Origin: Patiria pectinifera
Lineage: Eukaryota; Echinodermata; Asteroidea; Valvatida; Asterinidae
DNA length: 64,000 nucleotides
Direction of reading: 5' to 3'
Assembly: GCA_029964075.1 (NCBI GenBank)
Contig: CM057130.1
Coordinates: forward strand, 4,774,001-4,838,000
This document shows positions 1 to 64,000 of this stretch, piece after piece. A model generated the notes under the pieces. That model made no database searches, was not told where the DNA came from, and worked only from the letters and a program-made list of their open reading frames with translations. Within the stretch, counting starts at the first letter, position 1, and each line of letters starts with the position of its first letter. The translations under genes were made by a program, and so were the position numbers.

Positions 1-150
1 TTTTGCCCTTCACCGACGTATAAACACTGTTTACTGAGTGTGCCACAGCCCCAAGTGAAAGTGAGAAAAAAATCACTCGGGTGGGACTCGAACCCACGAC
101 CTCCTGCTTTCTAGTGCAGACGTCTTACCACTGGACCAAGCTTGCCGGGA
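1..150 (-). mobile_element. tRNA-derived SINE-like repeat
   Basis: Read on the minus strand, 150 to 74 resembles a tRNA: an A-box-like GGTCCAGTGGTAAGAC, a 5-bp T stem GTGGG/CCCAC around TTCGAGT, and a B box GGTTCGAGTCC. The acceptor stem does not pair and the anticodon loop is 8 nt, so it is a degenerate tRNA or a SINE head rather than a working tRNA gene. Bases 1-73 match the repeat at 25597-25680 (shared CCCTTCACCGACG and AAACACTGT), which supports a dispersed SINE with a tRNA head and a separate body. Confidence 0.6.
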
Positions 151-354
151 TGGGCTGGCTGGTTCGAATCTGATGTTTAACAGCTGATACCGCAATGAAG
201 TTATTTTGCAGAATAGCTTCAAAGCACTGTAGTGAGGCAAAGGCGCAATATTCTGTGACACCTTTTCCCTCCCGAAAATTCTCTCTGACCATTACGTAAC
301 CTTAAAGCACTATTTGCTTCAAGGCCTATTATATAAAGAAATTTCTTCATTTAC

Positions 355-581
355 CTTCGTTCATAGTCCCCACTAAACTCAGAAGTGTCCAAGACCGTCT
401 TCCACACCAAGGGCGTCTTGAAGACAAGGGCTGCCTCTTGTGGATGCTTGGAGGGGAACGCCTCCACAAACCGGATGAAGCTGTTCAGCAGGAGTTCGTT
501 AGCCTTGTTGAATTCCAACTTGCCCTCCCCGCCCTCGCTGACGGAGGTCCACTGGGCAGCCCTTGCCAGAGTTTGCCCCAT
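355..581 (-). CDS. First coding exon of an unidentified protein (N-terminal 75 residues, continues off the left edge)
   Basis: I do not recognise the family. The minus-strand ORF begins with an ATG at 581 in a strong Kozak context (A at -3, G at +4) and starts MGQTLARAAQWTSVSEGG. It ends at a good donor (GAACGAAG followed by GTAAAT, exon end 355), with phase 2 into the next exon outside the window. The in-frame TAA just upstream of the ATG, and a strong pyrimidine-rich acceptor placing the exon start at 657, imply that 582-657 is 5' UTR inside the same exon. GC content and codon use are clearly higher than the surroundings. The peptide has a Gly-rich stretch (SEGGEGK), then an amphipathic helix-like part (NKANELLLNSFIRFVEAFPS) and ends near DTSEFSGDYER. 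The MGQT start could allow N-myristoylation, but position 6 is Ala rather than Ser/Thr, so this is weak. Transcription would be divergent from DNAJC7. Confidence 0.6.
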
Positions 582-657
582 GCTGCTTGCGGCTTTAAGG
601 CGAAATTACTTCAGCACAGCTGAGCAGATGTTTTCTTCAGTAAACTACTTGTCAAAC
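582..657 (-). other. Probable 5' UTR part of the left-edge exon
   Basis: Lies between a good acceptor (TTTTGTTTTCAG on the minus strand, ending at 658) and the ATG at 581. It contains in-frame stops, so it cannot extend the protein. The leader must be spliced from a further upstream exon to the right, which I could not identify. Confidence 0.4.
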
Positions 658-1034
658 CTGAAAACAAAAATACATCAGCTAGTGTTATTTGGCAATTTTC
701 AATTTTTAAAATTATTTTTGGATTCTTCAATTTTCTCCACTAGGCCTATGTCTATTTTGCTGAAACACAATTGTGTACAAAGGAGCCATAAGGCATAACC
801 CAAATTCCACATAGCTACAATTTTGTTGGAATTAAATGAAAAGACAATTATAGGCCTGAGAACTGACAACAAATGAGCAAAATATAAAAAACAACCGAGG
901 CGGCCAGTAAAAAAAGGAAGTGGGCGGAGATGAGATGGAGAAACTGGTTTATTTTTTTCGTAGTGGCTATCATTACGACTGCCGTAATGCGATCGCGAAT
1001 CTATCTATTTACAACTGCCCTTCCAACCAAAGAG
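658..1034. other. Non-coding, nothing recognised
   Basis: AT-rich intronic or upstream sequence with no ORF of coding character, no tandem repeat and no inverted repeat that I can see. Confidence 0.5.
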
Positions 1035-1115
1035 CGCTTTGGTAGCTCGATTGGTTAAACGCTCACCCACCGTGCCGAAGGTCCCAGGACTAGAGCGAAT
1101 CTGCGCTTTGCGAAA
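1035..1115 (+). mobile_element. tRNA-derived SINE head
   Basis: GGTAGCTCGATTGGTTAAACGC resembles a tRNA D-arm/A box. It is followed about 35 nt later by a decayed B box (GAGCGAATC) and then by a T run. It is probably a decayed SINE, not a tRNA gene. Confidence 0.4.
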
Positions 1116-1253
1116 CCTTTTTTTTCTCCCTTTTATTTAGCCTAGCCTAATTACAGTTTCATTTACTTTATAGCCTTGGCCTAGATTTCATTTTCTTCTT
1201 TACTTTCATGACTTTATTTTATAATCCGTGCCGTGGCTTTTGAAGGATTTTTA

Positions 1254-1818
1254 GTGGATATTTTGCCGGAGGTAATGACGGCAAACTAACGATTACTAAA
1301 GGTTTGCCGGCGGCAATCCATATCAACAAAGGGCGCTGTACTCTTTAAAATAGGGCTGAATTATAAGATGTATTAAATTCCCACCAAAAGTTGTGTAGCA
1401 CGTCTGGTGTAATGGTTAAGCAAAGGCTCTGGTAAGCGGGATGACTCGCGTTCGATTCCGACCGCCCCACATTTTTAAGGTTTTTTTTCTCATCGCCAAA
1501 TAAATAAGAATATTCTTCTTTTATTATTTTAACATGTCTCAAACATTTTTTGCAGAGTATTACATTTTCTTTTTCAGATTTGTGGCTCTGGAGGATTTTT
1601 TTTAAAAGGGAAATAAAGTCCGAAATTATAAAATGGTCTGAATCCCATCTTGTGAATACGAGGTAACAACGATAATTTTGGCATGGAGCCAGACTAAAAC
1701 TTGTCACCGGAAAATGTTCAAGTACAAAAAAATAGTAACTGCGCATGTTCAGTGCATATCCGGCAAACTAACGTTTACTAAAGGTTTGCCGTCTCCGGCA
1801 AAATAGAAAATATACACT
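1254..1818 (+). mobile_element. MITE with foldback termini carrying a tRNA-like module (copy A)
   Basis: Both ends carry the inverted motif ATTTTGCCGGAG followed by a short palindrome (GGCAAAC ... GTTTGCC around ACGTTTACTAAAG). The inside contains a tRNA-like module at 1400-1474. A second copy in the opposite orientation lies at 5028-5594 and is alignable over its whole length, which defines an element of about 560 bp. No transposase is encoded. Confidence 0.75.
1400..1474 (+). other. tRNA-like (Pol III type-2 promoter) module inside the MITE
   Basis: GGTGTAATGGTTAAGC resembles an A box. GCGTTCGATTCC is a B box about 45 nt further on, and a T run follows the CCGCCCCAC end. The partner copy has a better B box (GAGTTCGAATCC). 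The acceptor arms do not pair properly, so it is tRNA-derived rather than a functional tRNA. Confidence 0.5.
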
Positions 1819-2022
1819 GCCTTTTTTTAAAGGGAACTCAAGTCTGAGAAACATTCGGTTGATAGTCTGGTTTCAAACAGCCAAAGATCCTGACGTTGAA
1901 TCCGTTAGGTCAAGGAACCAGACAGTTGACTGCCGTAACAATAGCCACTGCGTTATTTTTTTTTACTTGGCCCATACGTTTTGTGTACAAAAATTAAAAA
2001 GAGAGACCTCAGCGGTTTCGAT

Positions 2023-2222
2023 CCAACTCGGACCCAAACCAACTCGGACCCAAACCAACTCGGACCCATGCCAACTCGGACCCACTACCAACTCGGATCC
2101 ATGCCAACTCGGACCCATGACCAACTCGGACCCACGACCAACTCGGACCCACTACCAACTCGGACCCACAACCAACTCGGACCCACTACCAACTCGGACC
2201 CATGCATGACCAACTCGGACCC
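2023..2222 (+). repeat. Minisatellite arm, 12 x 16-17 bp
   Basis: Tandem units CCAACTCGGACCCAnnn; the variable tail of each unit is AAA, TG, TGA, CTA, CGA or CAA. The ORFs that run through it are periodic artefacts. Confidence 0.9.
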
Positions 2223-2666
2223 ATCGTTTTCAATCATTCGACATCGTTTTCAATCATTCATTTCATAAAGTTTGTCCACTTCTCATCTGTTATTACAGTG
2301 ATGCTGTTTAGTATAAATTTTCATTGTAATTGTAAGGTAAATTATCTCATATCTGTATTGCAGCAGTATAACATTTTTGTCGTTGTAAAGCGCATTGAAA
2401 TGCTATTTTGAAATGCGTCTGAATTAATTGCGATTTATTAATCATTTGTTTAACCTGAAAAGTGACACCCGTGCCGCTCAAAAATCGGCTGCTTCATGTT
2501 GCCTCAGTGGCAGCGCGGACCATACCATTATGCTAAAGGGTGATAGCGTTGTACAATAAACCTCAGTCCCTCACAGCAAAATCTACATGCACTGGTGTCC
2601 CTCTCTGCAGCAAGAGCCCTCTGTTGCTAAATTTAACAGCAATTTATTTCGTTTTTAATCAAAAAA

Positions 2667-2975
2667 GTATAAAAAGTTAATCGGATTCGTAAAAAAAACC
2701 CACAAAATTCAAAGCCAGCATGTGAATTAACAAATGATCAAGTTTAATACCCTACAAATAGATGCAATGTCAATCATCAAAAAGGAGTATTGGATCGAGC
2801 TCTGGGAAGATTATCCTTCAAGGCCTTACAGGTAGCTGCCTGTATGTTCCACTATGATGTTCCACGGGGGAAAAAAGTTAAATAAAAAAATTATTAAAAG
2901 TTTAACAGATTCATAAAAAAATCCCACAAAATTCAAAAATCAAAGCCAGCATGTGAATTAAAAAAAACCCAAACA
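2667..2975 (+). repeat. Imperfect direct repeat inside foldback element 1
   Basis: About 75 bp is repeated at 2667-2743 and 2890-2970. The shared parts include CCCACAAAATTCAAA and AAAGCCAGCATGTGAATTAA. The second copy is nearer to the right arm. Confidence 0.7.
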
Positions 2976-3052
2976 ATTACATTCACTATATAAGCACTAA
3001 CATTAAGATCACCTATAAATATAATATCTAAAACTAATGATTGAGTCATTGT

Positions 3053-3254
3053 TGGGTCTGAGTTGGTTGTGCTTGGGTCCGAGTTGGTAGTGGGTCCGAG
3101 TTGGTAGTGGGTCCGAGTTGGTCGTGGGTCCGACTTGGTCGTGGGTCCGAGTTGGTAGTGGGTCCGAGTTGGTAGTGGGTCCGAGTTGGCGTGGGTCCGA
3201 GTTGGCATGGGTCCGACTTGGCATGGGTCCGACTTGGTTTGGGTCCGAGTTGAC
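3053..3254 (-). repeat. Minisatellite arm, inverted, 12 x 16-17 bp
   Basis: Reverse complement of the left arm (core GGGTCCGAGTTGG, tails TAG, TCG, CA or CG), so single strands of the two arms can pair over about 200 nt. Confidence 0.9.
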
Positions 3255-3270
3255 CTGATACCACCTCAGC

Positions 3271-5027
3271 AGCAGGCTCAGGGCCAGGGGATTTCGATCA
3301 GGCGTACGTTCATGACGTCCAGTTGCATAATATCCCTTTACAATTTATCAATTAAAACAAGGTAACAAATAAATTTCAATATATATTATAAAAGAAATAA
3401 ATCTCACTTGTTTCAGTCCCCGTTCACCAAATAGCTCACGAAAACAACGAGGCAAAAATTAGCAGAACAACCAGCACTTGATTTCTGTCATTTGCTGCAG
3501 TGTTCGTGCTGTTGCTATGTATAACACTGGTATTCTGTCCTCCATGCGCGCGTGAGCCGAGCTAAATTGCTGGTTACCAGTGGCGTACCTGAATTCGCAA
3601 AACTTCTGTCCTGTTAAGTTTAGATAGCGCCCCCTAGAAGTACAGCTGTGTGAAAAATGAGTTGTTCACACTCTTGTGTATTTCATCATTTGTGACCCCC
3701 TTTGACAGTCATCATTATTATCATAATATTTTGGCCGCTTTTGCTCTTTATTTTCCCATGTGGTATGTGGAAATCCCATAATATTTTGTGCGTGTGTACA
3801 TTTTTAATGGAGAGGAGGGGGCTGCGATACTAGAAATAAAGTGAAGATGGTGGGATTATAATTATTTAGATTTAAAGTGTAGAGATTAGAAGCTGAAAAT
3901 TATGATCATTTCAAAGTACTAAAACGTTCCTTAGTATTGAAATTATTAATTGGAAAAATTAACTGAAAATTACTATTAACTGTTTTATAGCCTATTCACT
4001 AAGTAACTTCCGGTGTGACTGATGAGCAAGTCGCACTTCCGTCGACCTTTGCCTGAACGCATAAATTAGTTATTTTTAGAAAAATGTAGAACTCTATGGG
4101 GAAATGCCCGCTTTACATTTACATTTTCCGAACGATACCAATGTGGCGTTAGGAAAGAGGATACTACCACAAATCTTAATTAAAATCTTTTTATCAAGTC
4201 CATAATTTTCAACATTAATCTCAATAAGAAGTACGTAGAGCATTTTCCCCCGGCATTTGACATTTTATACGGTGCAATGCGGTACCCTACTGTACCCACT
4301 ACCTCCGTCACATGGATCGGTTCAGAAATTTCTAGAAGTAGAGGTCATGCTAATTTACGTTGTAGGGGGGTTTCTTTAACAAGGCGATAGCTCTTGCCAA
4401 ATTTATTTAATTAGATAATACAAAACTTAGAACAGGTAATTAAATCAATATTCATATTTAATTACAATCATTAATGTGCATCTATGGGGGTTAAAATATG
4501 ATAAAGAATCAAGATTCCTTTAATGTATTCTACTTGCACCCCTCTTTAAAGATTGGTATGACCCATATGATGACCCTCATCGACTTATTTCATCGTGATT
4601 ATGCTGTCTTCGCAACCCGAAACGTGACACAGAAAACATGGAAAACTCCACCGAAAACCACATGGAAACTAACGAAGAGTAAGATTTTAATCATCACGGA
4701 CCTTAATAATATATTTTAATAGTAAAGGGTATTTCATATTTAACCGTTTGAAGTGGAATTTATTGAAATTATTTTTGTTAACATCTGTTCGTGGTTATGT
4801 ATTAAAGAATCCGTATTAAACTGTGACATTGTGCAGGCGAAAGGCCGGTATTCGGCGAAAGCAAGGCCTTAATTTATGCCCGTTTCCTTATTCAGTCATT
4901 TTGGCCATAGGCGCGCCTACAGGCGTATTTATTATGATTATTGAGCCTATCATTTTTATAAAATTTGAAATTTGTATCACTATCAGTTACATATATGCCA
5001 GTTTGGCAGTTTGTGTTAAAAACATGG
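3271..5027. other. Non-coding gap, no gene recognised
   Basis: AT-rich and without a long tandem or inverted repeat. A short ORF at 4498-4719 has no domain and no coding bias. A 5' exon of DNAJC7 or of the divergent left-edge gene could hide here, but I could not single one out. Confidence 0.4.
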
Positions 5028-5594
5028 CAGTGGATATTTTGCCGGAGACGGCAAACCTTCAGTAAACGTTAGTTTGCCGGATATGCACTGAACATGCGCA
5101 GTTACTGTTTTTTTGTACTCCAAACATTTTCCGGTGACAAATTTTAGTCTGGCTCCATGCCAATATTATCGTTGTATTTTTGTATTAACAAGATGGGAAT
5201 CAGACCATTTTATAATTTCGGACTTTATTTCCCTTTAAAAAAAATCCTCCAGAGCCACAAATCTGAAAAAGAAAAAGTAATACTCTGCAATAAAATGTTT
5301 GAGACATATTAAAATATTAAAAGAAGAATATTCTTATTTATTTGGGGATGGGAAAAAAAACCTTAACATTGTGGCGGGGGTCAGGATTCGAACTCAGGAC
5401 ATCCCACTCTCTAGAGCTATTGCTTAACCATTGCACTGACTGTGCTACACAACCTTGGTGGGAATTTAATACATGTTATAATTCAGCCCTATCTTAAAGA
5501 GTACAGCGCCCTCTGTTGATGTGGATTGCCGCCGGCAAACCTTTAGTAAACGTTAGTTTGCCGTCATTACCTCCGGCAAAATATACACTACCTA
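5028..5594 (-). mobile_element. MITE with foldback termini carrying a tRNA-like module (copy B)
   Basis: Inverted copy of the element at 1254-1818. The ends read GTGGATATTTTGCCGGAG and CCTCCGGCAAAATATACAC. Its tRNA-like module lies at about 5372-5452 on the minus strand with an intact B box (GAGTTCGAATCC). Internal sequence including AGAGTACAGCGCCCTCTG is shared with copy A. Confidence 0.75.
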
Positions 5595-5924
5595 AAAACA
5601 TACCTAGGCCGCTAGGGGGCCTATGTTTAAAAATGTGAATGTCAGACAAGTCGACCGTTGAGACAACTCGACTCGGGACAAGTCGACCGTTGAGACAACT
5701 CGACCGTTGAGACAGGTCGACCGTTGAGACAACTCTACTCGGGACAACTCGACCGTTGAGACTGCTCGACTTAATGGAAATGAATACACGTGGAGCTGAA
5801 AAAGTTGCACAAATCTGTGGCAAGACCGATCACGGGTGCGGCGCGGGCATACTCGATGTACAGAGGGCGTCGCGTCGGGCCGTTGCGTCCCGCCCGCCCG
5901 CGAGGACCGGGCTGGGCCCGGCAC

Positions 5925-6100
5925 GCGGGCACGTTGACCGACCGGGGATGAGATAAGTGGGCACACAGGGCTGGCAAAAAACGATGTCACCGTGCATGGT
6001 ACGGACAAGTTGACCGGCAAATGGGCGCACAGGCCCGGCAAAAACGATGCCACCGTGCACGGTACGGCCATGTTGACCGGGGATGCACGCACGTGGCCTT
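5925..6100 (+). repeat. GC-rich tandem repeat, about 70-bp unit, 2-3 copies
   Basis: GTTGACCG recurs at the unit borders, followed by GGCRCACAGG, CGGCAAAAACGATG and CACCGTGCA(T/C)GGTACGG. The base composition is quite unlike the flanking AT-rich DNA. Overlapping ORFs here are not convincing. Confidence 0.7.
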
Positions 6101-6101
6101 G

Positions 6102-6140
6102 AAAAAAACGAACGATGTGCAGTGCACATCGTTCGTTTTT
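6102..6140. repeat. Perfect hairpin with a 3-nt loop
   Basis: A stem of about 19 bp: AAAAAAACGAACGATGTGC, loop AGT, then its exact complement, which ends in a T run. It lies inside foldback element 2. Confidence 0.8.
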
Positions 6141-6706
6141 TTTTGTGCATGGACAATCACACTGCGCTATATCGGCTCTGTTATATGCAACAAAAAAAAC
6201 TCATGTGTCATCACTCCTAAACGGCGATCAGCCGCCGTCAAAATCCCCGGTACTATCCCCGAAACTAGGCCCAAAACATGCGAGGCGACTTGTCTCAACG
6301 GTCGACTTGTCTTTCCATTTATCGCACATACGGTCGAGTTGTCTCAACGGTCGAGTTGTCTCAACGGTCGACTTGTCCCGAGTCGAGTTGTCTCAACGGT
6401 CGACTTGTCTGACCCCCAAAAATGTGACCAACACATTTTGTTGGCAAGCAGTACAAATGAGTAAGATATGCAATGCAGTGATAACCCCGCGCCGTGCGAG
6501 CGAGTATCAAATGGGAAGATGATGAGGTTAGAAGATATTAACAAGGGCTTTTCACCAACGGTCCAATTTACATAAATTGCTGCAAGATTCCCAAGATAAC
6601 GTAGGCTTATGTGAGAAAGTAAAAAAGAAAACAATTGTGCAAGGTCGCTCTAACAATGCAAAGACATTAGACCCGTGAACGTGGCGTTGTGTCACAGCTT
6701 TACATA

Positions 6707-6805
6707 TGATCTGACTGCTGGTGACTAGCCTGTGTTAAAAGTAAAGGAGGGGAAGTGGATGGAAATTTTGACTGTCTGTGACTGTTTAAATAGCACCAGG
6801 GTTAT
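6707..6805 (+). repeat. 3' fragment of the R4 dispersed repeat
   Basis: ATGATCTGACTGCTGGTGACTAGCC through TGACTGTCTGTGACTG matches the ends of the copies at 22262-22640 and 48895-49575. It sits 55 bp upstream of the first recognised DNAJC7 exon. The stretch 6428-6706 shows nothing else. Confidence 0.7.
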
Positions 6806-6860
6806 TAAAAAGCTAGTGTACAAGCTTACATATACACGTATTATTGTTCTTTTATATCAG

Positions 6861-6949
6861 TGTTGCCGAGGCAAAGAAGAGTGAAGGAAACAGCTGCTAC
6901 AACAACAGGGACTATGAAGCAGCCATCCAGCTCTATACAGAAGCAATTG
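6861..6949 (+). CDS. DNAJC7: DNAJC7 exon a (first recognised)
   Basis: Acceptor TTTTATATCAG; donor G|GTCAGT. Encodes the first TPR helix pair ([20 protein letters not shown] onward). The first base completes a codon begun in an undetected upstream exon. Retaining the next intron would give a stop at about 6985. Confidence 0.9.
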
Positions 6950-9900
6950 GTCAGTCAACTCTTGCACATGTTACATCCCAGCTATAGCAATGGCCCCAAC
7001 TGTAATTGGGACAGTGCAAACTATGCTTGGGACAGTGCAAACTATACTTGGGACAGTGCAAACTATACTTGGGACAGTCCAAACTATGCTTGGGACAGTG
7101 CAAACTTTACTTGGGACAGTCCAAACTATACTTGGGACAGTGCAAACTATGCTTGGGACAGTCCAAACTATACTTGGGACAGTGCAAACTATACTTGGGA
7201 CAGTCCAAACTATACTTGGGACAGTGCAAACTATACTTGGGACAGTGCAAACTATACTTGGGACAGTCCGAACTATGCTTGGGACAGTCCAAACTATGCT
7301 TGGGACAGTGCAAACTTTACTTGGGACAGTCCAAACTATACTTGGGACAGTGCAAACTATACTTGGGACAGTCCAAACTATACTTGGGACAGTCCAAACT
7401 ATGCTTGGGACAGTGCAAACTATACTTGGGACAGTCCAAACTATACTTGGGACAGTGCAAACTATGCTTGGGACAGTGCAAACTATACTTGGGACAGTCC
7501 AAACTATACTTGGGACAGTCCAAACTATACTTGGGACAGTCCAAACTATGCTTGGGACAGTCCAAACTATACTTGGGACAGTGCAAACTATACTTGGGAC
7601 AGTCCGAACTATGCTTGGGACAGTCCAAACTATGCTTGGGACAGTGCAAACTATGCTTGGGACAGTGCAAACTATGCTTGGGACAGTCCAAACTATACTT
7701 GGGACAGTTCAAACTACAATTGAGACAGTCCCAACCAGTCCAAACTATAGTTGGGACCGTCCCAACTAGGGTCGTCACTGTAGTTGGGCACAGCAGGCAT
7801 CTTTACAATTAACCTATTTGCATTTAACCTATCCAAAACCACACCAACTCACAATGGATATTCCTTGTCACAAAGTGCAACTGTAACAGTACTCTCGTTG
7901 CTGACTTCGCCTTGCAAACCGCCAAATCTTTATCTTTCATTAGAAATGTGTCCGGACTGTGCCAATTATTACAACAACAGAGCAGCAGCGTTCATCATGC
8001 TGGATAAATACCAACAGGGGCTGGAGGACGTCCAACGAGCGCTGAGAATAGACAACACTCTGATCAAGGTATGCCAAGAGAAAAGGAAAAGTCTACTTCG
8101 ATTAACCCTAACCTTCCTAGATCCTTGAAAATCCAAGGAGGTCTGTTGGATGCATTTGCTGCATTGGGGAATGCAGATTTAGAACCCGTTGGCCAGTTTC
8201 ATGGCGCTGTTTAACAGTTAGCAGAGAAGTTGTGCCAACTATGGTAGAAAAGTGTGCTAACATTAAACACTATTTCACAGCGTGGATGTGCATACAGTTG
8301 CGTGCATGGAGATTTCTAGTGTTACATCACTAACTTAACCCTAACCTTCCTATATCCTCCACCTCCAAAATGCTCATTGTAAAATATAGGATTTTGTAGG
8401 AATAAGGCTTTATGGCAAAAATGTGTGATTTTGGAGGATGCACTGTGTCAAGGTCTTAGGCCGGACCTTGTGTTGTTTATGCTCAGCCGTGCATTAATTT
8501 AGGCATAGATTATACTTGAAAGCCTCCACACTGTTCCAGGATGCCACTGGCTCTGCCTCAACATATTCACAGTGATTGCTAGAGGATTTTGCAGGATTGA
8601 GGCAGTGGTCACCCCTCCAAGGACCGCATTCAAGAAATAACGGATGGTTTTGCAGGATTGAGGCTGTATGCAATTTGTACATAGAGGCAGTTGGAGAAGT
8701 TTGCAGGATTGAGGTTGCATCCCAGCAAAAATGCCTAGGGAGTTGGAGTTAATATTGTAATTATAGTTTCTGCTTGTTGTCTGCATTGAAATAAACTTTG
8801 AACAGTAAATTTCAAAGATCTTTAACAAACATTCTTTGGGTTTTTTGGGGTTCATTCCAGGGTTATTTACGAGAAGCCAAGTGCCACCTAGCGTTAGGTT
8901 TTGCAGACGCAGCGATCCGATCACTAAACCAAGTGGCCGACTTCGAACCGGGAAATAAACAAGCTCAGTCAGAGGTATGGTTTATAGTCGTTTTTTGTTT
9001 TCAATTTTCCAAAGTCTACTTTTTCTACAATACTCAGATGTATCATAGGTTTACTTCTTATTGATCATGTATTTTTCTGTCAGATGAGGGCTGCCAAGAT
9101 GGTACAGCATCATGACCAAGACGGCCACAAGGCGTTTGACGCAGGAGACTTTCGAAAGGTATTTCACAAAGGTGTTTTTTGTTTAAATCTTGATTGATCA
9201 TGACCTGTTTGGATTTTCCGTAGCTGTGAATGTGAAATTTTGGCAGTAAATCCATATTACCCATTTGTCGGGGTGACACGAACACAACAGACTACCCGAA
9301 GTCACATGATCTTCTTCATGGTCAGTAGAGTGCAGTTTGGGTTGTTGCAGGCACTGTTTTCAATCAACCCAAACCATAAAACTATATTAAATTACTAGAG
9401 CGCTAACTCCTCATTTTCCCGAAGATACTTTGAAGCCATCCTGAGCGCAGGCATTTTGAATTCATATGCGTGTTTGTAGAACATGATGAAATCAGATGGA
9501 ATGCATTTCGAATGATGTACTCTAAAAACAAAAATGACTAAGGAAAACCTTTGTAACAGTTTATTTGAATAACTTTCAAAAGACTTGAAACTGATGAGTT
9601 TTGAATGAATTGGAAGGACTTGTTGTGACTTGTGAAGACTAGTGATCACTTTTGATGATTGTGATCACTTGTGATAATTAGTGATAACCTTTGATAACTT
9701 GTTACATCTTTAAGGACTTGTGAGGACTTGTAATGACTTGTTAGGACTTACAAGTACAGGGTTCGGCTTTAGCGGAAGCCCTCTAGCCAAATGCTAGTCA
9801 AAACAGCGGCGGGCTAGTCAGACTATTCCTTAAGTAGCCCGGCTGGCGAGTCAAACATTATTGGGATACGGTGAAAGGACAGAAAGAAATAGTCATTAAA

Positions 9901-12900
9901 TTCAGAAAGCAAACCTGTCTCAATTTGTGTCTATTTTTATTAGCTGTTAATGGTTAAATTATTCGATTTGTTTATTAGAAACACTGACAAGATTGCCTCG
10001 AGATACGTGTGCACATTTTACATGTATGCACAATGTTGTTTATGAGACTTTAAGGACTTGTGAGGACTTGAAATGACTCTTTAGGACTTACAAGTACTGA
10101 TTAAGACTTGCAAGGACTTGTGATAACTTGAGGACTCGTGATTCTTTTGAGGACTCATGATGTCTTTTGAGGACTTGTGATGACTTTCAGGACTTGTCAT
10201 AACTTGTGGGGACTTTTTAGGATTTGTGAGGACTTCTAGGATGCTGTGAGGACTTATAAGGACTTTTTTGGACTTGTCATAACTTGTGAGGACTTTTTAG
10301 GCTTTGTGAGGACTTCTAGGATGTTGTGATAGCTTGTGAGGACTTATAAGGACTTTTTTGGACTTGTCATAACTTGTGAAGGGTTTTTAGGATTTGTGAG
10401 GATTTTTAGGATTTTGTGAGGACTTGTGAGGACTTTCAGGACTTGTCATAACTTGTGGGGACTTTTTAGGCTTTGTGAGGACTTCTAGGATGTTGTGAGG
10501 ACTTATACGGACTTTTTTGGACTTGTCATAACTTAAGAGGACTTTTTAGGATTTGCGAAGATTTGTAGGATTTTGTGAGGACTTGATTACAATTCTTTGA
10601 AACTTTGTCACAGGTGGTGTACAATATGGACCGAGCCATTGACCACTCGCCGGCATGTACCAAATTCAAAGTCAAGAGAGCCGAGGCCTTGGCCAAGATG
10701 AAACGGTTTACAGAGGCATCACAAGCCGTCAAGTAAGTGCGAATGACAAAAAAATGTCAGCTTCCCAGCAGAAAGGGATAATCGAACTGTCAAACCTTGG
10801 TCACACCTTTAAAGGAATCACATTTGGTTCTACTCTTGTTATACTCATCAGTTATCGTAGCACCTTGACCCACATAAAAAAAACAATGTATAAATCAAGA
10901 TAAAGCGTTTTACAATTCACTCCATTTGGACAAATTCACTCTAACTTTTATCTTCAACATGTGCTGTGGAAATGTGTAAAAAGAAAGAAAAAATATACAA
11001 AATGATTCGTATATTTGTTCTACAAGTGAACTATGACAATTATACACAACATTTATGTGTGAATCATTTATGATGCTGATCGTTTGAGAGAACCGTTTTG
11101 AGAAAAATCTAATTAACAATGAGTGTTTTTCTTGTAGGTACCATTTTTGTTGCTGTTACATAACACAAAGCTGACACAGTTTTTTAATTTTTAATTGAAA
11201 AAAAAAAAAAGGGTTTTTTTTTTTTTTTGCATTTGGGACCCTGGGACCCCAAAGCCTGTTGAAGCCATTCTGTTTCCCCAACCCTGTCAAAACGTGGATT
11301 TTTTTAAATTCTACCCCCAGTGGTATCTTGATGCGGGAGCCTCGTAACGCAGATGCCATTTACGTGAGAGGGTTATGCCTGTATTACCAAGACAACATGG
11401 ACAAGGCTCTTCAACACTTTCAACAGACCCTCAAGCTTGCCCCCGACCATTCCTCAGCTAGAGTAGCATTTAAGGTAAGCAACGAGACAGATCGGGGCCC
11501 CCAATTTCATGGCTTGGCTTACCACAGGTGGGGGCGGGCTGACGTCATCCAATGAAAAAATCTATGTGTTACCATTCAGCACTCCAGACTCAAGAACCAT
11601 TGAGTTGCAAGAACATAAGTCTGGGAGCTAGATTAGCCAAATAAAAATTTCCCGGATGTCCGTACCCACCTATGAGACAGAAAAACTCCTCAAACTCTAG
11701 TAGGATATTCCATGTGAACTATTAGCGTGTTTCATGGATTAGCTAGGAATCTTCACTTGCGCGCATCCATACATGTCACAACGAAGGATTCTGTGCTTAT
11801 ATGCTTAGCGCAGGGTTTCTGCGATAGCACTGTTAGCAGAATGGTGGTAGGGTTTGGACTGTATTTCAGTAGTACCGTATAGTCACAACAAATTTTGGAT
11901 ACCGAACAATACCGAATGATGATGTCAAAATTACCAAAATAGGGACGACTTCGGTGTGAAATTTCATTACCAGGATTTAATTTCCCTCTTGGCCAGATGT
12001 GTTCAGAAGAAGTGACAGAAACAACTTGGCCAGATCTGCACTATACCGACAATTGTTTAAATTCGTTGTGGTCTAGATAAGGCGAAATGTGCTAGTTGGT
12101 AATCCAGCAAGGCCTTTGAAGTTCTGCCCATGCTGCCTGTTTGCATTTTCCCTAACACCATGTGTCCTATTGTATTATGATGACATAATCGTCCGCCCAG
12201 AAAAGTACCTGATACTGCAGTATACCGCCAAATCTTTGTGACGATATGCCACAGACTCTCAAAATCAAATACCACCTAAATGGTGGTCATAAGCTCAGAA
12301 TTCAATGGTTAGCAAAGCCATGAAACTGAGCACAGATGTTACGCTAAAGACAGATAGTCTGTATAGCCTAGCCACACTGACTCCTCATGGGACATGAGTT
12401 AATAAGCCCCTTGGTTACCATACAGTGGGAAAATTTGGACGATTCAGGATCCTTGTGGGAAAAATATTGAAATCACCGCACAGAATTTGCCATGGTGTGA
12501 TTTATGGTATTGCAAAGCATGTTGAATTTAAATGGATTAGGTTTGTTCTCACTAAAACTTGTATGTGGTAAAACCACCTTTAAAATAGATCTTCAAGAAC
12601 AGTGCTCTTTCCCCCCCCCAAAAAAAGAACATTAAGTTACTCAAGCAGACAGTCACTTTCATTATTGTGTTGTTATTCACAAGTTCACGGCAATTTCTTT
12701 TTCCGTGGCTTTGGTTGAATATTTGCCTCTCGTATCTTTCTCGCAGAAATGTAAATTATTAAAATCCAAGAAGGAAGAAGGAAACGAAAGGTTCAAAAGT
12801 GGCAGATACAAGGAAGCTTACGACCTGTACACGGAGGCGCTAGAGGTCGATCCACTGAATGTTAACACTAATGCGAAGATCTACTGCAACAGAGCAACCG

Positions 12901-15900
12901 TGTGTTCCAAGGTAAGACCCACAAGGACCGCTTTGAGAGGTCAAGTAGGTGAGGTCAAAAGGTCAAGGGTTAGATTGGTTTAGGGTGCATTCGAGTAGCG
13001 CACCCGGATCGACTCGGGTAGAGGCAGACAGGTTAGCTATGACAGCCAGGCTAATCGGATGCTCAACCGCGGGCATCACAATCCTCACGTGACGTCCGTA
13101 CTCAAGTTGGTGCAGTTGAGGGGCCAAGTTGATGAAGGTGAAAAGTTGTCTTTTTTTAGGAAATGGTGCATTAAGGCTCATTTTTTTTTAAAAGAGACCA
13201 CATTCACACTCTGGGCTTGCTGTATTTTTGTGCCATCCCCTCCCCCTCCCCCTTCTCTCTCCCAAAAAAAGACTGTCAGTCAAGATCTTGTCCCATCATA
13301 TTGAGGGTAAGGGTTTCCAGAATAGTTGGTTTAATTTGGGGTTTCTTTTGGTGCGTGTGTCTTGTGTTGTCTGCAGCTTAAGAAGCCAGACCAAGCCATT
13401 CTTGACTGCAACAAGGCTCTGGAGCTGGACCCTGATTATCTCAAGGCACTAATGAGAAGGGCCAAATGGTGAGTGTGGATTTTCAAAAACATTGGCAAGC
13501 TCAATATCCATTAAGAGAAATTGTCACAAACAAGACAGACGCTAAATCATGAATAAGAAGTGCTTTATTTTGAATAGTTTGTTTGACAAAGTTTGTGAGA
13601 AACGAAAAAAAGTAAGCACAAATTTTCAACTTTGAAAAAGTATGAGAGAAACTAAGAAATAAGATCAAATTTCACTCAGTTAAATAATTGATTTGATTTG
13701 ATTTGATTTTAAATTGATTTGAATTGATTTTGATCAGTTACAAGGAAACGGAGCAATACGAAGAGGCAGTACGAGACTACGAGAAGGTGTGTCAGATGGA
13801 TAGATCTAGAGGTGAGGGTGGGTTGGCGGTTGGAGCGATACTTATGTATTTACATCGTATTAAGAGGAAATCTTTCGTTTTAAGCAATTGTAACTCTGCT
13901 TCCCCAGATAACCCTAATAGTGACCCCAAGTAACTAGAATTGACAAGGGATGTGCATTTGCGGGTAGTACGGGAAACGGGTACCCAACTGGAAAAAAACA
14001 TGGGTACTCTGGTACCCGTTAAAGAACCCAACCCCAAAATTCCAATCTCGGAAGTTGCTGTTCAGATTATTCATAAAGGTTAGCACGATAATACTGCCAC
14101 GTCGGTGCATCGATACAGCAAGATACAAGTGTGTTCAGTGAGCTAATAGCTTTACGGTGTAAACTGCAACTTTTGCGAGCGTTATAAACATGAAATGTGT
14201 TTTGTTTTCCCGTGTAACCTGGTTTTCATTTATAAAACCCCCCCACAAAAATTTAGAAAATAAGGCCGCTCTTCAAGATGCCAAGTTTGAGCTGAAGAAG
14301 AGCAAGAGGAAAGATTACTACAAGATGCTGAACATCAGCAAGAACGCTACCGACGACGAGATTAAGAAGGCGTACAAGAAACATGCGTTGCTACACCATC
14401 CAGGTAAGACAGCTGGTCAAAATCAGAGCTAAACCACTTACAGCTTTAGTTTAATTGATAGAAATTGTTTTATTGGATCTTGATAAATTCTACTAACTCC
14501 CTAGTGTTTTGTTTTTTTTAAATTTGGGATGGGGGAAGGGAATGCTGGGGGTATGAGTATGGACATTGTGCTAAACTGTAGATAGCGCATCGTGACCTAG
14601 TAGTGGGAAATCAGTTTTCAGAGCAATATGTAAAACCCTTTAAAATCCTGCAGGTCAGTTTCAGGTAAAGGATATGAAGTGTTAAAGTAACTGTGTCACA
14701 CAGAGAGTCACTGCACACACAAAACAGCACTGTGGAGAGCAGTGAAGCTTGACCGAATCTGCCTGCTTGCCCTGAGCTTAACCACACAAAAAAAACTGTG
14801 CAGGGATTTGAAGTGTTTTCCATAGTCTGCAGAAGATTACCTCAAAGTAATTTGAAGTGTGGGTGCGAGCTCTATGGGCAACAGAGGTTTTGGAAAACTT
14901 GTCTTGAAGGGTTGTGAAGCGCAGAAGACTAGGAGGGTAAAAGTCTGGGGGCTGCCTGCTGACACAGGAATAAACTGTAGCATTGTTTATTGTAATGAGC
15001 TCCTAGATTTGGCAGTTGATGATGCTGGTGTTCACTGCCCAGTGCAAGAAGGTCCCACAGACTTAAACACCTGTTATGGTTTAATTGATTGATTGATTGA
15101 TTGTTTTGTTTCAACCCAGATCGTCATTCCAGCAAGTCGGAGGAGGTGCAGAAAGCAGAGGAGGTGAAGTTCAAGGAGGTAGGGGAGGCATACAGCGTGC
15201 TGTCGGATTCTAAGAAGAAGATGAGATATGATAGCGGGCAGGATCTAGAAGAAATGGATGGTGGATTTGGAGGTAAGTTGTACTTACTCTTGCTTTGTCG
15301 TTTCCTCGGGGCTCTGTGGCCTCCGTGCAAGAAGGGTAGATGGTACTTGGCTTGAGCATGTTTTGCAGAGAATACTCATGATGAATAATTATCTGTACGT
15401 GCACAAATTTGTAGCATCTTCACTAGGGAACGATGTTGAGTGGTATTAACCCTAACTGCCTTGGCCCCTTTGGCTAGGAGCCATCCTCAATCCTACAAAA
15501 TCCCCCTATTGCCACCATTTACAAATTGGATTCAGCCTCAGTCCTCCAAATACATTCATTATTTCTTGAATGTCTTCAGTGGAGGGGTGACCATTACCTC
15601 AAGCCTTCAAAAATCCTCCAACAATCACTGTTAACCCTAACAATCCCCATCCTGTCAAACTCCAACACCAGTACTGCACTAGTAAACGGATTATGCTTTA
15701 GATGGGGTCAGGCATACCACCAATAATTTTGTGTACAGTTTACCATATGGTGTTGGAATTTGTAGGAGTGAGGAACAGTTCAGTGTTCCCCCTGTGAACA
15801 ATATAACCCATTTGAAACCAATCATCCTCTGTGCGACTATGCACTCCCAGAGTATTCCTCTTAAAGTTAGCTTGGGTTCCTGGGTAGAATGTGTGGTGTC

Positions 15901-16911
15901 ATGTCAGTGAAACCCTGACTACACTCCAGTCCCCCCCCCCTCCTTTGCATCTACATTGTTTGTAGAGTGTGTCAGTTCATTGTGTAACATTTTCACCAAG
16001 CAAGTGAGACTTTCTGTACTCGACATACTTGCTGTACTCGATTGGGGAGAGGGATTTCTTACTTATTTCCAAGTCTGAAGCAACCTCGTAGTTGAGAAAT
16101 CATTCGCACATGGTGTTTCTGCAAACCTTTCATTATTTAGTATCTCCACCATGCAAAGCCTCAAATCTTACTGAAGCAACTCAGTAAATTGTTGTGTCTT
16201 TTGTACTTCCCAGACTTTGACCCAACAGACATCTTCAGCAGTTTGTTCACGGAATGCGATCCAGAGTTCACCTTCTGGGTGTGACAAAGGGTGGCCCGCG
16301 TAATCAAGATGATCCGGTTAACAAAAACTCAGGGAAAAACACAACTGCCCCAAAAATCTTCCATAGAAATCAGGCTGAGATCTTAGCAGCGTGCAAGATA
16401 TCTGCATGAAAACACATGCAGTCTTCATGATTCTGTGTTCTGTAGATTTCAAGCAAGTAGTATTACAAATAGATTTTGTATTCTTGGCATATGTAGCAAT
16501 AGTTTATTAAATAACTGCTGAAGATCTGTTTGGGAAACCTTAAACAGTACTGTTTTTTACTTGTAAATACAAATCTTATGTACACAGTTTGTATATATTT
16601 GTATATTTTTGCAATAGTTTTTGGATATCCAAAGAGTAAAAAAATTTTAAAAATGAAAACTGTTGAATAAAATGCTGAAGTGCATTTTAAATTGTATAAA
16701 TATTATACCAACAAATTAAACCAAAACAAATGTTATTTTGGACTTTTGTTGTTGTTGTTCAGGTTTTGACCCCTCCCAGATCTTCACCAGTTTTTTCGGC
16801 CACCATGGTGGCTTTAACTTCGGAGGGCACGGAGGGGGTGGCGGCGGTCACCGGGACAGCGGTTACTATGGCGGCGGTTTCCCAGGAGGATTCCAGTTCC
16901 AGTATGGCTAA
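6861..16911 (+). CDS. DNAJC7: DNAJC7 (TPR2) co-chaperone, near-complete gene, 11 internal exons plus two alternative last exons
   Basis: DNAJC7 is a cytosolic J-domain co-chaperone that binds Hsp70 and Hsp90 through tetratricopeptide repeats and stimulates Hsp70 ATPase. Exons: 6861-6949, 7944-8068, 8861-8974, 9084-9158, 10614-10732, 11321-11474, 12747-12911, 13377-13468, 13738-13811, 14257-14403, 15120-15272, then 16214-16284 or 16763-16911. All junctions are GT/AG and keep phase. The spliced product is about 459 or 485 codons from the first exon found; from memory the human protein has 494 residues, so only about 30 N-terminal residues are missing. TPR signatures include [41 protein letters not shown] and [14 protein letters not shown]. 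The J domain begins [20 protein letters not shown] and has the HPD motif, whose Asp codon is split by an intron. The order of domains and even the linker [12 protein letters not shown] match vertebrate DNAJC7. No promoter was identified. The neighbour downstream is UBE2E, convergent. Confidence 0.93.
6950..7943 (+). other. DNAJC7 intron with 21-bp minisatellite
   Basis: Filled mostly by the array at 7004-7730. The rest is unique AT-rich sequence. Confidence 0.85.
7004..7730 (+). repeat. 21-bp minisatellite, about 34 copies
   Basis: The unit is GGGACAGT(C/G)CAAACTATACTT, with C/T changes giving GCTT or TACTT. Because 21 is a multiple of three and the unit has no stop in most frames, it yields long periodic ORFs on both strands (heptads such as NYTWDSP). 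It lies inside an intron and none of these frames joins the DNAJC7 reading frame. Confidence 0.95.
7944..8068 (+). CDS. DNAJC7: DNAJC7 exon b
   Basis: Acceptor TTTCATTAG; donor AAG|GTATGC. Encodes [20 protein letters not shown] and LRIDNTLIK, aligned to the family MCPKNASYYGNRAA region (TPR1-TPR2). Confidence 0.92.
8190..8340 (+). repeat. R3 dispersed repeat in an intron
   Basis: AGTTTCATGGCGCTG, AACAGTTAGCAGA and GCGTGGATG are shared in the same order with 46990-47160. Only two copies are seen in the window. Confidence 0.6.
8515..8740 (-). repeat. Dispersed repeat with GCAGGATTGAGG motifs
   Basis: The motif TGCAGGATTGAGG occurs three times, about 60-70 bp apart. An inverted relative lies at 15478-15640 in a later intron (CCTCAATCCTACAAAATCC and CCATTACCTCAAGCC). 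Confidence 0.6.
8861..8974 (+). CDS. DNAJC7: DNAJC7 exon c
   Basis: Acceptor TTCATTCCAG; donor GAG|GTATGG. Exactly 38 codons: [20 protein letters not shown] onward, the counterpart of GHLREGKCHLSLG in vertebrates. Confidence 0.93.
9084..9158 (+). CDS. DNAJC7: DNAJC7 exon d
   Basis: Acceptor TTTCTGTCAG; donor AAG|GTATTT. 25 codons ending [10 protein letters not shown], the linker before TPR4. Confidence 0.9.
9600..10590 (+). repeat. Degenerate minisatellite (AGGACTTGTGA-type) in DNAJC7 intron
   Basis: Units of 10-17 bp around GAGGACTTGTGATGACTT run through two blocks (about 9600-9750 and 10050-10590), separated by unique sequence. Longer composite units such as GACTTGTCATAACTTGTG recur several times in the second block. 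Confidence 0.85.
10614..10732 (+). CDS. DNAJC7: DNAJC7 exon e
   Basis: Acceptor TTTGTCACAG; donor AA|GTAAGT. Encodes [20 protein letters not shown] and [12 protein letters not shown]; equals VVFCMDRALEFAPACHRFK of the family. Confidence 0.93.
11321..11474 (+). CDS. DNAJC7: DNAJC7 exon f
   Basis: Acceptor CTACCCCCAG; donor AAG|GTAAGC. Encodes [20 protein letters not shown] and [12 protein letters not shown], one of the best conserved TPR segments of the protein. Confidence 0.95.
11475..12746 (+). other. DNAJC7 intron, nothing further recognised
   Basis: 1.27 kb of unique-looking sequence with no tandem array, no clear TIR pair and no coding signal. Confidence 0.6.
12747..12911 (+). CDS. DNAJC7: DNAJC7 exon g
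   Basis: Acceptor CTTTCTCGCAG; donor AAG|GTAAGA. 55 codons with [20 protein letters not shown] and [14 protein letters not shown], the second TPR block (TPR2B-like), which in this family contacts chaperone C-termini. Confidence 0.95.
13377..13468 (+). CDS. DNAJC7: DNAJC7 exon h
   Basis: Acceptor TTGTCTGCAG; donor TG|GTGAGT. Encodes [20 protein letters not shown] and [10 protein letters not shown]; a canonical TPR (A at 8, A at 20, P at 32 pattern). Confidence 0.94.
13738..13811 (+). CDS. DNAJC7: DNAJC7 exon i
   Basis: Acceptor TTTTGATCAG; donor G|GTGAGG. Encodes [20 protein letters not shown]; nearly identical to [18 protein letters not shown] of vertebrates. Confidence 0.94.
13955..14145 (+). 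repeat. GGGTACCCG-type dispersed repeat, partial copy
   Basis: GGGTACCCAACTGG, ACATGGGTACTCTGGTACCCG and CCCAACCCCAAAATTCC are shared with 18459-18760 and, inverted, with 46265-46625. Intronic. Confidence 0.65.
14257..14403 (+). CDS. DNAJC7: DNAJC7 exon j (start of J domain)
   Basis: Acceptor AAAAATTTAG; donor G|GTAAGA. Encodes [20 protein letters not shown] and [14 protein letters not shown]: helices I and II of the J domain, with the intron falling after the first base of the HPD aspartate codon. Confidence 0.96.
15120..15272 (+). CDS. DNAJC7: DNAJC7 exon k (end of J domain)
   Basis: Acceptor TTTCAACCCAG; donor G|GTAAGT. Completes HPDRH, then [20 protein letters not shown] and [14 protein letters not shown] (helices III and IV and linker). 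The phase-1 donor serves both alternative last exons. Confidence 0.96.
15478..15645 (+). repeat. Inverted relative of the 8515-8740 repeat
   Basis: CCTCAATCCTACAAAATCC, TTCTTGAATG, GGAGGGGTGACCA and CAATCACTGTTAACCC are the reverse complement counterparts of the copy at 8515-8740. Confidence 0.55.
16214..16284 (+). CDS. DNAJC7: DNAJC7 alternative last exon 1 (short C-terminus)
   Basis: Acceptor TTGTACTTCCCAG. In phase with exon k it adds [20 protein letters not shown] then FWV and a TGA stop. It keeps the family's FDPxxIF motif but lacks the Gly/Phe-rich tail. An AATAAA at 16666-16671, about 380 bp after the stop and before exon 2, would allow its own transcript end. Confidence 0.75.
16666..16671 (+). 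promoter_or_regulatory. Polyadenylation signal AATAAA between the two last exons
   Basis: Canonical hexamer in AT-rich DNA, 382 bp after the first stop and 92 bp before the second terminal exon. It is well placed to end the short isoform. Confidence 0.6.
16763..16911 (+). CDS. DNAJC7: DNAJC7 alternative last exon 2 (Gly-rich C-terminus)
   Basis: Acceptor GTTGTTGTTCAG. In phase with exon k it adds [20 protein letters not shown], a run of glycines, and ends [12 protein letters not shown] before TAA. This matches the vertebrate tail (GDFDPNNIF, then F/G-rich, ending FFFQFG), so it is the ancestral-type end. Confidence 0.93.
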
Positions 16912-18458
16912 GGTATACATTCTTCTACCGAGTATCAAATTTTTGTTTCTTGTTTAATCTCTGCATCGATATTTTGACGGATGTATACTCGCGTTTATAC
17001 ACTCTCAAAAGTCTTAGATATCCATTGTGCATAGGGATTTTTCTTGCAAAGACAGCGTTTTGAACGTGTAGTTGGCGACGCAAGAGTGAAGTTCTGTTCC
17101 CTGAATCAGCCATGCACTATAGAGCAAGTTTTGGCACAAACTATAGTCAACCATAATTCTACGAAGTTGGAAAAAAAAGGATTGTTGGACAACTCTAGTT
17201 GACTTCTCGGAGCATGGGGCACGGCTGCATCACTGGTAACCAATAGCCGCTGGTATCATACAGCACAACGGGGAGCCAGGACCTTCGTTTGACTAGAAGT
17301 GTTTGCGCGTTGCTGTTAGTGCGCAGGCGTAAGTTATATCACAAATCAACCACTAGTTGACTAATGGTCCTTGCCCAAAATTGCTCATCGATTGTCCAGT
17401 GATGGCTGTTGTGACTTGGCAGTGAGGTGTTTGATCAGTGTAGTGCACTGCATATGTACACACAGTGCTACATCTCTTGCAAGGAACAGCAAAATAGCAC
17501 CCTCGCATCCTGTGTTTAAGAGCAGATGGCAAATTCTTGACTCCAGAACCCTTTTTTAGAGTGAGTCCCCGTGAAACTTTTTACTCCTAATTTGTGGGGA
17601 ACCCGATGATCATAGCCATTTTGAGAACCATGCGCACTGATTACAACAATGGACAAATTAGTGAATTTGAGATGACAAGGGAATGCTTTTTGTATACGTG
17701 GAAAATTCTTTGTAGATTTGCAAGGGAGTATTTATAAATAGAAGAATAAATTGTTTGTTAGATCCAAAATGATTTGACGTGTGGCATACATGTAGACTCA
17801 GAGAGTCTAGATGACAACCCACCAACCTGCAAATAAACGTCCAGAATGTTTGATTCAAAGACTTTGAGAAAAGGGTGAAACTCTTTGGAAAATGGTTCGT
17901 CGTAATGGAGAGGAACAGTCAAACATTCAATCAACATTATTTTGATAAGATAAAGTGATAGGTATATTTTCTGTAAAAACTGATTTTTGAATAAGTCTGT
18001 GTCATCTTAAATGTAAATCTCTACTTCTTAAGTATTGGCCCAAATTGACCTTAAGCATTGCGGCCATCTTGGAGGGCATCTTTTGTTAGTTAAATCATTA
18101 AGAATGAACGCACAAAGTTTCACTCATGCATATCTCAGCAAAACAGACGCCTTGCCCCCTAAGATGGCCGCTACGCATGGGATCTATTTGCAGTTTGGTA
18201 ATTTTTTTATTTTTAATTTTTTGTGTGTCTCCCCCTGCCCACTCTCAAAATTACACTCATAACTGGGAATATTTAATTGAAGTGTTTTTTGTAAATACTG
18301 GAATCATGCAATGTGCACTTATGTTAAACCCATAATTATTCTTTGTCTGTTCTGGTACATACATGTATGATTAAACTGTTCTAACATTTTTTTCATTTTC
18401 TGCACACTCGAGTAGTATAAATTCATCCGTTACCAATGCATTGTCACTTTTGTCGCAG
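16912..18458. other. Probable DNAJC7 3' UTR and intergenic sequence
   Basis: No ORF of coding type. An AATAAA at 17745-17750 is a candidate end for the long isoform. No TIR pair was found. Confidence 0.4.
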
Positions 18459-18762
18459 TCACTCTTAGAGTAAAACATGGGTGCCCAGGTATCTATAAAA
18501 GAAACCCAACCCCAAAATTCAAACCCTGGATATTGCCTGAAGGGCCTTACACAGCTTTACGGCGTAAAATGCAAATTTTCATTTTGAAAATTCCCCACAA
18601 ATTACTTCAAAACCTTTCTTTTTCATTGTCTGAGAAGTTGCCAAGTAATTTGTAAAGTTGGTCACGGGTACATGATCCCATAATCTGGAACCGGTTCCTG
18701 ACATCGGCAGTCGGGTACTCGGGTACCCGGTCCTGATGCACAGCCCTAGTCACTCTTATGCA
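18459..18762 (+). mobile_element. GGGTACCCG-type MITE, fullest copy
   Basis: About 290 bp ending GGTCCTGATGCACAGCCCTAG; on the other strand the end reads CTAGGGCTGTGCATCAGG, which looks like a hAT terminus. AGTCACTCTTA occurs at both edges (18459-18469 and about 18749-18760), a probable target-site duplication. Related copies are at 13955-14145 and 46265-46625. Confidence 0.65.
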
Positions 18763-19239
18763 ATACGGGACAGCATGTGTTCTAATCTGAAACTGCTTAC
18801 CTGATGAAAATATTTAAATTGGGCCCACAACTTAAGAGTGCAGTTCTTCAAATATCAAGTGCAAGTTCCAGAGTTTGACATCTGTACCTTGGGCCCAGTG
18901 GAATTGTGCTCCATTCCCTCATGGATATACATTACAAAATACTCACACGGTTATTCACAGAGTTTATATCAATTTTTCGTAATTTATTAGCCTGTACTTA
19001 TTTTTCTGGTTGTTTTTTTCTGTGGCATTACATCATACCAGATCTATAGCCTGCCTGTATTTTTCATATTTGCGGATTACGTTATTGAACATAATGTTTT
19101 TGGCAGCCTTGTTTAATTGAAAGTTTGGAACTGCAGTTAATGGTGTGGATTGGAAGCAGAGTCAGCTGATTTTTATCCCGTAGGTTGAATAAACGCAATC
19201 CCAATAAGTACGTAAAGACAAGATATAACTGGCATTTGC

Positions 19240-19472
19240 TGGAGCCAATTTCATGGCGCTGCTAAGCACAAAAATTTGCTTAGCAGAAGAAAGTCCGGCT
19301 TATAAAAGCAGGTTACCAGCCAAAACTCCATGTGATGTACATGTATATTGCTCTTGATTAGTGTTGAGCTGTTGTTTGCTATAGCATGAAAATCACGTGG
19401 AGTTTTGGCTGGTAAACTGCTTTTATAAGTCAGACTTTTTCTGCTAAGCAATTTTTTTTTAAAATGGGGCCC
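19240..19472. mobile_element. Hairpin MITE (TGCTTAGCA family, R5)
   Basis: Arms of about 66 bp (19271-19336 and 19392-19457) are inverted with a few mismatches; the shared parts include TTGCTTAGCAGAA, TTATAAAAGCAG and TACCAGCCAAAACTCCA. The outer motif CCAATTTCATGGCGCTG matches other R5 members at 22650 and the R3 repeats. Confidence 0.8.
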
Positions 19473-20239
19473 AGCTGTCTGAAGCAACTGTCTTCTCTTG
19501 CCTGTCATAAGAATGCAACAGCACACAGCACTTTCTGTACATGTAGTGGAGACTGTGTGACAGTAACGCTAGAAACTGTTGTAGATGACATGAATGTTGG
19601 CTGTGAACTGAAACGTAGCACTTGGCAGTTCAACCCTAAAAGCTGTGGCAGCTGGCTTTATCTATCAACTTTTCTATGTATTATGTGACGTGGTTGCAGT
19701 TTGTTTTGACTGAAACTGCTCCATGTGTGTATATGGCACAGTTTCAGTCAAGACAGATAATTGGGTACCTGACTACAACCACTGGCAATCCCCAGACTTC
19801 TCCATTTCAATAACATTGCAATTCTTTATCAGGCATGCAACTGGGAAATCACAAAAAAAGAGGAAATTAAAACTTTTCTCAGACTTTTACAGTGTTTTCT
19901 ATTTTCAATGGCACACACACAGTAAAAAAAAAAAAAAGAAAAATCAGGATAAAAGTGAGTGAACCTTTATAAAGATCTTTTCTTTTCTATTCTACCACCC
20001 TCCATAATTTGATAATTTGACCGAGACTTGTAATGCAACTGTTGAATTATATTAATTTTATCTTTTTGTCCACATGTATGAATATTTTAGTGAGACTTTG
20101 TTTCGGGGTTGCCTGTACAGTTTATACAGTGTATCTTTTTAGCTGGTAAGTGGAATGTGTATAACTTAATTGCAGAATAAAGAAATAGACGTGTAAATGA
20201 GTGTGGCGTGCCAATGCTTGATTTATTTGTAAAATGATC

Positions 20240-20754
20240 TGAAAGGTAATATACGACATTTGCAAACATAAAAAAACAAAGCTATCAAATCATGATGAAA
20301 TACGTTACTTGACTGCAAGTCAATAATAGTCTCAAGCATCCTGTGAAATCGTGGCACCTGGTGTGCTGTCATTTTCAAGAAAAGTAGAATTTTTGTATCA
20401 ATTTCCATCGTTGGGAAGAAACTGATTTGTTTTCCTTCCAAATACTGCCCCCAATTTACCAAACTTAGTCCACATTTAGTTTGCAATTGGTTACACATTC
20501 GTGAAAAGGCACAAGTTGGGTAGTCTGGTTCCCTGACCTGACAATTCCCCAACATATATAAATTGCTCTGTTTCATCTGAATTAGGGTCAAGGACCAGAA
20601 TACAAGAACAGCTGGTTTTTTCCTTGATTTTTCCAGCATCTGTGATCACGAAACTGTAAACAAGTCAGTGTAACAATACTTGCTAAAAAAAACTAACCCC
20701 CAAATCCTTCCATTTCTGAAAATTACAGCAAAAGCAAATGTTGTAGATTACTTT
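20240..20754 (-). mobile_element. TTAA-flanked MITE family (M1), decayed copy
   Basis: Aligns end to end with the copies at 47932, 49786, 56076 and 62210. The ends read ACATTTGC and GCAAATGTTGT; internal CCTGGTGTGCTG and CCAGACTAC/CAGAATAC segments are shared. Terminal bases are too decayed to show the duplication. Confidence 0.8.
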
Positions 20755-21000
20755 TAAAAGGTTCTTTGTTCATTGTTAATGGTATCATAGTTAAGCTCAG
20801 GAAAACAAAAACAGTCCTTTGTATTTTAAATTTTTCGTTTTTTTCCGGTTTCCTGGAGTAAACCCCAAGTGGCTTCAAGCATTGTTAGGGGTGACTTCTA
20901 TCAAAGGTAACAATGTTTGGGTTTTTTTAATGTGGAAAGGATTGGACCCTCCCCAACCCACCCCCAACCTACCCCAGAAAAGAAAAAAAAAGTTTTATTA

Positions 21001-21350
21001 GGCCAAAAAAAAAAATACTCGGTCTCTGGTCAGCGCGCGCGTCGATTTTAATCATGCGCGTCAACCTTTTTTTTCTTCAAATTAACACGGAAGCTACAAC
21101 AGCGCCCTCTATTGCTGCGCCTCCTCAAATTTTTGTACCAAGGAGCACCAAGGAATGGGGAAATTGCACCAAGGCAAATGGTAAAGGGCACCAAGGCAAA
21201 TTATGGAGGACACCAATGTATAATGAGGACACAAAAAAGCAACATAGTACCCACCTTGTCTGTACAATACTTGAAAAAAAAAGAAGCGCGTCGCTGCATC
21301 AATTCCGAAACTTCAGTCTGACCAGAGACCGACTATTTTTATTTTTGGCC
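21001..21350. mobile_element. PIF/Harbinger-like MITE, subfamily a
   Basis: Starts GGCCAAAAA and ends TTTTTGGCC with TTA duplicated outside (20998-21000 and 21351-21353). Inner TIR part TCGGTCTCTGGTCAG is exactly inverted. The 350-bp inside has no transposase. Confidence 0.8.
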
Positions 21351-22261
21351 TTATTATTATTAATCAGTTCCGGTAATGAAACCAAGGATTCCTCAAAAGC
21401 GCCCCCTGGGCACTGTAGCTCGCAATTCTGAAGAAACCTGCCTATAGGAAGATGATAGGGAGAAGACAATAAGAAATTACAGTTTTAGAGGTGAGAGAAA
21501 AACCCCAGAATGATGTTCTAGGGAAACCCACATTACCACACCAAGTGTTCATTTTGTATAGAGCCGGTAACATTTCATAACCCCCTCCCCCTCCCCCAAA
21601 AAAGAGCTGACGATCACATTACACAACATTCAGTTGTTTTCAAGGTCGCTGTTCTTAATGTCTAGAAACCCATCTGACAGTGCCTTTATGTAATCCGATA
21701 ACTGCCAATAACCTGTCCCATCATGGCCCAAAACTGATCAAAACAGGATCCTATGTAACCCGAGTCATACCACAGAAATGAACAGGCAGATAACAACAAT
21801 GTCAGTTTCAATAGATGATGATAATAATCAAGTTTATTAATACATTCCTCGGACTAGTTACCTTTTTTCACTACATCTGTTCCTACTACTGAATAAATTG
21901 ACGTAATACTGCGTGGTAAGAGTCCCAGACTATCGGGATCAATTTTTGTGTTTTTCCCATTTTTTTTTTTTCAATTTTTTTTTATAAATAGTCTCTGTGT
22001 AATTTTTGTACAGGGATTTTTAAAAAGCCTACTGTCTACACCGAATCTAATATACACAATCGGGGGAAACTAATTAATGGTTAAAATGCATCTCTGATGT
22101 TGCATTACTGTTCACATGAAAAACAAAAACGGAAAAAAAGTGCATGTACATGTACAATGAAACACGTGGCGACAAAAATCACTACAGGAATTTTTTGAAG
22201 TAAAGATGTGTGGTGTCAATGGTGCATGATTCACATGTTCAGCCCTCCTATGCAAACATAC
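21351..22261. other. Intergenic, nothing recognised
   Basis: AT-rich with homopolymer tracts. No TIR pair and no coding signal. Confidence 0.5.
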
Positions 22262-22640
22262 ATTCTATGCAAAAGTTGTCCTTTCAGTCAAAATCAGTCA
22301 AGTGACTGTTTTTAACAGTTGAGTGCTCCCTGCCTACATAAAGCAGGATTGGCTGGCTGTGAGTCCAGCCAAAGCATAGCTGTATCAAGTTACATAAACA
22401 GTCACAGTGACTGTTTATGTAACTTGATACAGCTATGCTTTGGCTGTAAGTTATTATTAAAAGCCAGCTGTGCCTACCACTTGCCTGTTTTTGCCTGTTG
22501 ACTGAATTTGACTAGTCACAGTGCTTGCTTAAATTATGATCTGACTGTTGGTGACTAGCCTGTGTAAAAGGCATGGCAGGGGAAGAGGATTGATTGCTTT
22601 TTGACAGTCTGTGACTGTTCAGACAGCACGAGGGTTGCAA
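22262..22640 (+). repeat. R4 dispersed repeat with an internal perfect palindrome
   Basis: Shares CAGTCAAAATCAGTCAAGTGAC, ACTTGATACAGCTATG and ATGATCTGACTGTTGGTGAC in order with the copies at 48895-49245 and 49262-49575. Only this copy holds the large palindrome at 22366-22446. Confidence 0.85.
22366..22446. repeat. 81-bp perfect palindrome (40-bp arms, 1-nt centre)
   Basis: The left arm 22366-22405 begins CAGCCAAAGCATAGCTG; the right arm 22407-22446 is its exact reverse complement and ends CAGCTATGCTTTGGCTG. The centre is a single A at 22406. Confidence 0.97.
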
Positions 22641-22649
22641 AATGCCAGT

Positions 22650-22822
22650 GCCCAATTTCATGGATCTGCTAAGCAGAAAATATTGCTTAGCAAAGGTAAG
22701 TTCTAAGCCAACAAAAAGCCAAGCACCAGTCACTAGTATATATTGCATAACTTTTTGGTTGGTGACCTGTATGTGCTAAGCATATATGAACTTTGCTTAG
22801 CAGATCTGTGAAACTGGCCCCA
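22650..22822. mobile_element. R5-family hairpin MITE, short copy
   Basis: Ends TTTCATGGATCTGCTAAGCA and TGCTTAGCAGATCTGTGAAA are inverted. Same outer motif as 19240-19472. Confidence 0.7.
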
Positions 22823-25584
22823 GATCAAGGAAAATACTCAAAAGGAGAGATACATTTACTGCTTATACAAGAAAAGGAAAACAATCCCTCCTTTTGGACA
22901 AAAATGACATTTGTGAGATGTTCTGGCAAAAGAGACCGAAGTGGGCAGGGGTCAAAATGAGGGTTTGCGGTATTAGGAAAGAGAATAAAACTATCCTACA
23001 ACACTGTTCGATGCGCTTCAATGGGACGTTCTGTTTTCAAGTTTGCATTTCTCGACAAGTCAAAAAGTAAAATACTGAGAAAGGCTTTTATAGTTTTGAC
23101 TGTTTTGTAGTCGTGAACATGAAAGATGCCAATTGTTTTTCCATTGAAAACATTTTTAATCCACACTTTTTATACCATTTCTTTGTAATATTTGAAGTAG
23201 ACATATCAAAGATTACAAATATCAATAAATCTGAAAATCAACCAAAAAACAACACCATATTTTTTTTTCTTTGCATTTTTGCATTTTTTTTCCTCCACTT
23301 CAGCCCATACCCACTTCCGTCTCATTTGTCCAGAACCAAAGGTTTACATTTGTGAATTCTATTGGCCAGATACATGTACCTGACTGGATTACAAATATGT
23401 GAAACTATACTTTGGACGTTAAATTACATACAACAGAGACCCAGTGTTCGTGCAAGTTTGTCACCTAAACACAATGAACCTGCTGGACGTAACAGTGCAA
23501 AACGGAAAATGGAAACTACATAATGTGATTATTTTTTTTTAATAATGAGCTCCCAAAATGACATCCCAAGCCCAGAACCCAATGTGATATCGACTGGCAC
23601 AACCTCCAATAGGCAATGTTTGTCAAATGTTTGTCAGGTGGAACGCTTGAGATGAGATTTTACTACAAGTTGCTTATCACAATCAAAAGCCACATATCCC
23701 CACAAAAAAACTCCACTTTTCAACCCAAGGCAATTTCCTTCTGTAAGATTCATTCCCCACATTGGACTGGGAAATATCGGAGACTCTGATTAGATTCTCG
23801 GGGTTGAGTAGCCTCAAACTAGACCAATGTAATAGCTGTTCCTACAATATAAGTCACATCAGATGCTCTCCTGGGATATTTCAAACCTCGCCCGCATCCC
23901 CCGAACCCCTTCCCTCCCTCCTAAGCAAGTGAACTCCCTTGGGACTCATAGGTGAAGCCGTGATTTCATTTCTGGCCAAGTTAATTACCATCCTGAAATC
24001 ACGCTCAGTTTATGCTACTGCACACTGCATGGTCTGCGAGGACTGTTCTAAAAAAAATAAAGCTAACTGTCTGCTCAATAAACCTATGCAATTTGCATGG
24101 ATATCTCAAATACATGAAGATACCCCAACAATCAGGGTTCCCAGCTACTCGCAGAGATGCCAACTTTACAGACAACAAAATAGTAATGATTCTAGCTTCC
24201 TGCAAAGAGTAATGCTAATGTAAATACATAGGACAACAGTCAAGTTTAAGAGTAACCACAGTCCTTTTCAGAGCAGCCACAATGTTGGGGTATAGGACAG
24301 CTGGAATTTTCAAGAGTAGTAACATGCCTCAAAATCCTAATAATTACTCCAAAAGAGTAATGGTTGGCATCTCTGTACTCTGGAAAACAGGAAAACCTTG
24401 AAAATGAGTTGACAATTTTCCAGTCACGAAAAACTCGGGGAATTTCGGGGAAAACCTCCAAAAGTTAAATACCCAGAAGGGAAGGTTTTTGCCAGTTTGG
24501 CATTATGTGCATCTCTGTTGCATATGGTGAGGAAAGGATGGCTATAAGGGGAGAAGGGAGGCCGTCACTTGTCGACAAGTTGCCTGTGTATTATCAGTAT
24601 CTTAGCTGCTTTGCTGCAACCATCTCTTGACTTTTCAGTAAAACCTCGTAAAAGTGAACATAATTCTCTTGTTTTTTGGTAATTCCAGGGGAAACTCAGG
24701 GAATTCTGTTTTCACAAATTGCTGGGAGCCCTGTTAATAGATCCTGTCCACTGTAGCCAACTTTTGAGGGAAAAATTTGAGTAGACCTCTCCTGCGTTTC
24801 CAACACACACAAAAATGAATAAATAAATAAAAATACCTCAACGATGACTGCTCAATAGAAATACAACACACATGCATTCCTACATATCCCTCCAACCAAT
24901 CTGTACCATTGCAATCAACTTTTATTCCCAACTGAATTGGCGGTGTTTGGGGAAAAACAGAATTGCCACTCCTCTGCCCAAACGGACTCCACGCAGAAAC
25001 CGTGTGGCGTTCTCATGAGAGCATAGGAAAGCCACATTCTGTGATCGATTGGTTTGCATGTGCAAAATACTGTGGGTGTGCGCAACTAATTCCCAACAAA
25101 AATTAGTACAAGTTGCATCATTGCATGAGAGAGGAACGCGCCTAATCACAGTCAAAAATTGGAGAGAATACTTCCATATCTGTCGGTTAAAGGATACGGT
25201 AATGCTATACAATCTGTAGGCCTTGTTATGCTTTGAGTCCATTATTCACTGAAAAATGTCGAGGAAAAGATATCAGCAGTGCATGATTTGTTGGGAGTAC
25301 AAAACACCTGCAATTGTATACTTATCCCATTATGTAACACACATGACTCCAGGCCCAAGGCAATACAAAGGGGTTCCAATAGCTGACGTTATAATGCCAT
25401 TGCAATCACTGCAGAGGATTTTCTTCTTTCAAATTGGCACTCAATTGAGTTGCATTCAATATCTTAGTCGAACACTAATCCTGGATCTTTAATTCCTAAC
25501 TCCTAAAAAAATAGTCTCGGTTACTTGATCAAATTCATACACTCAGTAACATGCAGTCAGCCGGTTTCCCAAACAGACGGTGTA
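22823..25584. other. Intergenic, no gene or clear element
   Basis: 2.8 kb with only short ORFs in several frames, none with coding bias. No tandem array. Confidence 0.5.
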
Positions 25585-25707
25585 TTTATCAAATTAGGTT
25601 TTGGCCCTTCACCGACGAATAAACACTGTCTACTCAGTGTGTTACCTCCCTCAGTGAAAGTTCGAGAAAAAAAAATCACTCGGTGAAGGGCAAAAACCTA
25701 ATTTGAT
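25585..25707. mobile_element. Palindromic repeat related to the SINE body at 1-73
   Basis: Ends AAATTAGGTTTTGGCCCTTC and GAAGGGCAAAAACCTAATTT are inverted, with CACCGA/TCGGTG inside. The centre (AAACACTGTCTACTCAGTGTG) matches bases 24-44 of the window. Confidence 0.7.
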
Positions 25708-28578
25708 TTATATCACCCCGCAAAAATCTTATAATAGATGGTGTATGGGTAATTTGTATGCATACACTTAACAAAACCTGCACTTTTAAATTCATCTTCA
25801 ACAGTGAGCAATCCACTAAATCGGGGTGGGAAGGGGAAACCATATGGCCTACAGGATCGAGTCCTTATGTCGTGCAAATCGTCATACAGGAATAATTGAT
25901 CAGTTCATCTTACGTTTTCTTGTCAGAATCATCGAGAGAATTCATGTGGGTGTGCAGCTGACGGGACTAGCTAATCGGGAGATTGGATTTTTGCCATCCT
26001 GTGTCACAGATGAAATAAAAAATGGCCAGTGCTTCATCTGTAGCAGCACGCTTGTGAGCTTACAGGAGTAAAAATTGTGACTTGTTCCAATGTAAATGAC
26101 CTGGACGTTCGAAGGAGAAGTGAGTTTCGGTGGATTTTTATTGAAAGTGGAGTTGAATTGTGCAGTGGGAAGAAATCTGTAAGATTTTTAAAAAAAATTT
26201 AGTCAAAATAAATAGCTGTAAGTGCTGCACAGCTGAAACTTAGATGATTTTTGTTTCTTCTGCCTATTAGTCCACAAGTCTTAACCACGGCACCACTCCT
26301 GGTCAAGATCTCGTCAGAAGGTACTGACTGTCGGACAGTACATGTCGAGAGCATTTTAGAGCAGTATTCATGCCTTTAAAATTCTGACCAAAAGAGGGGA
26401 AAAAACTGAATTGCCATTTTTTTTTTTTACAGTGAATTCATTTAATTTCATTAAATTGTATAATTTTAGTTTTGATTTACTGGATTCGGTGTTGCCAATA
26501 CATGTATACATGTACACGCAAAACTTAACTATCGAAGCAATACTCTGAACCAATTTCAGTAAAAAAAAATGAGGGGGGGGGGGCACCCCGAATCTTCAAA
26601 TCACAAAACCCACCAATGAATAACTTCTTAGAACTTGATCGTAGACCGTATGCATTGCAGGTATCTCAGCAGGTGTTCTCTGTTAACAATGATTGCACAA
26701 AAGGTCATACCCAAGCAATACAAACCACTGCTCTCTGACTCTGCCTCAATGCATAAGGTCTATTGCCCTACCAGGTATAAACAAAGATTTCATTGTACCA
26801 TGTGCTTCACATTCTGCAGATACAGGGTTTAATATTAGTGCACACTAAAATTGTGTGCAGTAGACTGTAAAGTGTACAAAACTCAAGGGCTTAACTGGAA
26901 CGTACGCACACAGAGACATGTATCCGTGTTCCCGCTGATATCGACACTGCTTTTTGTCGTGTGAAATCCTACGCCCGCGTCAACATTTTCCCAGTTTCCG
27001 CAGTGCGTGTCGTCACTGTAAAGCTTACTGCTGCAGTGAGTGCGGTCGCAAGCCTGCAAGACAGCACGTGAGGCGGGGGGAAATCCATTAAACTAAAAAC
27101 ACTGCCCCCGAGGACGTGGCCAATATTTGCCTACTCGCTAAACGTGATACAAATCTCTCGTCTAACGACGCTACAGTGGAATTTAACACTCTCGCCATCA
27201 AAAATGACACTTCATTGTCTGAAATGACTACCCCCCCCCATTTTTTTTTTAAAAGAATCATATAATTCTATCTTTTGTGATCCATATCATGAAACCACGG
27301 ACGTTGTGCATACGTGATCTACCTAATATTTACTCCTCCTACTCTCTATGCTTACAGTACAACTACATATGGTTTCTATGTTATGTACACGTATGTAAAT
27401 ACACATCTAGCTCTTATCACTGAACAAATTATAACCAAACGTTAACATACTGAGCAAATTAGTGGACTCTTTAAAACATTTACAAGGCAAACCTGATAAA
27501 AATTGAGTGTTTTTGTTCCATCGCCAACAAAATGAGGGTAAATGGAGATTTTCATCAACACTATAGACTCAGTGCACGAAAAGTAGGTGGCTTTTTTTTT
27601 ATACCACTTTCAAGACCCTTAGTGGGAGGGGCACACCGTGTGCGCATACTGGTTCATGCGCATACGACGCGAAGTAGGCATGACTTGCACATATTTTATC
27701 CTGAATGTGCACAAAGCCAAAGCGTCTTCCCGTGAGCGTCAGGCGTCGTCGGTTGCATTGGATTGCCTCTCCCATTGATCTCCCCCAACTCTCCCATTGG
27801 GCAATTCCGTAAAATCTAATGTAACGTCCGACCACATGATGTACAAGGTCGTTTTTGGTAGAGGTACCGGTACCTTACCTTGGTCAGTAATTGTTTTCTA
27901 CTCATTAGATGTCACATTATTAGTGATGTATCACGTTCACTTTTCCAACAGCAGCTCATTAACCCTCACAGAACTCAACCCATCAAACCCCAACGGCATG
28001 TTTTGTTGGAATCTGTCAGGATGGGTACAGTACCCCTAAACTGACAGTCTTTTACGTTGGGTTGGCACCCCTCCAGAATCAAAGTCAGAAAGATGTGTGT
28101 GCAGTTTCCCATATGGTGTTGGAATATGCCAGGATGGGTATGGTTCCTAGTATATCATGCTGGGGAGTTAGGGTTAAAGTGTCTGACGTGTACATCTGAA
28201 TTTACGGAATTGCCCCTCTATAACAGTTGAGGGGGTAGTTGTGCAAGGAGTCTATAGGTCTGTGTTCAGCTTCTGGACATCAAATCCTATACTATGACTC
28301 TGAATTTTAGAACACTTTCTCCCAACAAAGCCTAGGATGAAGCCCGAGCAATAAACAAAACCGCGATTTCGGAAATGGCCCTAAATACTTGGTGTTAGGC
28401 CCTGCAACACCAAAGTCTGGTACCTGGACTGCAACACAATTCATCTTAATTAAACAGGGGGAAAATGGGAAAGGGTGAACATGCTGTACAAAATAAAACA
28501 TAAATAAAGACACTGCGGGGCGAGAAACAAAAAAAATGACGAGACAAAAGTTGCCACCGTAGACGGTGTTGGCTGGCA
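25708..28578. other. Intergenic and probable UBE2E 3' UTR
   Basis: No coding sequence. The part next to 28578 should be the 3' UTR of UBE2E (minus strand). I could not choose a polyadenylation site with confidence. Confidence 0.4.
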
Positions 28579-31628
<3,050 letters not shown>

Positions 31629-32033
31629 TTAAGGCATTGCTGTGTAAATCTAGCACACAGGTTTCATTTGGAAATAGATGTGATTAAAATATCTGTATTA
31701 CCCAAATCACAGCGGACTCAAAATACTAAGTTAAAGATTTTAAATTATACTTATATTTTAACAACTGATTAAGCCTAATCCTCCCAAAAAAAAAAAATTA
31801 CGTTAAAGTTATTCTAACATTGAAATACCATTTATTATAATCTTTCCAATGGCTCCTATCCCCCCCAACAAAAAAAATATTTAAATTTTTTTAGAAATTA
31901 AATCATTTTTTCAACGTTTTGAAGGCAAACGCAAATGCCATACACTAAATGGCCTTTGAAGTGCATTATGCAACCAGCCATGTGTAACAGAATACAAACA
32001 TTGCTCCTGGATACATGTAGGCAATATATGACT

Positions 32034-32612
32034 TTAAAGGGCCCATGCAATGTAATTTTCTTTATACAATCCTTGACAATGCACCTTTGTGGCCCATTTT
32101 AACTTATTTTTGATTTTCTTTTTGCCATTTTGAAGGGCATTTTGGTGCCTTTTTGGTTTTTATTCTAATGAAATTTGCATATTCATGAGCAAAACTGTGA
32201 TGTCATTTCAGACAGAAGTCTCAATGTTACAGCTATTTCAGCACAAAAAAGTGCTAGAATTTTGGATATTTTGCTGTCGTAAATTTTCTTTTCTTTGGTG
32301 ATTTGTTGTTGTGTAAGTACATGGCAGTAAGCCAATGAGCAACCCCTGTCTCACTAATGTTTTCAATGAGCAAATTTTGCGTTAACAATTTGAACAGAAA
32401 ACCTCATTTGAACAGTGTCTTCCTGATATGACATCACAGCAACAGCGCCCTCAGCTGTCCACAAAAGAATTGAAAAGTTAAAACTTTGAAGAAGTGCACC
32501 TTTTAATAAATTTAGCCAAGAAGGGATGTCAAATAGTTTTCATAATTTCAGAGGAGTAGACAGTTGCAAAAAAAAAGTGTTCCTGAGAAAAATTCATTGC
32601 ATGGACCCTTCC
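32034..32612 (+). mobile_element. R2 MITE, copy I (TTAA/AGGG type)
   Basis: Starts TTAA-AGGGCCCATGCAATG and ends CATTGCATGGACCCTT (inverted). Serves as the uninterrupted reference for the nested copy III at about 47225-48545. No transposase. Confidence 0.8.
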
Positions 32613-33697
32613 ACTGCATACTGTACAAGTGAACTGAACGCGTGTGCGGCATGCCTGGGCAACAGTTCACAAACCAACTGTATAAGTAGAAAATATCGTT
32701 CAGCTCAGCAAAATATATGTGCTCAGCAACAGACAGCAGGGAGCAAGCCACATGCAATATTCAACCCATGGCGTTTTGGCTGGTAATCCGTTTTTGTTTT
32801 GCAAACAAATTTGGGTGTTTACTGCTTAACAAGTACGTGAAATTGATCCCAGATAAACAGAAATACACAGCCGAAATGTTCAGACTAAGGATCCCAAACT
32901 TACGTCATGCTTTACTCAGAAATCATTTACGGTGAAAACTAACAATTTAATCAATCTTTGTCCAACACACAAACTCCCCATTACTTCACATCATTAGTAC
33001 GGTTCATTCAAGAAACCTTCCATCCTCAGGCACTCTCTAACAACAAAATCCCTGTTCCGGCCCGAGCAACAGATTGGCTTCCGCACTCCCTCCCCCTCCC
33101 CCCAAATCTTGCCATTGGCGCACGTGTTGCCATGGAAACGCACACAAAAAAAGGTACAGGAATTTCTATGAGTTCAGTTGGAGAGTCCTCTTGTAACAAA
33201 ATGGAAATGTACTGCGGAGCATGCTTAAGGAAAGGCTTATTTGAAATAGATATCTTGAGTAAATATTTTGTGAGAAAAAAAGTTCCTGTGCAATGTATAT
33301 ATGCACGAATGCCTCAATATGCCCAGTGTAGGCCTACTTATTGAAATACAGATCCAAACCCCGATCCAAAACAGTTCTTGAGTAAAATTTTCAAAAATGA
33401 ACCATGCTGTCCCCTCCCTTGGGGGTAAAAAAAAAAATCAGAAACAAAATGAAGTCTTTAATCTTTTAACACAAAAACATTACTCAGGGTTTTTACAAGC
33501 AAATTCACTCATCATTCTAAAAAATAGTGATGACTGACGACACTGTTCAGACATTTTTACTGACAAATCTATGATTTTTATTTGACAATCAAACTACTGA
33601 AATTTCTTCTCGGGGGGAAGGGGGCACTTTTCTGATGGCGGACCTTCATCAGATAGGATTCACGGACTCAATCGCACCAAATAGGACAGTTGGCAAC
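32613..33697. other. Non-coding, fragment of R5-type repeat
   Basis: 32750-32860 contains CCATGGCGTTTTGGCTGGTAA and TGCTTAACAAG, echoing R5. Otherwise nothing is recognised. Confidence 0.45.
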
Positions 33698-33866
33698 TGA
33701 CCTATCACGGTGGAATCGCGTCAATGCAGCTTGTGAAAGATTGTCCAATTGGATGATATACAAATGGACGCGTAATGCGCAAAATCTGCAACAAACAAAA
33801 CTTTGCGTACAAAATGCCAGAGGGTTGTCAGAGGGGCGTGGCTAACTCGCAAATGGCGATAGGTCA
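33698..33866. mobile_element. 169-bp MITE, TGACCTATCRCC termini
   Basis: Ends TGACCTATCACGG and GGCGATAGGTCA are inverted. A related element in opposite orientation lies at 53414-53584 with shared GGGGCGTGGCTTA-like and ATGCAGCTTGTGAAA parts. Confidence 0.7.
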
Positions 33867-36800
33867 ATTGGACAGTTGGCCGAATAGGACAGTTATCAAA
33901 GTTACATCCATGTAGGAATGTGGGCAGTTCCATGGTGTCCGACATACTCAGACAAACTTATTTTTTTTGTGTACTTATAATTAATTTTTCAGGTAACTGT
34001 AACAGCTAAACTGTTCAACATTGTCAGAAATAAACTATATTTCAATAAAATACAGATAACAAGCTTCAAAATGATATACATTTTTCATTTGTGGCATTTT
34101 CCTAAACGGAAATCCCCGAGTGGCTTCTCAACCGTTGCCAAGGAAAGACAGAGTTACGATGATAGCCAAGGCCGTTGGCAGACTGATGAAGCTGGGGGCT
34201 TAGACCCACGCCAGCTGACAGGCAGGACATTTAAACAAGTTGGCACTATGGCATTGTATAGGTCAACCAGCACTGTAACATTAGATTCATCATCAACCGG
34301 CCAGGCAGGAAAAAAAATTGTTCCCTTCCAGAAAAAGGAAAGATTATTAGTCCCTGCCCATCAAAAACGATCAGGCATTTAGCTTTGAAATGCCTTGGAT
34401 TTCAACCTTGTTCTAAACTTTATGTAAAATTTATTTAGCTTTTTTTATATAGTTAAAACTTCATTTTATATTTATTGCTTGTTGTTTTCACGTATTCAGC
34501 TTGGAATTGGAGAACCCCTAGACAGAAACAATGTTTCTTTTGGACGATCCTTCGGGAGCTGAATGGTATTTTGTTTTTGTTTTGTTTGTTTTTGTATCTA
34601 AAGCTTTCTTTTAACATCTTTCAACCGGGTCGCAATTTCACTTTACACAGAAACTGCTTAAGTGGACAATGTTTTGCTATAAGGCATCTATCCAAATTAA
34701 CTTCAATGGCACAATAACTAAGACAACTTGCAAACCATGCATATGCACTTAAGCACGATGAAATAAATCTCAACTGTCCCCTTAGCACTTTTTATTTTTT
34801 ATATATGTAGCCACCAATTATTTTTCTACAGCCACTGTAAAACCTACATTCATTAGCATATTTTTCTGCTAAGCCCAAATCAACTTTGAACCACTCCAAC
34901 TCAGAACAGATCGCATGACATTTTGGCTGCCTATAAGTAACCCGTTTCTGCTAAGAAAATGATGTCTGTGCTTAGCCGGTATCTAAATAGCCCCCTGCAG
35001 GTACAATGTATGGTTCAACTTTCTGCTTAATCCTCAAAGGTTAAATCCCCATGGACATCTGCAAGGGACACCAGATCAAGTTTATCTGCTTACACAGTGT
35101 CTGAACAGTGTGACTGTGAACTCAACCACATCCGGGGTGAAGCCTGCCAGCCCCTGCATTCTGGCGTCTTGGCCTGATAAGGTCAGCTGGTAAAGATTAA
35201 CTGATTTCCAGTTGAACTACGCCGTATTATCATAATTGCTGTCTGAAGTGCGCTGACAGTTCGAGCTGAACCGTTTTCCCCCTGGCTACATGACAAACTC
35301 ACTTAATTAATTTTTTACGAACGTCTAAAATAACTTCCATTAAGTTGATGCCCATGAGCAGTAATAATAGACTTTTAATTAATGAAGAATGCCAAAGACT
35401 GAAAACCTAAAAAATTTTGCAGAAGGCAAAATCACATTTTCCCTGCAAGCTTTTCAATCATACCGGTATATATTTCCCTTTGTGGGAACTTCCAAGACCA
35501 CAACAAGCCCTAAGCAAAACAATTTGCTTTTCAACCACTTGAATTCGATGATATTGTCCATTTTAGAAGTCTGAAAATTGGATGAAAGATCTTAAAGATG
35601 CATTTCTTTCTACACTGATAATATCATTCTCTCCGATTCAGAATGTATGATTTTAGACAAGTCTAAAAAAATGCCATGCCCGAATTTGAATGTCCCTGTA
35701 GCTTTTTCTTAATAGTTTCCAAAATTCTTCCAGAATTTTATTGTAATTTTTTAAAAGCATTTTTATAATCCTAGATCTACTTAAACCTTTAAATCATATT
35801 TTTTTTTAGATCAGGAGTGCCTCTTTAACACAACAGACAAACTGTCTTTATCCACAAGTTACTGGAAAAAAAATACCAAGATTTAAATTATTGTAAAAAT
35901 CACAATCAACAAATAAACCGCCACTCAAACACCTCATCAGACAGAATAAAAACAAAAGTACAGACTGTTATCAACTGGGCGAGCCTTCGGCGGTGATTTA
36001 TAGGCCCATAAAATGTCATCGTTTTTTTTTTTTTTCAGGGAGACTCAATGACCCATTTCGTTGGAAACATGACGTGCATGTTCTCAGGTATGTGCTGTCG
36101 GCTGCATGCAATGTACACATTGCCCAGTGGCAGAACAAATTGAATGCGTACACTCGCACAGATATGAACGCACAGAATGAATACAAATGAGAAATGATGA
36201 GAAGTAATACAGGGACCCGAGTGTGCCAGATTGCAAAACATACATCATAGATGTTATTTTTTTTTTTAATGAATAAAGGCCTGTAGCTGTTCCTCACCCA
36301 AACCACCCTTTCGAACGCAGATTATGTACAAGCCAGCCTATTAATGTATTATACATACTGGTAGTATTATTGATTTGTCCTGTGTGTGCAATTATGAATC
36401 AACTCGGTAATTTTCACGAACATACGGTACATTATACAAATTGAAAAGGATAGTAACAGCACAATGGGTTGTACATGTACTTTATTAAAGCAACATTACC
36501 GTTTCAGAGTGTGAATGCACGTACATGTACGTACGGGCAATGACACGAAATGAATGTACTTTGTTCCAAAATACAAAGTACATGTGTATCTCGAAGACAA
36601 CTGAAATTTGAGACGTATTGAAGCATTTCCATTTCAATCCGTCTTGAATAGTACTACATTTTTCATTGTGTAACTTGAGAGATACAGTGCATTGGCAAAA
36701 CATTATCAAATAAGTAAATTGTCTATTTAAACTGATGTCCAAAAAAACCAAAAAAGGAAATTCAGATTAATTTCAGCCGTTGCATTTGGTGATTGGAAAA

Positions 36801-39800
36801 TCATTTTGCTTTAATTCTAGAACCCGACGAGGAGTCAGGTCATTTAATTAAGCAAGAACTTTTGTTTTGTATGAGGAAATTTTTTATTGGAAAAGAAATT
36901 AATTCATTACAGAATAAGGGAAATGTGACTATAATGACTTGAAAGATTTCTTTAAATCAGTCGTTGTAAATGGCATGGAAATATCATGGAAATCACTATT
37001 GCTTTGGATATTTGCACTGCTTGAAATGCAGTTGTACAGAATAACATCAAATTTTCCAAGTTTAATCACTCTTTTACTATTCCACAACTCACTCCGAGCA
37101 GTAAAGCACATCTTAACCTTCTTCAGATTGTAGCACACAACCTAAAAAAAAACAACACCCTATCCCAGCCTGTTTACAAAACAGCCCCCAAATCCTTTCC
37201 ATCCATTCACCGGACCCAATCAGGGGAGTGATATTATGCCCCGCCCCGGGGTTCCCGACTCCATTGTCAACCGGGCACTCTATTGTTGTGTTTGCCTTGT
37301 CTAGGTTCCCCCTAGGGGCGGGATTGGGTACCCATGGGTGCGCGTACAGCAGGTGCATTGGAACAGGGCTCGGTCCAATCTCCGCGCAGAAATTGGTCTA
37401 ATTGGCATGGCAGGAAGCTGCATATAGACATTAGGGAGTTCGTCCGATTGGCCTGATTTTTGTCCAGGTATTTGAAATAGATGGGTAAGCGTCGATTAAA
37501 TTTCGGTCCTGAGTAGGTTTGAGTCTCAATTTACTCAGAGTAGATTCTGTGTTTGTCAGATTTTTTTTGGGGGGGGGAGGGGGTACTGGCTTTTCTTTCG
37601 TGACAGGAATTTCTTTTTACCCTACTGTACAGTACATCTCTAGGAATTTGACTGAAACCTTCCAAAATGGACTAACGTAGCAGAAGTGGAACACTCTTTT
37701 TTACTGCACACTCTTTTTTACTGCATCAATTAAGGAAGATCAATCAAATTCAAAGTAAAGAAAAAGCTGCTGGGTTCTATCATGGAGAAATAAGAAGGGT
37801 CACAGTCGTCCTGAAATATCGTTCCAAACCTCCTGGTGCAAACTGAAGAATCTTGGAGGATTAGAGCTTTAAGAAAATGAAGTAACACAGTTGATCACAA
37901 TTCCAACTAAGAGAACTCGATCTGGGCTGTTTTGGCAGCCCACCACAAAACTGCAGTTGGGAAGGGGGGGGGGACTAAATTTAGGAAGTGAGTGACACAT
38001 CCAATCTATCATGCTCAAATCTTGTCCAAATTGTGTTTTGCCAAACCCCTGACAGCAAACACTCAACCCTAGGGTGGAAAGGGGCAACATTAGGGCAAAC
38101 AATCAGGTAATCCAATCACCTGTCAATCATTGCTGACAGGGCTCAGCTACATACACACAGTATGAAGTTCAGCATAGCGTATTCGTACGATGTATGTATG
38201 CCGCACTGCTTGAAACATCTGCTCACAGGTGTCGTCCGACCAATGGGGGGGGGGGGGTTTACCATGACGGGACTGGACACCATCTGACTAAAGAGGGCAC
38301 TGTTCAAAGCCGGTGACATTGTAAATTTTCGGACAACAGGTGATGTTTTTCATTGCAGAATAAATGCCGACAGAAGCATGATTTTTCCAACAGACAATGG
38401 GGGAGGTCACATCACCCCTCCCCCCCCCCTTATGACATCCCTGCATATATCTGCTTTATAAGGAATATGAATGAAAATCGCACCATTTGATACACTCAAG
38501 GTAATGGCTTTTTGCTGGGCATGGGGGGGGGGAGGGTTTACTGACAATTTCTTTGAAACTGGACAATATTTTGGAGGTTATGCCATTTGGTGAAAGGTGC
38601 ATGTGGGTCATTGTTTAAATTGGGGTCGACATTTTTCCTGTCGCAGTTACATCTGACATCTATGATTTTATAATTCTGATGCACTCCTTGCTTAATGCAG
38701 TGATCCCCCAAGAGTGATTATGAATAGCAAACTCCATCATAACATGCACCTACCCATACATAAACACAATTTGAAGTGATTCTCAATGATACTTAAATGG
38801 TAACTTAACCTGGTAACAGTAAAGAAACATCAGTAAAGGGCCTAAACCTATATTACAAGGTTTTCTAATCTTTTACGTTATCATGGACGATTTAGCCCAG
38901 AAAATACATGGTGCACCACAATTTTATTATTTGCTGGCCTCAATTATACCTCACATACACTGAAGCAAATATATCGATCACATAATGATAGACTGATAAA
39001 GGCCTTCCATGACTGAATAATAGCCAATATATAAAACTCATCATTTCTTGTTGTAGACAGATTGGAGGTGAGCACATATCGGCGCTAATTGTGTCAGGAG
39101 AGCTCGACGATGTGAGATTAGGACCGAAGCAAGTGTTGGACACTGTACTGCGCCGTACTTGTTTATTGGTTTAGTCTTACATTTAGGATTTCATATTGTT
39201 GGTATTGTAGCTGTGTTTTATAGGCCTGACAGTTAGGTCACATAATGCCTCTTTATTGTTACATGTACATGCCCAGTGGGGGGAATTGTGCACTCTGTAG
39301 GATCAATGAACCACATCCACATGCTTGACTTCACATGAAAACAGCATAGGAAGGATGGAATTGTAATCTACTATGCACGTTTTGATGCACTTCAATTGCA
39401 GTTACTCATTTATTTGTTAATAGTTCCAAGGTTAGCTATCGGATGAGGGTATACATTTTCAGCATACACAATTTTCAATCGTTATCTTTTTATGCTTCAA
39501 ATAAAATTGTGGGCTATTGCTCAACTGCAAAGATTCATAACAAAGGTGGATCTAGGAGGATTTAGGGGGTGATAAACCCTCCTCTTGGGCCGCAAAAAAA
39601 ATAGGAAACTCTGGCAGAAAAACACAGCAAATACCTGCTAATCCCTCTGCTTCTTAACTGACAGCTAACCCCTCCCCCTTGATCCAAACATTGATCCGCC
39701 CCTGAAAAGGGACCATGTTGTTAATCAAATGTGAAAACATAAATGGATGTATATTTAATGACCCTCGTTGCAATTCATGTTGAAAAGAATGAAATTACAA

Positions 39801-42133
39801 CGACCGATTTATGACTATGGATAGATAATTTCCTTGAAATGTTTGCAGTCAAATTTCGTTTCTAGTTTCAATTTCATTAATTAATGAGTTTTACAATGCA
39901 TTTCTGCTCCCCACTTTCCACAAGGCAACTTAGCACTAGAATCTGCGAAATTCAATTTCCTGCTGCATAGCGTGGTAGCCAAAAAAACACAAATGCCCTG
40001 CGTCATCAGGCTTTACACAATAATGCTGGGGGGGGGAGGGGAAAAGAAGAAGAACTAAGGGTTGAAACTGTTCGTCAAGAATAAAATCTCTTAAGTTTCT
40101 TTTCTCAGAAATGATGGAAAAATCACCACTTCTCTTTAAAACCAATTTAGTCGTGAGGTGGGTTCAACGTTCTATACTTATCTGGTCAACACGTTTATGA
40201 ACATGTACTTTGATTTGGCTGCCTATCGACCGTCTCAGAAATCATTCTTTATCGTAAATCACACACATTCTGACATACTCTCGCTGACAATACAGGAATG
40301 TTAATATGCACCCACAATGCACAGCTACACCCAATAAAGTGTGATGGATCGAAACACCAGCTCACTATATGGAGTCAATCAGATCAAAGGAAATGCACAA
40401 AAATATATACTCTTTGACAAACGGAATTAATAGCCTGTATCAGATGGAATAAGATTATACGATGCCGAGTCAACTTTACTGCCTCAATGAAGAATGAAAA
40501 TTTATCTGCTGAATTTTCATCCCAGCAGATAAATACCGCCGTACACCTTGAATACTCAATACTGATATTATCTCATATACTACAGTCGTCGCACTCCGCC
40601 TATCGCCCTATAGCTTGGGCAACTCAAACATTCTTGAAATCAATTCTATTTCCATCCAAAAAATCGCGACTCTATTTTCCTCGGTGAAAATAGAATCGGG
40701 AAAAATGATTAATTGCTACTTACGGGTCGTTAAAAAAATGTAATATTTCTGTAGAACATGAATATTCATCGAGAAGAATTTGTTGTCAAATTAACCACAT
40801 GATTGAAGACAGTGGGAAGTATTTGCAACTGTGATTTTCACAGGATAAACATCTACAAAATGAAAACAGTGGACCCTTATCAAAATGTTAAGATGGTACA
40901 TCAGTGGAAGTCGACACTGACATGTCCTTGGCACACCTGGCATGCTGTGTGACCTCCCTGACAAATTAGACTTGTCACTTTCAGATATGATGGGTGGCCT
41001 GCATACATGTCATATGTCACATTACCTCAGACCAAGGATGGGTTCATTCTCTACATAACATTCAAGGTATATGTGCATTCAATTCCATCAGTTCTAAAGA
41101 TTCCAGTGGTTTCGGTACCAGTTGAATTTTCTCAAAATATCATTTATGGACAGGTTCCATACTGGTATGCAGCGTTGAATTGCCCATACAGCAGTCTTGG
41201 AACCACTCTTCTCCTGCAGTGCTTACATTATTAAAGTTACATATCTGTTTGTCAATTTGCTTATTTTTATTTGACAATCTCCACGGATGTTTTACAGAGA
41301 CAATACAATAAACATGAAATTACAAATTATCAAATTAAAAACAAAGTATGAACATGCATGTACCGGTACAATGTCCGAGGCGTCGAGGATAACGCAAAAA
41401 AAACCCCACACAATCAGCTTATTTTCATTGTGGTCCTCTAGTGAGATACTCAAATCTTGACAATCAAAAATAATAATTTATACAACCTTTAAAAACCTCA
41501 AAAAAACAAACCTCAAATTCAACAAAACTTGCATGCCCCTTTAAGATCCAACTGATCTCCTTTCAATAACCCAAACAAGCTGCTTGACTCTAGGAGCTCA
41601 GAATTGTTACCAGGGGTCAGGTCACCCCTACTTGAAGGTCACTATACAGACATGACTTTAGGTGGCCAAGTCTGTAACAAAATCATTTAAAGGGGCTGTA
41701 GCTAGCCCATCAGCTGTTAGAAGTGAAGTCACCGTCCATCATATTTTGTGAAGAAATATATCTAATTTAATTGACATGTACACTTTTTCCGCAAAGAAGT
41801 ATTATTTTTTGTTTTCAAAAAAATTAAAAGAGCAACGAGATATATTTTATATAAAACTTTCTGTTTAGAAAAAAAATTAAATGTTGTATACTTTTAGACA
41901 GCTCTATTATCATTATTTTGAACAATGGTTCATGGGACTGCATGGTTCCCTCCCCACATCCAACGGAGGGATCGGGAACCAGAATATAGCTCTTCACTTT
42001 TCTGCACAGCTGGGAAAAGTTACATGTACATCCATGGAGATCAGTAGGCTGCACACAGTGCACAAATATTGTTCCATTTTATTCCACTTATTTATCTTGT
42101 ACAGGAGTTGTAGATTTTGTAATTAACCCTTTA
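33867..42133. other. 8.3 kb without recognised exon
   Basis: Either a UBE2E 5' intron or intergenic. It contains an R5-like fragment at about 34850-35000 (TTTCTGCTAAGAAAATG, TGCTTAGCC) and G- or C-tracts. No array, no complete TIR pair and no ORF of coding character were seen. Confidence 0.4.
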
Positions 42134-42400
42134 GGCCAAAAAAAAATAAACTTCTGCTTCCAGGTACCCTTCCTACCCTATTTTGACAACCCCGGCCTAC
42201 CCTAATTTTATTTTGGGGAAAAATGAGGGGAAAAAATGAAAACCATCAATTTACCTTTTACTCTTTACTACACGCAGACACCTCCATATGATCGCACACA
42301 AAAAAAATTGCCAAAAAAACCATTCCCTACCTACCTACAGTACCCTATTTTCAAATGCCATGTAATCGGAAGCAAAACCTCTTCCTTGTTTTTTTTGGCC
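42134..42400. mobile_element. PIF/Harbinger-like MITE, subfamily b
   Basis: GGCCAAAAAAAAATAAACTT at one end and TTTTTTTTGGCC at the other, with TTA outside both (42131-42133 and 42401-42403). Internal CTACCCTATTTTGACAACCC and ATGTAATCGGAAGCA are shared with 47297-47559. Confidence 0.85.
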
Positions 42401-43751
42401 TTACATTGTGTAATATCAATGGGGCATTTTGACAATCTATAAGTGATCCATTCGTTTCAAGAGTTTCATTCTTCAATATATTACCGGCGAAAACATTTAC
42501 ACTCAAAAATTGACCAGCACTACTGACAGGTAATCTGAATAAAAAAAATAGCATTGATGCCGCTGACAAATTCTACTCCAGGCAGTGAATACGTACTGCA
42601 CTAGTGCACACTGAGGAAACTGACATGCTCATTAAATCTGATTTTTACAAAGTGGTCGTGCAGGTCCACTATGCGCATGCTCAAGCATTGTTCATATAAT
42701 TTGAATTGCTTTGGCATTTGTTTTCTAGGGCGCGATTTTCTTTTCCCACCAAAATATAACACAATTCCATCATTAATGGTATATATTCTCTAAAGTACAG
42801 TGGGTAAACTGTGCAGTTTATAATCAACACCTGTAAAATACTTACAAAGTAAACACATTGTACCAGGATTTGGTTAATTGGCAAATTTTGTCGATTTTAC
42901 ATTTATTTATCTGTAATATGTAAAACCTCGAACAATGTCTATCATGGTTTATGAACGTGATTTACACAAGCTTCTAAATTGTTTGACATTCCTGTGTGAA
43001 TTAATGTCCCATCGGGTTTTGATTCTTTGTGGGTATTTTTTAACACCTTTTCAAGTTTCACTAAAGCAGTCCACCTCTCCCATGCAGAATGTGAATTCCA
43101 TGTGTGACTTAGAAGTGTGAATTGGTGTTGGCAGGTGTCACACTTGTTGTCAGTCATCGACAGGTGAATGTAAAAACCTGTCAGAGTCGGAACCCGTCCA
43201 GGAAGTCCACTGAAAATCTAAAAATGACTGGCCACCATCATGTTGCAAAAGAAAGAAAGCCACAGCTTCGAAAACCGGTTTCATATTTCAGGTGAAAATA
43301 TAACAGGGCAATTCCAATGCTATCAAGAGCTCAGTGAATAAACCTGAATTTTTTTTTTTTTTCAATCTCATAGTCAAAGAAATGGTCGTAGGAGAATACA
43401 GACTAGGAGTTTTGAATCATTTCTCTGAATCACAAATTAGATATCACGGTTAATTGGCTCTGTCACGGACATTACATTTCCTTTCATAACGCTGCAATTA
43501 CCCAACAGACATCCCGGCTAGTAGCTCCAAATTTTACTATATACATGTAAACCTGAAGGAATTTTTCAAGGCCCATAGTAAAAAATAAGAAACAGAAATG
43601 GGCAAAATATGAAATTAAGCTGGCGTTGACATGTGTGTAAATGTCAAAAAGTCAAACTTTGTACCGGTCCCTGAATGGAGCATTGTTTAATATTCAGTAT
43701 TCAATTGAGTGAAAAGACAGTCAGTCAAACCAGCACTAGACCAATGCTTAA
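42401..43751. other. Non-coding, nothing recognised
   Basis: No repeat or coding signal that I can support. Confidence 0.45.
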
Positions 43752-44282
43752 AGAGACATACAATATAATTATTTTAATGCAATCCTTGAAAATGCACCCT
43801 TGGGTCCCACTTAACCTTACACTGTATTTTCAATTGTTGTTTTGCCATTTTCAATGGTATTTTGGTGGGTATTTTCGTGCCTTTTTGGTTTTCATGCTAA
43901 TGCAAATTTCCATTATTCGATTATTTTGACATCGACCGGACCCAGGCGCAGGTTTATATTTCACGAGCCTCCATGCCAGACGGGTTCAGGCCGTCATCTG
44001 CGGGTAGCACACCCTGATATTTCCAGCCTCGCTCGCTGCGAGCGGGTCGCTGACAGATATTTCCGGCCTTGCTCGTTGCGTGTTTATCCGTCATCCGTTC
44101 CGAATACCGCAAAACCTTTGCGTGTATACACGTCATCCAACGTGAACTGGTTAAAAAAAGTGCACGTTTCAAATTCAATAAAATAAACCAGAAAGGAATG
44201 TCAAATAGTTTTCATACATTTTTAGAGAATCAGAAAGTTGCCAAAAAATATGTTCCTTAGAAAAATTCATTTCATAGACCCT
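43752..44282 (+). mobile_element. R2 MITE, copy II with replaced interior
   Basis: Flanked by TTAA (43748-43751 and 44283-44286). The left and right thirds match copy I, but about 43935-44150 is a GC-rich segment (for example GCTCGCTGCGAGCGGGTCGC) without counterpart in copy I. Confidence 0.7.
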
Positions 44283-44286
44283 TTAA

Positions 44287-46264
44287 ACCACTTGAATTGA
44301 ACCAGCGGTCCAGATTCAATTTCTAGCCCTAATTTACAATAAAGACAAAAACAGTGTTTTTTGGCACTTTTTCTGGGGGGGGGGGTGGGAGGAACAGTTC
44401 AGAGCACTGTCAGCAGTTTGCTCTGATTTGTCACAGTTGGTCGGGGCTCCGACTCTCACGACTTCAAGCACTGATTTAATTAATTGTACCAGAAATTGAC
44501 AAATGAATTTGCCACACGACAGCAGATTGGATGGGAATACCACTGTGCCAGGCACACTAGTCAAGGTCTACTGATGAGAGTCTGGATACAAACAATCACA
44601 GTGCAAGGGGAACTAACTGGAGGTGAACACAAAGTGGCATCCAGCCGCTACCGAATCGTCTAATTGGAAATGGATACAGAATTCACAGAATATCTTTGAT
44701 TTTTAACTGGGATCTAGCATGGTTTGTAGAGAAAAACAAGTTAATTGTGTTCAATTTTTTTGTTTACTGGTGAACATTATTAGCAGTACCAAATTCCTGC
44801 AATTGTGTAGTGTAGGGCCCTATTCCCCATAAGGGAACAAAAATCCACTTTTAGGTTATTGGCTTCAGCAAACTAGTTATAATGACATTACAAACCAACA
44901 GGTATGCCGTAGATGAAGGACAGGGTTTATATTTTTGGAAGGAAAGTCATTTTGAAAAGGTCATTTTGGAATGATAAAAAAGAAACTTGACTCTATAATT
45001 TGATCAAAACTAAAGAGGGGCCCTATACTATATAATCGCCCACATCTTTGGTAAGTGGCCCCTTTTTTTGGGGGGGGGGGTGTACTAGATGAATTGCTGG
45101 ACGCTTTTTGCCCAACCCCAATGACTCAAAATACGGTACATAACCATCAGAATGCTTAATGAAATGGCACCCGCATTTTCTTCCTCACAAACGCCTTGTC
45201 ATGTCTTCCCCTTCCAAAATTCCTCCCACCCCTCCAAATAAACCATTTAGAACATGTAAAACAGTGACACACATATCCTGGTTCTTTACTTTTCCATCAC
45301 ACTTACAATTTTACAGATGACAATTCCTTAATTTCACCCATGTGTTGCAGAACTTCCAAGGGCACCCAACAGGCAGAAACGAAATTTCCAACTGCAGTGG
45401 CCCAGCTCTGTGTGGTTATCAAGATAAACTGGAAGCCCTATTATCCATTATTCCGTTGCTTCACTCCGCGGCGCACACACACACACACAGCTCATTACTA
45501 CAGCCGGGGACCGTGGACAACGCATGCTGGGGCTTAGCTGGCTTGCATGCCGCGCACCGGGGAAAGAGTAACGCTGATATCTAACGAGACTTGATTTCCT
45601 GGACTGGCCTGAAGGGGGTAGATGATGAGGAGCTATACGGTGCGGCGGCTATCACTAGATAGCATCTCGCTGTATGATACGTAGTTTCTACGTAGGGCGC
45701 GTGCTGCAGTCTTGCAACAGAGCAGCACGCTTGGTGAAAGCCTGTTGTGATTAGGGGCTGGGAGCAGCGTGTTTGCAGGACGGCCAGGCTTATAAATCAG
45801 TGGGCTGGCAGCTGTGCAGATACATGTTGGGGAAAGAAATGTGTGCGGAGTAAGCACCAATAAAATGAATTCCACAATAAATATTTTGTGTAGTATCCAA
45901 GCCTTTGAAAGTTTGAATTGAAAGATGATCTAAAGGAAAATTTTTCTTTGCCCATTGGTAAAGGTTTAAAATTAAAGAAATAAAAAATAAAAAATTTTAC
46001 ACCTGCTTGACACTTTAGGGTTCTAAGGTTGTAATGTCAAATTGCAACACAATCCATTACAAAAAGAACAATGGAAAAACCTCAGAAACAAACACAACAA
46101 AAGTTTTTACTTGAGAAAGCTGTGACAACCTGCCTATGACAACAAATTTGCTCTATCATTCATTATAACGCTATCTAAATAAACTTCTTTGAAAAAAAAA
46201 AATTGCAAGGATAATGAAAAAAAGGGCATCTGGATTGTTAGTTGAACTGATGAATTTTTTGGGG
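44287..46264. other. Non-coding with a GC-richer patch and short CA repeat
   Basis: 45340-45860 is less AT-rich and has a (CA)n run at about 45474-45488 and a TATAAA at about 45792, but no ORF looks real. It could hold an untranslated exon or promoter; this is a guess. Confidence 0.3.
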
Positions 46265-46625
46265 GGAACCGAGTACCCGAGTGCCCGACCGCTAATGTCA
46301 GGAACCGGTTCCAGATTATGGGATCGGGTACCCGTAACCAACCTTACAAATTACTACGCAACTTCTCAGACTATGAAATTGAAAGCTTTTGAATGCCATT
46401 TGTGGAGAATTTTCAAAATGAAAAACCAGGCTACATGGAAAACTACAACAGATTTTACGTTTAAACACGCATTTTAACATGCGACATATGACGCTCACAA
46501 AAGTCGCAGTTTTACACTCCAGACAACTTCCGGGTTTTGAGTTTTAGAGTTGGGTTTCTAATACGGGCACTTATTTTTAATAGAGCACCCTGTTCCCGTA
46601 CTAACTGCAGATACACACCACTAGT
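46265..46625 (-). mobile_element. GGGTACCCG-type MITE, third copy
   Basis: CCGAGTACCCGAGTGCCCG, GTCAGGAACCGGTTCCAGAT and GGGTACCCGTAACC match the reverse complement of 18459-18762. The far end has AGAGTTGGGTTTCTA. Confidence 0.65.
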
Positions 46626-46989
46626 AATAACATCAACTGACACAAACTTCAACAATGTCTGCAAACCTGCTTTCAATCTTGAGTGCTGTTGTTCCTGGAA
46701 TTCGACTGGTAAATTGTGAAAAAGCAGGAAATGAGCGAAAAAATCCAGTCAGATTTTCCCGTCCGACTGAGCTCAAAAGCAAGTGCTGCCACAGACAAGA
46801 ACACGAGGCCATTTTATACAATGCAAAATCTGTGTTGCACTCAGGAAAAAAAGCCTAAGAATTTGTTGACCACTTTGGCACTAGCAACACGGTCTTAAAC
46901 TGGGTCCCTCGCTCCACATGGATAAAATTCAGCCCTTGTCCGGACCCAGGGCGAGGTTCTACGCTAACTAAGTTTCTGCTAACTGTTTA

Positions 46990-47160
46990 ACGCCATGAAA
47001 TTGGGCCGTGGGCCCCATTTCTAATAGTGCTGCTTAACAGTTAGCAGAAAAGTTGTGCTAACTATATAGCAGAAAATCATGCTGCTGCTTTAAGCACTAT
47101 ATTTCATGGCGTGGATGGGCTAACGGTTGTGCATATATATGGAGATTTTTACTGTTACGT
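46990..47160 (+). repeat. R3 dispersed repeat
   Basis: Second copy of the 8190-8340 repeat (AACAGTTAGCAGAAAAGTTGTG, CATGGCGTGGATG, GGAGATTT). Confidence 0.65.
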
Positions 47161-47296
47161 CACTGATTTTCATTATATTAAGAAACTTTTACCTCTGCGG
47201 TAATTGTGACTTTTGCTGTGCTTATTGCTTTTTTATATTCAATTTTTGTTTTGCCATTTTGAAGAGTAGTTTGATGCCTTTTTGTTTTTATGCTAA

Positions 47297-47559
47297 GGCC
47301 AAAGAAAAAAATAGTTCTGCTTCCGGTTTCCCTACCTACCCTATTCTGACAGCCCCTACCCTAATTTTTTTATTGGAAAAATGAGGAAAAAAACACCCAA
47401 AACCATCACTTTATACCTTTTACCCTTGACTACACGCAGACGCCTCCATATGATCGTACACACACAAAAATTGGTAAAAAAAAAAAATCCCTACCTACAT
47501 GTGTACCTACCTTATTTTTGAATGTCATGTAATCGAAAGCAGAACTAATTTTTTTGGCC
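47297..47559. mobile_element. PIF/Harbinger-like MITE, subfamily b, nested
   Basis: GGCCAAAGAAAAAAATAGTT to TTTTTTTGGCC with TAA outside both ends (47294-47296 and 47560-47562). Inserted into R2 copy III; R2 copy I has the unoccupied TTCTAATGAAA at the matching place. Confidence 0.88.
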
Positions 47560-47931
47560 TAATGAAAATGTCCAAACCGGTATATTCGTGAGCAAATGTT
47601 TGATGTCATTTCAGGCAGAAACCTCAATGTTACAGTTATTTCAGCACCACAAGTTGCCAGTTTTTTGGATATTTTGCTGATGTAGATTTTCTTTTCTCTG
47701 GTGATTTGTCGTTGTCTCCATACATGTGACAGTATAAAGCCAATGTGCAAACTTTTCTCAAAAATGTTTTCAATTAACAAATTTTTGGGTTCACAATTTG
47801 AACAGAAAAACCCCCTAAACTGAACAGTGTCTTCCTGAAATGACATCACAACAACAGCGCCCTCAGTTGTCCTGAAAAGCATGGACAATTCTGAATGTTT
47901 ATTAACGAAGTGCACTTTTCAATGAACTTAA

Positions 47932-48448
47932 AGGGAAGATACAACATTTGCAAACATCAAAAAACGAAATGATCAAATTATCACGAAATACCTTACTGAA
48001 TTGTTAGGGATTGACAGTCTAAAGCATCCTGTAAAATCTGGGCTCCTGGTGTGCTGACATTTTCAAGAAATACTGTATTTTTCCAACGCTGGTCGGCCGA
48101 CCAGTGTTGGAAAAAACTGGCTTTTTTTTTAAAACTGCTCCTATTTTTCCATATTTAGTTATTTTGCATTTTGTTTGCAATAGATTACGCACCTGTGAAG
48201 GAGTACAAACCTGCTAGAGTGATTCTTTGACCTTACAATTCCCCAAAGTCTTTACGTTTCTCCATTTCATCTTAAGTGGGGACGGGGAACCAGACTACAA
48301 GAAAATGATTGGTTTTCTTGGTTTTTCCAGCATAAACAAGCCCAAAGTGTGAAAAAAGTCAGTTTAACAATATTTGCTATAACATACTAATCCTCCAAAT
48401 CCATTTATTTCTGAAAATTGCAGCAAAAGCAAATGTTGTACATTCCCT
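47932..48448 (-). mobile_element. M1 MITE, nested in R2 copy III
   Basis: AGGGAAGATACAACATTTGC to TTGTACATTCCCT, flanked by TTAA (47928-47931 and 48449-48452). Contains the central palindrome AACGCTGGTCGGCCGACCAG at about 48083. Confidence 0.88.
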
Positions 48449-48894
48449 TTAACCAAAAAGGGATGTATATAGATTTCATACATTTAAGAGGAGAAAGTTG
48501 CACAGAATATGTTCCTCAGAAAAACTGGTTGCATGTACCCTTTAAGACTGACATCAGCAATTCAAATAGACTATGAATTGATCTTTGGGGATATCAACAC
48601 CACAGTCGTTGAGGATATTCTTTGACAAGTTGTAAGATACAATCACATCAATATTCTATGGCACGCACATGTACATTGGCCTCAAGATATCACTTTGTAT
48701 CTCATGTACATATGTGTTGTAAGAGGAACAACTGCACTCATTGAAAAAAAAACACTCTTTGAGTTTGACAAGTTGTGAACAATCGCACCGTGAACATTGC
48801 GCTGGAGTATGACATCAAGCCATTACTCCAGAGGCACACTATATCCATGGACAGAGTGAGTGATAAATTGCATCAACAATCGCCATTAACATTC

Positions 48895-49575
48895 TTATGC
48901 AAACATACACTCTGTACAAAGTTGTCATTTCAGTCAAAATCAATCAAGTGACTGTTCTTAGCAGTTAAGAGCTCCCAGACTACATGTACATAAAGCAGGA
49001 TTGACTCACTATGACTGTTTATGTAACTTGATACAGCTATGTTTTGACTGTAGGTGACTGATAAGACAGCTGTGCCTACCACTTGCCTGCTTTTGTCTGT
49101 TGACTGAATTTAACTAGTCACAGAGCTTGCTCCTAACATGATCTGACCGTTGGTAAGTAACTAGCCTGTGTATAAAGCATGGCCGGGGAATTAGAGTATT
49201 GATTTTTTTTGACTGTCTGTGACTGTTCAGACAGCAGGAGGGTTAAAACTCTCCATCTCTGGCTGACACATTTGACAAAACCATCCCAGCAGTCAAGACC
49301 AATCAAGTGACTCAAACACAATTGAGTTCTCCCCTACATAAACAGGATTGACTGTGACTGTCTATGTAACTTGATACAGCTTCGCCTTGACTGTAGGAGA
49401 TTGATAAGCCAGCTGTGTCAACCAGTCACCTGCTTTTGACTGTTGATGGAATTTGACCAATCACAGTGCCTACAGGAAATATGATCTGACTGTTGGTGAC
49501 TAGCCCGTGTCTAAGTTATGGAAGGGGAAGTGGATTGAATTTCAGACTGTCTGTGACTGATCAAACAGTAGGATA
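48895..49575 (+). repeat. Two R4 copies in tandem
   Basis: 48895-49245 and 49262-49575 both run from CAATCAAGTGACT through ACTTGATACAGCT to GACTGTCTGTGACTG. Neither has the palindrome of the copy at 22262. Confidence 0.85.
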
Positions 49576-49785
49576 GTTTAATAATCTAATGATCAATCAT
49601 TAATCATGTACAATTACAAAACGGCCCAAATATTAACATTCACTCCAACGTAACGCACCATTTAGTGCCTCAATCTTAAAGAATCACTGGTGCGTGGTAC
49701 TTCATGGGGACACGGATCTTTCCAGTCATCGGGAGCAAAGAGAGGAATAGGTTGCCATATTCCGTTCAACAACTTCTTACTTTAA

Positions 49786-50288
49786 AGGGAATTATATACA
49801 ACATTTGCTTTTGCTGTAATATTCAGAAATGGATGGATTAATATTTTTCACTGACTTGTTTGAAGTTTTGTGTTTGTAGATGTTAAAAAAACCAAGAAAA
49901 ACAATCATGTTCTTGAAGTCTGGTTCCCTGACTCCACTTAAATTGAAATGGAGCTATTAATAGTTTATAGACGTCGGGGATTTGTAAGGTCAGGGAACTA
50001 GTCTAGTTGGCTTGTACCCATTCATAGGTGTGTAATAGATTGCAAACAAAATTCAGATTAACTAAAACTACGGTAAATTAGGGGCAGTATTTTAAAAAAA
50101 GCCTCTTTTTTTTTCCAACACTGGAAATTGATACAAAAACACCACTTTTTAAAAAAATGTCAGTACACCAGGTGCCACGATTTTACAGGATGCTTTAGAC
50201 TGTCATTCACTAACAGTCCATCAAGGTATTTTATAACAATTCAGTAGTTTGTTTTTTTTGGCAAATGTTGTAACTTGTATATATTCCC
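49786..50288 (+). mobile_element. M1 MITE without central palindrome
   Basis: AGGGAATTATATACAACATT to ATATATTCCC with TTAA outside both ends. At the centre it reads CCAACACTGGAAATTGATAC instead of the palindrome. Confidence 0.85.
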
Positions 50289-50292
50289 TTAA

Positions 50293-52284
50293 AATTGGCT
50301 CTGAAGACTATTTGTTCTCAGTGGCAACGTCAACATAAATTGTGAATTTATTTCTGACTTTGTAGTGCGCTGCATAATTGCTGGTTAGGGTTGGACATTT
50401 CATGGCAAGCGCCATGAGCGCCCATCTGTGGCAGATACCAGCTCTTTACAAGTCTTCTGTATTCATTCATTCATTCAATCAATCAAGGAGTTTTAGTAAT
50501 ACAAGAAATATTAACGAGGTACATGTACATTGTAGTAACTCCCACGTACAGGTGTAAACAGTAAAAAGGCATAAGGGTAACACTATATTTATTGACACTG
50601 GCAGATATCCATATCAAATATGAATGTAAAATTGATAAGCGGATTTAAATTTATTCACCGTGGTAAATGAAGTGAGACCCCACTTGTGTACGCGGTACCA
50701 CACTGAATGGATCAATTCCAATTGATACAAGAATCAATGGGGACACTGAACATCATATCAATTATATCAAAATCACCCATCGCCCAACACCAAGTAATTA
50801 AATTGGCCGTCCTGTACACATATCAACTGATGAAGTAAATTGATGTAGGGAGCCACACGCCTCCGTCAAACTCAAGTAGCGTTTATTACTCATTGTCCGT
50901 CCAAACCACGGATGTGCACAGCTTTGATTCTGATTTGAACATTCTGTCAACCAATTAATGTCGTTATTAATTTGGAATTACAAAAATAACAGCCCGCTTT
51001 TGTCCTATTTAAGTTTAATACAGGAAACAGAAATAGGAAAAAGCTACAATGCGGTTAGGGAACAAAGCATTTTGAGTGGTAATTTTAAATTTTGGGTGGA
51101 TTTGTTATTTTTTCAATCATTATTTTTTTATTCTGTAATTTATTGTACAATTTATTAAGGTTCCTTTTTAAAGTAGTGCTGTGCCGAATATTCTGAATTT
51201 TAGATATTACGAATATCCGAATAGGATTTTTTTTCCTGATTAAACTATTTGCAAAAATTTGAGCACTTTCGAGGAGATGATGAAAAACATCCACGATGTT
51301 ATTTTTATTGTATACATTTTGGAAAGCCACTTTAGATGCTTGATTTGCAAGTTTTAGTGAGGAATATTAGGCCAAATTTCTTCTCTAATATTTGTCATAT
51401 AAATCAGCTATTCCTTGAACAAATATGTTGATGCAGGTGTACATGATGTTCTTTGTGTTATTTTAACCGTAACCTGACCTAAAGCTACAAAATACTACTA
51501 AGTAGTAACCTGTAGTATGCAGTACTTCAGCATATATATATTTTGGTATTTGGTGCCTGCATACATAATTTGTGTAGTATTCTGTAGTACTCGGTTTTTT
51601 ATTTCAAAGTAATGGGTAGGACGTTATGGTTAATAAGCTCTTCGTAAATTTGTCACAAGCACAGGAGCAAACAAATCCCTATGGGTGGCCAGAGTATAAT
51701 CTAACACATGTAAAACTTGATCAGCGCATTTCGAATATTCAATTAAGTCCAAGTTAGAATTCAATCAAATACTAAATTATTAAAAAATGCAAAAACATTT
51801 TAAAGATTTTTTTTGTTTTAACATTTCTATTCTTAATAGTTGGTGAATAGTGAAGCACATCGGGACATTTGTAAAGTGCTGAATAAGGACCGCATTTTCT
51901 TTTTTGTTTAGGGGTTACATACTTGATTGCTTCCTCAGAATGGCGGCAAACACCAAACCACCCCCCACGCCCCCCCCCCCCATTCCAAACTCACTCAGTA
52001 ACAAATTTGTGCAACTGTAAATCTGTGTTACATTACAGAGGCCTGGAGGCCAATCATTCAGGTTTACATATCAACACACAATGCCAAATATTTGTGAGCA
52101 TTCAATCGCGCCCCGGCAGCTCAGCTGAGTGATTTAAGAGTGCTACAACACAGCCACAATATTAAAGGTCAACAACAAATGTGAGAAAACAGAGAAGGGG
52201 GGGGGGCAGGCAGCGTGTGACAATAGTGAGCAATATTTAGACAGTGATCACTGTTAAATACTGTCAATGTTCAGTGCTGCTGCC
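50293..52284. other. Non-coding, nothing recognised
   Basis: Mostly unique AT-rich sequence with short C-tracts and a short ATTC run near 50461. Confidence 0.45.
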
Positions 52285-52735
52285 ACTAGCATATTTTTGG
52301 AGGATCTGTGACTGTTTGATAACAACAAAAATATATCCCTGCGGGCAGTCCCAAAATATATCCCTGCAGACATTGGTTTTTGTAGGATATGCGACTGTTT
52401 GATGACAACAAAAATATATCCCTGCAGTCCCAAAATATATCCCTGCAGACACTGGTATATTTTTGTAGGATATGTGACTGTTTGATGACAACAAAAATAT
52501 ATCCCTGCAGTCCCAAAATATATCCCTGCAGTTGTAAAATACATCCCTGCAGCCGCAAGTATATTTTTGTAGGATTTGTGACTGTTTGATAACAACAAAA
52601 ATATATCCCTGCAGTTGCAGAATATATCCCCTTTCAGCCACTAGTATATTTTTGTAGGATATGTGACTGTTTGACAACAACAAAAATATATCCCTGCTGT
52701 CGCAAAATAATATATCCCTGCAGTAGCTGGCTGTA
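52285..52735 (+). repeat. Higher-order tandem repeat, CCCTGCAG/TATATCC type
   Basis: The motif AAAATATATCCCTGCAG recurs about ten times, and a longer block (TTTTTGTAGGATATGTGACTG with TTTGATGACAACAAAAATA) recurs four or five times, giving a composite period of roughly 85-115 bp. Confidence 0.9.
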
Positions 52736-53413
52736 TTTGACCTGAGCTTGGCAGTCATGGCAAAAAGCTTAACAAAAACTGGAATTTTTTTTCAAGGCGA
52801 TATAGGCCTATATAACAATGTTGTGAGATTTAGTAGTGTATCGTATCAAGGGAAGATATTTAAACTTTGCCCAGTTTGTCAACAACTCCAATAGAAACTG
52901 CTCTAGGCTAGTGAAACTTACTGTTGAGGTTGCAAAAGATGCTAGGGGAAAAAAACCGAATACAAACACTCTGAATGCAAGTGATTCCTCTATGTTTCAA
53001 CAACTTTTTGGAATTATAATATGGGCTGCCAAACTTAGTGTGAAATAATATTCAGTATTTGAAAGCGTGTTGCACTGTTGGGTCTCATGTGCACTGAAAA
53101 TGAGAAGTGAACTTGCCCTTCGTTGTGTAAATATTTTGCCAAAGGCTCGCTATTGTATATTGGATTAGGCTCCATTTCAAGTTGATCTCTGTGATAGATG
53201 AAAGGTCCGCCGTTGATGGGATTCTACTGCCGTTGCGGGCGTGACCTACATAATCCACCTGCTCATATCAGGCAGTCCATATGACAGTCTTGAAATGGAG
53301 GTACATGTACGCGTGTATCACTCAGCACTGATTTCAAACTAGTTTCTGTCCACAGTATTGGCATTGAACAACCATCCTGCAAAATGAGACTCTTTCAGGG
53401 CTCTGTTTACTAC

Positions 53414-53584
53414 TGACCTATTGCCGTTTGCAAGTAAGCCACGCCCCTTAGACAACCTTATGGAATTTTGTACGTTAAATGTTGTTTGTCTCAGATTTTG
53501 CGTTCATGTGTATATAATGTTAACTGGACAATGTTTCACAAGCTGCGTTGAGGCGATGCTACCGTGATAGGTTAACTATACTCG
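53414..53584. mobile_element. TGACCTATY-terminal MITE, second copy
   Basis: Ends TGACCTATTGCCG and CGTGATAGGTTA. Inverted relative of 33698-33866 (shared AAGCCACGCCCC, ACAACCTTATGG, CACAAGCTGCGTTGA). Confidence 0.7.
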
Positions 53585-55973
53585 GTGGACCTGGTGCCAT
53601 ATGGTCAAACTATGTCCATCAAAATCCATCACTCACTTTGATTAACATTATGCTTGAGGACCAAATCAGTTGAAATTTAATGATCCGCTGATGCTGGTGG
53701 ATTTTAATGGACTTGGTACACATGGCTTATCTGACAAAGTCCCCAAAAATGGGGGGAATGGATTTTGATGGAGTTGGTTAGGTTCTGGGTTAAAGGCCAG
53801 TTCAAACGTCATGCAAACTGGATGGCGGAGCATATATCACATGAGAAAAACGTTTGTTGCGAAATGCTTTGCAGTTGGAATGTATTCAACTTTTGCAAAT
53901 TCGCAGCGTGAAAACTTGCCACAACGTCAAAAATTCACGTTCGCGTTTGCTTTTCTTGTGAAGTATGAACCGGCATTTACTCTTCATTTCATAACAAAAA
54001 ATTGAATGTCACATTCAATTCCCAATTGACGAAAGTGAATATTCATCCTAATGATTTAATGCTCATATTTATTACAATTTTTGTTTCCCAGCTGCCATTT
54101 ATACCAACGAACTTCAAGTTATTTTGGATAACAACTGTCACGTTAAACTGCATTTTTGGGGGAGGGGGGGTGACACTGGTCTTGTGGTCTAGTAAAGTTT
54201 CTAAACTGCTAACCTTGTAGTCTACATGTAGTAGACGTTGACCTGAAATTTGAGTCCTCTAACTACTCTAGGCATAAATCAATTTTTTTGCATCGTTTTC
54301 TTACCCAAAATTAAAATCTGAAACCAAGAATAATAGGGCCATACCTCTGGCAAAGTACACGGTTACCCACTGGCCTCATGTTTGAGACATACCATGAATT
54401 GATCTTAGCTCCACCACCCTTCACTTCAGTAATTACAGATGAATGACTCATATGCCCCGCCCAGCAGTGACTTGGCTCCACAATAACAGGTACACGTATA
54501 CTGTAAGTCTATACATTTCAGCCCAAGGTAACACGGCCTTCAAAAGTGAGCTCAGGTATTACCAGGATAACTACTGCACATTTTGTGGCCTTCAGAACAA
54601 TCATGAATTACAAGAACTTCAGTAAGATGATAACGATTAATAGTAATTTCTAAATAAAATATCTTCACAGTGGTTCAATGTGTACGTCTGTTAGCGTGTG
54701 CAGTTTCTTGGGGGGAAGGGTTGCTGTTCATGGTGGACATAGCCTAAATGGCAATCCACCACTAGGTCATGTTCTTCGTGCCATCATGAACACCAATGAT
54801 CAATTGGAGTCTCTAGTATTTGATCATTCGAACTTGGACTTGATCGAATATTCAAATACTTGATTGACACGTGAGATTTGTGTGCTTAACCTTTTTTGTC
54901 TTAAGCCCTCCATCCCCGATACCTCCCCTTCCCACCCACAAGTGAATAAAAAAAAAAATTTCACAGTCACTTAGTTTATTGAAAATATCACCCAACCTTT
55001 GGAAAAAAATAATTGCTTTCACAAAACTTTCCTTTTGAGTTTCAATATTTCAAGCAACTCACGCCTACGCCAGCTTCACAAGGAAATCGTCAATGAATCA
55101 CGAAAGCAAGAGTCTTTTTTTGTGCTTCCTGATATCAGAAGCAAACAATGATATTAAAAAAAAAAAAATACTATCAAACAGGAAGAGATTCTACAATGTT
55201 TTACGATGTTATACTGAAACTGTACCCGCATCTATCCATCATCAATGTGTACACTGTACATGGCACACTGCCAGGCTTGTGCCTGCAGTAACGCAGGCAT
55301 CATTTAATTGGGAAATAGGTGTCAGCGTAACTGGTCAATATTTTAACAAGGCAATCAATATAGGACCAATCCATACTCTAATGTACATTTATAGACTGTG
55401 GGCTATGTAAATTACCATTCATTTGTTCAGATGTACTGCACTGTGTGACAGTGTATGTATGTACATACTGGCACTCCAAATTAATTTATTTTAGACCTGT
55501 GCACGAACAGTACAATGTATGTAGTATGTTTATGTACTTGCTCACTCAACATACACTGTGTACATGAACATTATTGTAACACAAATGTAAAGTCTGCATA
55601 TTATAAGAATGTCTACAGTTTGGTCCATGGTGTTTTGAATGTACCGAAGGGGGAGGGCTAACTGACATCCTGGGTACCATTTGCCCTCAAGGGTGAACAA
55701 AGCCCATAACCACATCGCAACAGACACCAAATTTATGTGGGGGTTTGTACAAAAAAAGTACCATGCTTCTTCTTTTTTTTTAATAAAAGTTGCATAATCA
55801 ATTAACATTACATATGCTCTTCCAAAAATGGATTTTATTCCCCCTAATGAATTTTGATTTTAACCAATTAAAAAAAAAAATATTTGTAATGAATTTTTTT
55901 TTTCGTTTAATATCTTGTTCAAAAGTGAATAACTTGTATTTTGCTAGGAATACTAAATTGAAACAAAAATCTA
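53585..55973. other. Non-coding, nothing recognised
   Basis: No exon, array or TIR pair identified. Confidence 0.45.
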
Positions 55974-56653
55974 CAGTCGACTTTCGTTAATTAACACTGT
56001 TAATACAAATTCTGGTAAATAAACATACAGCCTTGGGCCCAACTGTGTTTTATGTACACAATATGTTCCTCTTAAAGGGAATGTACAACATTTGCTTTTG
56101 CTGCAATTTTCCGACTTACATGGATTTGAAGGATAAGTATGTTATAGAAAATATTGTTAAACTGACTTTTTGGGCTTGTAGATGCTGGAAAAACCAAGAA
56201 AACCAATCACGTTCTTGTAGTCTGGCTCCCTGACCCCATAAGATGAAACAGAGCAATTTTAGACTTTGGGGAATTGTAAGGTATCAGAGAATCGGTCTAG
56301 CAGGCTTGTACGCCTTCACAGGTGTGTAATTATTTGCAAAAAAAATGCGAAATAACTACTGTAAATATGAAAACTTAGAAGCAGTTTTTGAAAAAAGCCA
56401 GTTTTCTCCGACGCTGGTCAGCCAGCGTTGGAAAAATACAAGTTTTCTTGAAATTGTTAGCACATCAAGAGCCACGATTTTACAGGATGCTTTGGACTGC
56501 CATTCCCTAACAATCCAGTAGGTATTTTGTGATAATTTGGTCATTTCGTTTTTTGATGTTTGCAAAATTTGTATCTTTCCTTTAACACAAAATTCTGATA
56601 TAACAAACATTTTGACTAGGTCTGGCTAAGTTTGTATTAACGAAAGTCAACTG
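55974..56653. mobile_element. Tigger/pogo-like MITE, host of a nested M1 element
   Basis: CAGTCGACTTTCGTTAAT at the left and ATTAACGAAAGTCAACTG at the right are inverted, with TA outside both (55972-55973 and 56654-56655). Without the nested M1 insert the element is only about 170 bp. Confidence 0.8.
56076..56581 (+). mobile_element. M1 MITE nested in the Tigger-like MITE
   Basis: AGGGAATGTACAACATTTGC to TTGTATCTTTCCT with TTAA outside both ends (56072-56075 and 56582-56585). Central palindrome shortened to GACGCTGGTCAGCCAGCGTT. Confidence 0.88.
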
Positions 56654-56655
56654 TA

Positions 56656-57660
56656 TCTTCCGAGGTGAAAGTCGAAACAGGCACAGGGAACGCCTCTTTA
56701 AGTTGATCAATTGGGAATTACAATATATTGTTTTACGTTTTGACACCCATTTTTATGTGAAAAGTCTATAATGCTTAACATGTTAACATGTGAGCGTCTG
56801 TGTGCATCTGTGCATCAGTTACCTAATGTACCGAGTACATCGCACTCTGGTCTATTTTTACTGTGTTGTACAGAAAAAAGAACGATTACGTATTAATGTA
56901 CCCAATGTACACGTATACATAAGTGATGTCTGGTACATACACATCTGCAGAGTCCATGCCGTGGTCACGCATGAATTCCTCAACAGTTCGCAACCAATGA
57001 AATTTCGCAATCTAATATCACGGTACAACACGTACATTTGTACATATGCATGATGCATGTGTGCGATCCACGGAGGGGTGAAATTTAGACATTACAAAAA
57101 TACTCCGACAAAATTGAACGCATGCAATCAATTTTTTGAGCTGTCACACACGGAGTGTCAAGTTACTTTTTCCTTCACTAACTCAGAATGCACTTTGGTA
57201 AAAAAGATGACTTTGTACATCCAACGGATACTGTAAATGGTTGGGAAAAGGGTGTGTGTTCATAATTTCATCCTCCCTGTATTCACACACAGCGTTCATG
57301 CGTGGTAATTTTTTTTATGCAGTCCTCATGCATACATACGCAATGTAGGCTGTATCTACTCCATTAGGGTATTAATACTCGGCATATGACTGGATGGAAA
57401 TCAAGATTATACCATCTAGACAACAAATAAATCAATCTTGTATCTGACAATGATGCGGTTCGTATGTGCAATATGAGGCAATTATAGTTTCCTCAGGCCA
57501 AACATGCATATTTTCAAGTTGTCTTTCATGCCAAGATTGAGATGCATATGAATTAAGACAGATAGTGCTCTGTTTTGACACTGAAGGGAAGTAAAGAACC
57601 CCCTTTACGTGAAAAACTGTCTAGTGGGTCATGACAAGACAAGATCATGATCCAAAATAC
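56656..57660. other. Non-coding, nothing recognised
   Basis: Short ORFs only; rich in GTACATGTAC-type words. Confidence 0.45.
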
Positions 57661-57664
57661 GTAA

Positions 57665-57800
57665 AGTCCCTGTACCGCCCTGCTTATTCCTGTAGCACCC
57701 TGAACTGCCAAAACACCCAATCGGTTTAATACATTTTTCAGGACACCAATACAATGTAATACAATGTAATACAATGTAATACAATGTAATACAATGTAGT
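57665..57800 (+). repeat. Dispersed repeat ending in a 10-bp minisatellite
   Basis: ACCGCCCTGCTTATT and AATACATTTTTCAG match 63560-63640. It is followed by five copies of ATACAATGTA. Confidence 0.8.
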
Positions 57801-58956
57801 GCAGGTCCCAATGGATTAAACTCAATTTACACAGTGAAAAAAAAAATCCTGATTCTTTTGGTGCAACAAAGTCAAATTCCTTTTCTCCTTCTTACCGGTA
57901 CATCAGACACAATTACTAATGTTCCCCTTTCAACCTTCGGTCAAAATCTTGGACATATATGGTAACTGTAAAAATGTACAATTGTTATTTGCTGACAAGT
58001 TCAGGGATTTTTATTCTAATCTGTAAGTGAAAATATCGGGTATAACTATACATGCACTTAGCCAAAATTGTCAGTCAAGATGTCAGACAACTATTACCCC
58101 TGCTCAACGGGCCGATGAAACTATACGGTGTGCATTCGAATACAAAAACCATCTCTACCCTCACAGGGACCCATCTATCGCTTTAAGCATTGTCGGTACA
58201 ATCTCTCATATGTTCAAAGTTGATGTTCAGCTCATAATTTTCCATAAGACCTTGAGCCGCTTGAGCGGAGCCCGCACAGTCGCACACCAGACCCAACACT
58301 ATGACACACTGAATAGCCGCATTAATTGTTGATGATGGTAATTATACTGATGATAAACGACTACTGAAACAACGAATGAATTTGCCATCAGCATAGTATC
58401 GGGACACATTTTCCTTCACTCAATTTTTTTGGTTTTGTTTTCAAGGGGGACAGATCTTCCTCGCAGCAGGCAAAATACAGTTTTATTTTCACCAAAGGAT
58501 TTCCTTGTTGAAAGGGAATTGGAAATCTAAACACAGAGGGGTAATTCACCACTCCACGAGCAGGAAACAAAAGGGGAAACTTTTGAAAGCATTTCGTCAT
58601 CATCTCACCAATCCCATCATTTCCTTTTCCAGAAACAGCAACACTGGATTTGACATTAAGCAGGTTATGATTGCAGCAAGCACGAAACAGGAAGCTTCAA
58701 CTATCCACATACACGTTCGTGTGGTTACTTTTTTTTCCTACTACATGTACTTTATTTAGGTTTGTTCCACAAGATTGAAGATTTGTGATATCGTTCCATG
58801 CACTCCGCTTTCTCAACAAGAAGATATTACAATGTGAACGTAAAGAGAACATTATGGCAATATTGCAATCAAGTCCTTACACAAGTCAGCCACTAGTCCT
58901 GTTAGTCAAGACAGAATCTCTTCAAAATGAACTGCGACAAAAGCAGTCCTTTGTTA

Positions 58957-59443
58957 AGCCTCGTTTACACAGGAGAGCGGTAACGGACAGCCGTAACGGA
59001 AAGCGGTATGCCGCGCAATATTGTACATTTACACAAGAGCGGAAACCCGTTCGGTATGCAAATAATTATGTTAATGACTTGTACAATGTCAATGTATGCC
59101 TACATACGTATACGTGACAAACCAGCAGCAATAAAAACCTCTCTTTTTTTGCAGAATTTCGTGTCGTATAACTGAGGATTATAACTTCTGAACCTCAAGT
59201 ATCAAGCTCTCGGTGCCCTTCATACCCAACGAGAGTGCTGATTGGCCAGGATGCGCAGTCTTTGCGCGGTATCTTTGAAAAATCGTTCAGGTTTCTAAAC
59301 GCAGCGGTTTATCGCCCTACCGCGTGGTTTGTTTGTCTATGTATGTAACTGTAAACAACCTCATAAAAAAAACATGTGTTCTATATTTTTAACCGCACGG
59401 AATTCTGTTAGGCGTTACCGCTCTCCTGTGTAAACGGGGGCTG
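58957..59443. mobile_element. MITE with about 26-bp TIRs
   Basis: TCGTTTACACAGGAGAGCGG and CCGCTCTCCTGTGTAAACGG are inverted, with GTAAC/GTTAC continuing inward. The 487-bp element has no transposase. ORFs inside are not conserved. Confidence 0.8.
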
Positions 59444-61276
59444 TAGTGCTCATCCCAGTACTTTTGACTGAACTTGTGAACTGACTTGTCAAATACTTCT
59501 GACTGTAAGCTCATGATGGCCTCGACTACAAAACTGCATCACGGCTTGCAAAGAGAAAAGAGAAACCTTTACTTCAAATTCCAAGAAACCTAGATTTAAA
59601 CCCTTCTGTCTGGTACCAGTATAACTACCACTGCAGGGACTTCTTTGACATAATCGCTACTTTGACATAAAATGAACAAATGGATCTATTCCCGTAAGTG
59701 TAAACATCAGAGCAATTTGGTTAAATGTTAAAAAAAATATGTTGCCTCAATAACAGCAATGTTATTTCAAGCATAAAATTAGTCTAGCACATGAAAGCAA
59801 TTGACACCAGTAATTAAGCTATGATGTCAAAAAAGAAGAAATGCATCAGCCTGCATGTGAGGAATATACACCTAAATAAATGGAAAGAATGTACGTGCAT
59901 ATTTTTTTGTCTGGTCAAAACCATTCTTGCATGCACAACGCCCATGTCAGCTAGTTGAGCCGTGTTTCCAAATCGAGAGGTCCTTGGCTCTGGCCAACGG
60001 AACCGCCCTATCTGGTTACTCAGCTTCAAAAGTATCCCCTGCTGGGGTCTGAGGCAGGGTTGCAACGTGAAACCAGCCCCAAAAAAGACCAGAGAGGAAA
60101 TCCAATTGTTGACCCTTTAATTGACTGAAGGGACCCCCCTGGCCTTCGCGAGCGGCCAAACATCTGGGATTGTGTGCTTCTCTGCTCACTGAATGGGAGG
60201 AAAACAGCCCAAACTGCATCTGAAGATTAGTAACATGTTGGTACGTGACTTGGCTGGTCAGTTCTGATTCATGAAGTTGGCCCCCAAAAAAATCAATTGA
60301 TGAATTCTTATTTTCTCAAATGGTGTTGCCAGGCATTTTGCTCACTTTGAGGTGTCACAATATTGGTGAGGAGGGAAGTATACAGACAAAACTGGCATGT
60401 CGGAATGCATGGATGACAACTTCTGAAAATGCCTGCAGTTCGCCAGTTTTTATTTCCCAGTACTTTCATATATTTGCTTCTCCAGCACACTTATAATGTA
60501 CTCATCACACCAAAATGCCACACTCACTTTGTACGCATGTGAATTAGGTTGACCCTTAAGTCATACACGATTATACACGTACTTTTCCTTAAGTCCAGTG
60601 CGGAGCGCAGGTCACTTTTCCCGAGACGATAAGTCCAGTGCGGACAGTGCGAGTCGGTAAAAGCGGGGAAAGCGGTATCATCAAGTCCGACTGAGCGGTA
60701 AAATCTCGTTAAAATATATATTTCAACGACAAATACACACACAGAGAGAGAGAGATCACGTTCTGAGATTTAATTTAAATTCTTTCTCTTCCAGTACCGA
60801 TGTATGTTATTTTGAACATCATGGTCCGTACCCGTCGTAGGCCCGTAGTCACTGGTTCCTGGCCCACATCATAGCATGCAATGGGAACCAACGAATACTT
60901 GTGGCACTGAATTATAGGCCTTTTCGTCAAAGATAGCGTGTGTCAAGATGAAATAATATCGTGTAATTATGTATGTTGTTGCAAAAAATGTGTGTAATAT
61001 TAATATTACTGTATAGCGGGCTGAAAATGTGATCGGCAATTTTTTTTCTGTGTGGTGAGTCATTATACTGACACTTTGACAGCGGTCTGGGTAAATTTTC
61101 CCGTGTCGAAAGTCCCAGTGCGGACAGTGGTCACATTTGACCATTTCTCATTTTACCAACACGGCTTTACATACATGTACATGTGTCAGTGGGACAAACC
61201 ATCCAATGTCACACCAGCCCTACTCAGACTTAGTCTCAATCCGCCTAAGAGATTTTGAGGATGTGTTAAAACTATT
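59444..61276. other. Non-coding, nothing recognised except a recurring short motif
   Basis: CAGTGCGGACAGTG occurs near 60636 and 61115 next to TTTTCCCG. No exon was found. Confidence 0.4.
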
Positions 61277-61324
61277 TTGCTGACAACATCTGCTGAGATT
61301 GCTCTCAGCAGAAGTTGTCAGCAA
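61277..61324. repeat. Isolated hairpin, 22-bp stem with one mismatch, 4-nt loop
   Basis: Left arm TTGCTGACAACATCTGCTGA with GA, loop TTGC, right arm TCTCAGCAGAAGTTGTCAGC with AA. It could be a short foldback element or a small-RNA precursor-like stem. Confidence 0.85.
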
Positions 61325-62209
61325 GGGCTACAGGTAACCATAATTAGGACACACCGGACTATGGCTTTTTGCGGACACGCCCAACTCGTCCAGGATGACT
61401 GAACTACATAATCTTTTTGTTTAGAACTAGCTAGCAAGTCAAGTCATTATTATACTGAATAAAGATACAGTATACACATACCAGTACAGTGCATTGTAAT
61501 TTGAGTGAAAAGAACAGGTTCAATTACACTTCACTTTCGCGAAAATAACCTGAGCCATTTTTCGGTGCTTCAAACCTTGTAAAACAACATTGACAATGTA
61601 TTCTTGAATTGAAAATTCAGTCGAACGAAACTGGGCGCATCAATGATTATCAATAGCCGCGGGTATCGCGCTGTTCAGTAGAGGCATGGACTGTGAGGTT
61701 TTGTTCTGACATACATGTATGACCGTATTGTGGGAAATTGGCACTCCAAATTTGCAAGCACCAGCACACGGTGTATCACAAATCCACCACAAGCTTAGCA
61801 AGCTGGACCATGATTCCATCTTCCATGAATGATCGAAGTTGCTCAGCTATTCCAACGTACATTTTCAAACAGTTGAAAACAGCAGGTTAATGCATACTAA
61901 GCACAAAACAAATGCTAAAACACACCACATTGTAATTTTTGGACTGATTTTGAAAGTTGAACATATTTTCAAGTCCACAAATTACACATCGCACATCCAG
62001 ACTTTTCAGACATGTCAGACTTTTGTGCACGCAGATTGGACATAAATCAACCCCCAAACACGATTAGGCAGGGTTTATTATTATGGATTGGTCTCTTGGC
62101 AAGTATGAACTCTACAATTTCATCCATACATTAAATACACACATCATGAATCAGAAAGTCCAGCAAAATTGACTGCCATCATTTTTTTTTTTCAATAAAG
62201 GATTGTTAA

Positions 62210-62722
62210 AGGGAATGTACAACATTTGCTTTTGCTGCAATTTTCAGAAATAAATGGATTTGGAGGATTAGAATGTTGTAGAAAATATTGTTAAACTGAC
62301 TTGTTTCGTGTTTTGGGCTTGTAGATGCTGGAATAACCAAAAAAAACAATCATGTTCTTGCAGTCTGGTTCCCTGACTCCACATAAAATGAAACGGAGCA
62401 ATTTATAGACTTTGGGGAATTGTTAGGTCAGAGAATCAGTCTAGCAGGCTTGAACCCCTTCACAGGTGTATAATCAATTGCCAAGAAAATGCGGAATAAC
62501 TTAAATGAAAAATTGGGAGCAGTGTTTAAAAAAGCCAGGTTTTTTTTCAACGCTGGTCGGCCGACCAGCGTTGGAAAAATACAATTTTTCTTGAAAATGT
62601 CAGCACACCAGGAGCCACGATTTTACAGGATGCTTTAGACTGTCATTCCCTACAATCCAGTAAGATATTTTGATAATTTGAGTCATTTCGTTTTTTAAGT
62701 GTGCAAATGTTGTATCTTCCCT
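62210..62722 (+). mobile_element. M1 MITE, best-preserved copy
   Basis: AGGGAATGTACAACATTTGC to TTGTATCTTCCCT with TTAA outside both ends (62206-62209 and 62723-62726). The central perfect palindrome AACGCTGGTCGGCCGACCAG with CGTT lies at about 62551-62574. Confidence 0.92.
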
Positions 62723-63299
62723 TTAACAACACAACACATCATATGATGCACAACATGTAGCCCTACTGGTAATATGTGCTCTTATAATGCCAGCACAAAC
62801 AAAACCCAACTAATGTACACATACCACACAAAGTGACTAGACTACTTTACAACTCTAAGCCATACAATGTGGCCGAGTCTTAACAGCCTCTAACAACAAT
62901 ACATTGGAAATCAATGAGTGTTAACAATGAATGGCCCTTGGACACACTTAATGATAGGGGCAAATGGTTGTTTTGTGCAGGCAGTAAGCTCCTCCAGGAC
63001 TGAATATGTGCGCTGACAAACCATAAACCCATGACCCACTACGCTAGACTGGTGTATTATGTTTGATGACCCACTGGTCATACAGTGGTCAGTGATGGCT
63101 GAATATTTAGGGGTCAATTAAGACCAGTGTCACTGGCTGGAAAGTGTTGCTTACGGACCTTGACTAAAAGCATTCGTTCAAATTACATTACTATAATCCA
63201 GTGACATCCAGTGATTTAATTTCATATCAATTTTTTTTTTTTTAAACATGTAAGGGAAACTGAACGTGTGCATTATAATTAATTTAACTTAAGGTTGAA

Positions 63300-63395
63300 C
63301 AAAGAAATTGACTGCAAGGGGGGTTTGAACCAACCACCTCTGGTGTCTACCAACTGCATGACCTATCCAGCCCTATCTTGGGGGTTCGGCATATT
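63300..63395 (-). mobile_element. tRNA-derived SINE head
   Basis: On the minus strand GGATAGGTCATGCAGTTGGT resembles an A box, and GGTTCAAACCCC is a B box about 25-30 nt later. The arms pair poorly, so it is not a working tRNA. Confidence 0.5.
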
Positions 63396-63559
63396 TTGTC
63401 AACGTCTTTGTTCATTGAAGGGGCAAATAAGCAAAGACATCATCACTGAACACCAACCCTAACTCCCTATGGGTGTGTGAAATTTTTTAATTGAAATTGG
63501 AGGATACAGGACTGTGTTGGGCTTATCTTTTAACACATTAGTCACTTTGCGCCTGAAAA

Positions 63560-63680
63560 CCGCCCTGCTTATTACTCACTGTAGTGCCCAAAACCCCCCA
63601 AGCACTCAAATGGTTTTATTGATTTTTCAGTGAATAAGCACAATGTAATACAATGTAGTACAGTGAATAAACACAATGTG
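63560..63680 (+). repeat. Relative of the 57665-57800 repeat
   Basis: CCGCCCTGCTTATTACTCAC, TTTTCAGTGAATAA and ATACAATGTA units repeat the pattern of the copy 6 kb to the left. Confidence 0.7.
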
Positions 63681-64000
63681 TACAAATAGTACAGGTGCAT
63701 GCTTATGGGTCAACATGCCAACATTTGAAAATATTTTTGTGTGCTGAGAAAGACTCTGTGACAGTTAGGATGAAAATGCCAGGCCCTGGGACTTTCTCAG
63801 TTTGCATATTTCAGGTCGACCAGTCAGCAAGCATGCAGTTTGCAGCAATTTTTTTTATTTCTGTGAAATATTTTAATTGAAATTAGGATCTTAAAACATT
63901 ATGCATAATCAACCTCTTCCTCCCCCCCCCCACCCCACCCCTTACCCCATTTAAATCCTAGCGCAGGTTTATTGAAAGCGTTAATAACTACAATTGATTC

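Follow-up and report, generated by a model that had tools for sequence, protein, structure and literature searches.

The DNAJC7 gene and its surroundings

DNAJC7 is an ALS-linked, tau-binding co-chaperone, and the core of its gene lies on the + strand, at 4638-15272, of the 64-kb stretch of Patiria pectinifera DNA that was analysed and is here called the window. Twelve coding exons, 1348 nt in all and ending in phase 1, were placed by open frame and splice junctions: exons 1-4 at 4638-4678, 6861-6949, 7944-8068 and 8861-8974, exons 5-8 at 9084-9158, 10614-10732, 11321-11474 and 12747-12911, and exons 9-12 at 13377-13468, 13738-13811, 14257-14403 and 15120-15272. The frame is unbroken across all the junctions, with AG at 11 of 11 acceptors and GT at 12 of 12 donors; the start codon is the analyst's choice. 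Exon 12, the last shared exon of the gene, encodes the second half of the J domain, and its phase-1 donor, GAG/GTAAGT at 15272/15273, has a score of 11.1, the top one among the gene's 12 donors when these are scored leave-one-out.

In the spliced protein Pfam recognizes several stretches of TPR families and, at 369-436, DnaJ, so that TPR repeats precede a C-terminal J domain, and HPD is present in the spliced frame. The N-terminus, MENSTENHMETNEDVAEAK, is polar as judged by eye. The top PDB match of the protein is DNAJC3, with no DNAJC7 chain among the best 60 of 199 matches. Nearly all NCBIfam matches fall below the curated cut-offs, both for this protein (best 25 of 33 families) and for L001 (13 of 13), a J protein encoded on contig C3 of the same genome that is class B-like by eye.

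The protein with the tail of exon A, described below, has at least 36 matches in the genome (90 of 116 candidates scored), 12 of which are this gene's own exons, the tail included; the remaining 24 lie elsewhere and are 31-47% identical. A second DNAJC7 locus or a retrocopy was considered and none is found among these matches, and of three further J-domain loci, L017 and L018 look by eye like other J proteins, with no J-domain line recovered from L016. Relatives were also sought outside the animal: genome contigs gave one weak match, to a bacterial MAG, viral contigs gave no match, and plasmids gave 77 records, all below 60% identity and at about 25% among the matches listed.

Several other features share the window. 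Downstream of DNAJC7 and on the opposite strand (31395-31628) is an exon for a ubiquitin-conjugating enzyme (UQ_con, E 2.5e-15), which we take to be UBE2E-like. Upstream of the gene two similar arrays of a 17-bp unit, at 2023-2223 and 3074-3252, are in opposite orientation by eye and about 0.85 kb apart. Another pair of similar 17-bp unit arrays, again in opposite orientation by eye, stands around a GC-rich stretch in the first DNAJC7 intron (5644-5770 and 6286-6410), a fold-back arrangement like that of a mobile element. One further DNAJC7 intron holds a tandem array with 35 copies of a 21-bp unit that is open in several frames (6998-7735), and yet another holds 10-bp and 80-bp tandem arrays of the AGGACTTGTG type (10053-10585). 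An Rfam tRNA match on the minus strand at 81-138 has 30.7 bits against a cut-off of 29; ARAGORN reports no tRNA in the window.

Two in-phase candidate terminal exons

Beyond the J-domain exon there are, on the + strand, two candidate terminal exons, A (coding part 16214-16284) and B (coding part 16763-16911), both of which fit the donor at 15272/15273 in phase and each of which ends in a stop, TGA for A and TAA for B. The initial annotation had proposed such a pair on one phase-1 donor, and its coordinates, phase and translation are all as it claimed, as are the 23-residue tail of exon A with an AATAAA at 16666 and, from the spliced translation, the Gly/Phe-rich tail of exon B. Joined to the core, A gives a protein of 472 amino acids and B one of 498. 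Tail A ends in FWV, which is presumably class II PDZ-like, while tail B has a helix-V-like motif followed by its Gly/Phe-rich part and ends in FQFQYG. The pattern F[DEN]P..[ILVM]F occurs three times in the six-frame translation of the 64 kb, in A, in B and at 29190; an AG stands two bases before the motif, as phase 1 demands, in A and B, and directly before it at 29190.

When the first 39 nt of the B frame are compared, without gaps, with both strands of the window, exon A is the best match apart from the query itself, with 27 of 39 positions identical and 23 of 39 for the next in rank. Local alignment of the DNA, 16162-16248 to 16712-16797, has a score of 47 that none of 500 shuffles reaches (maximum 38), and the local protein score of tail A against tail B, 41, is reached by none of 2000 (maximum 39). 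By these comparisons of sequence A and B are related beyond chance. The firm similarity is that of the acceptor and the first 11 codons, because the part in the pyrimidine tract may reflect splice-site constraint alone and because the start of the alignment falls within a dispersed repeat. It is over this extent that the earlier suggestion of a duplicated last exon is supported. Between the first 11 codons of A and those of B there are seven differences (2, 1 and 4 by codon position), of which by eye one is silent and six change the amino acid, and being mostly of the latter type they are no demonstration of constraint at the protein level. One genome cannot tell the direction of the duplication, and B could have been copied from A, or both from an older pair, with A as the ancestral end; this is quite improbable in our estimation, since the Gly/Phe-rich end of B resembles the one attributed to human DNAJC7 (PMC13254874), and the ancestor therefore likely had an end of the B type.

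The acceptors were compared with a matrix built from 11 introns of DNAJC7, on which the real acceptors range from -16.3 to 9.8 when scored leave-one-out. Acceptor B ranks first of the 261 AGs in 15300-20000, with 9.9, and acceptor A seventh, with 7.3. The 27 GTs that follow A in 16285-16740 have a best score of 2.0, and the gene's 12 donors, scored leave-one-out, lie at 2.3-11.1, with 10 of them at 5.3 or more. A looks terminal because none of those 27 GTs reaches even the weakest gene donor, the margin between 2.0 and 2.3 being thin. Proximity of these two values, together with the stop within A and its position between the J exon and B, is what could be said for A as an internal poison or cassette exon that is spliced onward to B; with 0 of 27 GTs reaching any of the 12 donors, 10 of which stand at 5.3 or more, we regard such onward splicing as very improbable. 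Directly past the stop of exon B, at 16913, there is a fair donor, AAGGTATAC, with a score of 5.4, and so an intron in the 3′ UTR of B is possible.

The intron directly upstream of A contains a dispersed repeat (16074-16190, + strand) that was recognized from own-genome matches, at least 66 of them elsewhere in the genome at 85-97% identity (40 of 1249 candidates scored). Its long matches end between 16169 and 16190, and in 6 of 9 fetched copies there is a second arm, of 65-66 bp and in opposite orientation. On contig C17 the repeat occurs in tandem with a spacing of about 118 bp. Another segment of the same intron, 15444-15612, is 74% identical over 169 bases to the fetched locus L012 and is probably another repeat. 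The idea that exon A is itself part of a repeat was rejected, as the dispersed repeat stops before the exon and the 771 bases of 16190-16960 match only themselves in the 613.5-Mb genome, in a self-match search that passes over simple repeats and words of very high frequency.

A branch-point-like CTTAC (16167-16171) lies inside the repeat, the insertion of which may thus have reshaped the acceptor region of A. The repeat ends about 23-45 nt before the first base of the exon and may have replaced its branch region, one point in favor of A as a relic, a duplicated exon whose use was lost or never gained and whose 23 codons are open by chance. For this also speak that the exon is short, that its acceptor is ordinary and that constraint on its protein product is not visible from one genome. 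Set against this are the joint integrity in A of acceptor, phase, frame, stop, poly(A) words and absence of a good donor, and the retention of the residues of the helix motif, with which a relic seems to us unlikely.

Poly(A) words and the choice of end

What follows exon A on the + strand, its 3′ UTR and the rest up to exon B (16285-16762), has AATAAA at 16666 and ATTAAA at 16506 and 16715; the 941-nt intron preceding A has no poly(A) words. The UTR of A is AT-rich, with 23% GC at 16500-16700, and it includes two TGTANATA words, at 16562 and 16590, which we take to be Pumilio-type. Of 2000 Markov sequences 0.4% have at least as many such words, and of overlapping stretches of the window 1.6%, figures that, like the FWV end of tail A, are to be read with the many motifs examined in mind. 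AATAAA 16666 is followed by a modest GT stretch, and ATTAAA 16715 by a 20-mer of 90% G+T that overlaps the pyrimidine tract of exon B. The GT-rich tract itself (16744-16759, + strand), 24-39 nt after ATTAAA 16715, is the exon B pyrimidine tract and would be placed where a downstream poly(A) element is to be expected. Being common to the acceptor of B and to ATTAAA 16715, it could put cleavage factors and the splicing machinery in competition. For exon B a candidate long 3′ UTR (16912-20181, + strand) has AATAAA at 17745, 17832, 19188 and 20176.

Coupling of the two exons to alternative polyadenylation had also been claimed initially. The sequence anatomy would suit it, in that A has a stop, no donor matching the gene's weakest follows it and AATAAA and ATTAAA words come before B. 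The same anatomy is shared by another proposal that overlaps our main reading, in which A would be an intronic poly(A) attenuator that lowers the level of full-length DNAJC7 and whose tail has no separate role. A is indeed followed by an AT-rich UTR and by poly(A) words, and if ATTAAA 16715 shares its GT tract with the acceptor of B the two outcomes could compete; yet tail A retains the helix motif and spaces its F.F as B does, neither of which is needed by a plain attenuator, and we consider this proposal rather unlikely.

Alternative polyadenylation is widespread and alternative terminal exons are a source of isoforms, as two papers state (PMC8795681 and PMC10767918). The present case is like those in which alternative last exons go with alternative polyadenylation, where the proximal of two exons brings a stop and poly(A) words of its own, ahead of the distal one, and A and B are filed as a putative member of this common kind. 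They differ from alternative last exons in general in being visibly similar at their start. A literature search for duplicated or alternative last exons found no paper, and among the matches listed for DNAJC7 with splicing, isoforms or echinoderms, judged by title and abstract start, none is on a second last exon.

We know of no second, shorter terminal exon in vertebrate DNAJC7, and its presence here would set this gene apart from the vertebrate one. The likeness otherwise is in the TPR repeats, the C-terminal J domain and a G/F-like end with a potential autoinhibitory helix, going by PMC13254874. That vertebrates have the Gly-rich end only, as the initial annotation held, fits this description of human DNAJC7 but has to be set beside a mention, in another paper, of several human DNAJC7 isoforms (PMC9025444).

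The reading that we favor, and think probable, is that a duplication which took in the acceptor and the beginning of the last exon gave DNAJC7 a pair of terminal exons, A and B, that compete for use. If the J-domain exon is joined to A and the transcript is cleaved upstream of B (at the signals 16666 or 16715), the product would be 472 residues long and have a short hydrophobic end; if A is passed over and B is joined instead, it would be the usual protein of 498 residues. Both ends would then be in use.

A helix-V-like motif in the two tails

The motif common to A and B is similar to helix V, by which J proteins of class B are autoinhibited. In DNAJB6, helix V is residues 96-104 with disease mutations at P96, D98 and F100, and once its contact is lost the J domain is released for work on Hsp70, according to PMC10624832. 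The counterparts of these three residues, in an alignment made by eye, are P, D and F in A and P, Q and F in B. A DPxxxFxxxF motif after the J domain is present in both tails, weakly so in A. For DNAJC7 itself, a potential autoinhibitory helix and a G/F-like region after the J domain are described in a 2026 review, where their control is called unclear (PMC13254874).

When the J domain plus tail A was compared with other J proteins by phmmer, tail A aligned with the DIF stretch in E. coli DnaJ and in DNAJA1. The match of L001, one of the 24 elsewhere in the genome, runs into the tail region, and with the tails aligned alone L001 reads DPNATFQSFFGGQDP opposite the helix motif of A and B. The score of tail A against L001 is reached by 15 of 2000 shuffles, that of the first 22 residues of tail B by 2 of 2000 and that of the whole of tail B by 0 of 2000. 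Alignment of the whole J-plus-tail places the helix of B on that of L001, but not that of tail A. Alone against PDB, tail A has no J protein match, its three matches all being NF-kappa-B p105 with E about 1, and tail B has no match.

The exon boundary lies immediately ahead of the putative helix, so that each isoform would have its own version of the helix and a different sequence after it. In A the putative helix would remain and the G/F stretch would be missing. The FDPxxIFxSxF segment may fold into a helix that docks on the J domain and restrains its binding to Hsp70, in the manner of the class B helix V. With no G/F stretch beyond this helix, A may be controlled otherwise than B, or may bind partners differently through its hydrophobic C-terminus. 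DNAJC12 has a 23-residue C-terminal peptide that binds a client with high affinity (PMC11926245), and a binding role for tail A is therefore possible; the peptide is a model for such a role, with no sequence similarity claimed.

Two isoforms of unequal length from one J protein gene have a parallel in DNAJB6a and DNAJB6b, which differ by terminal exons. The DNAJB6 forms are of different localization and disease effect, and duplicated ends go unmentioned in the part available of the paper that describes them (PMC11574355). DNAJB6 is of class B, and those of its disease mutations that fall in the J or G/F region act on both isoforms, whereas in DNAJC7 the split precedes the helix and G/F stretch.

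More speculatively, and with low expectation on our part, the choice of poly(A) site could set how tightly this J protein is kept from Hsp70 in this lineage, by helix plus G/F in one case and by helix plus hydrophobic tail in the other, with the shared GT tract making the two ends mutually exclusive. An isoform pair that keeps the putative helix and differs in all that lies beyond it would be a ready-made test of DNAJC7 autoinhibition, and, if the reading is true, this would be an animal that tunes a chaperone by its choice of terminal exon.
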